Position numbers and translations under genes: made by a program. The notes under the pieces are model-generated. The model searched no databases. It worked only from the letters and a program-made list of their open reading frames with translations, and was not told the origin of the DNA. From Halodesulfurarchaeum sp. HSR-GB (GTDB taxonomy: Archaea > Halobacteriota > Halobacteria > Halobacteriales > Halobacteriaceae), in assembly GCF_031432215.1 (NCBI RefSeq), contig NZ_JAVKGN010000001.1:434001-498000 (forward strand): 64,000 nt of DNA, in the 5' to 3' direction. Below, in pieces: positions 1-64,000 of the stretch; the stretch's first letter is position 1, and each line of letters opens with the position of its first letter.

Positions 1-425
1 CCCAGCGCTAGATCCTCGGGCGCGCCGTCGTAGCGCACGTACCGGCGAGGTCGAAGCCACCGCCCGTGGAAGTGGCTGTAGACGGCCCGCTGGGAGCGAC
101 CCCGCCAGGGCCGGAGTTCGAGTCCACCGCCCGCGGCGTCCATGATCGAGTGGGCCGCCGCGGCGAGGAGGAACAGCGCCACCGCCCAGGCGGCCGGGGT
201 AGCGAGCAAAACTGCGAGTAGAACCGCTGGCACCGCCGCTATACTGAAGTAGACCGGATAGTGCAACGTCCGGCGGTGGCCGGCGTACAGGTCCAGGTCG
301 GGAAACACGCCGCCGGCGGCCGCGGCGACGATTCCCAGAAGCGTGATCTCGGGAACCGCCACGGCGGCCGCCGCTGCGATCGCGATTCCCACGAGCGCGT
401 GGGTGGTCGCCATCATCGTGACCAT
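1..425 (-). CDS. Partial YdjM-like membrane-bound metal-dependent hydrolase
   Basis: The 3' end lies beyond the window; about 141 N-terminal residues are visible. The protein opens with a hydrophobic stretch containing THALVG, then FPDLDLYAGH, HRRTLHYP and HSIMDAAGGG, the His/Asp pattern of YdjM/LexA-regulated inner-membrane hydrolases. Several Ala/Val/Leu-rich segments look like membrane spans. Three in-frame ATGs occur at 425, 416 and 413, so the exact start is uncertain. It is divergent from the next gene. The substrate is unknown. Confidence 0.75.
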   Translation of the reverse strand, partial: MVTMMATTHALVGIAIAAAAAVAVPEITLLGIVAAAAGGVFPDLDLYAGHRRTLHYPVYFSIAAVPAVLLAVLLATPAAWAVALFLLAAAAHSIMDAAGGGLELRPWRGRSQRAVYSHFHGRWLRPRRYVRYDGAPEDLAL

Positions 426-512
426 CCTACAGCGCGAGCGGGTATATGACTGTCGCCTGTTCGAGGTCAGAATGGCGAGTTATAGGCCCCCGGGTCCTAC
501 GGGGCCCTAGCC

Positions 513-1115
513 GTGCTCCTCACGGGACTGATCCGTACCATCCAGGTGGCGATCGGCCTAGTCGTCGCCTACGGGACACTCACAGGAGACCTCGTAGTCG
601 TCGTCAACGGGGTCCTCGGGCTCGGGACGACGTTCCTTCCAGCGGGCCTGGAGCGGGCCTACGGGGTCTCCTTCCCGACCACGGTCGTCCTCTGGGTCGC
701 CGTCGCGGTCCTCCTCCACACCCTCGGCATGGCGGGCCCGTACACCACGGTCTGGTGGTGGGACCACCTCACCCACACCCTCTCGGCGACGCTGGTAGCG
801 AGTGTGGGCTATGCCTTCGCCCGTGCCTTCGAGGAGCATGCCCCGGGAATCACACTCCCTGCGGACTTCCTCTTCGTGTACGTGGTTCTTTTCACGATGG
901 CCGCGGGGGTGCTCTGGGAGGTCCTGGAGTTCGTGGGGCGACTGCTCGCAAGCTGGCTCGGCCACCAGCCCTTGCTCGTCCAGTACGGGCTCCAGGACAC
1001 GATCCTCGACCTGCTCTTTGACGCCGTGGGCGCGGTCGTCGTGGGCGTGTTGAGCCGCGGCCGGGTCGACTGGCGCGAGACACCGATTCGGGAGCTCGTG
1101 AAACGCACGCGCTAG
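513..1115 (+). CDS. Multi-spanning membrane protein, function unknown
   Basis: A 200-residue protein with a GTG start and about five predicted membrane segments. The conserved-looking stretch WWWDHLTHTLSATL (roughly 88-101) and the later WEVLEFVG and LQDTILDLLFDAVGA resemble small membrane proteins of the YjdF/DUF2238 type, in which a membrane-embedded His/Asp motif and a WE motif recur; this is a resemblance only. The C-terminus is charged. No operon partner is evident; pgi follows 43 bases later with its own TATA-like box. Confidence 0.6.
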   Translation: MLLTGLIRTIQVAIGLVVAYGTLTGDLVVVVNGVLGLGTTFLPAGLERAYGVSFPTTVVLWVAVAVLLHTLGMAGPYTTVWWWDHLTHTLSATLVASVGYAFARAFEEHAPGITLPADFLFVYVVLFTMAAGVLWEVLEFVGRLLASWLGHQPLLVQYGLQDTILDLLFDAVGAVVVGVLSRGRVDWRETPIRELVKRTR

Positions 1116-1131
1116 GGAGAACCGGAAAACG

Positions 1132-1138
1132 CCTTAGG
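1132..1138 (+). promoter_or_regulatory. Probable TATA element of pgi
   Basis: A CCTTAGG block lies about 24 bases before the pgi ATG at 1159, the usual place for the archaeal TATA box of a leaderless haloarchaeal transcript. It is a weak match to the consensus. Confidence 0.35.
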
Positions 1139-1158
1139 CCCGCGGTCCACCCGACGGT

Positions 1159-2454
1159 ATGGAAGTGACCATCGAGAGCGCGCTGGCCGAACACAGCCCC
1201 ATCGGCGTTCCACGGGCGACTCTGGAGGAACTCGACGGGGCGGTGCGTTCGGCGGCCGATCGCATCGCGACCGGCCGGGAGCAGGACGAACACGGGTACG
1301 CAGCCCTGAACCTCCCCGAAGAGACGGACCCGGAACCGATCGAGGCCGCCGTCGAGTCGGTCACACCGGCGGAGAACTGGCTGACGATCGGAATCGGCGG
1401 GAGCGCATTGGGCGCGGCGACGATCACCGAGGCCCTGGACGGCGACGGGGAGACCTACTACCTCGACAACGTCGACCCCGCCGACATCGCGGCTTTGCTC
1501 GCGGATATTGACCTCTCCGAGACCGCGATGAACGTCGTCTCCCGATCCGGGACGACCGCCGAGACCCTCGCGAACTTCCTCGTCGTCCGGGGAGCCATGG
1601 AGGCGGCGGGCGTGGACTGGACCGAGCGAACCGTAATCACCACCGGCGAGTCGGGGCCACTCGCGACCCTCGCCGACCGCCACGACCTCCCCACGCTTAC
1701 CGTCCCGGATGGGGTCCCCGGACGCTTCTCCGCGCTCTCAGCGGTCGGGCTGGCCGCCGCGGCCTTTCAGGGGCTAGATCTCGAGGCCATCCTGGCGGGT
1801 GGCCGCCGGGCCGAAGCGAGTCTCGCGGACTCGCTCTTCGAGTCGCCGGCTTACGCCTACGGCGCGACGATGTACGCCCTCGAAGCGCAGGGCGCGAACG
1901 TCGCGGCGATGATGCCCTACGCCGAATCCCTGGAGGCCTTCGCGGAGTGGTTCGCCCAGCTCTGGGCCGAGAGCCTGGGCAAGGACGGCCGCGGGCAAAC
2001 CCCAGCACGGGCCCTCGGCGCGACCGACCAGCACTCTCAACTCCAGCTCTACCGCGCCGGGCCGAAGGACAAGGTCGTCACGCTCGTGCGCCCACGCGAA
2101 CGGCCCTCCGTCCCGATTCCGGAGACCAGTCAGGAAGCCATCGACTATCTGGGCGGCAGCGACCTCCGGGCCCTGATCGATGCGGAGTTCGACGCGACCG
2201 AGGCCAGCCTCCGGAAGGCCGGCGTGCCGGCCATCCGGATCGAGATCGACGCGCTCGACGCGACCGGGATCGGCGAACTGCTCTACACGATGGAGGCGGC
2301 GTGTATCATGGCCGGCGAACTCGCCGGCGTGGACACGTTCACACAACCCGCCGTCGAGTGGGGCAAGGACACCGCCCGAGCGCTCCTGCGCGGCGAGCAA
2401 AGCCTCGAAACGATGGACGGGCTCTCGGTTCGCTCCGGGCCCGAGTCTCAGTAA
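1159..2454 (+). CDS. pgi: Glucose-6-phosphate isomerase
   Basis: Interconverts glucose-6-phosphate and fructose-6-phosphate in the cytoplasm. The 431-residue length fits the shorter archaeal/bacterial form. SIS-type sugar-phosphate-binding signatures are visible: GIGGSALGA near residues 78-86, SRSGTTAET near 130, and the AVEWGK signature near the C-terminus. A TATA-like element sits about 24 bases upstream of the ATG. Three bases separate it from the following protease gene, suggesting co-transcription. Confidence 0.95.
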   Translation: MEVTIESALAEHSPIGVPRATLEELDGAVRSAADRIATGREQDEHGYAALNLPEETDPEPIEAAVESVTPAENWLTIGIGGSALGAATITEALDGDGETYYLDNVDPADIAALLADIDLSETAMNVVSRSGTTAETLANFLVVRGAMEAAGVDWTERTVITTGESGPLATLADRHDLPTLTVPDGVPGRFSALSAVGLAAAAFQGLDLEAILAGGRRAEASLADSLFESPAYAYGATMYALEAQGANVAAMMPYAESLEAFAEWFAQLWAESLGKDGRGQTPARALGATDQHSQLQLYRAGPKDKVVTLVRPRERPSVPIPETSQEAIDYLGGSDLRALIDAEFDATEASLRKAGVPAIRIEIDALDATGIGELLYTMEAACIMAGELAGVDTFTQPAVEWGKDTARALLRGEQSLETMDGLSVRSGPESQ

Positions 2455-2457
2455 CCA

Positions 2458-3543
2458 ATGAGCCGGGATCGCGGAGGCTTCGCGCCTGCCGTCGGGTTCG
2501 TCCTGGGTGGACTCGGCCTGGGAACGGGCTTTCTCCGGTGGACGGAGCTCGTGGCCGTCGGACCGGTAGAAAGCCTGCCAGGGGTACTCTTCGGCCTGCT
2601 CGCGCTCGCGGGCTTCGCGGCGCGACGCTACGGGGCCACCGATCGCCGGTGGAGTCTGCTCGCGGGCGTCGGCGCTGGTGGGCTGGCAACCGCCGCCGGG
2701 GTCGCGACGCTTCACCCATCGGCGATGGCCGACCCGGGGGTCGGACTCGGGGTGCCAGTCGCGTTCGTCGTCGGCGTGCTGGGAGTTGGCATTGCCTACG
2801 CCGACTCCCTGGGACAGGATCGAGCACACATTTTGGTTCGCAGCCACGCCACCTCGACGGCGTTGTTCATCGGACTCACTGGCTTGCTCGTTGGCTTTGC
2901 CTTCTCGACGGTGGCCGTACTGGCACTGTTCCCCGGTGGCTCCATCGCCAGCAACGGGGTCGCGACCGCGGCGTTCAGCGTCGGGCTGGGAGTGGTCGCC
3001 GTGGGCTATGTCATTCGGACCGGTCGGGGCTGGGACTTCTTCGACGTGGCCTGGCCGACCCGACGGGGCTGGCTCTACGTGATCGGGGGCACGATCGCGA
3101 TGTTCGTGATCCTGGGCGTCTCGGGCTGGCTCGCGGAGCTCGTGGGCGTTCCATCCGTCGAACACGGACTCATCGAGCAGGCCCGGGAAGACCCGGTGAT
3201 CCTGCTCGCGTTCATCCCGCTCTCGTGGCTCGCGATCGGGCCGGGCGAGGAGCTACTCTCCCGGAACGTCGTCCAGAAACACCTCTACGACGCGTTTTCC
3301 CGCCGTTCGGCAGTGATCGTGGCGACGGTCGTCTTCACCGTGATCCACCTGCCCGCCTACGCGACTGGCCCGCCGCCCGCGATCTTCGCGACGCTCTTGC
3401 GGCTGTTCGGGATCTCACTGGTCCTGGGGATCGTCTACGAACGAACGGAGAACGTCGTGGTACCGGCACTGGTCCATGGCACCTACGACGCCATCCAGTT
3501 CGGCCTCGCCTACGTGGCGATCACCGCCGGCGTGCTGGGCTAG
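2458..3543 (+). CDS. CPBP family intramembrane glutamic protease
   Basis: A 361-residue polytopic membrane protein of the CPBP/CAAX-protease (Rce1-like) family. The catalytic motifs are present: GEELLSR with the EE pair near 264, an FTVIHLP histidine near 296, and VPALVHGTYDA with a histidine near 341. About eight hydrophobic segments are visible. It follows pgi after three bases and its stop codon overlaps the 3' end of the convergent nob1 gene by four bases. The natural substrate is unknown. Confidence 0.88.
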   Translation: MSRDRGGFAPAVGFVLGGLGLGTGFLRWTELVAVGPVESLPGVLFGLLALAGFAARRYGATDRRWSLLAGVGAGGLATAAGVATLHPSAMADPGVGLGVPVAFVVGVLGVGIAYADSLGQDRAHILVRSHATSTALFIGLTGLLVGFAFSTVAVLALFPGGSIASNGVATAAFSVGLGVVAVGYVIRTGRGWDFFDVAWPTRRGWLYVIGGTIAMFVILGVSGWLAELVGVPSVEHGLIEQAREDPVILLAFIPLSWLAIGPGEELLSRNVVQKHLYDAFSRRSAVIVATVVFTVIHLPAYATGPPPAIFATLLRLFGISLVLGIVYERTENVVVPALVHGTYDAIQFGLAYVAITAGVLG

Positions 3544-3998
3544 TTCGGGTTCTTGCGGGCCAGATCGGCCCCACAGATCGGACAGCGGTCGTGTTTTTCG
3601 TCGAACTCCTTTCCACAGCCCTGACACTGCCACAGCCAGTCCCGCTGTTCGGTGATTCCCTCCTGGGCGATGACCTCGATGGCCACGTCGAGTGATTCGG
3701 CGACGTTCTGGATGGCATAATCGTCGGTCACCAGGGTCCCGTCGAGTTCGAAGGCCGCAGCGAGCAGGCGCAGGTCGGTCTCGGAGAGGGTGTCCAGGTC
3801 GCCGGTGGACTCGGCGGCGCGTTTGACCCGATCGAGCACGTCGGCGTCGGGAATGTGGACGTGCATCCCCGCCCCCTCCATCGCGTCGTAGCGATACCCG
3901 GCCCCATCGACCAGTTCCTCTCTGACTGCGGGGATGGTCGCGACGGGCTCCTCCGTGTCGAACTCCTCGATGAACGCCGACGCGTCGAGGACGTACAT
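3540..3998 (-). CDS. nob1: Archaeal Nob1 rRNA endonuclease (PIN domain plus zinc ribbon)
   Basis: Nob1 cleaves the 3' end of pre-16S rRNA at site D during small-subunit maturation. This 152-residue protein has an N-terminal PIN domain starting YVLDASAFIEE (Asp5 and acidic residues near 75 and 92 are the likely metal ligands) and a C-terminal zinc ribbon with Cys125, Cys128, Cys139 and Cys142. It starts directly after the stop of the PRC-barrel gene, so the two are probably translated from one message. Confidence 0.92.
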   Translation of the reverse strand: MYVLDASAFIEEFDTEEPVATIPAVREELVDGAGYRYDAMEGAGMHVHIPDADVLDRVKRAAESTGDLDTLSETDLRLLAAAFELDGTLVTDDYAIQNVAESLDVAIEVIAQEGITEQRDWLWQCQGCGKEFDEKHDRCPICGADLARKNPN

Positions 3999-4241
3999 CT
4001 ACCGGTCGACGACGATGTAGTCTTTGACCGCCTGCACCCGGGCAACCGGGATCTGGAAGCGGCCCGACTCGTCCTGCGGGAAGTCGACGTGGGCCGAGCC
4101 CTCCTCCAGGGGTTCGACCAGGAGGTTCTCGATCCGGCCCGATTCCAGATCCATCGTGACGTTGTACAGTTTTCCGAGTTCGGTGCCGTCGGCCCCCATT
4201 ACCGACTTGCCGGAGAGGGTCTCAGCGAGCATATCGGCCAT
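3999..4241 (-). CDS. PRC-barrel domain protein
   Basis: An 80-residue PRC-barrel protein (MADMLAETLSGKSVMGADG opening) made of alternating short beta strands. PRC barrels occur in the ribosome-maturation factor RimM; a small stand-alone archaeal version next to nob1 suggests a role in ribosome assembly, which is inference. I start at the ATG at 4241, because a TATA-like box at 4266-4272 lies about 28 bases upstream; a longer reading to 4397 would run into the divergent infB gene. Confidence 0.82.
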   Translation of the reverse strand: MADMLAETLSGKSVMGADGTELGKLYNVTMDLESGRIENLLVEPLEEGSAHVDFPQDESGRFQIPVARVQAVKDYIVVDR

Positions 4242-4265
4242 ACGCCATCGGACTCGACCCGCGAC

Positions 4266-4272
4266 CTTAAAT
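4266..4272 (-). promoter_or_regulatory. TATA box of the PRC-barrel/nob1 operon
   Basis: Reads ATTTAAG on the minus strand, centred about 28 bases before the ATG at 4241. This spacing implies a leaderless mRNA and supports that start. Confidence 0.55.
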
Positions 4273-4353
4273 GCCGTGGGCTCCCCGGGCCAGGTGACGA
4301 TGCTCTTAACTGCCGCCCGTTGATCTGTAGGAGTAACCGGGTTCTTTACTCGC

Positions 4354-6150
4354 ATGTCGCCTGACCCAGCCCAAACCGACGCGTTTCGAACCCCCATCGT
4401 GGCCGTCCTGGGCCACGTTGATCACGGCAAGACGAGCCTGCTCGACAAGATTCGGGGCTCGGCCGTGATCGAGGGCGAATCGGGAGCGATCACCCAGCAC
4501 ATCGGCGCGACCGCAGTCCCCCTCGAGGTGGTCTCGAAGATCGCCGGCGACCTGGTGGACCCCGAGGAGTTCGACCTGCCGGGCCTGCTCTTTATCGACA
4601 CGCCGGGCCATCACGCCTTCACCACGCTGCGGGCCCGCGGCGGGGCGCTGGCGGACATCGCCATCCTCGTCGTGGACGTGACCGACGGCTTCCAGCCACA
4701 GACCCACGAGGCGGTCTCGATTTTGCAGGACAGCGAGACGCCCTTCGTCGTCGCCGCCAACAAGGTCGATACGATTCCCGGCTGGAACCCCACCGCCGAC
4801 GCCCCGATCCGGGCGAGTTACGAGGCCCAGAGCGACCGCGTGCGCGGGGACCTCGACGAACGGCTCTACGAGATCATCGGCGACCTCTCGGATGCGGGCT
4901 TCTCCGCGGACTTCTACTGGCGGGTGAAAAACTTCCGACAGAACGTGGGCGTGATTCCGGTGAGCGCGGAGACCGGCGAGGGCGTCCCGGACCTGCTGGC
5001 GGTCCTGATGGGGCTCTCCCAGCGCTACATGGGCGAGGAGATGGAGGTCGACATCGCGGGCCCCGGTGCGGGCACCGTCCTCGAAGTCACCGACGAGCGG
5101 GGCTTTGGCTCCACGCTGGACGTGATCCTGTACGACGGCACGATCGAGGAGGGCGACGAAATCGTCGTCGGCGGGACCCAGGGGCCGATCGTCACGACCG
5201 TCAGAGCGTTGCTCCGGCCACGTGATCTGGCGGAGATCCGCACCGAGAAGCGCTTCGAGCAGGTCGAGTCGGTCTCGGCCGCGATGGGGCTGAAGATCGC
5301 CGCGCCGGATCTCAAGGAGGCCCTCTCCGGCGCCCCAGTCCGGGTCGTCGGGGACCGGGAGACCGAGGCCGTCGTCGAAGCCGTCCGGGAGGAACTCGCG
5401 GAGGTGGCCGTGACCACCGAGGAAGAAGGCATCGTCGTCAAGGCCGACACCCTGGGGAGTCTGGAGGCCATCGCCAACTCGCTGCGCGAGGCAGAGATTC
5501 CGATCCTCCGGGCCGAAGTCGGGGACATCGCGCCCCGGGACGTGAGCGTGGCCTCGACGGCCGACGAGGACACCCACCAGGCGATCCTGGGGTTCAACGT
5601 CGACGTGCACGACGACGCCGCGGATTTGGCCGCCGAGTCGGACGTCCGACTGTTCGTGGACGACGTGATCTATCAGCTCATCGAGGACTACGAGGCGTAC
5701 GTCGAGAACATCCACCGACAGCAACGCGAGGCCGTCTTCGAGAACGTCGTCCGGCCCGCCCGCTTTCGGATCCTCCGGGATCACGTCTTCCGGCAGTCCG
5801 GGCCCGCCGTGGTCGGCGTGGAGGTCGCGACGGGCACCCTGGGACGGAACGTTCCCGTTGGCTACTTCGAGAACGGCGAGTTCGAGCGCGTGGGCGTCCT
5901 CAAGACGATCCAGGACGAGGGCGAAGATCTGGATGAGCTCCGGGCCGGAGAGCGCGCCGCGGTCTCGATCGACGGCCCGACGGTGGGGCGGGACATCGAG
6001 GAAGAAGACGTGCTCTGGGTCGACCTCCCCGAGAATCACGCCAAAGTGCTCGAACAGGAACTCCGCGAGGACTTGCCGGCCGACGAGCGGGAGGCGCTCG
6101 CCCAGTTCCTGGAGACCCGGCGCGAGCGCGAGCCATTCTGGGGGAAGTAG
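4354..6150 (+). CDS. infB: Translation initiation factor aIF5B (IF-2 family)
   Basis: A GTPase that promotes subunit joining and initiator tRNA positioning. The 598 residues match the archaeal form, which lacks the long N-terminal extension of eukaryotic eIF5B. G1 is GHVDHGKT (20-27), G3 is DTPGHH near 82, G4 is NKVD near 136, and SAETGEG follows as the G5-like loop. Domains II to IV follow, with the C-terminal part rich in acidic residues. It is divergent from the PRC-barrel gene. Confidence 0.97.
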   Translation: MSPDPAQTDAFRTPIVAVLGHVDHGKTSLLDKIRGSAVIEGESGAITQHIGATAVPLEVVSKIAGDLVDPEEFDLPGLLFIDTPGHHAFTTLRARGGALADIAILVVDVTDGFQPQTHEAVSILQDSETPFVVAANKVDTIPGWNPTADAPIRASYEAQSDRVRGDLDERLYEIIGDLSDAGFSADFYWRVKNFRQNVGVIPVSAETGEGVPDLLAVLMGLSQRYMGEEMEVDIAGPGAGTVLEVTDERGFGSTLDVILYDGTIEEGDEIVVGGTQGPIVTTVRALLRPRDLAEIRTEKRFEQVESVSAAMGLKIAAPDLKEALSGAPVRVVGDRETEAVVEAVREELAEVAVTTEEEGIVVKADTLGSLEAIANSLREAEIPILRAEVGDIAPRDVSVASTADEDTHQAILGFNVDVHDDAADLAAESDVRLFVDDVIYQLIEDYEAYVENIHRQQREAVFENVVRPARFRILRDHVFRQSGPAVVGVEVATGTLGRNVPVGYFENGEFERVGVLKTIQDEGEDLDELRAGERAAVSIDGPTVGRDIEEEDVLWVDLPENHAKVLEQELREDLPADEREALAQFLETRREREPFWGK

Positions 6151-6217
6151 GTCGTTACCCACCACACACAGTCGTTTTCGAAACCAGCGCCGAGAGTGAG
6201 CGCCGCCGCCCGCCGGA

Positions 6218-6235
6218 CCTTATATGAATATAAGG
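6218..6235. promoter_or_regulatory. AT-rich 18-base near-perfect palindrome
   Basis: CCTTATATGAATATAAGG has 8-base arms around a 2-base centre. It lies 38 bases before the start of the small zinc-ribbon gene and overlaps the area where a TATA/BRE region would be expected, so it may be an operator or a symmetric core promoter. No factor can be assigned. Confidence 0.45.
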
Positions 6236-6260
6236 TTCTAATATTGTTTCAATTGGTATC

Positions 6261-6265
6261 AGGAG
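6261..6265 (+). promoter_or_regulatory. Shine-Dalgarno site of the small zinc-ribbon gene
   Basis: AGGAG is spaced seven bases from the ATG at 6273. It decides the start of this 55-residue gene and implies a leadered transcript. Confidence 0.6.
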
Positions 6266-6272
6266 AACCCTT

Positions 6273-6440
6273 ATGTGCACAACCATGAACGATAGGGATG
6301 TGATGCAACACACCACGGAATTCCACCAGATCCGGGAGTGTCCCAACTGCAACAGCTACTGGCGACGAACCGGCCGCCACGCGGTCGGTCTGGTCGACTA
6401 CAAGCAAGACGACACCTGCCCGACGTGCCAGGCGAGTTAA
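6273..6440 (+). CDS. Small zinc-ribbon protein (55 aa)
   Basis: A short gene of 55 codons. It encodes two CxxC knuckles, CPNCNSYWRR near residues 23-32 and CPTC near 49-52, typical of stand-alone haloarchaeal zinc-ribbon microproteins. I chose the ATG at 6273 because AGGAG (6261-6265) precedes it by seven bases, a good Shine-Dalgarno match that is unusual in this mostly leaderless genome; an in-frame ATG at 6285 is the alternative. Function unknown; nucleic-acid or protein binding is plausible. Confidence 0.7.
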   Translation: MCTTMNDRDVMQHTTEFHQIRECPNCNSYWRRTGRHAVGLVDYKQDDTCPTCQAS

Positions 6441-6515
6441 TACGAGAACGGCTGCGGTCTCAGGTTCCTCGGGACAACTCGGGTTTTTCGAACGGTGGCG
6501 GCGTTTTCAAGTGAG

Positions 6516-6881
6516 TTATCGAGCCATCGGCGGCACGTCGTCACCGATCGCCTGCTTGACCTGCAGCGCCGCGCTCGCGGCCAGGCCGCGGGCGACCTCG
6601 TCGACGTCCTCGACGGGGATGAGGTCCTCCTCGCTCTCCATGTCGGGCGTGAAGCCGGCGCTCACGGGGTTGCCGACCGGGGGCCGGACCGAGATGGTGA
6701 CCTGGGGCCCCGAGTTCGACTGGCCAACACGGGAGCCGACCTGGTAGTCATCGGGCAGAAAGCGACGGGTCGCCCGCTCTACGTCGGAGACGCCCTCCTG
6801 GAGGGCGCGCCGCGCCGCGGGAGAGAGTTCCGGAACCTCCTCGTCGCCCGGACGGCCCGCGTACGGCGTATTTCCATACAT
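6516..6881 (-). CDS. Conserved haloarchaeal protein of unknown function
   Basis: A 121-residue acidic protein beginning MYGNTPYAG, with no membrane segment and no cysteine. I believe it belongs to one of the haloarchaeal DUF58xx families (possibly DUF5811) but cannot verify that here. It is the last of three same-strand genes after pan and pdaD, with gaps of about 50 bases, so it may share their transcript. Confidence 0.7.
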   Translation of the reverse strand: MYGNTPYAGRPGDEEVPELSPAARRALQEGVSDVERATRRFLPDDYQVGSRVGQSNSGPQVTISVRPPVGNPVSAGFTPDMESEEDLIPVEDVDEVARGLAASAALQVKQAIGDDVPPMAR

Positions 6882-6929
6882 TACCCACGCATAGCCGGGC
6901 GGGCTGGGTAAACACTTCGGTCCCAGCAG

Positions 6930-7403
6930 TCAGAGAATCGGCTCGGCGGTCCCGTAGGCCGCGATGACGACGCTTGCGGCGTATTCACCGCTCTCGGCTT
7001 CGATGCTCGTCGTCTCGACCGCCGGGCCGTCCATCTCCCAGTCGCGCAGGTCCTGGCCCGCCGCGATCCCCTCTCGTACCCGGGCCTCGACCGTGGCGCG
7101 GTCGGTCGGGCCGGCCGACTCGTAGAACAGTCCCGGACCGTCGCCGGTCGTCCAGGCGAGGCCCGCCGAGGCGACCCCCGGCCCGGCGACGGTCGTGGCA
7201 GCCTCCACGACGGTCAGCCGATGCCCGATCGGCCCCAGATCCGGGGCCGTCCCGACTCGCGAGACCGTGGCGTCCGCCGGAATGACCGAGGAGACCGCGA
7301 CGAGGTTGTAGTTGTGCACGTTCGCCGCGGCCAGCGCGGCGTCGTACGCGGCGGTCTCCGTGGGGCCGCGGCCGGTCCCCCAGACGATTCTGATCTGGCC
7401 CAT
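6930..7403 (-). CDS. pdaD: Pyruvoyl-dependent arginine decarboxylase
   Basis: Makes agmatine from arginine, the first step of archaeal polyamine and agmatidine supply. At 157 residues it is the usual size. The proenzyme self-cleavage site is visible as VAVSSVIPADA near residues 36-46; the second serine should become the pyruvoyl group. GIGHRL-like and VIAAYGTAE segments fit the family. The gene lies 47 bases downstream of pan. Confidence 0.9.
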   Translation of the reverse strand: MGQIRIVWGTGRGPTETAAYDAALAAANVHNYNLVAVSSVIPADATVSRVGTAPDLGPIGHRLTVVEAATTVAGPGVASAGLAWTTGDGPGLFYESAGPTDRATVEARVREGIAAGQDLRDWEMDGPAVETTSIEAESGEYAASVVIAAYGTAEPIL

Positions 7404-7449
7404 CGACTCGGAGAAGGCAGGTCCCGAATTAATCCGTGTCGGTTGCGAG

Positions 7450-8679
<1,230 letters not shown>

Positions 8680-8741
8680 TTTGGCGTGAGTACGGTCCGG
8701 ATAATCAAGTCCCTTTGGGTCCACGGGGTATCCTCCGCTCC

Positions 8742-9986
8742 TCAACCGTCCGCTTGCTCCTCGGTGTCAGGCTCGACCGGTTCCTCGGGCACCTCGAAGA
8801 CATCCGCGACGGTTCGGAGGGTCTCGTAGTCCTCCGCGACCGCCGCCTGTTTGATCGACCGGGTCGGCGTCGAGAGCAGCTTGTTGACCAGGGCCGAGCC
8901 CAGGTCGTCCAAAATCTCCCGTTCTCGCTCCGTGAGCCCGCCGTTCTGGTCCAACCGATTCTGCGCCCGGTTGACCTCCGCCTGGCGCAACTCCTCGGCC
9001 CGGTCGTAGATCGTCGAGAGCATCTCGTCGGCCTCGCGTTTCTTCAGATCGCGTTTCAGGGCCTCCATCTCGGTGTCGACGATCCGCTCGGCCTCGGTGG
9101 CCGCCTCGGTCCGGGTCGCCATCGCGCTATCGACGATCGAACCGATGTCGTCGATGTCAAAGAGCGTCACCGAGTCCAGGTCCCGTGCCGGGTCGGCGAC
9201 GTCGGGAGGATTCGCCAGGTCCAGTACGGTCACGTTCGTCTCGTCGAAGGTCGCCTCGTCGAGAATCGGGTGCGGGGCGTCGGTCGCGGTCACCACGAGG
9301 TCGACCTTCGAGAGGCTGCCGTGAATCGCCTCGAAACAGATGGGCGTGCCAGCCACGCGCTGGGCGAGTTCCTTTGCGGAGTCGTAGGTGCGATTCGTGA
9401 TCAACAGTTCGGCCCCGCGGTCCGCAAGCGGTTTGGCGACGAGTTTGCCCATCTCCCCGGCCCCGATCACGATCGCCTGCACGCCGTCGAGATCGCCGAG
9501 CTGGCGGCTGGCGAGTTCCGCGGCCGCGGTCCCCATCGAGGGATTGCCCTCGTTGATCCGGGTCTCCGAGCGGACGCGTTTGCCCACCCGGATCGCCTTC
9601 TCGACGATCGGCCCGAGCGTGCCGTCCAGATGGGAGAGTCCGTCCTCCTGGGCCCTGGAGACCTGTCCGAGGATCTCGTCCTCGCCGACGACCATGCTCT
9701 CCAGGCCGGCCGCGACCCGCAGGAGGTGCCGGGCGGCTGCCGGACCCGAGAGGCGCTGGATGGTGTCGGCGGGCAACTCGATGTCCTCGACGACCGCCTC
9801 GCGGGCCGTGCTGGATCCCGTGACGTAGTACTCGGCCCGGTTGCAGGTATGCAACACGTAGACTTCCTCCGCCCCGGCGTTTGCCAGCCGGTAGCGGAGT
9901 TGCCCCACGTCCCGCTCCGTCAACCGACGGATCTGGTCGACGGAGGCCCGTTTGTGCGAGACGACTAGGGCGTAGAGATCGTTCAT
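8742..9986 (-). CDS. hemA: Glutamyl-tRNA reductase
   Basis: Reduces Glu-tRNA(Glu) to glutamate-1-semialdehyde with NADPH, the first committed step of tetrapyrrole synthesis. At 414 residues it has the expected length. The catalytic cysteine is Cys48 in HTCNRAEYY, and the NADPH-binding loop reads VIGAGEMGK near 170. Start is the ATG at 9986 rather than the GTG two codons upstream. The region between it and the divergent radical SAM gene holds an AATTTATATC block (10022-10031) that may serve as its TATA box. Haem genes continue on the other side. Confidence 0.95.
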   Translation of the reverse strand: MNDLYALVVSHKRASVDQIRRLTERDVGQLRYRLANAGAEEVYVLHTCNRAEYYVTGSSTAREAVVEDIELPADTIQRLSGPAAARHLLRVAAGLESMVVGEDEILGQVSRAQEDGLSHLDGTLGPIVEKAIRVGKRVRSETRINEGNPSMGTAAAELASRQLGDLDGVQAIVIGAGEMGKLVAKPLADRGAELLITNRTYDSAKELAQRVAGTPICFEAIHGSLSKVDLVVTATDAPHPILDEATFDETNVTVLDLANPPDVADPARDLDSVTLFDIDDIGSIVDSAMATRTEAATEAERIVDTEMEALKRDLKKREADEMLSTIYDRAEELRQAEVNRAQNRLDQNGGLTEREREILDDLGSALVNKLLSTPTRSIKQAAVAEDYETLRTVADVFEVPEEPVEPDTEEQADG

Positions 9987-10061
9987 CGTCACTGATTCTG
10001 TGTAGTTCTAGTCGGGCGGGGCGATATAAATTCGCGGCTCTTGGTCCGCGGAGAACTGGGC

Positions 10062-10068
10062 TTTTATC
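10062..10068 (+). promoter_or_regulatory. TATA box of the radical SAM gene
   Basis: TTTTATC is centred about 26 bases before the ATG at 10091, indicating a leaderless transcript and supporting that start over a longer reading. Confidence 0.5.
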
Positions 10069-10090
10069 CGTCGCTCCCCTATCCCCGCCA

Positions 10091-11188
10091 ATGGCACACG
10101 GACATCCGGGTGGCCACCCCGGTGGCGGCGGTGGGCGAAACTACGCGCAAACCCCGCTCATCGCGACCTGGGAGGTAACACAGGCCTGTGATCTGGAGTG
10201 TGATCACTGCCGAGCGGACGCCCAGCCCGACCGCGACCCGAACGAACTCTCGACCGCCGAGGGGAAGGCCCTGATCGATCAGATCGCGGACTTCGGGCAC
10301 CCGCCTCCGGTCTTTGTCATCTCCGGCGGCGATCCGCTCAAGCGCCCGGATCTCTACGAACTCATCGAGCATGCCACCGATCAGGGACTCCCCACCGCCG
10401 TGACCCCGGCCCCGACTTCGCTTTTGGACCGCGAAGTGCTAGAGACCTTCGCGGACCTGGGTGTCAAACGCATCGCGCTCTCCCTCGACGGGGCCACCCC
10501 GGAGAGCCACGACACCTTCCGCGGGGAGGAGGGCTCCTTCGACCTGATCATGGACCGGGCCGAGATGGCCAAGGAAGCGGGGATCGGCATCCAGATCAAC
10601 ACGACCGTCACCGCGAACACCGCCGAGGAACTCCCCGAAATCGCGGACCTGGTCGAAGAGCTGGGGGCGGCGATGTGGGAGGTCTTCTTCCTGGTTCCCA
10701 TCGGTCGCGGGACCGAACTCGACCAGCTCGAACCCGAAGCGACCCGGGACGTGATGGAGTTCCTCTACGAGCGCCAAAAATCGGCGCCGTTCCGGACGAT
10801 CACCGTCGAAGCGCCCCACTACCGCGTGATCGCCAAGGAACTCGAACAGGCCGCGACGGGCAACGACGTCCGGGTCGGCTCGACGCGGGCCGGGAAGGGC
10901 TTTGTCTTCGTCAGCCACGAGGGCGACGTGTTCCCCTCGGGCTTCCTGCCACTCACGGGGGGCAACGTGACCGAGACCTCCCTCGTGGACATCTATCGGA
11001 ACTCCGATCTCTTCGAGATGCTCCGGGACGATTCCCAACTCACCGGCTCCTGTCGGACCTGCGAACACCGTGAACTCTGTGGCGGCAGCCGCTCGCGGGC
11101 CTACGCCGTCACTGGGAACCCGATGGCGAGTGACCCGCTCTGCCCCTACGTCGAGGAACTGGTCTCCGGAGACCCGCCCGAGGCCTGA
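10091..11188 (+). CDS. Radical SAM/SPASM protein, likely haem biosynthesis (AhbC/AhbD-like)
   Basis: A 365-residue radical SAM enzyme. The 4Fe-4S cluster ligands are Cys33, Cys37 and Cys40 (CDLECDHC); a GGDPL motif follows, and a SPASM-type Cys cluster (CRTCEHRELCGG) is near the C-terminus. The N-terminus MAHGHPGGHPGGGGG is rich in His and Gly, suggesting a metal-handling tail. It lies between hemA and a protoporphyrinogen-oxidase-like gene, which fits the archaeal sirohaem-dependent haem route. The exact step (AhbC or AhbD, or a TIGR04053-type relative) is inferred. Confidence 0.8.
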   Translation: MAHGHPGGHPGGGGGRNYAQTPLIATWEVTQACDLECDHCRADAQPDRDPNELSTAEGKALIDQIADFGHPPPVFVISGGDPLKRPDLYELIEHATDQGLPTAVTPAPTSLLDREVLETFADLGVKRIALSLDGATPESHDTFRGEEGSFDLIMDRAEMAKEAGIGIQINTTVTANTAEELPEIADLVEELGAAMWEVFFLVPIGRGTELDQLEPEATRDVMEFLYERQKSAPFRTITVEAPHYRVIAKELEQAATGNDVRVGSTRAGKGFVFVSHEGDVFPSGFLPLTGGNVTETSLVDIYRNSDLFEMLRDDSQLTGSCRTCEHRELCGGSRSRAYAVTGNPMASDPLCPYVEELVSGDPPEA

Positions 11189-11224
11189 GATGTGGGCCCA
11201 TACTACAAGGAGGGCTGATCGCCC

Positions 11225-12490
11225 GTGACCGTCGGCGTCGTCGGGGCCGGGATCTCCGGGCTCGCACTGACACACTACCTCCGGGAACAGGGCGTCGAGA
11301 CGGTGACCTTCGAGGCGACGGATCGTCCAGGCGGCATGATTCAGTCTCGTGCCGTCGACGGCCGGGTGCTCGAACTCGGCCCCCAGCGACTCCGGCTCGC
11401 GGGGCCGGTCAAAGCCCTCGTCTCCGAGCTGGGTCTGACGGACGAACTTCGCGAGGGCCACACCGACCAGCCACTCTATATCTATCACGACGGCGCGTTC
11501 AGGGAGGCCCCGCTCTCGGTCCGGGCCGCGATCACCACCGATCTGCTCTCCTGGCGCGGCAAACTCCGGGTTCTGGCCGAACCCCTGACCAAGGGGCCAC
11601 AGCCCGAGGAGTCCGTCGAGGACTTCCTCACCCGGAAGTTCGGTCACGAGGCCGCCCACCGCGTGTTCGAGCCGCTCTACACCGGCCTCTATGGTTCCTC
11701 GGCCGACGAGATGCTGGTGGAGTACTCGCTGGGCAAGGCCCTGGAGCGCCACGGCATCGAGGGCTCGATACTCGCGGCCGTCCTCCGCTATGTATTGAAG
11801 GGACGGGACCCGCCCCCGATCGTGACCTTCGAGGACGGGCTGGCACGGTTGCCGGTGGCCATAGCGAACCGATATGCCGACCGGATTCACTTCGACACCC
11901 CGGTCGAGGCGATCGAGTCCGCCGGCGACGGGTACGAGATCCACACGCCAGACGGCCGTACCGCCATCGACGCGGTCGCGCTCACCACACCGGCTCCGGT
12001 CGCAGCGGACATCCTCGAACCGCTGGACGAGACCCTCGCCGGAACCCTCCGCGAGTTCAACTACAACCCGATCGTGATGGCCCACCTGCACTCCACGGCC
12101 GAGTTGACCGGTCACGGCTGTCAGATCCTCCCCGAGGCGGGCTACACCACCCTCGGAATGACCTGGAACGCCAGCATGCTCGACCGTGACGGCGTCTACA
12201 CCGCGTACCTGGGCGGGAGCGAGCGGAGAGCCTTGCTCGACCGCTCGGACGAGGAGATCGGGGCGATCGCGGCCCGGGAGTTCGAGGACCTGCACGGCGA
12301 ACCGGCCGAGGTGCTGTCCGTGAACCGCTGGGAGCCCGGCATGCCCGCCTACGACCAGTCCTGGACCGCCCTCGACCGCCTCGATCCACCAGCCGGGATC
12401 GACTTTGTCACCAACTATACCGAGCGAGCGGGGATCATCGGCCGGATCGCCGACGCGAAACGGACGGCCGAGCGACTGGCCGAACGGTGA
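11225..12490 (+). CDS. hemG: Protoporphyrinogen oxidase-like FAD protein
   Basis: A 421-residue flavin amine-oxidase-fold protein. The dinucleotide-binding GAGISGLAL (7-15), the downstream ETD-like acidic end of beta 2 (TFEATDRPGG) and the Arg-rich ELGPQRLRL are as in HemG/HemY protoporphyrinogen oxidases. It uses a GTG start and lies 36 bases after the radical SAM gene; its stop overlaps the GNAT start by four bases. A related flavin-dependent porphyrin or phytoene-type oxidase is the alternative. Confidence 0.82.
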   Translation: MTVGVVGAGISGLALTHYLREQGVETVTFEATDRPGGMIQSRAVDGRVLELGPQRLRLAGPVKALVSELGLTDELREGHTDQPLYIYHDGAFREAPLSVRAAITTDLLSWRGKLRVLAEPLTKGPQPEESVEDFLTRKFGHEAAHRVFEPLYTGLYGSSADEMLVEYSLGKALERHGIEGSILAAVLRYVLKGRDPPPIVTFEDGLARLPVAIANRYADRIHFDTPVEAIESAGDGYEIHTPDGRTAIDAVALTTPAPVAADILEPLDETLAGTLREFNYNPIVMAHLHSTAELTGHGCQILPEAGYTTLGMTWNASMLDRDGVYTAYLGGSERRALLDRSDEEIGAIAAREFEDLHGEPAEVLSVNRWEPGMPAYDQSWTALDRLDPPAGIDFVTNYTERAGIIGRIADAKRTAERLAER

Positions 12491-12954
12491 CCCGCTCGAT
12501 CCGCCGGGCGAGAGCCCACGATCAAGCACAGTTACTCGCCGTTCGCCGGGCCGCGATCAGCGGGCTAACCGAGAGCCCGGCCGAGCAGGCCTGGATCGAG
12601 GCGGACGAACCAGTTCGAGCGGCGCTGGCACGTCCGGACACGGCCGTCTTCGTCGTCGAGGAACACGGATCGATCGCGGGCTTTGGCTGGCTCGAAGCCG
12701 AGGCCACCCAGCGGTTCGAGCCACCCGTGGATGGCCAGCTGGGCGGTGTCTTTGTCCATCCCCACGCCGCCAGATCGGGGATCGGGACGCTCCTCGTCGA
12801 GGCCATCGAGACCCGGGCCAGCGAATTAGGCCTCGATTCGCTTGGACTCGAAACGCCGGCGGATATGGTCCCGTTCTTCGAAGCCCAGGGATACAGCCAA
12901 GCGGAGGTCGCAGAATCCGAAAGCAAATTCCAGCCGATGCAAAAGCGACTCTGA
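12487..12954 (+). CDS. GNAT family N-acetyltransferase
   Basis: A 155-residue single-domain acetyltransferase. The acetyl-CoA loop is seen at VFVHPHAARSGIGTLL (about 90-105), followed by LVEAIETRASELGLDSL, the typical helix and strand. It begins with GTG overlapping the hemG-like stop by four bases, so it is probably translationally coupled. Substrate unknown. It converges with pepF with no gap. Confidence 0.87.
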   Translation: MTRSIRRARAHDQAQLLAVRRAAISGLTESPAEQAWIEADEPVRAALARPDTAVFVVEEHGSIAGFGWLEAEATQRFEPPVDGQLGGVFVHPHAARSGIGTLLVEAIETRASELGLDSLGLETPADMVPFFEAQGYSQAEVAESESKFQPMQKRL

Positions 12955-14742
12955 TCAGGCCAGCAGTTCGGCCATCTCCTCGATGCGCCGTTCGTACTCC
13001 CCGATCGCCGTCTCGATAGGTTCGGGGTCGGCCATGTCGACCCCCGCCGTCTGGAGCACGTCGAGTGGGTACTCGCTGCCGCCCAGCCGGAGGGCATCGA
13101 GGTAGTCCGTGGCAGCGGTCGGATCCGATTCGATGCGGTCGACGATGGCGACGGCCGCACTCAGGCCCGTCGCGTACTGGTAGACATAAAAGTTGTAGTA
13201 GAAGTGAGGGATGCGCATCCACTCCGTCCGGATGTGCTCGTCGAGGTGGGCCGGCGCGTAGTATCGGGCCTTGCGCTCGCCGTACAGTTCGTCGAGTCGG
13301 TCGGGCGTCAGCGGCTCGCCCGCGGCCGAGCGCTCGTGGATCTCGGCCTCGAAGGCGGCAAAGAGGGTCTGTCGGTACAGGGTCGAGCGGAACCGCTCCA
13401 GGAACTGATCGAGGACGTGGGCGCGGAAGTGTTGGTCCTCCACGGTCTCCAGGAGGTGATGGGTCAACAGCGTCTCGTTGACAGTCGAGGCCACCTCGGC
13501 GACGAAGATCTCGTAGTCGGCATCGACGTAGGGCTGGGTCTCGCTGGCCAGTTCGGAGTGCATCGAGTGCCCGAGTTCGTGGGCCAGCGTGTACAGCGAG
13601 GTGACGTCGTCCTGCCAGTTCATGAGGATGTAGGGGTGGGTGTCGTAGGTCCCACCTGAGTACGCTCCCGAGCGCTTACCCCGGTTCTCGTGGACGTCGA
13701 TCCACCGGGACTCGATGCCCGCTTCGACCCGGTCCTGGTAGGCCTCGCCCAGCGGGGACAGCGCCTCGATCACCATCTCGGTGGCCTCTTCGTAGGATAT
13801 CTCCGGGCTCTCCCCGGGCGCGGCGGGCGCGTACACGTCGTACATTTCGAGTTCGTCGACCCCCAGCGCGGTGGCCTTCAGGTCCAGGTGGCGGTGCAGC
13901 GTCTCCAGGTTCCCCTCGACAGTCTCGACGAGGGCGTCATAAACCGACACGGGGACGTTCGAGCCGTCGAGGGCCGCCTCGCGGGCCGACTCGTAATCGC
14001 GGATGTCCGCGGTCTTGACGTGTTTTCTGACCTGATGGTTCAGCGACGTCCCCAGCGTGTTGCGAACCGTGGCGAGTTCCCCGTAGAAGGCCTCGTGGAC
14101 GCGTTCTCGGAACGCCCGATCGGGACGCTGCAACAGGGAGGTGAAATTCGACTGGGTGATCTCCACGTCCCCATCCGGTCCCTCGACGGTCGGGAAGGTC
14201 AGATCGGCGTTCGTGAGCTTCCCGAACACCTCCGAGGGGGCGGAGAGAACCTCACCGAGTTCGGAGAGAACCCCCTCGACTTCGGCCGAGCGGGTGTGGG
14301 GTTTGAGTCGGAGGACGTCATCGAGGTAGTGCTCGTAGGGTTCGAGTTCCGGGGTGGAGTCGAGCAGTTCGGTCACCCGCGATTCGGGCAGTTGCTGGAT
14401 TTCGGGCCCGATGAAGGAGTTCGCACTGTTGAATTCCGCGGCGAGGGTCCGGGCCCGGGTCGCCCGCCCCTGGGCCGCCTGATCGCGAGTATCTTCATCG
14501 GATCGCATCCGGGCGTAGGCGGCGACCTGTTCGAGTTCGCGGGCGAGTTCGTCACGAGTCTGGAGTGCCGCAAGCAACGTCTCGCCGTCCTCGCCCAGGC
14601 GACCCTCGTACGCCCGAATCTCGTCGATCCGCTCGGACACGGCTTCGAACGCGGCCTCCCATTCCTCGGTCGACTCGTAGATCGCTTCCAGATCCCAGGT
14701 GTACTCGGTCGGGATCTCCGCTCGCTCGGGGACGCTGTCCAT
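12955..14742 (-). CDS. pepF: Oligoendopeptidase F (M3 family)
   Basis: A cytoplasmic zinc endopeptidase for short peptides, 595 residues, as expected for PepF. The zinc site is LAHELGHSMHS near residue 385, with the third ligand expected at ANVNETL/EVASTVNE about 25 residues on. The N-terminal helical domain starts at TEYTWDLEAIYES. The gene is convergent with the GNAT and 24 bases upstream of truA on the same strand. Confidence 0.94.
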   Translation of the reverse strand: MDSVPERAEIPTEYTWDLEAIYESTEEWEAAFEAVSERIDEIRAYEGRLGEDGETLLAALQTRDELARELEQVAAYARMRSDEDTRDQAAQGRATRARTLAAEFNSANSFIGPEIQQLPESRVTELLDSTPELEPYEHYLDDVLRLKPHTRSAEVEGVLSELGEVLSAPSEVFGKLTNADLTFPTVEGPDGDVEITQSNFTSLLQRPDRAFRERVHEAFYGELATVRNTLGTSLNHQVRKHVKTADIRDYESAREAALDGSNVPVSVYDALVETVEGNLETLHRHLDLKATALGVDELEMYDVYAPAAPGESPEISYEEATEMVIEALSPLGEAYQDRVEAGIESRWIDVHENRGKRSGAYSGGTYDTHPYILMNWQDDVTSLYTLAHELGHSMHSELASETQPYVDADYEIFVAEVASTVNETLLTHHLLETVEDQHFRAHVLDQFLERFRSTLYRQTLFAAFEAEIHERSAAGEPLTPDRLDELYGERKARYYAPAHLDEHIRTEWMRIPHFYYNFYVYQYATGLSAAVAIVDRIESDPTAATDYLDALRLGGSEYPLDVLQTAGVDMADPEPIETAIGEYERRIEEMAELLA

Positions 14743-14766
14743 ACCCGCCGTGGTACGGGCGAGGGG

Positions 14767-15582
14767 TTAAGGGTTGTCGCCAGTCGACCCGCCGATCCCC
14801 TGCTGGAGGGTTCGCCCGACGGCGGCCCGGGTTCGGTCCGCACGAGCGCGCCGCTCGAACACAGTCCGGGCCGCCTCGACCGCCTCCGGTTCGGGATCGA
14901 AGGACTGGTCGTAGTTCACCTCCGTGAGGACGAGCGGATAGGCTGGCGCAGGCGGGAAGCCCTCAGGCCCGGGCAATGGCTCGGGGGCGAGCACGCGATC
15001 GACGAAGGCGAGATCGCGGTCGCCACGGAGCACCCGGTCGTAGAGCCCGAGCAGCCGTCTGACGAGTTGTCGCGGGAACCCACCCGCCCGGACCCGGACC
15101 CGGAGGTACTCGCCCGTCCGATCACTTCGAACCGTGAGGTCCCGAACCGTGCCCGCATCCGCCGCCGCGAGGTTGTGGAAATCGTGCTCGCCGGCGAGCC
15201 TGGCCTCGATTTCGGCCCGGCGCTCCGGATCGTCGCTGGGGGCATGTAACAAGTAGGTGTACTCCCGCCACCGGGCGTGGTGGGTCGCGTGAAAGTCCTC
15301 CGGGACCGGCGTGCTGGCCCAGACGTGCACGTCCTCGGGCAAGTAGGCGGTGAACGCGTGCGGGGAGAGCCACGCGGGCGCGTCGAAGGCGATCGTCTGG
15401 GCCAGTGCCGAGACACCAGCGTCGGTCCGGCCGGCCGCCGCGTATCCGGGCGGAGCGTCCTCGAATTCGATGCCGTGGTCCGCGAGGGCGTCGAAGAGTG
15501 CGCCCTCGACGGTTGGAAGCGACGGCTGGCGCTGAAAGCCGTGGTAGGCCCGGCCGTCGTAGGCGACCCGGTAGGCCCGCAT
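14767..15582 (-). CDS. truA: tRNA pseudouridine(38-40) synthase
   Basis: Isomerises uridines in the anticodon arm. A 271-residue TruA with YDGRAYHGFQRQ at the N-terminus and the catalytic aspartate Asp54 in GRTDAGVSA. The RLLGLY and C-terminal LVLTEVNYD segments also fit. It lies six bases after the hisS stop, forming a tRNA-function pair; pepF follows. Confidence 0.95.
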   Translation of the reverse strand: MRAYRVAYDGRAYHGFQRQPSLPTVEGALFDALADHGIEFEDAPPGYAAAGRTDAGVSALAQTIAFDAPAWLSPHAFTAYLPEDVHVWASTPVPEDFHATHHARWREYTYLLHAPSDDPERRAEIEARLAGEHDFHNLAAADAGTVRDLTVRSDRTGEYLRVRVRAGGFPRQLVRRLLGLYDRVLRGDRDLAFVDRVLAPEPLPGPEGFPPAPAYPLVLTEVNYDQSFDPEPEAVEAARTVFERRARADRTRAAVGRTLQQGIGGSTGDNP

Positions 15583-15588
15583 GCGCCC

Positions 15589-16887
15589 CTACTGGAAGTC
15601 CGCGAGGCGCGGGGCCTCGTGGTCGCCGGGGAACGCTTCGATCGGGACCTGGGCCTGATCGCCCGAGGCCATGTCCTTGACCGTGACCATCCCCTCGGCG
15701 AGGTCCTGCTCGCCGACGATGACGACCGTCTCGGCGTTGATCGAGTCCGCGTACTCCAGTTGCGCGCCAAACGAGCGCTCCGAGACGTCGGTCTCGACGA
15801 CGTGACCGCGCTCGCGAAGCGCCCGGACGATCCGGGCCGCCTCGGACCGGGTGTCCCCGATCTGGAGGACGTAATAGTCCGTCGAGAGGGCCTCCTCGGG
15901 CCAGACGCCGGCCCGCTGGAGGAGCAGCGAGAGCGGTGCCAGTCCGGGCGCGACACCCACCGCGGGAGTGGGCTGGCCACCGACGCTCTCGATCAGGTCG
16001 TCGTAGCGCCCGCCCCCGAAGACCGCCCGGGAAACGTCCCCGGTCGAGTCGAAGCACTCGAAGACGACCCCCGTGTAGTAGTCCAGGCCGCGGGCCGTCT
16101 CCAGCGAGAGGGTGATGTACTCCCGGACACCGAAATCCTCCGCGGCCGCGAGGACCGCTCTGAGGTTCTCAACAGCCGCCTCGACGCGGTCAGTGCCGGC
16201 GAACGCCACGAGTTCGTCGAGGTCGCCGTTCTCGAGGAGATCCTCGAACTCGACGGCCTGCTCCCGGGAGAGGCCGGCGTCGACGAGCAGATCGTGGTAT
16301 GCGGCCCGCTCGATCTTCTCGCTTTTGTCGACGGCTCTGATCGCAGCCCGAGTATCGACATCTCCGGCCATCGATTCGAGCAGGCCGCCCAGAATGTCCC
16401 GGTGGGAGAGCCGGAACTCGAAGTCCTCGGCGGTCAGACCCAGCGCGGTCATGGCGTCGGCCGCGAAGGCCAGAATCTCGGCGTCGGCCGTGGGGGCCGT
16501 GGAGCCGAAGATGTCGGCGTTGAGCTGGTAGAACTCGCGGAATCGGCCCTGCTGGGGTTCCTCGTAGCGCCAGAAGGGGCGGGTCGAGTACCACTTGATT
16601 GGCTTCGTGAGTGCCTGCTGTTTCGCCACGACCATGCGGGCCACGGTGGGAGTCAGTTCCGGGGTCATGGCGACCTCGCGGCCCCCGTCGTCGGTAAACG
16701 CGTACAGTTCCTCGACGATCTCCTCGCCGCTCTTGTCGACGTACATCTGGGTCCGCTCCAGGGCCGGGGTGCCGACCTCCCGGAACCCGTACTGGGACGC
16801 GGTGGCCTCCAGCGTGTCGATCATCGCCCGACGGGCGGCCATCTCCTCGGGGTAAAAATCACGAAATCCCTTCAGCCGGTCGTACAT
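15589..16887 (-). CDS. hisS: Histidyl-tRNA synthetase
   Basis: A class II aminoacyl-tRNA synthetase of 432 residues. The start MYDRLKGFRDFYPEEM is the conserved beginning; a GTG six codons upstream is possible. Motif 2 (RPFWRYEEPQQGRFREFYQ), the histidine A loop LARGLDYYTG-like (ARGLDYYTG) and the C-terminal anticodon-binding domain are present. It is in the same window as a tRNA-His gene (25346) but not adjacent to it. Followed closely by truA. Confidence 0.95.
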   Translation of the reverse strand: MYDRLKGFRDFYPEEMAARRAMIDTLEATASQYGFREVGTPALERTQMYVDKSGEEIVEELYAFTDDGGREVAMTPELTPTVARMVVAKQQALTKPIKWYSTRPFWRYEEPQQGRFREFYQLNADIFGSTAPTADAEILAFAADAMTALGLTAEDFEFRLSHRDILGGLLESMAGDVDTRAAIRAVDKSEKIERAAYHDLLVDAGLSREQAVEFEDLLENGDLDELVAFAGTDRVEAAVENLRAVLAAAEDFGVREYITLSLETARGLDYYTGVVFECFDSTGDVSRAVFGGGRYDDLIESVGGQPTPAVGVAPGLAPLSLLLQRAGVWPEEALSTDYYVLQIGDTRSEAARIVRALRERGHVVETDVSERSFGAQLEYADSINAETVVIVGEQDLAEGMVTVKDMASGDQAQVPIEAFPGDHEAPRLADFQ

Positions 16888-16929
16888 AGAGCCGAGTTGG
16901 GCCACCCGGCGCTTGTACCTGTCCCTTGC

Positions 16930-17286
16930 CTACCGCCGCGAGATGTTGAAGCTCTTCGAGTCGGGTTTCATCTCGCGGAGCAACTCTTTCATCTTCTCTT
17001 CGTCGATCTTCTCGCGCAGTCGGCCGGACTGGGCCAGCGCGACGATCTGCTGTTCGACCTGCTCGCCGAAGCTCTCGCGGCTCATCTTGACCGTGTTGAG
17101 TCGCTTGCGAGCCCCGTCGGTGAGATGCTGACGGAGCACCGCCTTCCGCTGGGCATCGGCCTGCTCGCGCTGGGCCTCCATGGCCTCCTCGCGGCCACCG
17201 TCGCCGCCGCCCTGGTTTTCCTGTAGCTCCTGGAGTTTCTGTTCGCGAAGCTCCTCCAGTCGGTCGTCATCGGGATTCTGGCTCAT
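16930..17286 (-). CDS. PDCD5-family DNA-binding protein
   Basis: A 118-residue basic/acidic helical protein with the PDCD5/TFAR19 signature: an N-terminal charged helix ([13 protein letters not shown]), a Gly/Gln linker and the core ending [17 protein letters not shown]. Archaeal members bind DNA in vitro; their cellular role is unclear. I start at MSQNPDDD (17286). It sits 43 bases upstream of hisS on the same strand. Confidence 0.9.
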
Positions 17287-17329
17287 GGTGTGGGATTGTC
17301 GACAAACGCTCAAAACCGTTACGCACCGG

Positions 17330-18463
17330 TCAACGCTCGGCCGGGAACCAGGCGAACTCGTGGTCCGCGATCAGGTCGATCCTGACGGGATCGTCCTGGG
17401 TCAGTCCTGCCGTGTGGTTGTGTCGCACTTCGACGGTGGTTCCAGCAGCCAGCCGCACGCGGTACCGGATCGTCGACCCCTCGTAACTGCGACGGTGGAC
17501 GGTCCCGTGGGCCCTGTCCGGTGTCGCAGCGACCGCGTTCACGTCGTCAGGCCGGAGAATCACGTCGACCGCGCGGCCGGCATCAGCCGCCGATAGTCCC
17601 GGGAGTTGTCCCAGTGGAATCGACCCGATCGACGTCGAGACGGCCCCGTCTTCGACCTGGCCAGCCAGGAAGGTCGGGTTCCCGAGGAAGTTCGCGACGA
17701 ATCGTGTCGCCGGGTTCGAGAACACCGCCTCCGGGTGGCCGACCTGTTCGAGGCGGCCGTCGTGGAGCACGGCAACCCGATCCGAGATGGAGAGGGCTTC
17801 GGTCTGGTCGTGTGTGACAAAGACCGTGGTCACGCCGGCGGTGTCGAGGATGTCCCGCACCTCCTCACGCATGCGCTCGCGAAGGTCCCGGTCCAGGCTG
17901 GAGAAGGGTTCGTCCAGGAGCAACAGCGCCGGTTCGGGCGCGAGTGCACGAGCCAGCGCCACTCGCTGTTGTTGTCCACCAGAGAGATCAGCCGGCGAGC
18001 GGTCCTCGGCCCCGGCCAGGCCGACGAGATCGAGTAGCTCCTCGATCCGGGCCGCCCGTTCGGCCGCCGGCCAGTCCTCGATCCCGAAACCGACGTTCTC
18101 GGCCACCGAGAGGTGCGAAAACAGCGCGAAGTCCTGGAAGACCAGGCCCACGTCCCGCTCCTCCGGCGGCGTCGAGCGGGTCCCGTCCGCGACCCGTTCC
18201 CCACCGATGGCGACCTGGCCGGAGTCGGGGGCTTCGAGCCCGGCGATCGTCCGGAGTGCCGTGGTCTTCCCACACCCCGAGGGGCCCAAAATCGAGAGCA
18301 ACTCGCCGTCGCGCACGGCCAGCGAGACGTCCTCGATGGCGGGCTCACCCTCGAAGGCCGTCGTCACCGAATCTAGTTCGAGGACCGTCCGGGCCGCCGC
18401 TTCCGTATCCGCGTGTTCCGCGTGGCTGTGTTCGACGGCGGGCGAGGAGGTGTGTGTTGCCAT
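17330..18463 (-). CDS. Iron(III) ABC transporter ATP-binding protein
   Basis: A 377-residue FbpC/PotA-type ATPase. Walker A is GPSGCGKT (60-67), the signature LSGGQQQR lies near 155, Walker B is [12 protein letters not shown], and a TOBE-like C-terminal domain follows. The N-terminus carries four histidines in the first 17 residues, ahead of the usual start of the domain. It is divergent from the substrate-binding gene and shares an intergenic region with two DtxR-type operators, so iron-dependent control is likely. Confidence 0.9.
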
Positions 18464-18509
18464 AGGTGTAGATCCGCAACCGGGTCAGGTTCGTCGTTGG
18501 CCCCACTTG

Positions 18510-18525
18510 TTTAGGCAGCCCTAAA
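18510..18525. promoter_or_regulatory. DtxR/Idr-type operator 1
   Basis: TTTAGGCAGCCCTAAA is a perfect 6-base-arm dyad with a 4-base centre, matching the TTAGGnnnnCCTAA pattern bound by DtxR-family metal regulators of haloarchaea. It lies about 47 bases upstream of the ABC ATPase start (18463). Confidence 0.7.
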
Positions 18526-18588
18526 AACGTCCCGATGCGGGCACGGCGGCGTTTTTTGGTTCGCCTAAAACCGCCACGCCTAAGTATG

Positions 18589-18606
18589 TTTTAGGGCGAC
18601 CTAAAA
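18589..18606. promoter_or_regulatory. DtxR/Idr-type operator 2
   Basis: TTTTAGGGCGACCTAAAA has perfect 7-base arms and a 4-base centre. It ends six bases before the ATG of the iron-binding protein gene, so a bound repressor would cover the start of a leaderless transcript. Two CCTAA half-sites also occur between the dyads, near 18563 and 18579. Confidence 0.75.
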
Positions 18607-18612
18607 CTTGAG

Positions 18613-19770
18613 ATGAGCGACGCAGATCACACGGACACGACAGCACAAACGGGGAGCCGGGATCGGGCCTGGAGTCGGCGGCGGCTGCTCGGGACCGCCG
18701 GGGCCGCCCTCACGATGAGCGTCGGGCTGGCCGGCTGTCTCGGTTCGGGCGGTTCGGACCCCTTCGAAACCGACGAGCCCCAGGGCGAACCGATCGACGG
18801 GGAGGGGGTGACCTGGGACGATCTGGGCGACCTGGAGGGCGAGTTGACCGTCTACTCCGGGCGGACCCGCGATCAGATCGACCCGCTGTTCGCGAAGCTA
18901 GAGGAGTTCTACCCGGATTTCTCGATCGCCCGGGACTACGACAGCAACGAGGCCCAGCTCAACAGCCTCGTGGAGGAGGGCGAGTCCACGCCGGCCGACC
19001 TGTTCTACACCCAGTCCTCCGGTGCGCTCGCGGCGCTGAAATCCGAGGGGCTGGCCCGAACACTCCCGACTGACGTCCAGGATGCCGTCCCGGAGAACAA
19101 ACGTGATCCCGACGGCGAGTGGACGGGGGCCTCCGGGCGCGTGCGAGCGGTCCAGTTCAACAGCGACACCTGGAGTCGGTCCGAATTGCCGACCGACATC
19201 TTCGCCTACGCCACGGACGAGCGCTTTGCTGGCGAGGTCTCCACCCGCCCGAACTCCGGCACCTTCCGCTCGTTCATCGTCGCCATGCTCGAACTGGAAG
19301 GCGAGGAGCGAACCCGGGAGTGGGTTCGGCGCCTCCTCGAAGACCAGGACGTCACCCTCTATTCGAGCGGAACTCAGCAGGCCGAAGCCGTCGCGAACGG
19401 CGAGGTCTCCGTGGGGCTTGGTAACCAGTACTACGCTGCCCGAATCATCGGGAACCAGCCCGACGCGCCACTCGACGTGACCTTCACCCAGAACGACCCG
19501 GGGAGCCTGTTCAACGTCTCCGGGGTCGCAGTCCTCTCGGGGGCCGAGAAGCCGAACCTCGCGGCCGAGTTCGTCCGCCACGTCCTCGCCGTGGAGGGCC
19601 AGCAGTTCTTCGTCGACACGAACGGCGAGTACCCGGTCGTCGACGGGGTCGCCTACGACGGCCCGCTCCCGAGCCTCGAGGCCCTCGAACCGCCCAGCTT
19701 CGACCTCAACGAACTGGGCGACCTCGAACCGGCCATCGACCTCCTGCGCGAGGAAGGGATGACCGTCTAA
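18613..19770 (+). CDS. Iron(III) ABC transporter substrate-binding lipoprotein
   Basis: A 385-residue periplasmic-binding-type protein of the FbpA family. The Tat signal SRRRLLGTAG (about 21-30) is followed by a lipobox LAGC near residue 40, so it is exported folded and lipid-anchored. The mature part shows the TVYSGRT opening, and a Tyr pair near GNQYYAARI typical of Fe(III)-binding proteins. Operator 2 overlaps its promoter; the permease follows after five bases. Confidence 0.9.
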   Translation: MSDADHTDTTAQTGSRDRAWSRRRLLGTAGAALTMSVGLAGCLGSGGSDPFETDEPQGEPIDGEGVTWDDLGDLEGELTVYSGRTRDQIDPLFAKLEEFYPDFSIARDYDSNEAQLNSLVEEGESTPADLFYTQSSGALAALKSEGLARTLPTDVQDAVPENKRDPDGEWTGASGRVRAVQFNSDTWSRSELPTDIFAYATDERFAGEVSTRPNSGTFRSFIVAMLELEGEERTREWVRRLLEDQDVTLYSSGTQQAEAVANGEVSVGLGNQYYAARIIGNQPDAPLDVTFTQNDPGSLFNVSGVAVLSGAEKPNLAAEFVRHVLAVEGQQFFVDTNGEYPVVDGVAYDGPLPSLEALEPPSFDLNELGDLEPAIDLLREEGMTV

Positions 19771-19775
19771 ACTCG

Positions 19776-21380
19776 ATGCAGCGGCTCCCCGATCGACTGA
19801 CCGAGACGCGGCAGTGGTTCGGCGAGCGTCGCGAAACGCTATCGCCGTTCTACCTGGCAGCCCTCCTGCTCGGGGGCCTCGTCGCCGTCCTCGTGGTCGC
19901 CCCGTTGTTCTGGCTCGTCCTCCGGGCCGGCACGGTCGAGCCGACACGGGCGATCGAGCTGGTCACGTCACGTCGCACCGTCATGATCGGGGCTCGAAGT
20001 ATCGCGCTCGTGTTGGGGACGACGGTCGCGTCTGTTCTGCTCGGGGTGCCACTGGCGGTACTCACGACCCGAACCGACCTCCCCGCCCAGCGTCTGTTCT
20101 CCGTCGTCATCGCCCTGCCGCTGGTGATTCCCAGTTACATCGGGGCCTTCGCCTTCGTCTCGGCGTTCGGTCGCCACGGTGAGGTCGGCTCCCTGCTGGG
20201 CCTGAATTTGCCCCAAATCGACGGGTTCGCGGGTGCGGTGCTGGTCATCACGCTGTACACCTATCCCTACGTGTTCCTCGGGACGCGGGCCGCGCTTCGA
20301 TCGATGGACGCCTCGCTGGTCGAGGCTGCACGGAGCCTGGACGCCGGCCCCATCCAGGCCTTTCGGCGCGTGACCCTCCCCCAGATCCGGCCCGCGATTT
20401 CCGCCGGCGCGTTGCTCGTGGCACTCTATGCGCTCTCCGATTTCGGCACGCCGGCGTTCATGGGCGTCTCCGTGTTCACGAGTGCCATCTACATGGAGAG
20501 CGAGGCGTTCAACGTGGGCTATGCGGCGTTGCTCTCCCTGCAGTTGTTGACGCTGGCGGGCGTGATTCTCCTCATCGAATCCCGAACCGGCCGCGCCAGC
20601 GGCCAGACCGCCCGGAGACGAGGGAGTCCGATCGAACTCGGGTGGCTGCGGTACCCGGCAATGGGGCTCGTGGGACTGCTGGGCGCGGTGACGATCCTCC
20701 TCCCCGTCGGGCTCTTCCTCTCCTGGATGGTGCGCGGGACCGGCGGGGCGGTCCCCTCACTCGCCTTCCAGCCCCAGCACGCCCTGAACTCGATCGGGTT
20801 CTCGCTCGCGGCCGCCCTGGTCGCCAGCGTGATGGCCCTCCCCGTGGCGTACCTCGGGGTCAGCGGCCGGAGCCGGCTGGGCCGGCTGCTCGAACGCGGG
20901 ACCTACGTCGGCTTTGCCGTTCCCGGTGTCGTCATCGGTCTGGCACTCGTCTTTCTGGGCTCGTCGACGGCTCCGTGGCTCTACCGGACGGCTCCGCTTT
21001 TGGTGTTCGCCTACGTCGTGCGATTTCTCCCCCAGGCGGTCGGGACGACCCGATCGGCCCTGGAAGGGTTCGACGACCAGGTCGCCGAAGCGGCTCGCAC
21101 CCTGAACGCCGGCCCCTGGCGGACGTTCAGGGAGGTGGTCCTCCCGGAGATCGCACCGGGGGTGCTCGCGGGTGCGGCCCTGGTATTTCTCACGACGATG
21201 AAGGAGCTCCCGGCGACGCTCATGCTCCAGCCGATCGGGCGTGACACCCTGGCGACCATGATCTGGGCCGCCCACGGGAGTCTTTACTACCGGTATGCTG
21301 CGGTCCCCGCGCTGGTGCTCATCGTCGTCTCGGGGGTCTCGATGCTCGTCCTGCTTGCCCAGGACGAAAGCGGGATCTGA
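19776..21380 (+). CDS. Iron(III) ABC transporter permease (FbpB-like)
   Basis: A 534-residue protein with two fused permease halves, each about six membrane segments. EAA loops are visible as EAARSLDAGPIQAFRRVTLP (about 183-202) and again as EAARTLNAGPWRTF near 435. The fusion is normal for FbpB. It lies five bases after the substrate-binding gene; the ATPase is divergent. Confidence 0.92.
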   Translation: MQRLPDRLTETRQWFGERRETLSPFYLAALLLGGLVAVLVVAPLFWLVLRAGTVEPTRAIELVTSRRTVMIGARSIALVLGTTVASVLLGVPLAVLTTRTDLPAQRLFSVVIALPLVIPSYIGAFAFVSAFGRHGEVGSLLGLNLPQIDGFAGAVLVITLYTYPYVFLGTRAALRSMDASLVEAARSLDAGPIQAFRRVTLPQIRPAISAGALLVALYALSDFGTPAFMGVSVFTSAIYMESEAFNVGYAALLSLQLLTLAGVILLIESRTGRASGQTARRRGSPIELGWLRYPAMGLVGLLGAVTILLPVGLFLSWMVRGTGGAVPSLAFQPQHALNSIGFSLAAALVASVMALPVAYLGVSGRSRLGRLLERGTYVGFAVPGVVIGLALVFLGSSTAPWLYRTAPLLVFAYVVRFLPQAVGTTRSALEGFDDQVAEAARTLNAGPWRTFREVVLPEIAPGVLAGAALVFLTTMKELPATLMLQPIGRDTLATMIWAAHGSLYYRYAAVPALVLIVVSGVSMLVLLAQDESGI

Positions 21381-21395
21381 GCCCAGGACGGTGGA

Positions 21396-21403
21396 GTTTA
21401 ATG
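21396..21403 (+). promoter_or_regulatory. TATA box of the TRAM protein gene
   Basis: GTTTAATG lies about 28 bases before the ATG at 21427, supporting that start and a leaderless mRNA. Confidence 0.5.
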
Positions 21404-21426
21404 GGCTGAGCCGCTATGCGCCTGTA

Positions 21427-21915
21427 ATGGCGATGTGCCCACTCGCGGACGACTGTCCCCACTTCTCTGAGCAGATCGACGGCATGGGATGTCAGCACTT
21501 CGGGGACCGGGGCGGGATGGAGTGGTGCAAACACTACTCCCAGCCCATCGAGGACCTGAAGACCGCGCCGGTGGTCCCCGGCGAGGAAGTAATCGTCGAG
21601 GTCACCGACATGCACGAGAGTGGGGCCGGCGTGGGCCACCACCAGGAGACCGGCTTTGTCATCATGGTCGACGGCGTGCTCCCCGAGGCCTGGGTCGAGG
21701 CCACGGTCGACACCGTGAAGTCCAACTACGCCCGTGCGAGCCTCGAACAGAAACTGGACGGCCCCCCGGACGACGAAGCAGACACGGCGGAAGAAGCGGA
21801 GGACACCGCGGAGACGGGCGATGAAAGCGAGGAAAAGACAGAATCCGAGGAGCGGAAAAAGCGAGCGAAAGACGACCCGCGACTGGGCAGTCGGGAGAAC
21901 TTCTGGGGAAGCTAA
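21427..21915 (+). CDS. TRAM domain protein with N-terminal Cys cluster
   Basis: A 162-residue protein. The first 45 residues contain Cys4, Cys9 and further Cys/His residues (CPLADDCPHF, CQHFG, WCKHY), suggesting a metal site. A TRAM beta-barrel follows (GEEVIVEVTDMHESGAGVG, roughly 52-110), an RNA-binding fold. The C-terminus is a long acidic tail of Glu/Asp/Thr and a final RLGSRENFWGS. Archaeal TRAM proteins can act as RNA chaperones; that role here is inference. Confidence 0.85.
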   Translation: MAMCPLADDCPHFSEQIDGMGCQHFGDRGGMEWCKHYSQPIEDLKTAPVVPGEEVIVEVTDMHESGAGVGHHQETGFVIMVDGVLPEAWVEATVDTVKSNYARASLEQKLDGPPDDEADTAEEAEDTAETGDESEEKTESEERKKRAKDDPRLGSRENFWGS

Positions 21916-21956
21916 GCGTCGGTTGCCTTTTTGGCCCGGGCGATCAAGTGCTGTCA

Positions 21957-22427
21957 ATGACCGAGGTCCCAGACGTCACTGCGATCCTGGCCCGCGCCGG
22001 GTTCGATCCGTCCGAGAGCGTGTTGACCCGACGACAGGCCGAGGTCCTCGCGCTCCGCGAGCGAGGCCTGCCACAGGCAGCCATCGCCGAGGAACTCGGC
22101 ACCTCGCGGGCCAACGTCTCGAAAGTCGAGACCAGCGCCCGGGACAACATCGAGAAAGCCAGAGAGACCGTCGCCTTCGCTGAAACCCTCCAGGCACCGG
22201 TCCAGATCGACGTGGATCCAGGGACGGACCTCTATGAGGTTCCGGACCTGGTCTACGACGGCTGTGACGACGCCGGGGTAAAAGTCCCGTACTCCGCGCC
22301 CGAGGTGATGAAACTGGTGAGCGAGGCCGCCGGGGACGCCGTCGCCGGCCGTGAGGTGAAACAGCACATTCTCGTGGGGGTCACCAGCGACGGCACGATG
22401 CGAGTCCGGGTCCAACCCGAGGACTGA
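21957..22427 (+). CDS. Tfx family DNA-binding protein
   Basis: A 156-residue regulator. An N-terminal sigma-like helix-turn-helix is seen at LTRRQAEVLALRERGLPQAA through GTSRANVSKVE (about 22-60), followed by the Tfx C-terminal domain that starts near QIDVDPGTDLYEVPD. The founding member binds near a molybdenum formylmethanofuran dehydrogenase promoter; the target here is unknown. Start is the ATG at 21957, not the GTG at 21948. Confidence 0.85.
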   Translation: MTEVPDVTAILARAGFDPSESVLTRRQAEVLALRERGLPQAAIAEELGTSRANVSKVETSARDNIEKARETVAFAETLQAPVQIDVDPGTDLYEVPDLVYDGCDDAGVKVPYSAPEVMKLVSEAAGDAVAGREVKQHILVGVTSDGTMRVRVQPED

Positions 22428-22428
22428 C

Positions 22429-22695
22429 TCACCAGGTTTCGACGGTCCCGTCCTCGATATCGGCCAGACAGGACTCACAGTCCGGATCCTCGGGCTCGAA
22501 GCAAGTTGGTCGTCCCGAGTCGATTCGCACGGCCCGCCGTTCCGCGTGTTTTCGGCACACGATCCGGGCCCGGCCGTCTTCCTCGCGTGGGAGCGTACCC
22601 TCGATGCGGCCACCCGAGAACTCCGACGACGCCGCGCCGACGGTCCGACCCACCCGGCGGGCCGCCTGTCTGAACAGGGTGCCGAGATCCGCCAT
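22429..22695 (-). CDS. Small conserved haloarchaeal Cys protein
   Basis: An 88-residue protein with four cysteines (VCRKHAERR, TCFEPEDPDCESC), plausible as a zinc site. The N-terminus is basic and helical (TLFRQAARRVGRTVG). It lies between the convergent tfx gene and the divergent rpa gene. No family I can name with confidence. Confidence 0.65.
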   Translation of the reverse strand: MADLGTLFRQAARRVGRTVGAASSEFSGGRIEGTLPREEDGRARIVCRKHAERRAVRIDSGRPTCFEPEDPDCESCLADIEDGTVETW

Positions 22696-22800
22696 GGGAC
22701 ACCTACCGGATCGAGGGCTTTCAACCTCCCGCCCATACCCAGGTTTAAGGACGAACGCGGACTACCTTGCATCGTCACCCGCACCGGGGACCGATCCATC

Positions 22801-23730
22801 ATGAGCGACATACAATCCGCGGCCGAAGACATTCACGAGGAATTCGCCGAGCACCTGGACATCCAGATCGAGGACGTGGCAAACCGGCTGGACAGACTCG
22901 TCACCGAGTACAAGGTCCCACTCTCCGAGGCGCGTCGCAGCGTGGAGAATCACTACCTCGAGGAGGCGGGCCTCGAACGTGAGGACCTCTCGGCCGGCAG
23001 CGAGACCGAGGTCTCGGTCGCGGACATCGACCAGCCCGAAGAGTGGGTCAGTCTGACCGCCCAGGTCGTCGAACTCTGGGAGCCCCGCAGCGATGCAGTC
23101 GGGCAGGTGGGCCTGCTCGGCGATGCGAGTGGCACCATCAAGTTCACCGCCTGGGCCAAGTCCGACCTCGAATCCCTCGAGGAGGGCGAGGTCTATCGCC
23201 TGGACAACGTCGTCACCGACGAGTACCAGGGCCGATACTCGGTCAAACTCAACAAGACGACCGAGATCGCCCACCTCGACGAGGAGATCGAGGTCGGGAA
23301 CAACGACACCACCATGGAGGGCGCGCTGGTGGACATCCAGTCCGGGAGCGGGCTCATCAAGCGCTGTCCCGTCGAGGACTGCACCCGAGTCCTCCAGAAC
23401 GGCCGGTGTTCGGAGCACGGCGACGTCGAGGGCGAGTTCGACCTGCGCATCAAGGGGGTCCTCGACGACGGCCGGGAGGTCCAGGACGTGATCTTCGACA
23501 GGGAGATGACCGAGTCACTCACCGGGATCGACCTGGAGGAGGCAAAACAGATGGCTCAGGACGCGTTGGACACCACCGTCGTCGCCGACGAGATGGAGGA
23601 TACCCTCCTCGGCCGGTATTACAGCGTAACCGGCCCGATCATGGGTCGCTATCTGCTCGCGAACGAGGTCGAAGAGCTCACAGAAGCCGTCGATCCGGAC
23701 GACGTTCTCATCCGGGCGAGGTCGATGTAG
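22801..23730 (+). CDS. rpa3: Single-stranded DNA-binding replication protein A (RPA3-like)
   Basis: A 309-residue RPA that binds ssDNA during replication and repair. An N-terminal helical segment (1-80) precedes an OB fold (about 82-160: EEWVSLTAQVVELWEP), then a zinc finger with CPVEDC and CSEHG near 195-215, and a second OB-like region. The length, single zinc finger and gene order rpa then rpap match the RPA3 type of haloarchaea rather than the longer RPA1. Start at the ATG at 22801. The partner gene begins at the base after its stop. Confidence 0.9.
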   Translation: MSDIQSAAEDIHEEFAEHLDIQIEDVANRLDRLVTEYKVPLSEARRSVENHYLEEAGLEREDLSAGSETEVSVADIDQPEEWVSLTAQVVELWEPRSDAVGQVGLLGDASGTIKFTAWAKSDLESLEEGEVYRLDNVVTDEYQGRYSVKLNKTTEIAHLDEEIEVGNNDTTMEGALVDIQSGSGLIKRCPVEDCTRVLQNGRCSEHGDVEGEFDLRIKGVLDDGREVQDVIFDREMTESLTGIDLEEAKQMAQDALDTTVVADEMEDTLLGRYYSVTGPIMGRYLLANEVEELTEAVDPDDVLIRARSM

Positions 23731-24333
23731 ATGGCCGAAACCACGACCCCGACCCGGGAGCCAGCACGCCGGGTCTTCGCGACGGAACTCAACGACTCGA
23801 CGTTCACGTTCAAGGAGAGTGACGACGAGCGAGCGCCGGTGTACGTTCTCCTGCCAACTGGTGAGCAGGCCAACCGGGTGCTCGTCGTCGGGACGCTGAC
23901 CGAGACCGAGGACGTGGGCAACGAACAGGAGTACTGGCAGGGCCGAGTCGTCGACCCGACGGGGACGGTCTTCGTCTACGCCGGCCAGTATCAACCCGAG
24001 GCCGCGGGGGCGCTCCGGGAACTCGAAACACCGACCTACGTCGCCGTGGTCGGAAAACCGCGCACCTACGAAACCGACGACGGCACGGTGAACGTCTCCA
24101 TCCGGCCCGAGTCGATTACGGTCGTCGACCAGGCCACCCGGGACCGCTGGGTACTGGAGACCGCCGAGCGGACCCTCGACCGACTCGAAAACCTGGACGC
24201 GGAGACGAACGAGTACGGCGTTCGGGCCCGCGAGGAGTACGAAGACGGGCCCGATCGCTACCGATCGGCCGTCGTCGAGGCCCTTGAGGGCCTGGACGAG
24301 ACCGACGCGGCGGCCGAGACCCCGGACGCGTAG
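23731..24333 (+). CDS. rpap3: RPA-associated protein (COG3390)
   Basis: A 200-residue OB-fold partner of RPA. FTFKESDDERAPVYVLLPTG and VDPTGTVFVYAGQYQPEA mark the OB domain; the C-terminal half is acidic and helical. It abuts the rpa3 stop without a gap, as in the conserved haloarchaeal pair whose products work together on ssDNA. Confidence 0.9.
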   Translation: MAETTTPTREPARRVFATELNDSTFTFKESDDERAPVYVLLPTGEQANRVLVVGTLTETEDVGNEQEYWQGRVVDPTGTVFVYAGQYQPEAAGALRELETPTYVAVVGKPRTYETDDGTVNVSIRPESITVVDQATRDRWVLETAERTLDRLENLDAETNEYGVRAREEYEDGPDRYRSAVVEALEGLDETDAAAETPDA

Positions 24334-24382
24334 TCGGGGCGTCTGACGAACCCTTAAGGAGCCAGGCACGATAGTCATCCGC

Positions 24383-24799
24383 ATGGGGAAGAAGAACAAG
24401 ACGATCTCCTTCCGGGTCAGCGAGGAGGCCTTCCAGGCGCTCCGGGACATCGCGGAGGAGCGTGACATCTCCCTCTCTGCGGTCTTTCGGGACTACGTCG
24501 ATCAACTCGTCGCTCACGAGGGGAAAGTGCGGGTCGTCCCGGAGAACGAGGTCCGGGAGACCGACGCCGAGGAGTTCCCCCCACGGGTGGAGGTCCCCAA
24601 GAGCTTCGTTCGGGAGCACGAGCGTCTGGAACTGGAGGCCCAGCACCTCCGCGATCAGCTCCAGGAACACAAAGAGTACATCACCCGCCTCCAGAAGCGG
24701 GTCGAGGAGGGCGATACAGTCGAGGAGGTCGTCCAGCTAGAGGACCTCGACGAGGAGTTCGGGTCGGAGCAAGAACCCGACCGCTACCAGATCGGCTGA
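24383..24799 (+). CDS. Ribbon-helix-helix protein with C-terminal coiled coil
   Basis: A 138-residue protein. Residues 6-50 (KTISFRVSEEAFQALRDIAE) form an RHH/CopG-type DNA-binding domain; residues 75-115 (VREHERLELEAQHLRDQLQE) are a predicted coiled coil, so it likely dimerises. The tail is very acidic. A TATA-like TTAAGG lies about 30 bases upstream. It follows rpap3 by 49 bases and may be a regulator or a DNA-organising protein; the target is not visible. Confidence 0.8.
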   Translation: MGKKNKTISFRVSEEAFQALRDIAEERDISLSAVFRDYVDQLVAHEGKVRVVPENEVRETDAEEFPPRVEVPKSFVREHERLELEAQHLRDQLQEHKEYITRLQKRVEEGDTVEEVVQLEDLDEEFGSEQEPDRYQIG

Positions 24800-25249
24800 T
24801 CAGAGCAGTTCGTGTTTGCGCTGGGCCGCCAGTTGGGCCTGTTTCTCTCGCCCGTCGACCCGGGCGATCTCCTCGACGGCTTCGAGGTTCCGGACCGCGT
24901 CGTCGAGAAACGAGTAGATATCGCCCGGATACGCATAGAGCATGTAGTCATCGGTCATCACGTCGACGATCGATTCGGGATCGAGTTTTCGCGCCCGCAG
25001 ATCGAGGAGATAGCGGATGAACTTCCGCTCTGGGTGCCCACAATAGGGGTTTGACTGACAGGAACAGTCGAGAAAGTCCTCGGCGAAGTCCAGCACTCGC
25101 TCCCGGTTTGCCTCGTCGAGTTTCTCCAGTTCGCCCTGGAAGAGCAGGTCGAGGGTCGCCCCCGAGAAGGCCGATTTCGGGAAGGAGACCTCGAGCTGAG
25201 AGGCCAGTTGGCGGTGATTTTTCACGTAGATCTTGTCCGTGATGGCCAC
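24800..25249 (-). CDS. Conserved haloarchaeal protein with CxC-CGHPE motif
   Basis: A 149-residue protein starting MAITDKIYVKNHRQLASQL. It has a Cys motif, DCSCQSNPYCGHPERKF near 81-97, followed by helices and a Lys-rich C-terminus. I recall it as one of the DUF58xx haloarchaeal families but cannot verify which. It converges with the RHH gene with no gap and stands just upstream of, and divergent from, tRNA-His. Confidence 0.7.
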   Translation of the reverse strand: MAITDKIYVKNHRQLASQLEVSFPKSAFSGATLDLLFQGELEKLDEANRERVLDFAEDFLDCSCQSNPYCGHPERKFIRYLLDLRARKLDPESIVDVMTDDYMLYAYPGDIYSFLDDAVRNLEAVEEIARVDGREKQAQLAAQRKHELL

Positions 25250-25345
25250 GCGTAGTTCGCCGTAGCCGAGAGCGGGCCAAAAGCGTGTCGGGAGCCCCCG
25301 ACCTTTCGTAACGTATTTGGGCGCGAACCCCTTGCGTTCAGCCGT

Positions 25346-25419
25346 GTCCGGGTTAGGGTAGTGGACTATCCTTCAGCCTTGTGGAGGCTGAGACGCGGGT
25401 TCAATTCTCGCACCCGGAC
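25346..25419 (+). tRNA. tRNA-His (GTG)
   Basis: An intact cloverleaf of 74 bases. The acceptor TCCGGGT pairs with ACCCGGA; the anticodon stem CAGCC/GGCTG closes the loop TTGTGGA, giving anticodon GTG; the T arm is GCGGG-TTCAATT-CTCGC. The extra 5' G (position -1, 25346) is encoded and faces C73, as in tRNA-His. CCA is not encoded. No intron. Its 3' end is repeated twice downstream. Confidence 0.95.
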
Positions 25420-25424
25420 CTTCT
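25398..25424 (+). repeat. tRNA-His 3'-end repeat, copy 1 (in the tRNA)
   Basis: This 27-base block begins in the T stem, runs through C73 and five bases beyond it. It is identical over 27 bases to copy 2 (25558-25584) and over about 21 bases to copy 3. Confidence 0.9.
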
Positions 25425-25437
25425 TTCGCGAACAATA

Positions 25438-25476
25438 CACGAGCCCGTGCTCCGTCAGGAGCCGGGCGAATGCGTG
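25438..25476 (+). ncRNA. Bulged GTCA-tetraloop hairpin, tRNA-His cassette 1
   Basis: Stem: CACG with CGTG outside, then CCCG/CGGG, a single bulged T (25448), GCTCC/GGAGC, and the loop GTCA (25454-25457). The equivalent hairpin of cassette 2 has different stem sequences but the same loop and bulge, so the structure, not the sequence, is kept. Transcription is assumed (read-through from the tRNA). Confidence 0.6.
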
Positions 25477-25557
25477 AGCGGTGAGAGCGTTCTGGGAGAG
25501 AATTGAACCCGGGAAGGCGCGCACAGCGAGCGAATGCGAGCGAGCACGCCTTCATTC

Positions 25558-25584
25558 GGTTCAATTCTCGCACCCGGACCTTCT
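25558..25584 (+). repeat. tRNA-His 3'-end repeat, copy 2
   Basis: 27 bases identical to 25398-25424. It cannot form a tRNA because the 5' parts of the cloverleaf are missing. Confidence 0.9.
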
Positions 25585-25592
25585 CAGTACAC

Positions 25593-25640
25593 TCGAACCG
25601 GTGAGCGGCTGGTCCGTCAGGACCGCCGCGAACCGTTCGA
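25593..25640 (+). ncRNA. Bulged GTCA-tetraloop hairpin, tRNA-His cassette 2
   Basis: Outer stem TCGAAC/GTTCGA, then GCGGC/GCCGC, a single bulged T (25610), GGTCC/GGACC, and loop GTCA (25616-25619). Relative to cassette 1, one base pair in the upper stem and three in the lower stem have changed on both sides. Confidence 0.6.
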
Positions 25641-25707
25641 TCGGCGATGTGCAAGCCGAAGTGCGAGATTGAATCACGCGAGACGAGCAGAATCGAGTCT
25701 CGCCATC

Positions 25708-25729
25708 GGGTTCAATTCTCGCACCCGGA
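25708..25729 (+). repeat. tRNA-His 3'-end repeat, copy 3
   Basis: 22 bases matching the T arm and acceptor 3' strand of tRNA-His up to A72; it diverges just before the discriminator base. Confidence 0.85.
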
Positions 25730-25730
25730 T

Positions 25731-25971
25731 TTCCCGACGAGCAAAGCGAGGAGTGGAACAGTCGCCGGGAACAGAATCTGCCGCTGGTAGGCGATTTCCG
25801 GCCCGTCACGCAACCCTTATTCAAACCGCCGACCAAGAACGATGGGACATTAGCTGCCATGGATCACGAGCCACGTCGGCGATTCCGTGACGAACGGGGC
25901 CACACCCCCGGGCCAGGAGACCCTCCCGGTGGACAGCAGAACCGTCACAGAACGGCCGAGAGAGGACTCAT
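25731..25971. other. Intergenic region before the sensor kinase
   Basis: Together with the two cassettes this makes a gene-free stretch of 552 bases. In this last part I see no further tRNA fragment, no convincing ORF and no clear TATA box at the expected distance from the kinase ATG; a CTTATTCAAA block at 25816-25825 is the nearest AT-rich site, which would imply a long leader. Confidence 0.5.
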
Positions 25972-28233
25972 ATGAATCAATCGGGAGGGGGAACCCCGAC
26001 ACAAATCTATCCGCTGGTCGGGGACGAGGGGGTGCGGACAGCCCTCGAAGCGGCGGTCGAATCGACGGAGCGGTTTGGGCTCGTCGAACCAGACTCGGAT
26101 CTGGAGGGATCGTTCGACCTGCTGGTGGTCGACGAAACGGAACTTGCGAATCGACGGCCGGAACTCGAAGCAAAACGCGAGGCCGCAGGCTTCGAATCCC
26201 GACCGACGCTCCTGCTCGTCTCCGAGTCACAATCCGGCACACGGAACATCCCCGAGCCGAGATCCGAGCCGATCGACGACGTGCTGGTGCTGCCGATCGA
26301 GCCGAACGAACTCGCCTGGCGACTCGGGAGTCTCTTCCAGTCGGCCGGGAGCCAGGACAAGCAAGAGCACAACGAACTGGGTCGAAGCAGGCAGTACGAG
26401 TACGCCGTCGAGGGGGCGACGGACATGCTCGCAGCGGCCGACACCGAAGGGCGGCTCCTGTTCGCGAACGCGCAGTACCGAGAGTTCCACGGACTCGAAC
26501 GAGGAGCCGTCGCGGGGACGCCACTCCAGTCGGTCCTCGGCGAATCGGACTACACGGAATTGCAGCCGCGGTTCGATCGCGTCCTCCAGGGCGAACGGGT
26601 CCAGTACGGGATGAAACGGGTGCGAGCCGACGGCGAGCGCCGGGCGATCGAGTCCTCGATGTCGCCCATGGAGGACCAGAAAGGCGAGATCGTCGGGGTC
26701 GTTTCGGCCATCCGAGACGTGACCGAACGGCAGGCGAATCTGGACGAGATCAAGCGACTCTCCGAGTACCGGCGGGTCGTCTCGGCGGTCAACCACGAGC
26801 TGGTCAGGGCCGGGCCGGACGAGGAGATCCTGCCCGAGATCGTCGACGTGCTGGCCACTAGTGACCTGTTCGGCTGCACGTTTCTCGCGCTCGTCGAGGG
26901 GAACGAAATCGAGTTCCTCTGCCAGGAAGGCAGCGATATCGCCACCCCCGAGATAGAACGCCTCCACTCCGAGGCCTACATCGAGGCCGTCTTCGAGGCC
27001 GGAACGCTCCGGATGGACGACGTGACACAGCCCCCCTTCCAGCAGCATGAGCCGGACACCGAGTCCCACAGCGGCGTGGCGATCGCGATCAGCCACGACG
27101 ATCGTCGGTATGGCATCCTCACCGTTCACTTTCCGCCGGGCCAGCCCCCCACCGATCGGGAGGTCGACCTGCTCGAAGAGTTGGCCGGGGACCTCGGGCT
27201 GGCCCTCCACGATCAGGAGTTAGAGACGGATCTGGCGACCTTCGAGGAGATCGTCCAGCGCATCGAGGACCCGATCATGCTCCAGGACCGGGCCGGGAAC
27301 TTCCAGGTCATCAACGAGACGCTGACCGAGTACGCCAACATGTCCGCCGAGGCCCTCTATGGACAGGACGAGTTCGCGTTCATGGACGAACAGACGGCCA
27401 CCGAGATCGCACGCCACAAAGCCGAAGTGATCCACGGCAACGAACCACGGACCTACGAGGTCGAGCCGAGCTTTCCGAACCGCGGGAATCGGACCTTCCG
27501 GACGACCCGCTACCCACACTACGACGAGGACGGCGAGATCGACGGCACGGTCGCGATCTGTCGGGACGTGACCGGCATTCGAGAGCGGGAGCGACAGCTC
27601 CAGGTCTTCGACCGGGTGCTACGGCACAACCTGCACAACGAGATGAACGTCGTCCTCGGTCACGCCGAAACCATCGCGAACACGGCCGAGGGCGAGATCG
27701 CGGCCGCCGCCCGTCGGATCGAGGCCGCCGGGGAGACGTTAGTCGAACTCGCCGACAAGGAACGGCAGATCGTCGAACTCCTCGAACGTCGGGAACCACG
27801 GCGGGTCACCGACGTCGGCCAAATCGTCGAGACCGTCGTCGAGAACCTGCGAGCGAACCATCCCACGGCCCGGATCAACCTCGATGTGCCAGCCCAACTG
27901 CGCGCCGTCACGACTCCCTGTATCGAGGACGCCATTCACGAGGTCATCGAGAACGCCATCATCCACACGACGGACCGAACACCCGAAATCGAGGTGCGGG
28001 CGGTTCGGGACGGCAAGCGTGTGACGCTGCGGGTCGCGGACAACGGCCCCGGCATCCCCGAGATGGACCGGCAGGTGCTCGAAGGCGCGGAAATCACGCC
28101 TCTCATACACGGGAGCGGATTGGGACTCTGGCTGGTAAACCACGTCGTCAGCGAATCCCAGGGAACGCTCAACTTCCAGGAGCGAGCGCCACGCGGGAGC
28201 ATCGTCGAAATCACCCTCCCGGGCGCGGAGTGA
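25972..28233 (+). CDS. PAS/GAF sensor histidine kinase
   Basis: A 753-residue soluble kinase without membrane segments. Order: a receiver-like N-terminal domain (about 1-125) in which I do not see a clear phospho-acceptor pattern; PAS (about 135-255); GAF (about 265-420); a second PAS (about 425-545); a HisKA-like dimerisation helix with VLRHNLHNEMNVV, His near 552; and an HATPase domain with HEVIENAIIHT, DNGPGIP and GSGLGLWL. No partner regulator is adjacent, which is common for haloarchaeal kinases. The stimulus is unknown. Confidence 0.92.
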   Translation: MNQSGGGTPTQIYPLVGDEGVRTALEAAVESTERFGLVEPDSDLEGSFDLLVVDETELANRRPELEAKREAAGFESRPTLLLVSESQSGTRNIPEPRSEPIDDVLVLPIEPNELAWRLGSLFQSAGSQDKQEHNELGRSRQYEYAVEGATDMLAAADTEGRLLFANAQYREFHGLERGAVAGTPLQSVLGESDYTELQPRFDRVLQGERVQYGMKRVRADGERRAIESSMSPMEDQKGEIVGVVSAIRDVTERQANLDEIKRLSEYRRVVSAVNHELVRAGPDEEILPEIVDVLATSDLFGCTFLALVEGNEIEFLCQEGSDIATPEIERLHSEAYIEAVFEAGTLRMDDVTQPPFQQHEPDTESHSGVAIAISHDDRRYGILTVHFPPGQPPTDREVDLLEELAGDLGLALHDQELETDLATFEEIVQRIEDPIMLQDRAGNFQVINETLTEYANMSAEALYGQDEFAFMDEQTATEIARHKAEVIHGNEPRTYEVEPSFPNRGNRTFRTTRYPHYDEDGEIDGTVAICRDVTGIRERERQLQVFDRVLRHNLHNEMNVVLGHAETIANTAEGEIAAAARRIEAAGETLVELADKERQIVELLERREPRRVTDVGQIVETVVENLRANHPTARINLDVPAQLRAVTTPCIEDAIHEVIENAIIHTTDRTPEIEVRAVRDGKRVTLRVADNGPGIPEMDRQVLEGAEITPLIHGSGLGLWLVNHVVSESQGTLNFQERAPRGSIVEITLPGAE

Positions 28234-28237
28234 TCGA

Positions 28238-29437
28238 TCACCAGCGTGGAGCCTCTGGAGACTCTTCGGCGAATCGCTCTTTGACCGCCGCACCGCGCTG
28301 ACTCGGGTTTCCGCCACTGGACTTGATGATTTCGAAGGCCGTCATCAGGTCGGTCCGCGAGATGAGGCCGGCCAGTTCGTTGTGGTCGTCGACGACCAGT
28401 AGCCGCCCGATCTTCTCCTGCTGCATGCGTTCGAGGGCCGTCGCCGCGTTCGCGTGCACCTCGACCGAGTGGAGGTCGGTCGTCATCACGTCCGCGACCC
28501 GATGGGCGTCCCGCTCGACGGGATCGATCTGCCGGGCATCCGAAAGAGTCACCACGCCGACGATCTCCTCGCTCCGTTCGACCGGGAAGCCAGTATGACG
28601 CTCGCGGAACATCTTCTCGACGAGGTCGGCCACCGTCGTTTCGGGCTCCACCGTCGAGACCGATTCGGCAGGGGTCATGATGTCCGCCACCGTCACACCC
28701 TCGAACGCCGCCTTGAGCGTGGTCTGCTGGGACTCCCCGGCAGCGCCGATGTAGATGAAAAAGGCGATACCGATGAGGATGATGTTCCCACCGAACAGTC
28801 CGGCGATTCCCATGAGGATCGCCACGCCCTTGCCGACTTCAGCGGCCAGTCGGGTCGCGCGGGCAAACGAACGCTTGCGGGCCAAAAGCGCCCGGAGGAC
28901 CCGACCTCCGTCCATCGGGAAGCCCGGAAGCATGTTGAAGACCGCCAGCGCGATGTTGATCAGCGCCAGGTAGGCCAACAGGAAGAGGAGCACGTCCGGG
29001 CCCATCGGGAGCAACACGAGCACGATCCAGAGGCCCACACCCAGCCCGACACTTACGATCGGGCCGGCGATGGCGATCAGCAGTTCGGTTCGCCAGTCCT
29101 CGGGCTGCTCGGAGAGCTGGGCGATGCCGCCCAGAAACCAGAGCGTGATCGACTCGATCGGAAAGCCATAATGCATCGCCACGAGCGCGTGGCCGAACTC
29201 GTGGAGGAGCACGCCGGCAAAGAGCCCGATGGCGGCTGCCATACCAACGAGCGCGGGCATCGAGCCCGCCGTGAGGACCGCCGCGTCGAGCTCGAGCCCC
29301 CAGAGCTGGTTGAGGAGCGCGACCAGCTCGCCAACCTGCGAGCCGATGAGCCACGCGAAAATCGGCAACACGAGGAGAAACGTGATGTTCAGTTTGACCG
29401 GGATGCCGAAGGCACTCCCAATCTTGAAGCTGCGCAT
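28238..29437 (-). CDS. Site-2 protease family zinc metalloprotease with two CBS domains
   Basis: A 399-residue M50 intramembrane protease. The zinc site is HEFGH (79-83) with the partner Asp in FPMDGGRVLRAL near 175, both in membrane segments. Two CBS domains occupy about 250-375 (VADIMTPAESVSTV, VADVMTTDLHSVEV), probably sensing an adenylate ligand. The TATA-like TATTTAA (29463-29469) is about 29 bases upstream. It is divergent from the cupin and converges with the kinase. Substrate unknown. Confidence 0.93.
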   Translation of the reverse strand: MRSFKIGSAFGIPVKLNITFLLVLPIFAWLIGSQVGELVALLNQLWGLELDAAVLTAGSMPALVGMAAAIGLFAGVLLHEFGHALVAMHYGFPIESITLWFLGGIAQLSEQPEDWRTELLIAIAGPIVSVGLGVGLWIVLVLLPMGPDVLLFLLAYLALINIALAVFNMLPGFPMDGGRVLRALLARKRSFARATRLAAEVGKGVAILMGIAGLFGGNIILIGIAFFIYIGAAGESQQTTLKAAFEGVTVADIMTPAESVSTVEPETTVADLVEKMFRERHTGFPVERSEEIVGVVTLSDARQIDPVERDAHRVADVMTTDLHSVEVHANAATALERMQQEKIGRLLVVDDHNELAGLISRTDLMTAFEIIKSSGGNPSQRGAAVKERFAEESPEAPRW

Positions 29438-29462
29438 ACCCCAGTATTCACGGCGCGTGCGG

Positions 29463-29469
29463 TTAAATA
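29463..29469 (-). promoter_or_regulatory. TATA box of the site-2 protease gene
   Basis: TATTTAA on the minus strand is about 29 bases before the ATG at 29437. The divergent cupin has its own GGTATAGT box at 29478-29485, about 27 bases before 29508, so the two core promoters lie back to back within 25 bases. Confidence 0.55.
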
Positions 29470-29507
29470 CCAATGCTGGTATAGTCCTCGCCGACAAATG
29501 CAGGGCT

Positions 29508-29885
29508 ATGCCGGAACCAGTCATCAGACACCCCGAAGAGATCGAGTACGAACCCCAGTCCGCTGCCGACGGCCTCAAGAAGGGCGTTCTAATCGGTGCG
29601 GCCCAGGACGCCCCCAACTTCCGCATGCGACGGTTCACCCTCGACCCGGGTGAGACCGTCCCGAAGCACACGAACGCGGTCGAACACGAGCAGTACGTCC
29701 TCGAGGGCGAGTACGTCGTCGGTCTGCGCGAGGACGGCACCGACACCGAGTACGAGATCGGACCCGGCGATTCACTCCTGATCCCCGCTGGAACGGTCCA
29801 CTGGTACCGAAACACCGGGGACACCCAGGCCGCGTTCATCTGTGCCGTGCCGAACGGCGAGGACGAGATCCAGCTGGTCGAGTAG
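29508..29885 (+). CDS. Cupin domain protein
   Basis: A 125-residue single cupin. Motif 1 is seen as KHTNAVEHEQYVLEGE (His residues and Glu as metal ligands) and motif 2 as GDSLLIPAGTVHWYRN. Small cupins of this kind bind a metal and may act as isomerases, dioxygenases or sensors; the substrate is unknown. Start chosen at 29508 from the TATA spacing. Confidence 0.87.
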   Translation: MPEPVIRHPEEIEYEPQSAADGLKKGVLIGAAQDAPNFRMRRFTLDPGETVPKHTNAVEHEQYVLEGEYVVGLREDGTDTEYEIGPGDSLLIPAGTVHWYRNTGDTQAAFICAVPNGEDEIQLVE

Positions 29886-29926
29886 AGCCGAGGTGCTGAA
29901 ATACCCCCGACTCCGTAGGCCGGGCC

Positions 29927-31972
29927 GTGTCCCGGCAGGCAACACACGTCGAGACGCTGTTCCTCCACGAACGCCAGGGCGACTACCTCGTGGTCGCCCA
30001 GCGGGACGGCGAGCGGCTGTTCCGGGCGACACTCGACCTGAAGGAAACCGCCGCCGGCCCCCGCCCAGCCCGCTTTCGCATCAAGGGCGACCACGACGAG
30101 GAGCCCCGGGCCCCCGAAGAGTTCGTCGAGATCGCCCGGCGCGCAGAGCGCATTCGCATCTCCCAACAGACCTCCGCCCGCGGACGGGCGGAACTGGAGG
30201 AGATGCTGGACGGCTATCAACTGGACGCCAAGGCCGTCCGAACCTGTCGACTCTGTTCGAATCAGTGGCGTTACTCCCCGATCACCACCGACACCGCGGT
30301 CAAATCCGGGAGCGAGTACATCTGTCGGGAGTGTGCGGTCCGCGAACTGGAGCGTGAACTCTCCTTCTCCGGGGGATTCTCCGGGGCCGCCGAGGCCCGC
30401 CTCGAAGAGCTCCTCTTCGAGGTCGGGGACCTCGATCGGATCGTCGATCTCCTCCAGGGCGAACTCGATCCCGACCTGACGAAGTTCGACGAGATCTCGG
30501 CGACGACCGAGGACATCGAGGACGTGCCGGTCACAGACCTGGATCTGCATCCCGACCTACAGAACATTCTCGAAGGCCGGTTCGACACGCTGCTGCCGGT
30601 ACAGAGCCTGGCCGTCGAAAACGGGTTACTCGGCGGCGAGGACCAGCTCGTGGTCTCGGCGACCGCGACGGGCAAGACCCTCGTGGGCGAGCTGGCCGGC
30701 GTCGACCGGCTGCTCAAAGGGAAGGGAAAGATGCTCTTTCTGGTTCCGCTCGTGGCCCTGGCCAACCAGAAGGAGGAGGACTTCGAGGCCGACTACGGCC
30801 ACCTGGCCGACGTGACGATCCGGGTCGGCGCGAGTCGGATCCGCGAGGACGGCATCGCCTTCGAACCCGACGCGGACATCATCGTCGGCACCTACGAGGG
30901 CATCGACCACGCCCTGCGGACGGGGCGTGACCTGGGCAACATCGGCACCGTCGTCATCGACGAGGTCCACATGCTCCAGGACCCCGAACGGGGCCACCGC
31001 CTCGACGGGCTCATCTCGCGGCTCAAACACTACACCGAGACCCGAGCACGGGGCGCGGGGGACACCCAGTGGATCTACCTCTCGGCGACGGTCGGGAACG
31101 TGGGCAAACTGGGCGAGGTACTGGAGGCGACACCGATCGAGTTCGAGGAGCGCCCAGTCCCGATCGAGCGCCACGTCACCTTCGCCGACAACCAGGAGAA
31201 ACCCCGGATCGAGAACAAACTCGTCCGGCGGGAGTTCGATCACACCTCCTCGATGGGGTATCACGGCCAGACGATCATCTTCACCAACTCCCGGCGGCGC
31301 TGTCACGAGATCAGCCGCCGGCTGGATTACGCCTCCGCGCCCTACCACGCGGGCCTGGATTACGGCAAGCGCAAGCAGGTCGAGCGGGAGTTCGCCGATC
31401 AGGATCTGGCGGCCGTCGTGACCACCGCCGCCCTGGCCGCGGGGGTGGACTTCCCGGCCTCCCAGGTGATCTTCGACTCGCTGGCGATGGGCATCGAGTG
31501 GCTCTCGGTCCAGGAGTTCGAGCAGATGCTCGGCCGGGCGGGCCGCCCCGACTACCACGACCGCGGTCGGGTCTATCTCCTGGTCGAACCCGACGCCGTC
31601 TACCACGGGTCGATGGAGCGCACGGAGGACGAGGTCGCGTTTACCCTCCTCAAAGGCGAGATGGAGGACGTGGTGGCTCACTACGACGCTGACGCCGCCA
31701 TCGCGGAGACGCTGGCGAACGTCACGGTCGGCGGGTCGGCCGCAAAGCGACTCAACGACCGGATGCTCGGGGAGATTCCCACGAAGCAGGCCCTCTCGAA
31801 GCTCATCGAGTACGGGTTCATCGACGGCCTGGAGCCGACCCCGCTGGGTCGGGCGGTCACCACTCACTTCCTCCAGCCCGACGCGGCGTTCACGATCCTG
31901 GATCACGTCCGCAAGGGGACTGACCCCTACGACATCGTCGCGGATCTCGAACTGCTCGACGAGGAAACTTAG
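29927..31972 (+). CDS. Ski2-like DEAD/DEAH-box helicase with N-terminal zinc-binding domain
   Basis: A 681-residue SF2 helicase with a GTG start. An N-terminal beta-rich domain (1-100, likely DUF5814) is followed by a Cys cluster (CRLCSNQW, CRECAVRE, about 106-145). Helicase motifs: SATATGKTLVGE near 243, DEVHMLQDPERG near 345, SATVGN, then FTNSRRRCHEISRR, TTAALAAGVDFPA and QMLGRAGRPDYHDRG. This resembles archaeal Hel308/Ski2 relatives. DNA or RNA unwinding is expected; the pathway is not shown by the context. Confidence 0.9.
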   Translation: MSRQATHVETLFLHERQGDYLVVAQRDGERLFRATLDLKETAAGPRPARFRIKGDHDEEPRAPEEFVEIARRAERIRISQQTSARGRAELEEMLDGYQLDAKAVRTCRLCSNQWRYSPITTDTAVKSGSEYICRECAVRELERELSFSGGFSGAAEARLEELLFEVGDLDRIVDLLQGELDPDLTKFDEISATTEDIEDVPVTDLDLHPDLQNILEGRFDTLLPVQSLAVENGLLGGEDQLVVSATATGKTLVGELAGVDRLLKGKGKMLFLVPLVALANQKEEDFEADYGHLADVTIRVGASRIREDGIAFEPDADIIVGTYEGIDHALRTGRDLGNIGTVVIDEVHMLQDPERGHRLDGLISRLKHYTETRARGAGDTQWIYLSATVGNVGKLGEVLEATPIEFEERPVPIERHVTFADNQEKPRIENKLVRREFDHTSSMGYHGQTIIFTNSRRRCHEISRRLDYASAPYHAGLDYGKRKQVEREFADQDLAAVVTTAALAAGVDFPASQVIFDSLAMGIEWLSVQEFEQMLGRAGRPDYHDRGRVYLLVEPDAVYHGSMERTEDEVAFTLLKGEMEDVVAHYDADAAIAETLANVTVGGSAAKRLNDRMLGEIPTKQALSKLIEYGFIDGLEPTPLGRAVTTHFLQPDAAFTILDHVRKGTDPYDIVADLELLDEET

Positions 31973-32247
31973 AGGAACGCAAGGCCGGCCGCAGCGGGGC
32001 CGAACAGGATCCCGAAGTACGCGAGCAGCAGCACCAAGATTGCCCCGGGAATCCCGCCGATGGCCACGACCAGGACGACGATTGGCGTGATTGCCACCTC
32101 GAACCCGAGGACGCCCGCAACCAGCAGGACCAACAGTCCCAGGACGGCGTTGATGATGAAGGGTTTCAGCGCGCGGAGCACCAGGTAGGCCGCGATCACG
32201 GCGACCGCGACCGCGAGCAGCAAGCCGAGTTCGATGGGAGTCGCCAT
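31969..32247 (-). CDS. BofA-like small membrane protein
   Basis: A 92-residue protein with about three membrane helices, resembling the pro-sigma-K processing inhibitor BofA family (FIINAVLGLLVLL and a Gly-rich end GIPGAILVLLLAYFGI). In bacteria BofA controls an M50 protease; a site-2 protease lies 2.5 kb away, but a link is speculation. It overlaps the helicase stop by four bases and is divergent from tRNA-Pro. Confidence 0.75.
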   Translation of the reverse strand: MATPIELGLLLAVAVAVIAAYLVLRALKPFIINAVLGLLVLLVAGVLGFEVAITPIVVLVVAIGGIPGAILVLLLAYFGILFGPAAAGLAFL

Positions 32248-32371
32248 GGCTCAGTCAAGGTGTCCCGGGGGAAAGTGTCTATCGTCGGTTTGGGCGATTG
32301 GCGCCGAGTTCACCCGATTTTGCCCGGCTGGAGCGAAACCCTCTTTTGGCCACCCGGAGTAATGCGGGCAA

Positions 32372-32444
32372 GGGACCGTAGGGTAGCTTGGTATCCTTCG
32401 AGCTTTGGGTGCTCGTGACCCCGGTTCAAATCCGGGCGGTCCCA
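32372..32444 (+). tRNA. tRNA-Pro (TGG)
   Basis: A 73-base cloverleaf: acceptor GGGACCG/CGGTCCC with discriminator A (32444), anticodon stem CGAGC/GCTCG, loop TTTGGGT giving anticodon TGG, and T arm CCCGG-TTCAAAT-CCGGG. CCA is not encoded, and there is no intron. Its 3' end is repeated downstream in both orientations. Confidence 0.95.
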
Positions 32445-32454
32445 CTTTTCCGAC

Positions 32455-32496
32455 ATCCACCGACGAGGACCGCGTAGCGTGTCCGAAGTCGTGGAT
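32455..32496 (+). ncRNA. Bulged hairpin of the tRNA-Pro cassette
   Basis: ATCCA/TGGAT, a bulged C, CGAC/GTCG, a small internal loop, then GGACCGC-GTA-GCG with a bulged T before GTCC. Size and position match the hairpins of the tRNA-His cassettes, but the sequence and loop differ. Expression is assumed. Confidence 0.45.
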
Positions 32497-32507
32497 TCGC
32501 GGTCGTG

Positions 32508-32533
32508 GTGGGACCATCCCGGATTTGAACCCA
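32508..32533 (+). repeat. Inverted copy of the tRNA-Pro 3' end
   Basis: Complementary to the T arm and acceptor 3' strand of tRNA-Pro, with a short mismatched part (CAT for CGC-like bases). It can pair either with the direct copy at 32566-32589 or with the tRNA itself. Confidence 0.8.
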
Positions 32534-32590
32534 GGAAACCGAGCGAGGGACGAGCGAGGTTTGCGCTGGTTCAAATCCGGGCGGCCCCCG

Positions 32591-32979
32591 TTTCGACGAA
32601 CGCAGTGAGGAGAAACAGGGGCCTCGTCGTGGAGCGAAGCGGAACGACGGCGGTCCCATGGACCTTTTTCATCGTCGGGTGCGCTTCGCGCACCACTCCT
32701 CGAAAAATCTCCACCAAAAAAGCTCGTCGCTCACTGCGTTCGCTCCGAGTGAACCGCCTCGCTCCGCTCGGCGGATGCAACTCCACCCACTTTTCGACGA
32801 ACAAAGTGAGGAGAAACAGAGGCCTCGTCGTGGAGCGAAGCGAAACGACGGCGGTCCCATGGACCTTTTTCATCGTCGGGTGCGCTTCGCGCACCACTCC
32901 TCGAAAAATCTCCACCAAAAAAGCTCGTCGCTCACTCCGTTCGCGACGAGTGAACCGCCTCGCTTCGCTCGGCGGATGC
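32591..32979. repeat. Two-copy tandem repeat, 201-base unit
   Basis: Copy A is 32591-32791 and copy B 32792-32979, nearly identical. Each carries the palindrome GGTCCCATGGACC, a hairpin GTGCGC-TTC-GCGCAC, CCGCC/GGCGG around TCGCTCCGCTC, and the 10-base string GGCGGTCCCA (32649-32658, 32850-32859) that equals the acceptor 3' end of tRNA-Pro. In copy A, CGAACGCAGTGAG (32597-32609) and its complement (32730-32742) form 13-base inverted repeats. Overlapping ORFs on both strands are explained by the repeat and are not called. Confidence 0.85.
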
Positions 32980-33156
32980 TAACTGTTAGCAAATTTTGAT
33001 CCGTTGGCGAGAAGGCGCTGTTGAAATCCCTCGCAACGGACCTCTTCCAACGCCCGTGTTGAGGAAAGACCACGAGTGAAACAGTAGCCAGGCTTTGAGA
33101 CTGATATCTCGTCCAAACCTTGATTACTCCTTGGCGTCAACGCTGTCAACAAAGAG
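32980..33156. other. Intergenic region before vapBC
   Basis: Begins with a palindrome GCTAACTGTTAGC (32978-32990). The rest has lower GC and no convincing gene; a 45-codon open frame on the minus strand has no start in this stretch. It ends in AT-richer sequence (TTGATTACTCC near 33120) that probably contains the vapBC promoter. It closes a gene-free stretch of about 710 bases after tRNA-Pro. Confidence 0.5.
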
Positions 33157-33387
33157 ATGTCACACCAGATCCGCCTTGCCGATGACGTGTACGAACACAT
33201 CAAGGCAAACAAACGCGCCGATGAGTCGTTCAGTGACGCCGTCGAACGCCTAATCGGTGGTCGATCGCTTCGAGATCTCCGTGGCATCTTCGACACGGAG
33301 GAGGTGAACGAAATGCGCGACGCCGTCGAGGCCGCCGACCAGGAAGACCGCGACGAGGTTCGAAACATCACAGACCGGTTCGAATGA
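33157..33387 (+). CDS. vapB: VapB-type antitoxin
   Basis: A 76-residue protein. The N-terminal part (SHQIRLADDVYEHIKANKR) fits the RHH/DUF217-type antitoxins of archaeal VapBC pairs; the C-terminal part is acidic and would bind and inhibit the toxin. The last four bases overlap the toxin start (ATGA). Antitoxin-toxin complexes usually autorepress the promoter. Confidence 0.85.
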   Translation: MSHQIRLADDVYEHIKANKRADESFSDAVERLIGGRSLRDLRGIFDTEEVNEMRDAVEAADQEDRDEVRNITDRFE

Positions 33388-33791
33388 TCGTCGATACCAG
33401 CTTCATCCTCGATATCATCGACGACGAAGCGGCCGCTGTCGAGAAGGCGCGCACGCTCGAAGCCGAAAGCATCCCGCTGGTGATCCCGACGATGACCGTC
33501 CTGGAACTTTACATCGGCGTCGGGAAGGTAGCGAATACGCACGAGGAACGGCAACGAGTCGAAGCGATCCTCGAATCCTATCCGTTGGTTGATCAGACGC
33601 CAAGCATCTCGCGGCGCGCTGGCCGCCTTCTCGGAGAGCGAATGGCCGCCACCAACCAGGGGGACGGACCAGGAATCGGCAAGGGAGATGCAGTGATCGC
33701 TGCCACAGCGATGGAGCGGGACGAGCCAGTCCTCGCTGGCGACGATCACTTCGGGAAAATACCGGGAGTTACTCACGAAACGTATCGGTGA
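33384..33791 (+). CDS. vapC: VapC-type PIN-domain toxin
   Basis: A 135-residue PIN ribonuclease. Likely active-site acids: Asp4 (IVDTSFILD), a Glu in TVLELYIG near 37, and Asp residues in KGDAVIAATA near 100 and GDDHFGKIPG near 117. Family members cleave tRNA or rRNA; its presence beside a tRNA-linked repeat region is noteworthy but not proof of a target. It is coupled to vapB by a 4-base overlap. Confidence 0.9.
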   Translation: MIVDTSFILDIIDDEAAAVEKARTLEAESIPLVIPTMTVLELYIGVGKVANTHEERQRVEAILESYPLVDQTPSISRRAGRLLGERMAATNQGDGPGIGKGDAVIAATAMERDEPVLAGDDHFGKIPGVTHETYR

Positions 33792-33900
33792 CTTCGCGGA
33801 TTGGCTCGGTTTCACCCCTCGTTAAGTGGCACCGCAAATTTCACAGCCACGTCTGAAAAGCCGACGAGAACTAAATACCAGGCCACTCGAAATGCGGACC

Positions 33901-34242
33901 ATGTCCCGCTGGCCCACAGCCCTCTCGGCCGCGAACCCGGCCGTCCACCGGTGGGCCTGGGTCCTCACGCTCTGCTTTTTCCTCGCCGGGGACGTCATCA
34001 CGACGGCCATCGGGATTTCCACCACGGGCGTCACGGAGGTGAACGCCTTTCTGGCGACCCAGATCGCGAGTCACGGCGTTGGGGCAATGTTGCTGTTGAA
34101 GGTGGTGTTACTGAGCGGGAGTTATCTCGTCTGGCGCGTGCTGCCGGACGAACAGGCGATCGCGATTCCAGTCGGGTTCGCGATCGTTGGGGTGGGGGTT
34201 ACGGGGTGGAATTTGGTGGTGCTCATTTCAGCCCCCATATAA
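33901..34242 (+). CDS. Small membrane protein (DUF5658-like)
   Basis: A 113-residue protein with about three membrane segments, including a GDVITTAIGI motif near 30-40 and EVNAFLATQI, resembling small DUF5658-type archaeal membrane proteins. The start at 33901 is set by a CTAAATA box (33871-33877) about 27 bases upstream. Function unknown. Confidence 0.7.
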   Translation: MSRWPTALSAANPAVHRWAWVLTLCFFLAGDVITTAIGISTTGVTEVNAFLATQIASHGVGAMLLLKVVLLSGSYLVWRVLPDEQAIAIPVGFAIVGVGVTGWNLVVLISAPI

Positions 34243-34334
34243 ATTCACAATATTAACTGATTAGTTTAGAAGTAGACCCCTAATAACCTAAAGCAAAAAG
34301 GAACGAGAATTGAGTGATAAAGATCCCCTTAACT

Positions 34335-34751
34335 TCAGGAACTGAATTCCACGGTCCCAGTTCCCACGGTTTGGCTATCCTTTGTAACGATAAACTCGAC
34401 TTCAGAGTCAGAGAAAGTTGGAGTGGTGTCAAACTCTGAAGCGTTTATCGTTTGAGATTGGCCAGGATCCAAATTCAATTCACTAAATGTGTGGGAATCA
34501 CCGTCAACCCTAGCATTTACTGTCGCATTCTCCAGCGAATCGCCACCATTGTGGTTGATCGTTACAGCCGTACTATTCTTTTCTTCGAACCCAATACTCG
34601 CTTGAGCCGGTTCACTCACGTTCTCCCCCATTCCCAGCACGAAACTCCCGATAACCGCGGCCAGGATCACCGTGATCGCCACCATCAGAATGACGCCGAT
34701 CACTGGCGACACGCCACGGTCGTCCAGTTTGTTACGAATTGTGTCCATCAT
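34335..34751 (-). CDS. Type IV pilin (PilA-like)
   Basis: A 138-residue pilin precursor. The signal LDDRGVSPVIGVILMVAITV (about 9-28) is the class III signal processed by PibD (pibD lies at 53400-54386), followed by a hydrophobic helix and a Ser/Thr/Asn-rich beta domain. The gene is clearly less GC-rich than its surroundings, in keeping with a surface protein or recent transfer. Start at the tandem ATG, MMDTIRN. Single gene with no neighbouring pilus assembly genes. Confidence 0.85.
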   Translation of the reverse strand: MMDTIRNKLDDRGVSPVIGVILMVAITVILAAVIGSFVLGMGENVSEPAQASIGFEEKNSTAVTINHNGGDSLENATVNARVDGDSHTFSELNLDPGQSQTINASEFDTTPTFSDSEVEFIVTKDSQTVGTGTVEFSS

Positions 34752-34974
34752 GGTTTGTGTACGTCGGCGACGACCCCCCTGGGTGCCGATCAAAGATACC
34801 CGAAGGATGGGCCGGATAGACCGACGCTTACCACTACATTAACCGGGAATTAACTTAAGAATGCGGGTAAGTGCAGCCCTAACTTGGCGCACGTGCGTCG
34901 GACGGCTGTCCTCGACTTCGGGTTCGTTACCTGTCAAATACTAGGTGAAAAGTTCGAAGTGGGTCAGCAAATCA
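34752..34974. other. Low-GC intergenic region upstream of the pilin gene
   Basis: Contains TTAA-rich blocks (CATTAACC and GGAATTAACTTAAG, 34837-34860) that may form the pilin promoter or a regulator site, but they lie 90-110 bases from the start codon. No ORF is supported. Confidence 0.4.
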
Positions 34975-35172
34975 CTATTGCCAGGGGTCAGGTGCCAGCC
35001 CGAAATAGCGAACGGCCGTGGGGTAGGCCAATCCCAGCAGGACCGCCACGCCGATCTGGACCCAGATACTCGCACCGGGCCAGACCATCTGCAGGGCAGT
35101 CAACAGGACCGTCAGGATGACGATGAGCGCCAGGTAGTGGGGCAAGAGTTGTCGGATCGCGTCCCAGTCCAT
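34975..35172 (-). CDS. Small membrane protein (65 aa)
   Basis: A 65-residue protein with two membrane helices (HYLALIVILTVLLTALQM and WVQIGVAVLLGLAYP) and an acidic N-terminus. No recognised family. It is downstream of another small membrane gene on the same strand. Confidence 0.6.
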   Translation of the reverse strand: MDWDAIRQLLPHYLALIVILTVLLTALQMVWPGASIWVQIGVAVLLGLAYPTAVRYFGLAPDPWQ

Positions 35173-35211
35173 ACCCCCTCATCGGGGGCCACCTGCTTGG
35201 GTCTTCTGGCC

Positions 35212-35415
35212 TCAGGAGGCCAAAAGATGTCGCACGCCGAAGTACACACCCCCGAGAACGACGGCCCCGAACAGGACCGGCATGGTAGCCATGTACCCGA
35301 CATAGAGCAGGTTCTCGGCCATCGTGCCCAGTCGAGTCGTCGTGACGACGAATCCGACCGCGAGGATTCCCAGGAGGACGATCGTCATCTTCCGGGAGGG
35401 AAGTGTGGGACTCAT
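35212..35415 (-). CDS. Small membrane protein (67 aa)
   Basis: 67 residues from MSPTLPSRKMTIVLLG, with two membrane helices (TIVLLGILAVGFVVTT and VLFGAVVLGGVYFGVRHLL). It lies between the DtxR regulator and another small membrane gene on the same strand; the three may form a unit. Function unknown. Confidence 0.6.
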   Translation of the reverse strand: MSPTLPSRKMTIVLLGILAVGFVVTTTRLGTMAENLLYVGYMATMPVLFGAVVLGGVYFGVRHLLAS

Positions 35416-35455
35416 ACCCGATTCTGGGGGTCGACCGTGATAGCCCTTGGCATTC

Positions 35456-35896
35456 TCAGGGCGAGAGGTGCGTGCAGTGCTGGGCCTCGGGGTCATAACA
35501 GTCCGGACAGTCATCGGGGAGGTCGACGAACCGATCCAGGCGAGCCGCGACCTCGTCGCTCAGGGCGTGCTCAAGCCGGCAGGCCTCCTCGTGGAAGCCC
35601 TCGGTGACCCCCAGCTCCTGGACGAGAAAGCGCTCGATGCGACAGTGCTTGCGCAGCAGCGCCACCGCCTCCTCGGTCCCCCGCTCCGTGAGCGAGGCCC
35701 CCCGGTGTTTCTCGTAGGTCACCAGCCCCAGTTCTGTGAGGTGGTTGAGTCGGTCGGTCACGCTTGGCGGCGAGACGCCCAGTCGGTCGGCGATGGCCCC
35801 CGTCGAGGCCGGATCGCCGTCCCGTGACAAGAGATAGATCTCCTTGAGGTACATCTCCACGCTCTCGCTGTAGGTCTTCTCGGATTCGTGGCTCAT
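35456..35896 (-). CDS. DtxR-family metal-dependent transcriptional regulator
   Basis: A 146-residue regulator. An N-terminal winged helix (YLKEIYLLSRDGDPASTGA through VSPPSVTDRLNHL) is followed by the metal-binding/dimerisation domain (RIERFLVQELGV, HEEACRLEHALSDEV). There is no C-terminal SH3 domain, as in the SirR/Idr/MntR type. It is a good candidate for control of the iron transporter at 17330-21380, whose promoter carries two matching dyads; this link is inferred. Confidence 0.9.
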   Translation of the reverse strand: MSHESEKTYSESVEMYLKEIYLLSRDGDPASTGAIADRLGVSPPSVTDRLNHLTELGLVTYEKHRGASLTERGTEEAVALLRKHCRIERFLVQELGVTEGFHEEACRLEHALSDEVAARLDRFVDLPDDCPDCYDPEAQHCTHLSP

Positions 35897-35958
35897 GTGG
35901 ATCACTGGATCGGCCGACTCTCGGGCGGATCACCTCGGCGTTCGGGACGCGTGACCTT

Positions 35959-37320
35959 TTACTCACCGGCCGCGGCTTCGAGGACCGCCACCAGCCGGTC
36001 GGCCAGCTCCCGCGCCCGGGACACCGCTCTGGCCTCCGCGTAGACCCGGACCACCGGTTCGGTGCCGCTGGGTCGGGCCAGCACCCACGCGTCGCCGAAG
36101 TCGACGCGATACCCATCGATCGTGCTCACCTCACCCTCGACGTTCCGGGCCCACTCGCCCGCGGCCTCCACGAGGGTCGCCCGCTCGGCCTCGTCCGCGT
36201 AGTGGACGTTCTCCCGGACGTTCGCGTAGCCGTCGTAGGGCTCGACGACCTCGCTCGCGGGTCGATCGACCAGCAATGAGAGGAAACGAGCCGCCGTGTA
36301 GGCACCGTCCCGGTTGATACGATACGCCGGGAAGATCACGCCGCCGTTGCCCTCCCCCGCGACTGGGACCGTCTCGCCGGCGGACTGCAACTCGCGGATG
36401 CGGGTCATGATCTGGGTGCTTCCGATGGGCGTGAGTTCGAGGTCCGCCCCCGAGGACTCGGCCACGTCGACCAGACGCTGGGAGACGTTGACCGCCGAGA
36501 CGGTGACATCTCCCGGTTCGAGGGCCGCGTCGGCGAGCGCCGCGAGGGTCGCGTCGCCCTCGATGTACTCCCCGTGCTCGTCGAAGAAGATGGCTCGATC
36601 GGCGTCCCCGTCGTGGGCGATCCCCACATCGGCGTCGGTAGCCCTGACGAGATCGCCCAGATCGCCCAAGTTCTCGGCGACCGGTTCGGGATCACGACCG
36701 GGGAAGTGGCCGTCCGGGTGGGCGTTGACCGTCCGGACCGAACAACCCAGTTCGCGGAAGAAATCGGGACTCGTGAGTGCGCCGGCCCCGTGCCCCGGGT
36801 CCAGAGCCACCGTGAGATCGGCCCCAGCGATGGCCTCGTGGTCGACCGCCGCGAGCAGTTCCTCGCGATAGCGACGCCTGGCGCCCTCGATCCGTCGATC
36901 CGTGCCCGTTCGATCCCAGGCGGCGTCAGCCTGACTGCCGTCGAGCAGCACCGATTCGATGGCTTCGAGCCGTTCGATCGAGAGTTCGACGCCGTCCGCG
37001 CCGACGAGTTTGATCCCGTTGTACGGCGGCGGGTTGTGCGAGGCCGTCACCATGACCGCCGGGACCCCTTCGGCCGCGGCGTAGGCCTGCAGTGCCGGCG
37101 TAGGAACCACGCCGAGACGGTCCACGTCCGCGCCGACACTCGCGAGGCCGCTCGCGGCGGCGTTTTCGAGCATCGGCCCGGTCAGTCGCGTGTCCCGGCC
37201 GAGTGCGACGCGGTCGGCCCCCCAGACGGTGCCCGCCGCGGCCGCCACCCGGAGCACGAACTCGGGGGTCAGCTCCTCTGTCACCCGCCCACGGGTGCCA
37301 CTCGACCCGAATACCTGCAT
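35959..37320 (-). CDS. glmM: Phosphoglucosamine mutase / phosphohexomutase
   Basis: A 453-residue alpha-D-phosphohexomutase. The phosphoserine loop is VTASHNPPPYNGIK near 93-106, the metal loop is DGDADR near 240, the sugar-binding loop is GEGNGGV near 325, and the phosphate loop ends RPSGTEPVVRVY. The short N-terminus FGSSGTRG fits archaeal GlmM, but phosphoglucomutase or phosphomannomutase activity cannot be excluded. It starts divergently from prs. Confidence 0.85.
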   Translation of the reverse strand: MQVFGSSGTRGRVTEELTPEFVLRVAAAAGTVWGADRVALGRDTRLTGPMLENAAASGLASVGADVDRLGVVPTPALQAYAAAEGVPAVMVTASHNPPPYNGIKLVGADGVELSIERLEAIESVLLDGSQADAAWDRTGTDRRIEGARRRYREELLAAVDHEAIAGADLTVALDPGHGAGALTSPDFFRELGCSVRTVNAHPDGHFPGRDPEPVAENLGDLGDLVRATDADVGIAHDGDADRAIFFDEHGEYIEGDATLAALADAALEPGDVTVSAVNVSQRLVDVAESSGADLELTPIGSTQIMTRIRELQSAGETVPVAGEGNGGVIFPAYRINRDGAYTAARFLSLLVDRPASEVVEPYDGYANVRENVHYADEAERATLVEAAGEWARNVEGEVSTIDGYRVDFGDAWVLARPSGTEPVVRVYAEARAVSRARELADRLVAVLEAAAGE

Positions 37321-37403
37321 ACCGGCTCGTTGCGGCGAGCGACCAAAGCGGTTGTGAAACCCGGAGAGAAACGCGTATGCCGACCGGCCCCGACCGCTCG
37401 AAC

Positions 37404-38249
37404 ATGATCGTTCCCGGCAGCAGTTCCCAGGAAGTCGCCACCGAACTCGCCGCCGCCCTCGGCGAACGACTGGCCGAGGTCGAGTATCGACGGTTCCCAG
37501 ACGGCGAACAGCTCGTGCAGGTCCCCGAACAGGACGGGCGAGCCATCATCGTCGCCGCCACGGAGACCAGTGACGCACATATCCAGTTGCTCCAGCTCCA
37601 GGACGCCGTCCGGGAGGCCGGGGCAACCGAGGTCATCACCGTCATCCCCTACATGGGCTATGCCCGCCAGGACGAGGCCTTCGAGACCGGCCAGCCCGTC
37701 TCGGCGCGCGCGATGGCCCGCGCGATCAGCACCGGCACCGACCGGGTCCTGACCGTCTGCCCGCACGAACCAGCGATCCAGGAGTTTTTCACCGTCCCCA
37801 CGACGGTAATCGACGCGTCAGGTCGGCTGGCCGAACCGCTACCCGAGAATCTCAGCGATCCGATCTTCCTCGCGCCCGACCAGGGCGCGATCGACCTCGC
37901 GGCGACTGTCCGAGACGCCTACGGCCGGGGCGAGACCGACGCCTTCGAGAAACACCGCGACCGGGAGACCGGAGCCGTCGAGATCCAGCCGGCCAACCTC
38001 GACGTGGCCGGTCGTGATCTGGTCGTCGTCGACGACATCGTCGCCACCGGCGGGACGATGAGCGCAGCCATCGGCGCACTCGGTGCGGACCCGGACCGGG
38101 TGTTCGTCGCGACCGTCCATCCCCTGCTGGCTGACAGCGCACGGACGAAACTCGCGAACGCGGGCGTCGAAGCAGTGTATGGCACCGACACGATCGAACG
38201 AGCAGTCACCGCAGTCAGTGTTGCGCCGGCGATCGCCGAAAAGCTCTAG
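37404..38249 (+). CDS. prs: Ribose-phosphate pyrophosphokinase
   Basis: Makes PRPP from ribose-5-phosphate and ATP. A 281-residue archaeal class. The start MIVPGSSSQ is the conserved one; an in-frame ATG nine codons upstream is the alternative. RRFPDGEQ (ATP-binding), IPYMGYARQDEAF (catalytic region) and the PRPP loop VVVDDIVATGGTM are present. The product feeds hisI/hisA/hisB and upp, all elsewhere in this window. Its stop overlaps the ileS stop by four bases. Confidence 0.95.
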   Translation: MIVPGSSSQEVATELAAALGERLAEVEYRRFPDGEQLVQVPEQDGRAIIVAATETSDAHIQLLQLQDAVREAGATEVITVIPYMGYARQDEAFETGQPVSARAMARAISTGTDRVLTVCPHEPAIQEFFTVPTTVIDASGRLAEPLPENLSDPIFLAPDQGAIDLAATVRDAYGRGETDAFEKHRDRETGAVEIQPANLDVAGRDLVVVDDIVATGGTMSAAIGALGADPDRVFVATVHPLLADSARTKLANAGVEAVYGTDTIERAVTAVSVAPAIAEKL

Positions 38250-41200
38250 ACCGGGTCGATCGCCAGTTCGATCTGAATTCCTTCGACCTCCCAGGTCTCC
38301 CGCTGGCCGTCCTCAACCTCACCGATTTCGACCGCTCTGACCTCCTCGGCGATCAGGTCCTCGTGGCGAGCGACGAGCTGGCCGATCCGCTCGTCGTAAA
38401 TCACGATCTCCAGGGCCACTTCGGCGTCCATCGCCAGGTCGAGGTCCTTGCGCATCTCCTGTGCGCGACGAATGATCTCGCGGGCATACCCCTCGCTCTC
38501 GACGTCCTCGGTGAGCGTGGCGTCGACGTACACCCGACCGCCCTCGAAGTCGGTTCCGGCGACCGACTCCGGCGGGACTTCCTCGAAGGAGACCATCGAC
38601 TCGGTGAGCGAGACCGACTCGCCCAACTCGGCCTCGACGGCCGCTTCCAGGGCCGAGATGTCGGGTTCGTCGACCCGGGCCGCGTTCAGTGCCTCCATCA
38701 CCGCGTGGGCCTGGTCGCCGAAGGCCGGGCCGAGTTCGCTCATGTCCGCGGTCGCGGTGTAGGCGAGTTCCGCCCAGTCCGCGCCGGGTTCGACGACCTC
38801 GATCCGGCGGGCGTTCAGCCGCTCGGCGAGCAGGTCGTCGTAGTCGGCGAGGGTGTCCACGACGGCGTCCTCGGTGGCGTCGACGACGATCCGGGTGACC
38901 GGCCACCGGAGCTTTCGCCCCGCATCCTGGCGCGCCCGGGAGCCGGCCTCCTCGATCTGTCGGACGTGCTCGATGGCCGCCTCCAGGGATTCATCGCGCA
39001 GGTCGGGGTCGGGTTCGGGCCAGTCGAGCATGTGGACGGAGGTGAGGCCATCAGCACCGGTCAGCCGCTGGTAGAGCTCCTCGGTGATGAATGGGGCGTA
39101 GGGCGCGAGCAGGGCGATGGACTCCCGAAGGACCGCCGAGAGGGTCGCGTAGGCCGCCCGCTTGGAGGCGGTGTCCTCGGTCTCCCACATGCGCTCGCGG
39201 ACCACCTGGATGTAGTACCGCGAGACGTCCTCGACGACGAAGTCGAGAATCGCATCGAGGGCCCGGTGCTGTTCAAAGTCCGCCCAGGCCGCGTCGGCCG
39301 TCTCCTCGACGGCCTGCAGGCGGGAGAGCAGCCAGCGGTCGATGCGCTCCAGGGACTCCTCGGCCGGGGAGAGGGCCATCGGGTCGATGTCGTCCATCTC
39401 CATGTACGGCAGCGGGAAGCGGAAGGCGTTCCAGAGGATGTTGAGGTCCCGCTGCATCGTCTCGGTCGCCTCCCAGGAGAATCGCATGTCCTCGCCCTGC
39501 GGAGTGACCGAGAGCAGGAACATTCGCATCGGGTCAGCGCCGTACTCGTCCATGACCTCACCCGGCTCGACGGTGATGTTCTTGGACTTGGACATCGCCC
39601 GGCCGTCGGGCATCAACGCGTGTCCGTGCATCAACACCTCCTCGTAGGGGACCTGGTCCATCGCGGCGGTGCCCATCCCGAGTTGCGACCAGAACCAGCC
39701 CCGCGTCTGGTCGTGGGCCTCCATGATGAGATCCGCCGGCCAGAGGTCCTCGAAGGCCTCGGTTTCGGAGGGGTAGGAGAGCGTGCCCCAGGAGGCCACA
39801 GAGGAGTCCAGCCACACGTCGAAGACGTCCGGGACACGGGTGTAGGTCCGCCCGTCTTCCGTGATCGTGAGATCGTCGACCGTGCCCTTGTGCAGGTCGA
39901 CCGATTCGGGATCGACCTCCTGATCGGCCCGCCGAGCCAGCTCCTCGCGCGTGCCGATCACCAGCACGTCGTCCATATCGCCGTCCCAGCCCTCGGGGGT
40001 CCAGATCGGGATCGGAATCCCCCAGTAGCGCTGTCGGGAGACGTTCCAGTCCGGAGCCTCCGCGACGAAGTCACGGAACCGGCTGTCACGGGCCCAGTCG
40101 GGGTGCCACTCGGTCGCCTCGATGTTCGCGAGCAGGTCCTCCTTCACGTCGGTGATCGTGATGTACCACTGGTCGGTCACGATCTGGATGATCGGGGTGT
40201 CACACCGCCAGCAGTGCCCGTAGGAGTGGTGTTCGGTCTCCCGGGCGAGCAGGTGGCCCGTCCGATCGAGGTCGGCGATGATCTGCTCGTCGGCGTCCTT
40301 GACGTACTCGCCGGCGTAGGTTCCGGCCTGCTCCGTGAAGACCCCGTCCTCGCCGACCGGACAGAACACCTCCAGCCCGAGTTCCTGGCCGCGTTCGAAG
40401 TCGACCTCACCGTGCCCGGGCGCGGAGTGAACCAGCCCGGTGTCCTCGGCTTCGACGTAGTCCGCGGTGTAGACCTGTCCCGCGCCCTCGAAGTCCGGGG
40501 CCGCGGGTACTTCCTCGCGCAACGGATGGTCGTACTCCCAGCCGACCAGTTCCTCGCCCTCGTAGGTCGCCTGGATCTCGTAGTCGGTGTAGCGACCGGC
40601 TTCGAGGACGGACTCGACGAGGGACTCCTCGACGTAGAGGGTCTCGCGGTCCCCGTCTTTGGTGGCGGCGACTTCGGCGTACGTGAGTTCGGGCGAGACG
40701 GCGATGAAGGTGTTCGCGGGGATCGTCCAGGGCGTGGTCGTCCAGATAACAAGGGAGCCGTCCCGATCCGAGAGCGGGAATTTCACGTAGATCGAGGGGT
40801 CTGCGACCTCCTCGTACTCGACCTCGTTGTTGGCGATAGCGGTCTCACACCGGGGACACTGGTTGATCGAGCGCTGGCCCTGCTCGACGAGCCCCCGCTC
40901 GTGGGCCTGCTCGAAGGCCCACCAGGCCGACTCCATGTACTCGGGGTTCACCGTCTTGTAGGGGTTCTCCCAGTCCATCCAGACCCCGAAGGACTGGAAG
41001 TCCGACTGGAGCCCCTCGAGTTGCTCCTCGGCGAAGGCCTTGCACTCCTCGATGAACCGCTGCTCGCCGAAGTCCTGGATGTCCTGTTTGTTCTCGAAGC
41101 CCAGTTTCTCCTCGACTTTCGTCTCGATGGGCAGGCCGTGCATGTCATAGCCCGGCCGGTCGGTCACGTCATAGCCCTGCATCCGCCGGAAGCGGATATG

Positions 41201-41410
41201 GGCGTCCTTCAGCGTCTTGTTCCAGGTCGTGCCCATGTGGGCGGCCCCGGAGGTGTAGGGCGGCCCGTCGACGAAGAAGAAATCCTCCCCGTCGGCCCGG
41301 TAGTCCTTGGTCGCCTCGTAGGCGTCCACGTCCTCCCAGTACTCGAAGACCCGCGCTTCGACGGCTTGCGGGTCGTACTGGTCGGGGACGTCCCCGTCGA
41401 AGTGTGTCAT
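38246..41410 (-). CDS. ileS: Isoleucyl-tRNA synthetase
   Basis: A class I synthetase of 1054 residues. The HIGH-like motif is AAHMGTTWNK near 58, and the KMSKS motif is AMSKSKNITV near 605. An editing domain is inserted between them (about 190-400), and the anticodon-binding domain and a beta-rich C-terminus follow. CDTP and CPRC pairs suggest a zinc site in the editing-insert region. Its gene is convergent with prs. Confidence 0.96.
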   Translation of the reverse strand: MTHFDGDVPDQYDPQAVEARVFEYWEDVDAYEATKDYRADGEDFFFVDGPPYTSGAAHMGTTWNKTLKDAHIRFRRMQGYDVTDRPGYDMHGLPIETKVEEKLGFENKQDIQDFGEQRFIEECKAFAEEQLEGLQSDFQSFGVWMDWENPYKTVNPEYMESAWWAFEQAHERGLVEQGQRSINQCPRCETAIANNEVEYEEVADPSIYVKFPLSDRDGSLVIWTTTPWTIPANTFIAVSPELTYAEVAATKDGDRETLYVEESLVESVLEAGRYTDYEIQATYEGEELVGWEYDHPLREEVPAAPDFEGAGQVYTADYVEAEDTGLVHSAPGHGEVDFERGQELGLEVFCPVGEDGVFTEQAGTYAGEYVKDADEQIIADLDRTGHLLARETEHHSYGHCWRCDTPIIQIVTDQWYITITDVKEDLLANIEATEWHPDWARDSRFRDFVAEAPDWNVSRQRYWGIPIPIWTPEGWDGDMDDVLVIGTREELARRADQEVDPESVDLHKGTVDDLTITEDGRTYTRVPDVFDVWLDSSVASWGTLSYPSETEAFEDLWPADLIMEAHDQTRGWFWSQLGMGTAAMDQVPYEEVLMHGHALMPDGRAMSKSKNITVEPGEVMDEYGADPMRMFLLSVTPQGEDMRFSWEATETMQRDLNILWNAFRFPLPYMEMDDIDPMALSPAEESLERIDRWLLSRLQAVEETADAAWADFEQHRALDAILDFVVEDVSRYYIQVVRERMWETEDTASKRAAYATLSAVLRESIALLAPYAPFITEELYQRLTGADGLTSVHMLDWPEPDPDLRDESLEAAIEHVRQIEEAGSRARQDAGRKLRWPVTRIVVDATEDAVVDTLADYDDLLAERLNARRIEVVEPGADWAELAYTATADMSELGPAFGDQAHAVMEALNAARVDEPDISALEAAVEAELGESVSLTESMVSFEEVPPESVAGTDFEGGRVYVDATLTEDVESEGYAREIIRRAQEMRKDLDLAMDAEVALEIVIYDERIGQLVARHEDLIAEEVRAVEIGEVEDGQRETWEVEGIQIELAIDPV

Positions 41411-41463
41411 ACGGAGAGCCTATCGCTCCCGGGTAAAATGATAATCGGTCCGCTCGCCCCAAT

Positions 41464-41469
41464 CTTAAC
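41464..41469 (+). promoter_or_regulatory. TATA box of the HIT protein gene
   Basis: CTTAAC about 27 bases before the ATG at 41493, consistent with a leaderless mRNA. Confidence 0.45.
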
Positions 41470-41492
41470 TGCTGGCACGCAAAAGCCCCCCT

Positions 41493-41921
41493 ATGACCGA
41501 GTGCATCTTCTGTGCGATTGCCGCCGGCGACGCCCCGGCCGCGACGATCCGCAAGGACGACCGGACGATGGCCTTTCTCGACGCGAACCCGCTGGCCCCG
41601 GGCCACACGCTCGTGATTCCGAACGCCCACGCCGAGCGACTCGAGGACCTCGACACCGAGACGGCCCGCGCGGTCATGGACCGCCTTCGCGAACTCGCGC
41701 CGGCGATCGAGGCGGCCGTCGATGCCGACGCCACCACCGTCGGGTTCAACAACGGCCGGGCGGCCGGCCAGGAAGTCCCGCACGTGCACGGGCACATCAT
41801 CCCCCGCTTCGACGGGGACGGCGGCGGCCCGATTCACGCGGTCCTGCCGCGAGGGGCCGACCGGAACGCGGGCGACCCCGAGGCGATCGCACGTGCGATC
41901 AACGACCACCTTCGGGACTGA
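41493..41921 (+). CDS. HIT family protein (HINT-like nucleotide hydrolase)
   Basis: A 142-residue histidine-triad protein. The triad is VPHVHGHIIPR near 97-107. The N-terminal CIFCAIAAGD has the Cys pair often seen with a bound zinc in HINT/HIT proteins. It likely hydrolyses nucleotidyl phosphoramidates or dinucleoside polyphosphates. It stands alone, followed 44 bases later by the ParA-like gene. Confidence 0.92.
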   Translation: MTECIFCAIAAGDAPAATIRKDDRTMAFLDANPLAPGHTLVIPNAHAERLEDLDTETARAVMDRLRELAPAIEAAVDADATTVGFNNGRAAGQEVPHVHGHIIPRFDGDGGGPIHAVLPRGADRNAGDPEAIARAINDHLRD

Positions 41922-41965
41922 TCGAAGTGCGGGCGTTTTTCCCGCCCCCACGCTTGCGGTGAGTT

Positions 41966-42718
41966 ATGCAGCCCGAGAGTGTCGGATTCGTCGGTACCGT
42001 CGGCGGGGTTGGAACCACCTGGTCGGTTCTCGAACTCGGCGGGGTCCTCGCCCGCGAGGGCCAGGCCGTCCTCGTTTTGGACCTCGACTTCGCGACCCAG
42101 GGACTGGGCCGTCACGTGGACGGCACCGTCCCGGTCGACGCGACCGAACTGCTCGCCGATCCCAGTACCGAACTCGCGGACGCAGTACACGAGTGGCCGG
42201 TCGACGGCGACGGCCGGTTCGAGGTGGTCCCGGCACTCGCCCCGTTCGTCCAGATCGCCGCGGCAAAGTCCGAAGCGGCCGGCGAGCGGGTGGCCGAGCG
42301 AATCGAAGCAGCGACCGAGCGGGCCGACTGGGTACTGCTCGACGTGCCGCCGGTCGTCTCGAACCAGGCCATCGGGGCCGTCACCGCCGCCGATCGAGTC
42401 GTCGCCGTAATGCCCCCGAGCGAGCGAGGCGTCGACGCCCTCCAGCGCGAGCGGGGGCGACTCGCGGACGTCGGGACTGCCTTCGATTCGGTCCTCGCAG
42501 TCGGCGACGGTGAGCCGCCGGCCGACGCGACCACCTCGCTTCCGGCACGCCCCGACGGCGCACCGGCCCATCGACCGGCGACGCTCGAATCGAGCGGCCA
42601 CTTCGTCCGCGCCGCGAGAACGGCGGCCGCGACGCTGTTCGATCTGGATGTCGACACTTCGAGTGCCGACTCGCCGATCGGGCGACTCGGCACGCTCGGC
42701 GAGAAACTGCGAAATTAG
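41966..42718 (+). CDS. ParA/MinD-like protein with degenerate P-loop
   Basis: A 250-residue SIMIBI-class fold. The region that should read KGGVGKT is GTVGGVGTTWSV (about 10-21): both the ParA signature lysine and the P-loop lysine are replaced. DLDFATQGLG matches the Walker A' segment (DxDxQ) and LLDVPPVVSN the Walker B area. ATPase activity is therefore doubtful. The stop overlaps that of the convergent gene by four bases. A second paralogue lies at 44259-44930. Confidence 0.8.
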   Translation: MQPESVGFVGTVGGVGTTWSVLELGGVLAREGQAVLVLDLDFATQGLGRHVDGTVPVDATELLADPSTELADAVHEWPVDGDGRFEVVPALAPFVQIAAAKSEAAGERVAERIEAATERADWVLLDVPPVVSNQAIGAVTAADRVVAVMPPSERGVDALQRERGRLADVGTAFDSVLAVGDGEPPADATTSLPARPDGAPAHRPATLESSGHFVRAARTAAATLFDLDVDTSSADSPIGRLGTLGEKLRN

Positions 42719-43230
42719 AGCAGGTCACTCGCGGCCGTCATCGTGTCCGCGAGGGCGTCGCGTTTCTCGACCATGGCGTCACCGTCGGTCGAGAGTGTGT
42801 CCTGAAGGGTCTCGTTCGCGCCCGGAATCGGGTCGTGGGTCTCGATGTAGGCCCCGAGTGCGAAGGCTCGATCTCCCACGTCCGCGAGTTCCTGGGCCTC
42901 AATTCGAGTGAGCGACCCCGAGAGCCAGTCCCCACAGATCTCCCGTTGCAGGGGCGACAGCGGCGAGAGACCCTCGAATCCCAGACGGTGGAGGGTCTTT
43001 GCGGCCGTGATCGGTGCGACACCCGCGGCCGTGGCCGCCTCGCCCACGCTATTTCCGCCGACGTACGTGGAGACCACCGTCGCCGCGGTCTCGGCCCCAC
43101 AGGGAAGGGACTCGGCGTACGGCGCGAGGACGGTCGAAAGCGAGGCGTCCGTCCGATCCACGACCGCGACGCCCCGGTCCTCCTGGGCGTGGGTGGTGGT
43201 CACCCCCTCGGCGATGTCCGAAAGTGTCAT
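42715..43230 (-). CDS. Conserved haloarchaeal protein, likely HTH-containing
   Basis: A 171-residue acidic protein starting MTLSDIAEGVTTT. The middle contains VVSTYVGGNSVGEAATAAGV followed by PITAAKTLHRLG, which could be a helix-turn-helix. I recall it as one of a set of haloarchaeal DUFs (possibly DUF7858) found near tfb and mcm, unverified. It is divergent from the TFB gene and convergent with the ParA-like gene. Confidence 0.65.
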   Translation of the reverse strand: MTLSDIAEGVTTTHAQEDRGVAVVDRTDASLSTVLAPYAESLPCGAETAATVVSTYVGGNSVGEAATAAGVAPITAAKTLHRLGFEGLSPLSPLQREICGDWLSGSLTRIEAQELADVGDRAFALGAYIETHDPIPGANETLQDTLSTDGDAMVEKRDALADTMTAASDLL

Positions 43231-43362
43231 GCCCGAAACTCGGCGGGCCGTCGGCAAAAACCTTCGTAGTTAGTTCGCTGAGAGCTTCGACGAGAAACCT
43301 ACCGGTAACCGTTCGGTTGGGCACTGCCGTCCCCCGGTTCGAACCCCCGCCTCAGCCTTATC

Positions 43363-43369
43363 TTAAATA
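43363..43369 (+). promoter_or_regulatory. TATA box of the TFB gene
   Basis: TTAAATA, with upstream purine/pyrimidine context suitable for a BRE, is about 31 bases before the ATG at 43397. This gives a leader of only a few bases. Confidence 0.55.
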
Positions 43370-43396
43370 CCCTTTCAGCGTCAAGTTTCAGATGTG

Positions 43397-44257
43397 ATGA
43401 GCGCAACCGAGACGGGACGGACTTGCCCCGAATGTGCAGGCACCCTTCGCGTGGACGGCACCGAGACGATCTGTACCCAGTGTGGCCTGGTCGTGGACGA
43501 GGACCGGATCGACCGCGGCCCGGAGTGGCGGAACTTCGAGGACGGCCCCGACCGCCGGCGGACTGGCGCGCCACTCTCCCGCTCGCGACACGACCGGGGC
43601 CTCTCCACGGAGATCGGGCACTCGAACCGGGTAACCGGCCGCAAGCGCCGCCGGCTCAGCCGGATGCGTACCCAACACGATCGCTCGAAAGTGCGCTCGA
43701 CGGCCGAGCGCAACCAGATCTACGGGTTCACCGAGATCCGGCGGGTCACCGCCGCGCTCTCGCTGCCGACCGACATTCGCGATCAGGCCTGCGTGCTCTT
43801 CGAGACGGCCCAGGACGAGTCGCTGTTCCCGGGTCGCTCCCTGGAGGGGTTCGCCGCAGCGGCGGTGTACGCAGTGTGCCGCACGAACGGGCTCGCCCGC
43901 ACGACCGAGGAGATCACCGGGACCGCAAAGGCCAGTCCCGAGGAGTTCCAGGCGGCCTACGACGCGATGAACCGCGAACTCGAGCTCCCGACCGGCCCGA
44001 TCGACCCCAGCGAGTATCTCCCTCGGTTCGCGACGGAACTGGGCCTGGGCTCGGACGTGGAGGCTGCGGCCCGGTCGCTCCTCGACTCGACCCCGCAAGC
44101 CGAGATCGGTGGCCGCAATCCAAGTGGCGTCGCCGCGGCCGCCCTCTATGCCGTCACCGACGTGGACGAGGGCGGCCCCACGCAGGTCGAAGCCGCCGAA
44201 CTGGCCGGTGTGACCCCGGTCACGCTCCGCTCCGCCGCTCGCGTCTTGGTCGACTGA
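43397..44257 (+). CDS. tfb: Transcription initiation factor TFB
   Basis: A 286-residue archaeal TFIIB. The N-terminal zinc ribbon uses Cys10, Cys13, Cys26 and Cys29, and the B-reader region reads GPEWRNFEDGPDRRRTGAPLS. The linker RRLSRMRTQHDRS and two cyclin-like repeats (about 100-190 and 195-286) follow. Haloarchaea carry many TFBs with different promoter preferences; this one is flanked by two ParA-like genes and faces the mcm operon. Confidence 0.94.
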   Translation: MSATETGRTCPECAGTLRVDGTETICTQCGLVVDEDRIDRGPEWRNFEDGPDRRRTGAPLSRSRHDRGLSTEIGHSNRVTGRKRRRLSRMRTQHDRSKVRSTAERNQIYGFTEIRRVTAALSLPTDIRDQACVLFETAQDESLFPGRSLEGFAAAAVYAVCRTNGLARTTEEITGTAKASPEEFQAAYDAMNRELELPTGPIDPSEYLPRFATELGLGSDVEAAARSLLDSTPQAEIGGRNPSGVAAAALYAVTDVDEGGPTQVEAAELAGVTPVTLRSAARVLVD

Positions 44258-44258
44258 G

Positions 44259-44930
44259 CTACGTTTCTGTTTGCCGCCGGTCCCGAGCCAGCGTTCGCAC
44301 GTGCCCAGCCAGCGGCTCGAAGTGACCGGCGTTCTGCTCGTCGTCCAGAGAAACGGGGAGCCCGGCAGCCTGGGCCTCGTGGATGGCGGCCGTCTCTGGA
44401 ACGGCAAACTGCGGACCGCCGAGGGTCTCGGTCACCGACTCCCGCGTACGGTCAGCCCGGTTGAGCACGATCGCGCCCAGGTCGGTGCCGAGTTCACGGG
44501 CCAGCGACCGAGTCCGGACCGTATCCGCCAGCGTCGCCGGATCGGGGGTCGTCACCAGCACACAGCAGTCAGCCGCCACGATCGGCAGCGCGGTATCGGC
44601 CGCGAACCCGGCCGGCGCGTCCACGATCACGTGCTCGTAGGTCTCCGCGAGGGACTCCAGAACCGAGGCGAGCGCTTTGGGCTCGACCGACCGAGCGCCG
44701 GCCAGGGACCGACCGGCCGGCAGCACCCCGACCGCCCACTCCGTCCGGACGGCCGCCAGCGGGTCGACTCGACCCGCGAGCACGTCAAAGAGCGTCGGCC
44801 CACCGTCCGTCGGCTGGTCGGCCATCCCCAGGTCGGCATCCACCAGTACCGCGTCGAGTTCCGCGGCCAGGTTGAGCGCGACCGTACTGGTGCCGACGCC
44901 ACCTTTGCCCCCGCAGACGGTGACGATCAC
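44259..44930 (-). CDS. ParA/MinD-like protein with altered P-loop
   Basis: A 223-residue protein with a GTG start. The P-loop is GGKGGVGTST (about 6-15): the signature lysine is kept, but the P-loop lysine is threonine, as in some CpaE/TadZ-type relatives. VDADLGMADQ is the A' segment and VIVDAPAGF the Walker B region. It overlaps the upstream gene by four bases and is the last gene of the probable mcm operon. A longer open frame running to 46172 is spurious. Confidence 0.82.
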   Translation of the reverse strand: MIVTVCGGKGGVGTSTVALNLAAELDAVLVDADLGMADQPTDGGPTLFDVLAGRVDPLAAVRTEWAVGVLPAGRSLAGARSVEPKALASVLESLAETYEHVIVDAPAGFAADTALPIVAADCCVLVTTPDPATLADTVRTRSLARELGTDLGAIVLNRADRTRESVTETLGGPQFAVPETAAIHEAQAAGLPVSLDDEQNAGHFEPLAGHVRTLARDRRQTET

Positions 44931-45328
44931 GGCCGCTCCCCCGTGTTGCCCTCGTCGAGCCGTCGCCCGGGCGGGGAAATGACACTTCGAGGCGGCCGCG
45001 GGTCCCGAAAGGAGCGGGCCGCCGTCTCCGCAGTGGGGGCCGAATCGGTCGCCTCGGCGGGTTCGGTCCAGGCGATAGTCGCGGGCTCCTCCTGCGGGGC
45101 GGCCGGTACAGCATACCCCAGCGCGCGGCGTTCGCCCGGTTCGAGGACGCCCTCGTAGCCGTCCGCGTCCCAGCCAGCTTCCGGGTGCCCGCGACGCCGG
45201 GGCGGCCAGACCGGGCCGTCCAGTTCGTTCCGGAGCCGGAACCGAGCCGGCTCGTCGTGTGGGTTTTCGAGGACGGCCGTGACGAGTGCCGTCCCGTCGA
45301 CGGCGGTGGCCTGCGTGACACACTCCAT
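44927..45328 (-). CDS. Conserved haloarchaeal protein in the mcm operon (gene 5)
   Basis: A 133-residue protein. The N-terminal half is beta-rich (ALVTAVLENPHDEPARFRL, GPVWPPRRRG, LEPGERRALGYAVPA), resembling an Ig-like fold that may be a DUF7857-type domain (unverified). The C-terminal half is Pro/Ala/Glu-rich and probably disordered. It overlaps the ParA-like start by four bases. Confidence 0.65.
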   Translation of the reverse strand: MECVTQATAVDGTALVTAVLENPHDEPARFRLRNELDGPVWPPRRRGHPEAGWDADGYEGVLEPGERRALGYAVPAAPQEEPATIAWTEPAEATDSAPTAETAARSFRDPRPPRSVISPPGRRLDEGNTGERP

Positions 45329-45354
45329 GGCCGCACCTGGGCGGGTGGTCGGAT

Positions 45355-46182
45355 TTAAACGCTCGCCAGCACGACCGGGGCGTCGAGTGCCGCCCGCGCC
45401 TCGACAGCAGTCTGAAAGGGGCCGTCGACCAGCACGACCGGCGTGGAGAGGTCGGCGATGCGGGCGACGGCCAGCGCGCCGGTGAGCGTTGGGCCGTCAA
45501 AGCCGACTGGCGGTGTCGGCGCCACGTCTCCGGGCAGGCTCGCCAGGGCCCGCTCGAACGGCTCGGCGAGCGCATCGAGAAACCACGCCCGGGCTTCGCG
45601 CCGTCGGTTCTCCCGCCGGTCGACCAGCGACAGCCGCCTCGCTCTGGCGTCTCGCGCCGCCTGCGCCGCCGCCTCGGCCTGCTCCAGGGCTTCCTGGGCC
45701 GCGATCTGCTCGGTCTCGGCCTCGGTGAGTTTTCGCGTGAGGTCGTCCAGTTTCGCCTGGACTGCCTCCGTCGGGAGATCAGCCTCGCGACGGGCGGCCA
45801 GCCGGCCACTCGTCCGCGCCACCTGCTCCTCCAGCGCGGCCACGTCGGCCCCGGCTTCGGCTGCCCGATGGCGGGCGGCCCGGAGATCCGGCGAGTTGGG
45901 CTCGATCGACGCGATTTCTCGGTCGAGCCGAGTGATTTCCGCGGCCTGAGGTGCAACCAGTCCCAGCGAGCGACCGGCAGCCGCCAGTGCCGTCCGCAGG
46001 TCCAGCTCCATCCCTGGCTGCAGCAGTCCGACGGCGTCGTGTGGCGGTGTCGGGGCTGGCGCGTCGATCCACTCGGCGCTCGGATCCGCCAGGGCTGTCG
46101 AGAGCTGACTGGGTCCGACGGCTGCCGACCGCAGATCCACCGCCTGGCCGACTCGCTCTTCGCCGGCCACACGGACCCTCAT
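45355..46182 (-). CDS. Coiled-coil protein in the mcm operon (gene 4)
   Basis: A 275-residue protein. Residues about 80-185 form a long Ala/Glu/Arg coiled coil (ITRLDREIASIEPN through AAAQAARDARARR), flanked by an N-terminal domain and a C-terminal globular domain ending ARAALDAPVVLASV. No catalytic motif is seen. It overlaps gene 3 of the operon by four bases. A structural or scaffolding role is plausible. Confidence 0.68.
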   Translation of the reverse strand: MRVRVAGEERVGQAVDLRSAAVGPSQLSTALADPSAEWIDAPAPTPPHDAVGLLQPGMELDLRTALAAAGRSLGLVAPQAAEITRLDREIASIEPNSPDLRAARHRAAEAGADVAALEEQVARTSGRLAARREADLPTEAVQAKLDDLTRKLTEAETEQIAAQEALEQAEAAAQAARDARARRLSLVDRRENRRREARAWFLDALAEPFERALASLPGDVAPTPPVGFDGPTLTGALAVARIADLSTPVVLVDGPFQTAVEARAALDAPVVLASV

Positions 46183-46517
46183 AGCTCGCGATCGCGAAGC
46201 CGCTCAAGGGGCGGGTGCTCCGTGCCGGCGGCGAACTTCGCGTACGGCGTCTGCGGCGAATCACGATCGGCGTAGGCAGCAGCCGCGTCCCGAACCGGCT
46301 CCGGAACGTCACTGAACTCGTTGAGGGGCTCGGTTCGAGCCAGTTGCACGTCCGGGCCGTGTCGCTCCCGGAGTCGCAACGCCAGCAGTGCTCCCAGTTC
46401 CGTCTCCGCGAGCAGCCCCACGCGACCGAAACGACGGTGAAAGACGTCTTCGAACGCCCGCTCGGTGTTCCGGAGTTGCTGGCGGGCGGCCGACGAATAG
46501 GCGATGACCAACAACAC
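46179..46517 (-). CDS. Conserved haloarchaeal protein in the mcm operon (gene 3)
   Basis: A 112-residue protein (MLLVIAYSSAARQQLRNTER opening) with a basic helical first half and an acidic second half. No cysteine, no membrane segment, no recognised motif. Its position between coupled genes shows it is genuine. Confidence 0.65.
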   Translation of the reverse strand: MLLVIAYSSAARQQLRNTERAFEDVFHRRFGRVGLLAETELGALLALRLRERHGPDVQLARTEPLNEFSDVPEPVRDAAAAYADRDSPQTPYAKFAAGTEHPPLERLRDREL

Positions 46518-46555
46518 AGCTCAACCCGGTGCCGTCTGGCAAAAAAGGGATTCGA

Positions 46556-46834
46556 TCAGTCCACGGGCTCGACCTCGAAGTCGGGACGGTCGGGAGCCAG
46601 GAGTTCCAGGACTCGTTCCCGAGCCGCAGTGGGGGACTCGGCGACGACGATAAGTCCCTCGGCGGCCTGATCGCCGGTCGCTCGATACGCTCCCAAGTTG
46701 CCGTCGTCGAACTCGGTGGCGTAGGTGCGCAGCGTGCCCTGGACCCGGGCTTCCATCGTGTCGAGGTCGATCTCACCCTGCTCGAAGGCCGCCAGGGCCT
46801 CCTCGACGGTCCGAAGTGCCGCGATGCGGTCCAT
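46556..46834 (-). CDS. Conserved haloarchaeal protein in the mcm operon (gene 2)
   Basis: A 92-residue acidic protein (MDRIAALRTVEEALAAFEQG). The N-terminal half is helical and the C-terminal half forms an alpha/beta segment (GLIVVAESPTAARERVLELL). It lies 43 bases after the mcm stop on the same strand. Function unknown. Confidence 0.65.
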   Translation of the reverse strand: MDRIAALRTVEEALAAFEQGEIDLDTMEARVQGTLRTYATEFDDGNLGAYRATGDQAAEGLIVVAESPTAARERVLELLAPDRPDFEVEPVD

Positions 46835-46877
46835 GACGGTCCGTCGGCCGGCGATCCAATGAGCGTTCGGATTCAGC

Positions 46878-49800
46878 TCAAGTGGTCCGGAGGTGTTCGT
46901 TCGTCGGCTCGTAGACCTCGCCTTTCTGTTTGAGCTTCTCGATCTCGTGTTCGGCCTTCGAGCGGTCCATGTCGACCTCCTCCGCGCGGGCCAGCACCTC
47001 GTCGATCGGCGCGCCCTCGTCGAAGTCGGCCTCGATGTCCGCGATGAGCTCTCTGATCGTCCGGATGCGATCGCGCTGGGATTTGGACTGACCGGTCTCG
47101 ATTACGTCGGCGTCGTACTGGCCGGTCTCGGGGTCCATCCCGATCTCCTTGAGCGTCTTCTCCACGATTTCGAGCGAGCGGTCGGCGTCCTCCAGTTCGA
47201 CGGTGTCGGAGAGTCGCACCCGGGCGGAGGCCTCGGCCAGTCGCACGATCGCCTCCAGTTTGCGGGCCGTGACCGGCACCGGGGAGTCCTCGCCGGTCCC
47301 CTGGGAGCGAAGGTTGACGTAGAACTCCCGGATGCGTTCCTCCGCCTCCTCGGTCATCGTCGGGAAGCACGTCGAGCGCGCGTACGCGATATACTTCCGC
47401 ATGAGTTCCGGTTCGATCGCCGGCGAGACTGATTCGGTCGCGGAATCGACTTCATCGGCGGAGACGTTCGAGGCGTTAACCTTCGTCCGGTGGGTGTTCA
47501 ACTCGCCCGCGTAGTTGGTTCTGAGGATGTGCTCGGCGAGGTTCGCGTCCTTCTCCTCGTCCGGGTCGTCGGTGACGGTAAAGATCAGGTCAAAGCGGGA
47601 GATCAGCGCCGGCTCCAGGTCGATCTGCTCGGCCGGGGTCTCGTAGCGGTCAAAGCGCCCGAGTTCGGGGTTGGCCGCCCCCAGAAGCGAGCACCGCGAT
47701 TTCAGGGTGGCGTTGATCCCGGCCTTCGAGATCGAAATGGATTGTTGTTCTAGTGCTTCGTGCATCGCCGAGCGATCGTCCGAGTTGTGAACGACCATCC
47801 CGTTGGCGACGAAATTGTGGGTTCCCTCGACGGTAAGATCGTAGACCTTCGGTGATCTTCGTTCCGTGATTTCTTCAAGAAGATCACGGAGTCGCTGTCG
47901 CTTCTCCGCCACGAGGTCGGAAGTTGCTTTCTGAACTGACTCGAAACTAGATGACGCCACCGTTTCCGAAAACCACCTTGATATCGTCGATTGGTCAACA
48001 CCCACCTGCTTCGCAAGTTTCGCCTGTGAGATTCCGAACCTATTGAGGGCCAGTTCCATCCCCTCCCAGTTTGAGAGGTCCACCTTTTCATTGACAAGCG
48101 TTCTCCCCTTTGCCTCGGCCTCGTCAGGCGAACAGTCCAATTCTTGGGCAAGATCCTCCGATAATATTGGGATTGCGTCGTCGAAAAGGTCCGGGCTAGT
48201 ATATTCAACACTATCGACCCGTCGCCACTTTACATCCCCTTGGACGATTGATTCGAACCAACCCACATCAGTTTCCAAAACTGATTCGAGTATCTCTTGC
48301 AGTTTACGGCGAACAAATTGTTTTAACTGCGGGTCCTTTCCCCACCGGTCGGAAATGTGCTGCTGGCTGACCTCGTCTTTTGCGGCGAGGTCAGATTGAG
48401 AAACGTGGTACCGACTTCGAACATCCGCTAGCTGATCCCATGATACCTCGTTTTCGAGCCGGTCAAGATCAACCCGGCACGTCCGTTTCCGTTCTTTGAA
48501 TGCCAGCAAAATATCCGTCGCGCGATGTATCGAAGTGTTTGCTTCCCCGCGCTCGAAGTCCCCGTATGCCGATGTCCCAGACTCGGATTGATAAAGCCGG
48601 AGGCCTTCGCGGGTTTTCTTGAGACGTTCACCGATTTCAGGGATAACATCAAGGATGGTTCGGCTACCATCCACCGATTCGACAACTGCGTCAAGAGCGT
48701 CCTGTTTCCGCGAAAGAGTGAATCCAATGTAAGCCTGGAAATTTTGTAGCGACTCGGCATCCGTAATTGCAAGAATGAAAATATCGCGTTTATCCTCGCG
48801 ATCCCGGTGCTGTATTTGTGCGGACACGCCAAATTGACGAAGGACCGACTTGGTCCCATTCAATAGTTCTCGGCTCGCCGAGTGGATTTTGACATTCCCA
48901 GTGGCGGTGTCGACAGATCCCTCACTATCTGCAAGCGCCCGAACGAATGCAGCTTTTTGAAGGCGACCGCCATCAGTAATACTAGTTGGGAATGTTTTCC
49001 CGTCGTAAATCTGGAGGTTCATTCCAGCGTCGAGGACTGTATCGGCAGCGGATTTGCCGTTGACGCGGACCGTTTCAACCCCATCGGAACGCTGTTCACT
49101 TGGATGGCGGACCGGTGATTTTTCGAACGCCTGTTTGGCAACCTGCTCGAAGTCCGAGAGGAGTTCTTCTTCGCTGTTAATGAAACGAACCCCATAGGAG
49201 CCCTCCTTTCGGTTGTAATAGACGTTTCCGTCGCCAGAGAGATAGCCCAAAACGGCTGCAAGTGCAACAGACGACGGGTCATCTGTTGTCTGGGCGCTAG
49301 TTGCCCCCCGGGCGGCGGCAACGCCACCATCACCAGCCGTGGGCTGAGAGGTTTTCGGAATGAAAACCCAATCTCCAGCTGAAAGCTCTTCAGCCTGACG
49401 CTCCACCGTTTCACCCGCTTCAAAGACAAAGAACGGATGATCGGGGGTTGCAGTCAGCGATTCTCCAGATTCGAGCGTGACTTTTCGAAGTCCCGTCGGC
49501 GCGTCGTACTCGTGAATCGCCGTGACTGGGCGCTCCTCGATCGAGCCGTCTTCGGTCATCGTCTGCACCGAGAGATCCGGAACGTCCCGGATCGTCCGGC
49601 CGTTCTCCAGTTCTTCGATGGACCCCTCGGCTGCTGCTTCCCGAGAGAGTTCGCCGATGCGTTCGAGTTCGCCGTCCCCGAGTGAAACCAGCGTATCCCC
49701 GGTCACGCAGGCCATCTTGTCGAGTTCGTCCACCGCCGCGATGCCCTTGTCCGCGAGCACCAGCGCCCCCGCTTCGAGGGACCACTGCTGGCCCTCGCCG

Positions 49801-51824
49801 AAGTCGTCTCGCACCGCCGCCGCCGTCAGCCCGGCCGAAGAACTGCCCTTCCCCGAGGTGTACACTGATCGTGGAGCGATATGTCGGATATATTGTAATA
49901 TCTGGGAGTTGTGCGAGAGGACGTTATTCGAGAGATAGGAGTGTGTACCCTCGACTTCCAGGTCGTAGACCCACTCCTCGTTCGGCTCGACCGCTTCGAT
50001 GTCGGTAATCTCCGCCCACGCCAGATCGCCCTCGACGAGCTGTGAGAGGGCCCGAACCGAATCAGTCACCGAGAGCGCGGTTTCGAGACGTTCCTGAATC
50101 ACCTCGCGTGCGTCCTGGACCCGACCGCCGTCCGGCACCACTTCGCCCCGAGTGTACAGCGAAACGGTGGTCTGACCCACACCGATTTCGTCGGCCAGCG
50201 CGGCCTGAGAGAGGCCGAGATCCTGTCGGATCTGCTCCACCTGATCCCAGTCCGCCCCATCCAGTGACTGGGATGCTTCCCGGAGGTCGGCAAGCCGCGA
50301 TTCGAACGTTTTGAGCACCGTACGAAGCGACTCACGACCTGGATTCCGGTCGCCCCGTTCGTAGTGCTGGAAGGTTGTTCGGGGAACCCCACACTCCGAT
50401 TGAGAGAGTGCCAGGGCCGTTCGAATTCGGGTGAGTTCCTCGCTCACATTGGGGATTACATCCGTCTCTCGATCTGTGTCTCGAGGAACCGCGACGAACG
50501 TTCCTTCGGACAGTTCCTCGCCGGTGACTGCCGCAGGTGAGCCACTGTCGAGGGTGAAAAGCGGGTGCGAGGGCGTGATCTCCAGTTCGGAGCCATCCGA
50601 GAGCGTGACCCGGTACATCGTCTCTGGGGCCTCGCGCTTCCAGACTTTGGTGGCGCTGGCCGGTTCGATCGAGCCCTCCTCGGTCATGGAAAGGACTGGA
50701 ATATCAGTCCGGGCGAACACGCCATCGTCGACTGGCTGGGGGTCCTCCAGATTCGATTCCACCAGGTCGCGGATGTTCCGCCTGGTTCCGTCGGCGAGCG
50801 TGACGGTCGTATCGCCCCGCACGCACTTCCCCGTGCCAGGATCGCCGACCAGCAAAATGTGCACGTCCCCGCGAATCCGCGCGCCGTCGGGGAGGTGCTT
50901 TGTCACGCCGGAGAACAGCTGGAGCCCGATCGCGAGTTTCGCCACGTCGAACCCGTAGATGGTCGGAGCGACCGAGTCTACGAGCTGTTCGTAGATATCC
51001 GGCTGCTCGGAGAGCCGAATGATCTCCTCGCGTTCGGCATCGGAGATCTCCATCTCCTCGAACTCCTCGTCCTCGACGACCACGTCCACGCCCTCCAGGT
51101 ACATGTCGAAGACGCGGCTGTCCGTCGACTCCATGTCGCTGTCGTCCAGACGGAGGATGCCGGTCGCGGTGACGTGGTCCCCGGGGCTGACCTCCCCGGT
51201 GATGTCGTCCTCGATGTGCATGTCGATGCTCTCGGGTGTCTCGCCGCCGGCCAGCCCCTCGGGACTCTCCTGGATGCGAAGCTTCTGGGCGTCGACGAAC
51301 TCGGTCTCGCCGTGATCGGTGAGAAACTGAAAGGGGCCCTCCCGCTCGCAGCCGTCACACTGGTAGGGGTCCTGGAAGTCCCCGTCGGCCTGCGGCACGA
51401 CGGTGATCGTGCCACAGCGGAGACACTCGAAGGCGGCCCGCTCGATCTTGGGTTTGACACTCGTCGCCTTGCGAACGATGCCCTGCACCGAGACGAGCGT
51501 GCCCAGGTGCTCGGCCCGGATCGCCCGGATCTCCGTCGCCTCCGGGAGGTTGACGACCCGGACGTGTGCGCCCGAGAGGTCCTTGTCGACCGGCAAGTCA
51601 TAGCGACCCAGCGCCTCCTCCGCGGCGTCCAGCAGGGTGCGCGGCGAGCTGATGACGTCCTCCGCGAAGTCCGGATCGAACCGAAACAGGTCCTGCCAGT
51701 CGATCTCCAGGGACTTGTCCTCGCGGGGGTACTTCCGCGCCAGATCGGCGATCGCGTCGCTCTCGTGCTGCCGGTAGAACGTCTCGAATCTGTCCGTGAG
51801 TTCCTGATCCCGGGCCGAGGCCAT
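46878..51824 (-). CDS. mcm: Replicative helicase MCM precursor with two inteins
   Basis: The precursor is 1648 residues; removing two inteins leaves 700, the normal haloarchaeal MCM length. Extein 1 (1-333) holds the N-terminal OB/zinc domain (CLRCG and CDGC) and Walker A up to GDPGTGK. Extein 2 (640-705) starts with the Ser of Walker A and carries Walker B to DELDKMA. Extein 3 (1348-1648) has the ISRFDLIF arginine-finger region and a C-terminal winged helix. MCM unwinds DNA at the fork. I start at the ATG at 51824, with a TATA box 28 bases upstream; a GTG at 51845 is less likely. Five small genes follow on the same strand. Confidence 0.96.
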   Translation of the reverse strand: MASARDQELTDRFETFYRQHESDAIADLARKYPREDKSLEIDWQDLFRFDPDFAEDVISSPRTLLDAAEEALGRYDLPVDKDLSGAHVRVVNLPEATEIRAIRAEHLGTLVSVQGIVRKATSVKPKIERAAFECLRCGTITVVPQADGDFQDPYQCDGCEREGPFQFLTDHGETEFVDAQKLRIQESPEGLAGGETPESIDMHIEDDITGEVSPGDHVTATGILRLDDSDMESTDSRVFDMYLEGVDVVVEDEEFEEMEISDAEREEIIRLSEQPDIYEQLVDSVAPTIYGFDVAKLAIGLQLFSGVTKHLPDGARIRGDVHILLVGDPGTGKCVRGDTTVTLADGTRRNIRDLVESNLEDPQPVDDGVFARTDIPVLSMTEEGSIEPASATKVWKREAPETMYRVTLSDGSELEITPSHPLFTLDSGSPAAVTGEELSEGTFVAVPRDTDRETDVIPNVSEELTRIRTALALSQSECGVPRTTFQHYERGDRNPGRESLRTVLKTFESRLADLREASQSLDGADWDQVEQIRQDLGLSQAALADEIGVGQTTVSLYTRGEVVPDGGRVQDAREVIQERLETALSVTDSVRALSQLVEGDLAWAEITDIEAVEPNEEWVYDLEVEGTHSYLSNNVLSHNSQILQYIRHIAPRSVYTSGKGSSSAGLTAAAVRDDFGEGQQWSLEAGALVLADKGIAAVDELDKMACVTGDTLVSLGDGELERIGELSREAAAEGSIEELENGRTIRDVPDLSVQTMTEDGSIEERPVTAIHEYDAPTGLRKVTLESGESLTATPDHPFFVFEAGETVERQAEELSAGDWVFIPKTSQPTAGDGGVAAARGATSAQTTDDPSSVALAAVLGYLSGDGNVYYNRKEGSYGVRFINSEEELLSDFEQVAKQAFEKSPVRHPSEQRSDGVETVRVNGKSAADTVLDAGMNLQIYDGKTFPTSITDGGRLQKAAFVRALADSEGSVDTATGNVKIHSASRELLNGTKSVLRQFGVSAQIQHRDREDKRDIFILAITDAESLQNFQAYIGFTLSRKQDALDAVVESVDGSRTILDVIPEIGERLKKTREGLRLYQSESGTSAYGDFERGEANTSIHRATDILLAFKERKRTCRVDLDRLENEVSWDQLADVRSRYHVSQSDLAAKDEVSQQHISDRWGKDPQLKQFVRRKLQEILESVLETDVGWFESIVQGDVKWRRVDSVEYTSPDLFDDAIPILSEDLAQELDCSPDEAEAKGRTLVNEKVDLSNWEGMELALNRFGISQAKLAKQVGVDQSTISRWFSETVASSSFESVQKATSDLVAEKRQRLRDLLEEITERRSPKVYDLTVEGTHNFVANGMVVHNSDDRSAMHEALEQQSISISKAGINATLKSRCSLLGAANPELGRFDRYETPAEQIDLEPALISRFDLIFTVTDDPDEEKDANLAEHILRTNYAGELNTHRTKVNASNVSADEVDSATESVSPAIEPELMRKYIAYARSTCFPTMTEEAEERIREFYVNLRSQGTGEDSPVPVTARKLEAIVRLAEASARVRLSDTVELEDADRSLEIVEKTLKEIGMDPETGQYDADVIETGQSKSQRDRIRTIRELIADIEADFDEGAPIDEVLARAEEVDMDRSKAEHEIEKLKQKGEVYEPTNEHLRTT
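47784..49709 (-). mobile_element. Intein 2 of MCM (large, LAGLIDADG type, with HTH motifs)
   Basis: 642 residues, from Cys (CVTGDTLVSLGDG) to HN (GMVVHN), then Ser of the extein. It is inserted after DELDKMA, just past Walker B. Hint splicing blocks lie at both ends; DOD endonuclease motifs are LAAVLGYLSGDGNV and KAAFVRALADSEGSV. Beyond these I see three helix-turn-helix-like stretches (near LRLYQSESG, YHVSQSDLAAK and FGISQAKLAKQVG). The segment is visibly less GC-rich than the exteins, fitting acquisition by homing. Confidence 0.92.
49908..50825 (-). mobile_element. Intein 1 of MCM (small, with two HTH domains, no LAGLIDADG seen)
   Basis: 306 residues, from Cys (CVRGDTTVTLADG) to HN (NNVLSHN), then Ser. 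It is inserted inside Walker A between GTGK and S, so the unspliced protein cannot bind ATP. Hint blocks are at both ends (TPSHPLF is block B). Where an endonuclease would sit there are two XRE-like helix-turn-helix units: one near TALALSQSECGVPRTTFQHY and one near LGLSQAALADEIGVGQTTVS. I find no DOD motif. Confidence 0.9.
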
Positions 51825-51848
51825 TCGAAGTCCAATATTCTCCACCCG

Positions 51849-51856
51849 AATAAGAA
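51849..51856 (-). promoter_or_regulatory. TATA box of the mcm operon
   Basis: TTCTTATT on the minus strand, about 28 bases before the ATG at 51824, which supports that start over the GTG at 51845. Confidence 0.5.
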
Positions 51857-51864
51857 GGTTCGTA

Positions 51865-52983
51865 CTACCGGTCGGACTCCAGGGCGGTCTCCAGGGCCGC
51901 CAACCGGTCGCGAGCGGCTTCCAGTTCCGCCTCGATCGTTCCGTCCGCGACCTGTCGGCGTTCGGCTTCGGTGAGTTCCGTCCGCGCGCGGGCGGTCTTC
52001 CTGAGCGAGGCGTACCGGGCGGGGTCCCCGCGAGCGAGGTCGAGGACGTCCCTGAGCGCGGCGATCGAGTCCCTCGCGTCGAATCGGTTCAGGACCGAGA
52101 CGAGTTCCCGCCCACGGAATCGAAGGTGGTCGGCCGCGGGCGGTGGCCACTCGATCTCGAAGGGCGTCGCATCGAGGGTGTCCAGGTAGGTCCGGTTCCC
52201 GCCGACCACCCGGGCGAACGTCGCCGGCGCGTCGACGTAGTGGGTGAGTTTCGACTGGGAATAATCGGCATACTCCAGCAGCGTCGGAATCGTCTCGGTC
52301 CCGACGGCGGCCGATTCGAGATACGAGCGAAGCTCCGCCGGCGGTGCGGGGACCGACAGCAGCGGAAAGCGCTCGGCCGTCTCCAGGATCGAGAGGACCT
52401 GCCGGGCCCGCATCTCGGACCGGGCCCGCTGCATCGCGGCGCGAACCGACTCGTTGTACCGCTCGATCGGATCGCGAAGGACCTCGACCGGGGCGTCGAG
52501 GTCAGCAGTGCCCAAGCGTTTGACCGTCTCCAGGCGATCGATGCGCTCCCGAGTCTCGCGAATGGCCGTTCGTATCTCTCCCGCCAGGGTATGGACGCGT
52601 TGCTCGGCCTCGTTACGCTCGGTCAGGCGGTCCAGCAGGTCCTCGACCGGGCCGAGTCGGTCACGGGCCCACTCGAAATCCTCGTCGGTCAGGCGGCGCT
52701 TCTGGAGGGTCTCGTCGATCGCCTCGAAGGTCTCGCGCTCGGGCAGGTCCTCGGGGTAATCATCCAGGAAGTGGGCCAGTTCGTCCTGGAACTCGACGAA
52801 GGCCTGGAAGTCCCCCGAGCCGGTGGCCCGGTCCTCGTAGGTCGAGAGCAGCGTGGTGAACTCCTCGTGGGCCGATTCGAGCCGCCGGAGCCGGGACTCG
52901 CCAATTTCCGCCACCTGTGCTTCGGCCTGAGCGAGCGCCTCGCGGGCCGCTGCGAGCTCCGCGACCAGATCCGGCTCAGTCAT
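51865..52983 (-). CDS. Haloarchaeal coiled-coil protein (DUF7118-like)
   Basis: A 372-residue, mainly helical and very acidic protein with coiled coils in the N-terminal half (about 5-60 and 125-165), a central globular part (SKLTHYVDAPATFARVVGG) and a helical C-terminus (EAERRQVADGTIEAELEAAR). No enzymatic motif. I start at MTEPDLVAE (52983); an in-frame ATG at 53004 would overlap hisI by 14 bases. It lies directly after hisI, and mcm follows it. Function unknown. Confidence 0.75.
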   Translation of the reverse strand: MTEPDLVAELAAAREALAQAEAQVAEIGESRLRRLESAHEEFTTLLSTYEDRATGSGDFQAFVEFQDELAHFLDDYPEDLPERETFEAIDETLQKRRLTDEDFEWARDRLGPVEDLLDRLTERNEAEQRVHTLAGEIRTAIRETRERIDRLETVKRLGTADLDAPVEVLRDPIERYNESVRAAMQRARSEMRARQVLSILETAERFPLLSVPAPPAELRSYLESAAVGTETIPTLLEYADYSQSKLTHYVDAPATFARVVGGNRTYLDTLDATPFEIEWPPPAADHLRFRGRELVSVLNRFDARDSIAALRDVLDLARGDPARYASLRKTARARTELTEAERRQVADGTIEAELEAARDRLAALETALESDR

Positions 52984-52990
52984 CGAGTCC

Positions 52991-53356
52991 TCAGTAGACG
53001 TCATCGGGGTCGAAGACGACTTCGCCCACGTCAGTTCCGTCGAGGGTGCGGTAGAAACAGGAACGATGGCCCGTGTGACAGGCCCCTCCCTCCTGTTCGA
53101 CGCGGTAGAGCAGGGTGTCGGCGTCACAGTCCACCCGGATCTCCGCGACCGACTGGGTGTGCCCGGAGCTCTGGCCCTTCTCCCAGAGTTCGTCTCGGCT
53201 GCGAGAGTAGTAGTGTGCCCGCCCCGTCTCGACGGTCTGCTCGACGGCCTCGCGGGTGGCGTAGGCAAACATGAGCACCTCCTCAGTTTCGACGTCCTGG
53301 GTGATGACGGGGATCAGCCCGGAATCGAAGTCGAGTTCGACCTCGAAGGAATCCAT
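52991..53356 (-). CDS. hisI: Phosphoribosyl-AMP cyclohydrolase
   Basis: The third step of histidine synthesis: opens the adenine ring of PR-AMP. 121 residues, the single-domain HisI form. Metal and catalytic residues are in [20 protein letters not shown] (Asp triplet and Cys) and the following CFYR. The start [14 protein letters not shown] is the typical N-terminus. It is not clustered with hisA/hisB (55053-56404), as usual for scattered archaeal his genes. Confidence 0.94.
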
Positions 53357-53399
53357 ACCCGGAGAACGGGTGGCCGCCGGATAGCCGTTTCGTCCGGGG

Positions 53400-54386
53400 T
53401 CAGGGACCGGCCAGGCCGAGCAATTCGAGCACCCAGAACAGCAGGTCCCCGGCGATGAGCGCGAGGACCAGACCCAGAACCGTCGGGACGATGAAGGGGA
53501 TCCCCGGCGAGACCCAGACCCGGTCTGCTGCCACGATTCGATCGAGGCCCGCCCGGAGATCTTCGGGGCTGGTCCCGTAGGCCGATCCGTCGAGGGCGTC
53601 GAGGAACGCGGTGGCACCCCAGCGGTCCGCCGATTCCTCGGTCAGGTCACCAGCAGACGGGACCGAGGGCTCGGTCACCGCCGTTCCGGCCCCAACAGCG
53701 CCATCCGTCGGGTCACCGGGTTCCTCGGGAAGTGTCTCAGGATCGACGAGTTCCGGCGTGGTACGCAGTGTCGCCAGGTCGATCCGTCGCCACCGGAGAT
53801 ACATCCGCAGGGCGTCCAGGTCCAGCCCCGAGCGAGTGAAGCCGCCGTCGGTGTCGAGCAGGGTGCCGTGTCTGTCCGGTAAACTCGTGACGGACACTTC
53901 CCGGGCGACCAGGGAGAGCAGGGAGAACGTTCCACCTCGGAGATTCGAGAGTGCAAGTGCGATCGGGTAGGCGGCCCCGACCAGCACGGCGTTCGTCAGC
54001 ACCGTGAGCGAGAAGACCCCGATCGTGGTCTCGACGACGGGGAGCGTGCTGCCAAACGCCTCGTAGGCCGGGTACGTCGGGAAGAGAACGGCGAGGGTCA
54101 GAAACGCCTTCGCGTCGGCCCCGCCGAAGCCACCGATGATCCAGAAGCCGAGCGCGAGCCCCCCGACCAGCCCCACGCTGAGCCCGACTCGAAGCAGATA
54201 GAGGCCGAACCCCGGAGAGCCCGGGCCCAGCACCAGGAGGTCCCAGCCGACGAGCAGCACGCCGAGGGCCACGAGGGGCAGCCAGGTCCGATTCGGGACC
54301 CGGCGGGTCCTGAGGTCCTGAATCCCGGCCCAGGCGAAGACCGGGACGGCGAGCAGTCGAAGCAGGTCGGCGACGGTGGCGTCCAC
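53400..54386 (-). CDS. pibD: Prepilin/prearchaellin peptidase (PibD-like, A24 family)
   Basis: An aspartic membrane protease that removes class III signal peptides. 328 residues; catalytic Asp24 ([10 protein letters not shown]) and Asp91 ([11 protein letters not shown], the GxGD-type motif). About six membrane segments, plus a long acidic cytoplasmic insert (about 190-285) before the last helix. It is the likely processing enzyme for the pilin at 34335-34751. Confidence 0.9.
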
Positions 54387-54502
54387 GAGTCGGGACTGGG
54401 CCCGCCCGCGGTTTGAAGGTTTCTAGAGCGGTTGCTCGCGAGTGGATTTCGAGCACCGTTGCTCGTTGGTCGAAAAAACAACGGGAAATCGGGCGGGCCC
54501 GA

Positions 54503-54892
54503 TCAGATGACGCGGTCCTGGAGGAAGTCCAGGTGCTTGGCGTTGTAGACCAGCTGGACGTCGTCCGTGGCGGGCGAGCCGATGCAAGTCAGGCGGACGT
54601 TCTCCTCCTCCATCTCCTCGTCGGAGAGGATCTGCTGCATGTCCATCTCGATGTCGCCCTCCTTGACGATCCCCGCACAGTTCGCACAGGCACCGGCCCG
54701 GCAGGAGAAGGGCCAGTCGTACCCCGCGGCCTCGGCGGCCTCGAGGATATACTCGCCCTCACCGACGTCGAGTGTGCCATAGTCCTGGTCGTCCAGTCCC
54801 GCGTCGCCGGCCTTCTCGAAGAGGTCGCCGTCCTCGAGATCCCAGCCCTGGTCGTCGAGTACCTCGTAGTTGATGTATTCTACCGTGGGCAT
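54503..54892 (-). CDS. Halophilic 2Fe-2S ferredoxin
   Basis: A 129-residue plant-type ferredoxin with the acidic N-terminal insertion typical of haloarchaea (about 14-43). Cluster ligands: Cys64, Cys69 and Cys72 (CRAGACANC) and Cys103 (LTCIG). It carries electrons for 2-oxoacid:ferredoxin oxidoreductases and other enzymes. Stands alone; 161 bases separate it from the divergent hisA. Confidence 0.96.
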
Positions 54893-55052
54893 CAGAGGAT
54901 CTGTTCACAGGCCAAGGTGATAGTCGTTTCCATCACCCCAGTTTCGTGCCGAAAGGCAAACGGGGCCAAACGGCCACTGGCTGGCGATTGGCCCGCCTCA
55001 CGACGAGGACAGTCAGCACGTTCAAAAGGGCCACCATCATAGCCGCGATGCA

Positions 55053-55778
55053 ATGGCCTTCGAATCCTTCGAGGTGATCCCGGCGGTCGATCTCAAAGAC
55101 GGCGAGGTGGTGCAACTCGTCCAGGGCGAACGCGGCACGGAGACGAGCTACGGCGAGCCGGTCGCGGCCGCGACCCGGTGGGTCGAGGCGGGCGCCGAAA
55201 CGCTGCACCTGGTCGACCTCGACGGGGCCTTCGAGGGCGAGCGACAGAACGCCGCGGCGATCGACTCGATCCTCGACGCCGTCGAGGTCCCTGTGCAGCT
55301 GGGCGGGGGCATCCGGACGGCCGAGGACGCCAGAGCGCTCCTCGATGCGGGCGTCGAACGGGTCATCATGGGCACGGCCGCCCTGGAGAATCCGGACCTG
55401 GTCGAAGCGGTGAGCGAGACCCACCCGGAGAGCGTGCTGGTCAGCCTGGACGCGAAGGAGGGGGAAGTCGTCGTCTCCGGCTGGACCGAAGGGACCGGGC
55501 TCTCGCCTGTCGAAGCCGCGAGTCGCTACGCGGAGATGGGAGCGGCGGGCATTCTCTTCACCGACGTGGACGTGGAGGGCAAGCAGGCAGGCGTACGTAC
55601 TGAGCCGGTTGCAACTCTTGTCGAGGCCGTGGACGTACCGGTAATCGCCAGCGGCGGCGTCGCGACCGTCGAGGACGTCAAAGCGCTGCAGGAAGCCGGG
55701 GCCGCTGCGGTCGTCGTCGGCACGGCCCTCTACGAGGGTGCGTTCACGCTGGCCGAGGCCCAGGACGCGGTGGCGTGA
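55053..55778 (+). CDS. hisA: Phosphoribosylformimino-AICAR ribotide isomerase
   Basis: A TIM-barrel isomerase of histidine synthesis, 241 residues. VIPAVDLKDGEVVQLVQGE holds the catalytic Asp11, and the second half shows VSGWTEGTGLSP and phosphate-binding loops ASGGVATVED and VVVGTALYEG. A related HisF reading is unlikely given GWTEG. It is followed 38 bases later by hisB. Confidence 0.95.
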   Translation: MAFESFEVIPAVDLKDGEVVQLVQGERGTETSYGEPVAAATRWVEAGAETLHLVDLDGAFEGERQNAAAIDSILDAVEVPVQLGGGIRTAEDARALLDAGVERVIMGTAALENPDLVEAVSETHPESVLVSLDAKEGEVVVSGWTEGTGLSPVEAASRYAEMGAAGILFTDVDVEGKQAGVRTEPVATLVEAVDVPVIASGGVATVEDVKALQEAGAAAVVVGTALYEGAFTLAEAQDAVA

Positions 55779-55816
55779 GCACAACGGTCATATGCGTCCC
55801 GCGGCAGAGTTGAGCC

Positions 55817-56404
55817 ATGAGCGAACGGCACGCGGCCCGAACCCGGGAGACCGCAGAGACGGACGTCTCGGTCACGATCGACCTCGACGGGACCGGCGAG
55901 ACGACGGTGGACACCGGCGTGGGCTTTCTCGATCACATGCTCACGGCCTTTGGGACCCACGGCTACTTCGATCTGACCGTGCGGTGTGACGGGGACCTCG
56001 ACGTCGACGAGCACCACACCGTCGAGGACGTTGGCGTGGTTCTCGGGCAGGCCATCGACGAGGCCCTTGGCGAGCGCCGGGCCATCGAGCGCTTCGCGGA
56101 TCGCCAGGTTCCCATGGACGAGGCGAGTGCGACCGTCGTGCTGGACGTGAGCGGCCGCCCGTTTTTCAGTGCCGAGGGCGAGTTCTCCCAGGAGCGGGTG
56201 AACGAGTTCACGAGCGTCCTGGCGACCCACTTCTTCCGCTCGCTCGCCGAGAACGCGGGGCTCACCCTCCAGGTGGCGTTCCAGGGCGAGAACGCCCACC
56301 ACGAGATCGAGGCGCTGTTCAAAGCCGTGGGTCGGGCCCTGGACGACGCGACGCGACTGGACGACCGCCGGGGCGGAACCCCGAGCACGAAAGGGACCCT
56401 GTGA
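55817..56404 (+). CDS. hisB: Imidazoleglycerol-phosphate dehydratase
   Basis: A single-function HisB of 195 residues. The two manganese-binding motifs are visible: [18 protein letters not shown] and [10 protein letters not shown] near the N-terminus, and [17 protein letters not shown] near the C-terminus. It lies in an operon with hisA and probably with the ACT-domain protein that starts six bases downstream. Confidence 0.96.
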
Positions 56405-56410
56405 TCGTCG

Positions 56411-56914
56411 ATGTTCAAGGCCATCATGGAGAAGTTCGAGGGGAGTCCCGGGCAACAGGCCGTGGTCAAACTCCTGCTCGAACGCGGGTTCTCCGTCAAC
56501 GAGGCGGGCCGGGTCGTCTCGGGCTCCATCGAGATCCCCAACACCCAGGTCGCCGAGGAGGCGGGCGTGGACCGTCGGGTCGTCGACTCCACGACTGACG
56601 CGATCCTCGAGGATCCGGAACTCGAACGCATCTTCCGCAACATCTCACAGATCCCGAGCCTGATGGATCTCGCCCCGCTTTTGGATCTGACCGTCCTGAC
56701 GATCTCGGTCCGCTCCGCCGGGGAGTCCGGCATTATCGGGGCAGTGACCAACCTGCTCGCCGAGCACGACATCACCATCCGGCAGGCCGTCAGCGAGGAT
56801 CCGGATTTCACCGACGAACCGCGTCTCCACATCATCACCGAGGAGCAGGTCCCCGGCGACGTGCTGACGGCGCTCACCGACCTGGAGTTCGTTCGGTCGG
56901 TCGAGATCGCCTGA
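56411..56914 (+). CDS. ACT-domain amino-acid-binding regulator
   Basis: A 167-residue protein. The N-terminal half looks like a winged helix (QQAVVKLLLERGFSVNE, IEIPNTQVAEEAGVDRRVV) and the C-terminal half is an ACT domain (VRSAGESGIIGAVTNLLAEH). Its position directly after hisB suggests it senses an amino acid, perhaps histidine, and controls his genes; that is inference. Confidence 0.83.
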   Translation: MFKAIMEKFEGSPGQQAVVKLLLERGFSVNEAGRVVSGSIEIPNTQVAEEAGVDRRVVDSTTDAILEDPELERIFRNISQIPSLMDLAPLLDLTVLTISVRSAGESGIIGAVTNLLAEHDITIRQAVSEDPDFTDEPRLHIITEEQVPGDVLTALTDLEFVRSVEIA

Positions 56915-56955
56915 GAACCGCAACCCCGAAGGCGGTCGACCGACGATTCAGGACG

Positions 56956-57567
56956 ATGGCCGACACCTATCGCACCGTGGCCGAAGTCGGCCGCGCGTAC
57001 TTCGAGGTCCGGGGCTCGGAGTTCACCGGCCACGTCGCTCCCGTTCGATCCAAAGACGCCGCAGAAGCGTACATCGAGGAGGTGCGAGCCGAGTTCTCCG
57101 GCGCGACGATCATCCCGGCCTACCGGGTGCGGGTCGATTCGGGCTCGGGCTACATTCTTCGCGAGTATCAGAGCGACAGTCACGAGCCGACCGGTTCGGC
57201 CGGGAAACCGGCGCTGAACGTCCTCGTCCAGCAGGAGTTGGAGAACGTGGTGGCCGTCGTGGCCCGTTACTACGGTGGGACCAACCTGGGAATCGGCGGG
57301 CTGGCGAGAGCCTACGGGCGGGGTGTGAAAGAGGCCGTGGAGGACGCTGGGATCACCGAACGGCGGCCGGAGGAGACCTTCGACGTGGAGGTCGTCTACG
57401 ACGATTCGGGCACGGTGCGAGGGATTCTTGAGTCCGCCGACGTGGAGTTCGACGCCGACTACGAGGAGACGGTCTCGTTCAGGGTGACCGTGCCAGTTGA
57501 TGAGGTCGCGGGGCTCAAAGACCGACTCCGAAGCGCCACGAGCGGCCGGGCCGACATCACGGACTAG
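56956..57567 (+). CDS. YigZ/IMPACT family protein
   Basis: A 203-residue protein. The UPF0029/IMPACT core is seen at KSKFTGH-like SEFTGHVAPVRSKDAA, HEPTGSAGKPALNVL and VVARYYGGTNLGIGGL (about 93-110). A C-terminal DUF1949-type domain follows. YigZ relatives bind nucleic acid or ribosome-linked factors; the exact role is unknown. It converges with the zinc-finger gene, overlapping by four bases. Confidence 0.9.
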   Translation: MADTYRTVAEVGRAYFEVRGSEFTGHVAPVRSKDAAEAYIEEVRAEFSGATIIPAYRVRVDSGSGYILREYQSDSHEPTGSAGKPALNVLVQQELENVVAVVARYYGGTNLGIGGLARAYGRGVKEAVEDAGITERRPEETFDVEVVYDDSGTVRGILESADVEFDADYEETVSFRVTVPVDEVAGLKDRLRSATSGRADITD

Positions 57568-57776
57568 TCGACGATGAGTTCGTCGTCCTCGGAGACGACC
57601 GTCGAGGCGGCCTCGTGTTGCATCTCCGTCTCGTAGCGGTCGATCCACGCCGCGAAACACTCCGGACACAGTCGCTGGGAGTCGATCTGGGAGCGGTCGA
57701 CCGTCAGCCGAACAGTTCGGGCCAGCGCATCGGTGACCGGCTCCCCACACGCGTCACAGCGATCGGCGTCTGTCAT
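57564..57776 (-). CDS. Small zinc-finger protein (70 aa)
   Basis: Residues begin MTDADRCDACG. Two Cys pairs, CDACGEPV and LCPECFAAWI, make a likely zinc site; the C-terminus is acidic. The start at 57776 is supported by a TATA-like CTATATG on the minus strand (57801-57808), about 28 bases upstream. Function unknown. Confidence 0.75.
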   Translation of the reverse strand: MTDADRCDACGEPVTDALARTVRLTVDRSQIDSQRLCPECFAAWIDRYETEMQHEAASTVVSEDDELIVD

Positions 57777-57800
57777 GCTCGAAGTCCCGACCGCGAGAGA

Positions 57801-57808
57801 CATATAGC
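57801..57808 (-). promoter_or_regulatory. TATA box of the small zinc-finger gene
   Basis: CTATATG on the minus strand, about 28 bases from the ATG at 57776. It lies just beyond the 3' end of upp and indicates a separate promoter for this gene. Confidence 0.55.
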
Positions 57809-57826
57809 TTGTTTCGTGTCGTCCGG

Positions 57827-58504
57827 TCAGGCCGTCCCGAACGCTCGATCGCCGGCGTCCCCCAGCCCGGGGACGATGTAGCCGTCCTCGTCGAGATGAT
57901 CGTCGACCGCGACGGTGAGCACGGAAACATCGGGGAATTCGTCCTCCACGCGACAGACGCCCTCCGGCGCACTCACGGCGGCGAGCAGCATGACCTCGGC
58001 CTCGTCGGGGGCGTCCTCGGCGACCCGCGAAAGTACCGTCGTCGCCGTCGACCCCGTCGCGAGCATCGGGTCGGCGACGATGACCGTATCCTCCGGCGAG
58101 ATGTCGGGGAGTTTCACGTAATCCACGTCGATCGGGAAGGTGCCGTCCTCGGTCATCCCGGCGCCCTCGTTTCGGCCGGCGCTGATGACTCCCTGGCGCG
58201 CGGAGGGGAAGGCCTTGAGCAACCCCTCCACAAAGGGCGTCGCCGCCCGGAGGACGTTGATGATGACCACGTCATCGAGGCCGCTGACCTGCTGGCCCAT
58301 CGTGTCGGTCAGGGGAGTCTCGATCTCGACGTACTCGGTGTCCATCGCCCCGTCGATGATCTCGTAGCCACAGATGCGGCCCAGTTTCACCAGCCCCTTT
58401 CGGAACCCGATCTGTTCGGTCTCGACCGATCGCAGCCGCGAGAGGGTGTGTGTCGCGAGTGCGTGGTCGATCAGCGCGCCGTGTTCCTGCTCCCGAATCG
58501 GCAT
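57827..58504 (-). CDS. upp: Uracil phosphoribosyltransferase
   Basis: Salvages uracil with PRPP to UMP. 225 residues. The PRPP loop is [16 protein letters not shown] near 140, the uracil-recognition end reads [10 protein letters not shown], and [12 protein letters not shown] is the flexible loop. No neighbouring pyrimidine genes. It is divergent from the DUF5828-like gene. Confidence 0.95.
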
Positions 58505-58562
58505 GCACGGGTGAAATCGCGGCGGCGGGTTAGCGCTACCGATCCCGATGGAGGGGAAAAGT

Positions 58563-58568
58563 GTATAC
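58563..58568 (+). promoter_or_regulatory. TATA box of the DUF5828-like gene
   Basis: GTATACTC is about 27 bases before the ATG at 58592 and supports that start over a much longer open frame that begins at 57809. Confidence 0.55.
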
Positions 58569-58591
58569 TCGCTGCTGGGTTACGGGGCATA

Positions 58592-59290
58592 ATGGAAGAG
58601 AGCATCTCGGGTTTCAAACAACGTGGAACCTGGGGTGAGATCGTCGAACACGGCGAACGAATCACCACCGCCCTCCGAGAGGCCTCGGCCACCGAGAAAT
58701 ATCCCGACGCGTTCGAGGAGTGGGTCGAGTGGCGACCCAAGATCCACGAGCAGATCGAGGAGGACGTCTCGGCGAAGACCGCCGACCAGGCAAGCGTGGG
58801 TGAAGGAAAAGGAGAGGCCAAAGGCAAAACCGCCGACGATGACCTCCAGTCCGCGGGCGAGCACCTCACCGAGTCCTACGAGAAGATCGAGGAGAACGAC
58901 ACCGACGGCGCGGTCGAGAAGTGGCAGGACACCATCGATTACGTCGCCCGGGCGGCCGACACCGCCAGTCGCAAGGCCCTCCGGAAGGTCGAGAGCACCG
59001 TCTACGAGCGGGTGATGACCCAGGTCGCCCCCTACTACTTCGACAACGACCTGATCAGCGCGAACATCCAGCGGGTGCGCTCCCAGGAGGAGTTCGTCTT
59101 CGAGGTCAACGTGAACGACGAGACGCTCAAAGACGAGGTCCGCGAGCACCTGGAGTCCTTCGAGGACCTGGATCGCTGGCACGTGGACACCGAGAAAGCA
59201 ACAGAGATCGCCGAAGCAGTCGAAGGCGTCGAGGCCCCCGAGGGGACAGAGACCCCGGACGACACGTCACCGGACTCGCATACGACCTGA
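58592..59290 (+). CDS. Conserved haloarchaeal protein (DUF5828-like)
   Basis: A 232-residue acidic helical protein starting MEESISGFKQRGTWGE. The core (VARAADTASRKALRKVESTV and YYFDNDLISANIQRV) is probably the conserved domain; the linker is Lys/Gly/Glu-rich and the tail Pro/Thr/Asp-rich. No catalytic motif. Family name from memory only. Confidence 0.7.
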   Translation: MEESISGFKQRGTWGEIVEHGERITTALREASATEKYPDAFEEWVEWRPKIHEQIEEDVSAKTADQASVGEGKGEAKGKTADDDLQSAGEHLTESYEKIEENDTDGAVEKWQDTIDYVARAADTASRKALRKVESTVYERVMTQVAPYYFDNDLISANIQRVRSQEEFVFEVNVNDETLKDEVREHLESFEDLDRWHVDTEKATEIAEAVEGVEAPEGTETPDDTSPDSHTT

Positions 59291-59304
59291 GCCGAGCCGC
59301 CAAG

Positions 59305-59312
59305 CACTTATC
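59305..59312 (+). promoter_or_regulatory. TATA box of the PiT transporter gene
   Basis: CACTTATC is about 28 bases before the ATG at 59336, consistent with a leaderless mRNA. Confidence 0.45.
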
Positions 59313-59335
59313 GTGGCCCCGTCCATCCGAAAGTA

Positions 59336-60505
59336 ATGAGCGGTGGAGCCCTCCTGACCCTCGTGGTCGCCTCGCTGGCGAGTCTCTTCATGGCGTGGGC
59401 CATCGGGGCCGGATCGAGCGGTTCCACACCGTTCGCCCCGGCAGTCGGTGCAAACGCCATCTCGGTGATGCGGGCCGGGTTCCTCGTCGGGATCCTGGGC
59501 TTTGCCGGTGCGGCCCTCCAGGGCGCAAACGTCTCCGAGACGGTCGGGACTGGATTGATTCAGGGCGTCACGCTGACGCCGGCTGCGGTGGTGACCGTGC
59601 TCGCCATCGCCGCCACGCTGGTGGCGGCGGGCGTGTTCCTGGGCTATCCGATCGCGACGGCCTTCACCGTCACGGGGGCCGTAGTCGGGGTCGGCCTCGC
59701 GCTGGGCGGTGCGCCCGCCTGGGCGGCCTACTACGAGATCGTCGGGCTCTGGGTCGCCGTCCCCTTCGTCGGTGGCGGGGTCGCGTTCGCGACCGCAAGG
59801 CTGCTCCGGTCGGTCGATCGCGATCAGCTGACGGTGCCGGCCCTCGGCGCGCTCGTGGGGGTCGTCGTCGCGAACATTCGCTTTGACATCCTCGGGGGCG
59901 ACGGGGGCCAGTCGGTCGCCGAGAGCATCGCCGGCATCGGCGGGTTCGGCGCGGCCGGGGTCGCCCTGGCGACCGTCGGCCTTGGTATCCTCGTGGCCGT
60001 GCTCCTCCGCTGGGACGTGGGAAAACACCCGATCGCCGGCATGCGACACTTCCTGGTCGCCATGGGCGGGCTGGTCGCGTTCTCGGCCGGGGGGAGCCAG
60101 GTCGGGCTGGCCGTCGGCCCGCTCATCCCACTGCTGGGCGATTCAATCCCGCTCTCGATGGTGCTGGTGGGTGGCGGGCTCGGGTTGCTCGTGGGCTCCT
60201 GGACCGGTGCGCCGCGGATGATCAAGGCCATCGCCCAGGACTACTCCTCGCTGGGCCCGCGACGCTCCATCGCGGCGCTGATCCCCTCCTTCGTACTGGC
60301 CCAGACGGCGGTTCTGCTGGGCGTGCCAGTCTCGTTCAACGAGATCGTCGTGAGCGCAATCATGGGCAGCGGCCTGGCCGTCGAGGGCCGGGAGGGCGTG
60401 AGCGCGGCGAAAATGGGGTACACGGCCCTCGCCTGGGTCGGCTCGCTCGTCTTCGCGATCGTCGTGGGCTATGGCGGGTTCAGGCTCGTCGCCCTGCTGT
60501 TCTGA
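59336..60505 (+). CDS. Inorganic phosphate transporter (PiT family)
   Basis: A 389-residue polytopic protein with about ten membrane helices. The two PiT repeats are marked by FAPAVGANAISVMRAG near 32-47 and GSWTGAPRMIKAIAQDYSS near 285-303. PiT carriers move phosphate (often as metal phosphate) driven by H+ or Na+. Not next to pho genes. It is convergent with the CNNM-type gene with no gap. Confidence 0.9.
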   Translation: MSGGALLTLVVASLASLFMAWAIGAGSSGSTPFAPAVGANAISVMRAGFLVGILGFAGAALQGANVSETVGTGLIQGVTLTPAAVVTVLAIAATLVAAGVFLGYPIATAFTVTGAVVGVGLALGGAPAWAAYYEIVGLWVAVPFVGGGVAFATARLLRSVDRDQLTVPALGALVGVVVANIRFDILGGDGGQSVAESIAGIGGFGAAGVALATVGLGILVAVLLRWDVGKHPIAGMRHFLVAMGGLVAFSAGGSQVGLAVGPLIPLLGDSIPLSMVLVGGGLGLLVGSWTGAPRMIKAIAQDYSSLGPRRSIAALIPSFVLAQTAVLLGVPVSFNEIVVSAIMGSGLAVEGREGVSAAKMGYTALAWVGSLVFAIVVGYGGFRLVALLF

Positions 60506-61855
60506 TCAGAGTTCCTCGACGTTCGGGCGCTCCGCATCGGGAAGCGCGTCGTCGCCCTCGTGTCTGGTCACCCGGGCTTTCATGATCCGGGTGTCCTCGA
60601 CCTGCTCGGCCCGTAACTCGATGTTCTCGTAGGTGAAGACCTCGCCCTCCTCGACCAGCCGGCCCGCTCGATTGAAGATGAAGCCAGCGATGGTCTCGAA
60701 CTCCTCGCCCTCGGGGAGTTCGATGTCAAGCGCCTCGTTGACCTCCTCGATGTTGACCTCGCCTCTGACCAGCACGGTCTGCTCGTCGACGCGGTCGATC
60801 GGGCGCTCCTCCCCGCCTTCGAGGATCTCGCCGGTGATCTCCTCGATGATGTCCTCGGTGGTGATCAGGCCTTCTGTCGTCCCGAACTCGTCGATGACGA
60901 TGACCATGCCCACCCGCTCTTCCTGCATCTCCTGGAGGAGTTCGTCGACGTTCTTGGACTCGGGAACATGGAGGGTCGGCTGGATGAGATCGCGCAGTGT
61001 CGCCTCGCCATTCTCGCTGTAGAGATACTCACGAACCAGATCCCGCAACTGGACGATCCCCATGACAGTGTCCAGATCCGACTCGTAGACCGGGACCCGC
61101 TCGTGGCCGCTCTGAGTGCAGGTCTGGATCGCCGTCTCGATCGGGTCGTCCGCGGCGACCGCAGTCACGTCCAGTCGCGGCGTCATGACCTCCTTGGCGA
61201 TGGTCTGGTCGAAGCGGAAGATGCGCTGGAGCATCTCCCGCTCGTCGGATTCGATGACGCCCTCGCGCTCGCCGGTCTTGATGAGGTTCTGGATCTCGTC
61301 GCGGGTCACATAGGAGGACTCGATCGCCGCGTGCCCGCCCGTGACCTTGATGACGATCCGGGAGAGGTAATCGAAGAGCACCACCAGCGGATAGAGCAGA
61401 CGCTCGGTGAGCGCGAGCGGCCGGGAGACCCGGAGTGTCCACTCCTCGGTGTGCTCGACGGCATAGGACTTCGGCGCGATCTCGCCGAACAGCAACACCA
61501 GTGCCGTGACCCCGAAGGTCGCGGCGAAGACGGCCTGGCCCTGGGTGAGAAAGACCCCGAACAGGGCCGTCGCGATGGAGGACATCGCGATGTTCACCAG
61601 GTTGTTCCCCACGAGGATGGTCACCAGGAGGCGGTGGGGGTCCTCCTTGAGTTCCATGACTGTCGCCGCGTTCGGGACCCCCTCCTCGTAGAGCGCCTCG
61701 ATGCGGTGGCGGGCCAGCGAAAACATCGCGATCTCCGATGAGGAGAAGAAAGCGGAGAGTGCCACGAGCAGGAGGATCGAGGCGAAGCCGAGCCAGACCC
61801 AGAGTCCCGGCGAGCCAGCGCCGATCCCATCGATTGCAGCGGGAAGTATACCCAT
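60506..61855 (-). CDS. CNNM/CorC-type membrane protein with CBS domains
   Basis: A 449-residue hemolysin-family (DUF21/CNNM) protein. Four membrane helices at the N-terminus (about 15-200), then a CBS pair (VMTPRLDVTAVAADDPIETA near 220; IQPTLHVPESKNVDELLQEM near 280) and a C-terminal CorC_HlyC domain. Members are linked to Mg2+/Co2+ efflux. Start MGILPAA with CTTTAG about 30 bases upstream as TATA box. Confidence 0.92.
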   Translation of the reverse strand: MGILPAAIDGIGAGSPGLWVWLGFASILLLVALSAFFSSSEIAMFSLARHRIEALYEEGVPNAATVMELKEDPHRLLVTILVGNNLVNIAMSSIATALFGVFLTQGQAVFAATFGVTALVLLFGEIAPKSYAVEHTEEWTLRVSRPLALTERLLYPLVVLFDYLSRIVIKVTGGHAAIESSYVTRDEIQNLIKTGEREGVIESDEREMLQRIFRFDQTIAKEVMTPRLDVTAVAADDPIETAIQTCTQSGHERVPVYESDLDTVMGIVQLRDLVREYLYSENGEATLRDLIQPTLHVPESKNVDELLQEMQEERVGMVIVIDEFGTTEGLITTEDIIEEITGEILEGGEERPIDRVDEQTVLVRGEVNIEEVNEALDIELPEGEEFETIAGFIFNRAGRLVEEGEVFTYENIELRAEQVEDTRIMKARVTRHEGDDALPDAERPNVEEL

Positions 61856-61957
61856 CAACACCCGAAATTCCGGGCGCGGCCCCTAAAGCATTTCTTCACC
61901 CCCGGATGGATTAGCCGGACTCGGCAAGGTTTTCCCCGCCGATCCCTCAGCACGGAT

Positions 61958-62251
61958 ATGGCAGAGCAGACGCTCGATGAGCCCGCGAGCGTGGACACCG
62001 ACCTCACGCTGTATCGGCTCCAGGGCTGCCCGTTTTGTGAACGAGTCGTCCGGACCCTCGAGGACCTGGACGTCTCCTATCACTCCCGCTTCGTCGAGGC
62101 AAAACACTCCGAGCGAAACGTCGTCCAGCGTCTCTCCGGCAACCGCGAGGTGCCGGTGATCGTGGATCACAACACCGGCGTGACGATGGGCGAGAGTCCC
62201 CGGATCGTCAAATACCTCTACAAGACCTACCGGAACCGGGGTGGAGACTGA
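61958..62251 (+). CDS. Glutaredoxin-like protein (GST N-terminal fold)
   Basis: A 97-residue thioredoxin-fold protein with the active-site motif CPFC (Cys24, Cys27) and the cis-Pro loop NREVPVIV near 71-78. It presumably reduces disulfides with a haloarchaeal thiol such as gamma-glutamylcysteine (inference; haloarchaea lack glutathione). Its stop overlaps the redoxin start. Confidence 0.9.
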   Translation: MAEQTLDEPASVDTDLTLYRLQGCPFCERVVRTLEDLDVSYHSRFVEAKHSERNVVQRLSGNREVPVIVDHNTGVTMGESPRIVKYLYKTYRNRGGD

Positions 62252-62763
62252 TGCGGCGAAAAGTCACCGAATTCGAACCGACAGATCACCTTGAGACCGG
62301 CGAGAAAGCGCCCGATTTCACTCGGCCCCTCGTCAACGAGGAGTTCTGGGAGGACACCGCGCTCTCGGATGTCCTCGAGGACGGGCCGGTCCTCCTCATC
62401 TTCCACCCGATGGACCGGGCGTTCCCGACGACCTACGTCTACAACGCGCTCAAAGATCGGTCGATCCTCTCGGGGCCGGCCCAGGTTGTCGGTATCACGA
62501 TTTCCACGCCCTACGACCACGCCCGCACGATCGAGGACCGTGGGATCGAGGCCATCCGCGGCCTCTACTCGGACCCGAAAAACGAAGTGGCCGCGGAGTA
62601 CGGCCTGGCACACGACCTGGACGGCATGGAAGGGATCGAGGAGCCCCGCCTCGCGCTCTATCTCATCGAACCCGACCGGACCGTCGCCTTCGACTGGGTC
62701 GCGGAGGCCTGGCCGCAGTTCCCGGATTACGACGCGCTCGAAGACGCACTCGAAGCACTCTAG
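62251..62763 (+). CDS. Peroxiredoxin-fold redoxin lacking cysteine
   Basis: A 170-residue AhpC/TSA-type fold (GEKAPDFTRPLVNEEFWEDT, then VLLIFHPMDRAFPTTYVY). Where peroxiredoxins have the peroxidatic Cys there is FHPMDRAFPTTY, and no cysteine occurs anywhere in the chain. It overlaps the glutaredoxin-like gene, so the two are made together. It may be a non-catalytic partner or a scaffold; a peroxidase role is not supported. Confidence 0.82.
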   Translation: MRRKVTEFEPTDHLETGEKAPDFTRPLVNEEFWEDTALSDVLEDGPVLLIFHPMDRAFPTTYVYNALKDRSILSGPAQVVGITISTPYDHARTIEDRGIEAIRGLYSDPKNEVAAEYGLAHDLDGMEGIEEPRLALYLIEPDRTVAFDWVAEAWPQFPDYDALEDALEAL

Positions 62764-63200
62764 ACGACCGATTCGACGTATTCGATCGCCGCGGACGGCG
62801 AATCGACGGCTTCGACGCCGGCCACGTCGTGGGTTTCGATCCCCGCCACCGGCCGGTCCAGATCCAGCGCGTGAGCGAGTTCCGAGAGCGTGCCGTAGCC
62901 CCCATCAATGGCGATCACCGCGTCGCCGTTCCGGACGACCAGCACGTTCCTGGCGTTTCCCAGTCCGGTCGCGATCGGCACGTCGATGTGGGGGTTGGCC
63001 GCCGCACGGTCGTCCCCGGGAAGGATGCCGATGGTCCGGCCGCCCGTTTCGGCCATCCCCGCAGCGACCGCCTCCATCACGCCCGTGAGCCCGCCACAGA
63101 CAACGTCGTGGCCGCGCTCGCCGAGTCGCTCGCCGAGTTCTTCGGCCAGCTCGTCGGTTTCTGCGTCCACGGAACTGCCACCGATGACACTGACTCGCAT
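62760..63200 (-). CDS. LOG-like nucleotide-binding Rossmann protein (TIGR00725 type)
   Basis: A 146-residue protein of the MoCo carrier/LOG/TIGR00725 group. SVIGGSSVDAETDELAEELG, VCGGLTGVMEAVAAG and the signature GDAVIAIDGGYGTLSELAHA (about 100-119) are seen. Members bind nucleotides; a lysine-decarboxylase label would be wrong. It overlaps the redoxin stop by four bases and is divergent from the Sua5/YrdC gene. Confidence 0.85.
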   Translation of the reverse strand: MRVSVIGGSSVDAETDELAEELGERLGERGHDVVCGGLTGVMEAVAAGMAETGGRTIGILPGDDRAAANPHIDVPIATGLGNARNVLVVRNGDAVIAIDGGYGTLSELAHALDLDRPVAGIETHDVAGVEAVDSPSAAIEYVESVV

Positions 63201-63277
63201 ATCGTTGCCTCGGTGCCCAGCCCCGTAGTCGTTTGCCGATCCGGGATTTCTTTGCCCCCGCCACCGAGATGGGAACC

Positions 63278-63886
63278 ATGGCCGAACGGCTCGACGGACG
63301 GCAGGACGACGCCATAACGCGAGCGGCCGCGGCGCTCGATCGGGGCGAACTCGTCGTCTACCCCACCGAGACGGTCTACGGGCTGGGGGCCGACGCCCTC
63401 GACCCAGCGGCGATCGATCGGGTGTTCGACGCGAAGCACCGGGACCGAGACGAACCGGTCTCGCTCGCGGTTCCCAGCGCCGCGGCGGCCCGGGACTACG
63501 TCACCCCGAGCGAGCGGGAAGCCGAGTTCATGGCTGCGTTCCTGCCCGGCCCGGTGACGGTGGTCCTCGAACGGAAGCCGATCGTCCCGGACGTGCTCAC
63601 GGGCGGTCGGGCGAAGGTCGGCATCCGGGTGCCTGACCACGCGGTCGCCCAGGCGTTGCTGGCGGAATTCGCACCGATCACCGCCACCAGCGCCAACGTC
63701 AGCGGCCGACCCAGCGCGACCCGCCCCGAAGCCGTCGACCCCGAACTCGAAGCGGCCGTGGCCGTGATCCTCGAAGCCGGCCGGAGCGGTGGCGCCGGGA
63801 GCACAGTGGTCGACGTGGCAACCGACGAGTTGCTCAGGGAGGGCCCGGAGGCTGATGCCATCCGGGACTGGCTCGCGAGCCACTAG
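63278..63886 (+). CDS. Threonylcarbamoyl-AMP synthase (Sua5/YciO/YrdC family)
   Basis: Provides threonylcarbamoyl-adenylate for t6A37 of ANN-decoding tRNAs. 202 residues; the YrdC core is VVYPTETVYGLGADAL near 24-39, with KHRDRDEPVSLAVPS and GPVTVVLER and ITATSANVSGRPS following. It lacks the C-terminal Sua5 domain, so it is the short type. Start at the ATG at 63278; one codon set upstream, ATG at 63269, is equally possible. Confidence 0.92.
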   Translation: MAERLDGRQDDAITRAAAALDRGELVVYPTETVYGLGADALDPAAIDRVFDAKHRDRDEPVSLAVPSAAAARDYVTPSEREAEFMAAFLPGPVTVVLERKPIVPDVLTGGRAKVGIRVPDHAVAQALLAEFAPITATSANVSGRPSATRPEAVDPELEAAVAVILEAGRSGGAGSTVVDVATDELLREGPEADAIRDWLASH

Positions 63887-64000
63887 CCGCCGGGCAGGAG
63901 CGAGGCGAGCGAACGGGTCTGTGTCCCACACTCACCAGCGAAGCGACAGGTCTCGCACTTGGCGTCGTCGCCGATCCGGGGTGGCGGGCCGTCCATCGAC
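63883..64000 (-). CDS. C-terminal end of a Cas4/Dna2-like Cys-cluster nuclease (partial)
   Basis: Only the last 38 codons are in the window. They contain CETCRFAGECGTQTRS, the three-Cys C-terminal cluster that binds iron-sulphur in Cas4/Dna2-type PD-(D/E)XK nucleases, and end LASLLPGG. The nuclease domain lies outside, so the family is a suggestion. It overlaps the preceding stop by four bases. No CRISPR array is seen in the window. Confidence 0.5.
   Translation of the reverse strand, partial: SMDGPPPRIGDDAKCETCRFAGECGTQTRSLASLLPGG

Follow-up and report, generated by a model that had tools for sequence, protein, structure and literature searches.

The question raised by this locus is whether the copies of a tRNA T arm that follow the tRNA-His gene form a switch acting on that tRNA, as had been proposed, or belong to another kind of element. 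The window, i.e. the complete stretch of 64,000 nucleotides of Halodesulfurarchaeum sp. HSR-GB DNA that was analysed, carries two units 3' of tRNA-His, which gives the array the layout D-h-I-h'-D-h-I-h'-D (Table 1). Here D is the tRNA 3' end from GGTTC into the trailer, I is the inverted copy of D, and h and h' are hairpins. Both units run in the order trailer, h, I, h', D, and all repeats share the GG|TTC edge on the 5' flank of the T loop as their start. The claim that an inverted copy is complementary to the T arm of tRNA-His as well as to a downstream direct copy was borne out. The T-arm part of I1, GAGAATTGAACCCG (25498-25511), is a 14-nt complement of the T arm at 25396-25409 and of the third copy at 25707-25720, and its complementarity to the direct copy spans 12 nt (25558-25569). 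The direct copies are indeed present, and their extent had been understated (Table 1). The outer part of I1 (25491-25496) is able to pair with the acceptor strand. The h hairpins of the two units are 73% alike and their differences are compensatory. A search of Rfam over 25200-26000 yielded no match except the tRNA. The h of unit 2 has short matches at G000:C1:1563224-1563253 (L013) and C1:688513-688529 (L012), where ARAGORN gave no tRNA in the fetched stretch.

Table 1. Features of the two tRNA-associated arrays, in positions of the window.
Feature	Position	Strand	Basis and remarks
tRNA-His (GTG)	25347..25420	+	ARAGORN; Rfam RF00005 49.7 bits; encoded G-1 at 25346
D1, tRNA 3' end, GGTTC through discriminator and first trailer bases	25398..25424	+	repeat family
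h hairpin, unit 1 (GCCCG-TG-CTCC-GTCA-GGAG-C-CGGGC)	25441..25470	+	repeat comparison; fold z -4.3
I1, inverted copy	25491..25511	+	T-arm part 25498-25511; acceptor part TCTGGG 25491-25496
h' hairpin, unit 1, type A, GGAAGGCGCGC...GAGCACGCCTTC	25512..25557	+	fold, h' typing
D2, direct copy	25558..25584	+	27/27 identity to tRNA 3' end and trailer (25398-25424)
h hairpin, unit 2	25603..25632	+	repeat comparison, fold; congener has unrelated h instead
I2, inverted copy, imperfect, one base short	25661..25675	+	fold, repeat search
h' hairpin, unit 2, type B, ACGCGAGAC...GTCTCGCCATCG	25676..25708	+	fold, h' typing
D3, direct copy	25709..25735	+	85% identity over 27 nt
tRNA-Pro (TGG), second array in window	32372..32445	+	ARAGORN
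I copy 3' of tRNA-Pro	32518..32531	+	repeat search
D copy 3' of tRNA-Pro	32568..32590	+	repeat search, tRNA flank reading

The original prediction held that a transcript running through the array would have two exclusive folds, and that the downstream direct copy would protect the tRNA as a decoy. Two such folds, the native tRNA and a misfold in which I pairs with the tRNA, were obtained in the computation. For the transcript 25346-25515, which ends with I and includes the encoded G-1, the misfold was predicted as the MFE structure (-84.6 versus -77.0 with the native tRNA enforced). In the transcript up to D2 the misfold stayed favoured (-122.1 versus -119.2; probability 0.81 with D2 alone), and the native fold became the MFE structure in the transcript to D3 at 25735 (-197.5; probability of I:tRNA pairing 0.10). 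The calculation was extended to 30 first units of two species, all with intronless tRNAs that form the acceptor stem in their own MFE structure. In 26 of these I was predicted to disrupt the native acceptor stem at equilibrium. D2 reduced the penalty in 21 of the 30 arrays (median from 5.2 to 3.1 kcal/mol) and restored the native acceptor in one, its probability being <0.5 in the other 29. Because of these 29 cases and the misfold probability of 0.81 in the presence of D2, D2 is no effective decoy at equilibrium, the state that was modelled; co-transcriptional folding, tertiary contacts and processing lie outside the model. The protective role was therefore unsupported. Folds of this type would arise wherever a tRNA end forms a palindrome.

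The window contains a second array, 3' of tRNA-Pro. Beyond its unit about 170 nt (32599-32770) recurs at approximately 32797-32970, with GNA hairpins on both strands. In the whole genome 44 tRNA matches with their flanks were compared, from which duplicates and the ARAGORN artefact Ser(cga)i, which overlaps Ala-GGC, had been removed. At least one D copy was present within 700 nt 3' of 19 of the 44 genes, with 30 D copies in total. As controls, the 5' sides were searched, where D copies were found at 0/44 genes, and the tail of another tRNA was used for scoring, which gave D copies in 67 of 1886 swaps. These two comparisons exclude chance at the level of the family. The D copies are mostly exact: of 44 downstream 20-mers beginning with TTC, counted with at most eight mismatches, 23 match perfectly. 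Over the five T-stem positions D has 0.11 mismatches in this genome and I has 1.54.

Tailoring of I to the adjacent tRNA was determined for the 218 units with a recognizable I, the remaining 22 of 240 segments having no T-loop anchor. At base 57 of the T loop I agrees with its own tRNA in 196 of the 218 units (A/A in 132, G/G in 64; 22 mismatched), and in the T stem it agrees with this tRNA at 3.44 of five positions, versus 2.49 for other tRNAs. On the acceptor side the tailoring is weak. A gapped test gave 4.17 for the own tRNA versus 3.70 for others, a significant but small effect, and in an ungapped test 25 of 214 matched, versus 3.1% for random tRNAs. As the loci outside this genome were mostly retrieved by the T-arm pattern, counts derived from them describe a biased sample.

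The remaining modules are shared between loci. Among 143 pairs of similar unit segments in two congeners, 98 link tRNAs for different amino acids. In the congener the units of tRNA-Lys and tRNA-Arg-CCG are 92% identical over their full length, and yet their outer I blocks are distinct (CGGCC versus CGGAC), each as its own tRNA requires. In the shared-module units of the congeners I and D match each local tRNA. This combination of cross-amino-acid pairs and local arms implies that the modules travel between tRNAs and that the arms stay local. The type D h' hairpin is tRNA-locked: 23 of its 30 fetched matches have the I end and 21 of these 23 run on into GGTTC, the other seven matches being chance-like.

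Orthologous tRNAs of the two congeners carry arrays that are unlike in unit number and module type. At tRNA-Glu(CUC) one unit is present in this genome and the congener shows a precise empty site, where the downstream sequence is joined straight to the tRNA; counted from the first base past the tRNA, the flanks are 93.3% identical over 150 nt. Alternatively, this empty site could have arisen by deletion between D repeats. A comparable pair of presence and absence was found at tRNA-His in another genus (L064 versus L080), where the T loops are not alike and the case is therefore less clean.

The h' hairpins can be sorted into discrete types, in which the internal loops beside the T-arm stem are conserved and the upper stems vary (8 of 218 segments, with an h' of <15 or >110 nt, were left out of the typing). 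Covariation was examined in alignments of type A (A1, 17 sequences) and type D (A2, 22 sequences), which were chosen by type and equal length and are therefore illustrative and no census. Cells changed on both sides of a pair numbered 25 for type A and 19 for type D, values that were reached by 0 of 500 shuffles each, and the same was true for the covariation score. The number of pairs with a change on both sides was less striking, being reached by 53/500 and 20/500 shuffles, respectively. On the tRNA-sense strand of h', G-A cells prevail over C-T cells by 364 to 10, tandem G-A steps are frequent, and a C-GNA-G triloop closes 71 of 187 apical loops. The combination of tandem G-A steps and this triloop occurs 33 times in sense and 11 times in antisense orientation in the 400 nt 3' of this genome's 45 tRNA rows, counted with the artefact row, and once upstream; six of its seven copies in the window lie 3' of tRNA-Pro. 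In type A (columns 23 and 38 of A1) an A facing C, flanked by a CG and a GC pair (CGCGC/GCACG), is retained by almost every sequence, as if the mismatch itself were required. Finally, a longer hairpin, CCCACTTTTTCCGAGGGGCTGC..GCAGCCCCTCGCAAAAACTTGGGGAAAAAGACCGC, recurs 3' of the tRNA at L009, L010, L011 and other tRNA-Gly and tRNA-Leu loci, at times within a unit, and may represent a terminator or a repeat of its own.

The arrays are restricted to one order. The T-arm signature GATTYGAAYC-N(20-50)-GGTTCRAATC was present in 242 of 293 genomes of the Halobacteriales (74 of 87 genera), and the reversed pattern, used as control in the same 293 genomes, gave 0 matches. In a sample of the whole phylum 52 of 60 Halobacteriales genomes carried the signature and none of the 235 other genomes did. 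Haloferax profundi (L168) is among the species with units. Scanning of named genomes yielded at least 120 matches; among the matches listed (80 titles) 16 were non-haloarchaeal, and inspection of these 16 by eye revealed none of the h' types, the loops being of other kinds. Of 20 loci on viral contigs one (L267) is a haloarchaeal unit and the remainder are bacterial or due to chance. In L267 (13744-13920) a contig of a haloarchaeal tailed virus adjoins tRNA-Glu(TTC) with one type D unit, which may be owned by either virus or host. The viral contigs L275, L276, L278, L281, L285 and L286 and the Bifidobacterium loci L197 and L200 contain palindromes that are almost perfect; their ends, GATTTGAACC..GGTTCAAATC, resemble a T arm, and their core is of the GGACCTCTGG/CCAGAGGTCC type. 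Possibly these are inversion or attachment sites made from half a tRNA.

As to whether the units function as DNA or as RNA, the mismatches in the stems are informative. The h' stems contain 24 G-T and 77 A-C cells, versus 146 G-T and 18 A-C in the real tRNA stems of the same loci, a contrast that is less lopsided than these raw counts, as many of the A-C cells in h' stem from the one conserved mismatch of type A. In the I:D duplex, positions 54-65 have 84 G-T and 95 A-C cells. Since G-T is not commoner than A-C, the pairing of h' and of I with D does not show the tolerance of wobbles that selection on an RNA duplex would be expected to leave. At position 53 of this duplex, G-T occurs in 102 of 218 units and A-C in 0 of 218, an excess such as RNA wobble would give, which counts against the DNA reading. 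Energy models do not favour DNA over RNA for h': the fold z-scores were -1.47 with RNA parameters and -0.74 with DNA parameters, the latter from a parameter file without triloop terms. GNA loops on G-C stems form extraordinarily stable mini-hairpins in DNA (PMC4686876). On balance we lean towards units that act as DNA.

Integron attC sites form arrays bounded by short core sites with an inverted GTTC/GAAC arrangement, and the consensus of their R box is GTTRRRY / RYYYAAC. The tRNA arrays resemble them in outline, with units between short inverted GTTC/GAAC core sites, a one-strand hairpin with an internal loop and a variable upper stem (as seen in the G-A bias and the covariation), and the gain and loss of single units. 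However, the units are gene-less, the tRNA tail that forms their core varies from locus to locus, and it reads GTTCRAA / TTYGAAC instead of the R box consensus. By eye, no IntI-like integrase was recognized among the ORFs of 20000-31000. The arrays are not integrons. REP/BIME palindromes, with their RAYTs, are likewise short and non-coding and recur throughout a genome. The units differ from these in lying at tRNA 3' ends, with stems taken from the local tRNA and direct copies of the target, and the copies in many places that repeats derived from REP/RAYT or IS200/IS605 elements would have were not seen, type D h' being followed by a T-arm copy in nearly all real hairpins. The same likeness and difference apply to the PATEs and SMRs of Haloquadratum (PMC3119063). 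Archaeal integrative elements that target tRNA genes (PMC8371274) also have inserts flanked by direct copies of the tRNA 3' end and leave the tRNA intact, whereas the inserts studied here (75-160 bp) are gene-less and without integrase and have a tailored I and shared hairpins.

The reading that we prefer, and to which we give an even chance, is that the arrays consist of gene-less, hairpin-forming DNA insertion units of approximately 75-160 bp, anchored on the tRNA 3' ends of Halobacteriales. Such units would arise and spread as DNA: recombination at the T loop, or copying of a template there, would regenerate D and I from the local tRNA. By analogy with integron attC sites, the tRNA-sense strand might act as folded single-stranded DNA, and the exact D repeats would then permit exchange or deletion of whole units. 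Archaeal XerA is reported to bind stem-loop structures of att sites (PMC8371274), which makes XerA one candidate enzyme. A benefit to the host might lie, for example, in the units serving as decoy att sites. Somewhat short of an even chance, in our view, is the more far-reaching proposal that they constitute a new mobile or self-amplifying class, gene-less DNA hairpin cassettes of Halobacteriales that insert solely at tRNA T loops and have both arms rebuilt from the 3' end of the new tRNA.

A rather doubtful alternative places the function in RNA: the array would be co-transcribed with the tRNA and RNase Z would cut after each D, releasing hairpin RNAs with tRNA-like 3' ends and a conserved role. 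It would account for D being near-exact through discriminator and trailer while I is not (0.11 versus 1.54 T-stem mismatches), for the invariable tRNA-sense orientation, the covariation of the hairpins, the better z-scores with RNA parameters and the G-T pairs at position 53. It is opposed by the rarity of G-T relative to A-C in h', the 84 to 95 ratio at positions 54-65, the turnover of arrays between congeners and the failure of Rfam to match anything but the tRNA, and by the prediction that I, if transcribed, breaks the tRNA fold in 26 of 30 cases. The switch of the original prediction meets the same lack of wobble tolerance and, in spite of its two computed folds and the easing of the penalty by D2 in 21 of 30 arrays, it would have to explain why the native acceptor was regained in just one of 30, why D copies are missing from 25 of the 44 tRNA genes, of which some share the isotypes, and why congeners have unlike arrays. 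Regulation of tRNA output through misfolding by the inverted copy and protection by the downstream copy is a most improbable reading.

Two further explanations concern the origin of the units. Successive prophages might have left att remnants through integrases acting on tRNA 3' ends. Archaeal integrases prefer tRNA genes (PMC8371274), prophages of Haloquadratum are marked by partial tRNA duplications (PMC3119063), and the tailed-virus contig next to tRNA-Glu with its single unit is in keeping with this. Yet prophage relics supply neither an inverted copy nor conserved h' types nor hairpins common to many tRNAs, leaving I and h' unexplained from the outset; the units measure about 100 bp and are without genes; and tRNA-targeting integrases occur outside the order as well (PMC8371274), where the signature was absent from all 235 genomes sampled. 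This origin is improbable. Little probability is also given to passive palindrome amplification, in which fork stalling and snap-back template switching at strongly folded tRNA ends would make D-h-I-h'-D with no dedicated machinery or function. Template switching does produce copies that alternate in direction, tailoring to the locus and near-perfect, wobble-free stems, but discrete h' types conserved across families, a single orientation and exact boundaries suggest a specific process, and the signature is missing outside the order although all organisms there have tRNAs.

An earlier description of such arrays was not found in the literature searched, in which subscription journals were barely covered. 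The nearest reports are the prophage-linked partial tRNA duplications and the PATE/SMR repeats of Haloquadratum (PMC3119063). The arrays appear to be an undescribed structured element whose arms are copies of host tRNAs, at nearly half of this organism's tRNA genes and in the majority of genomes in its order. Haloarchaea that are genetically tractable allow a test of the alternatives. Should the units be mobile, they would represent a new kind of genetic element that has its own ends rewritten to fit the target; if they are transcribed, they would bear on how these archaea keep the folding of their tRNAs correct.
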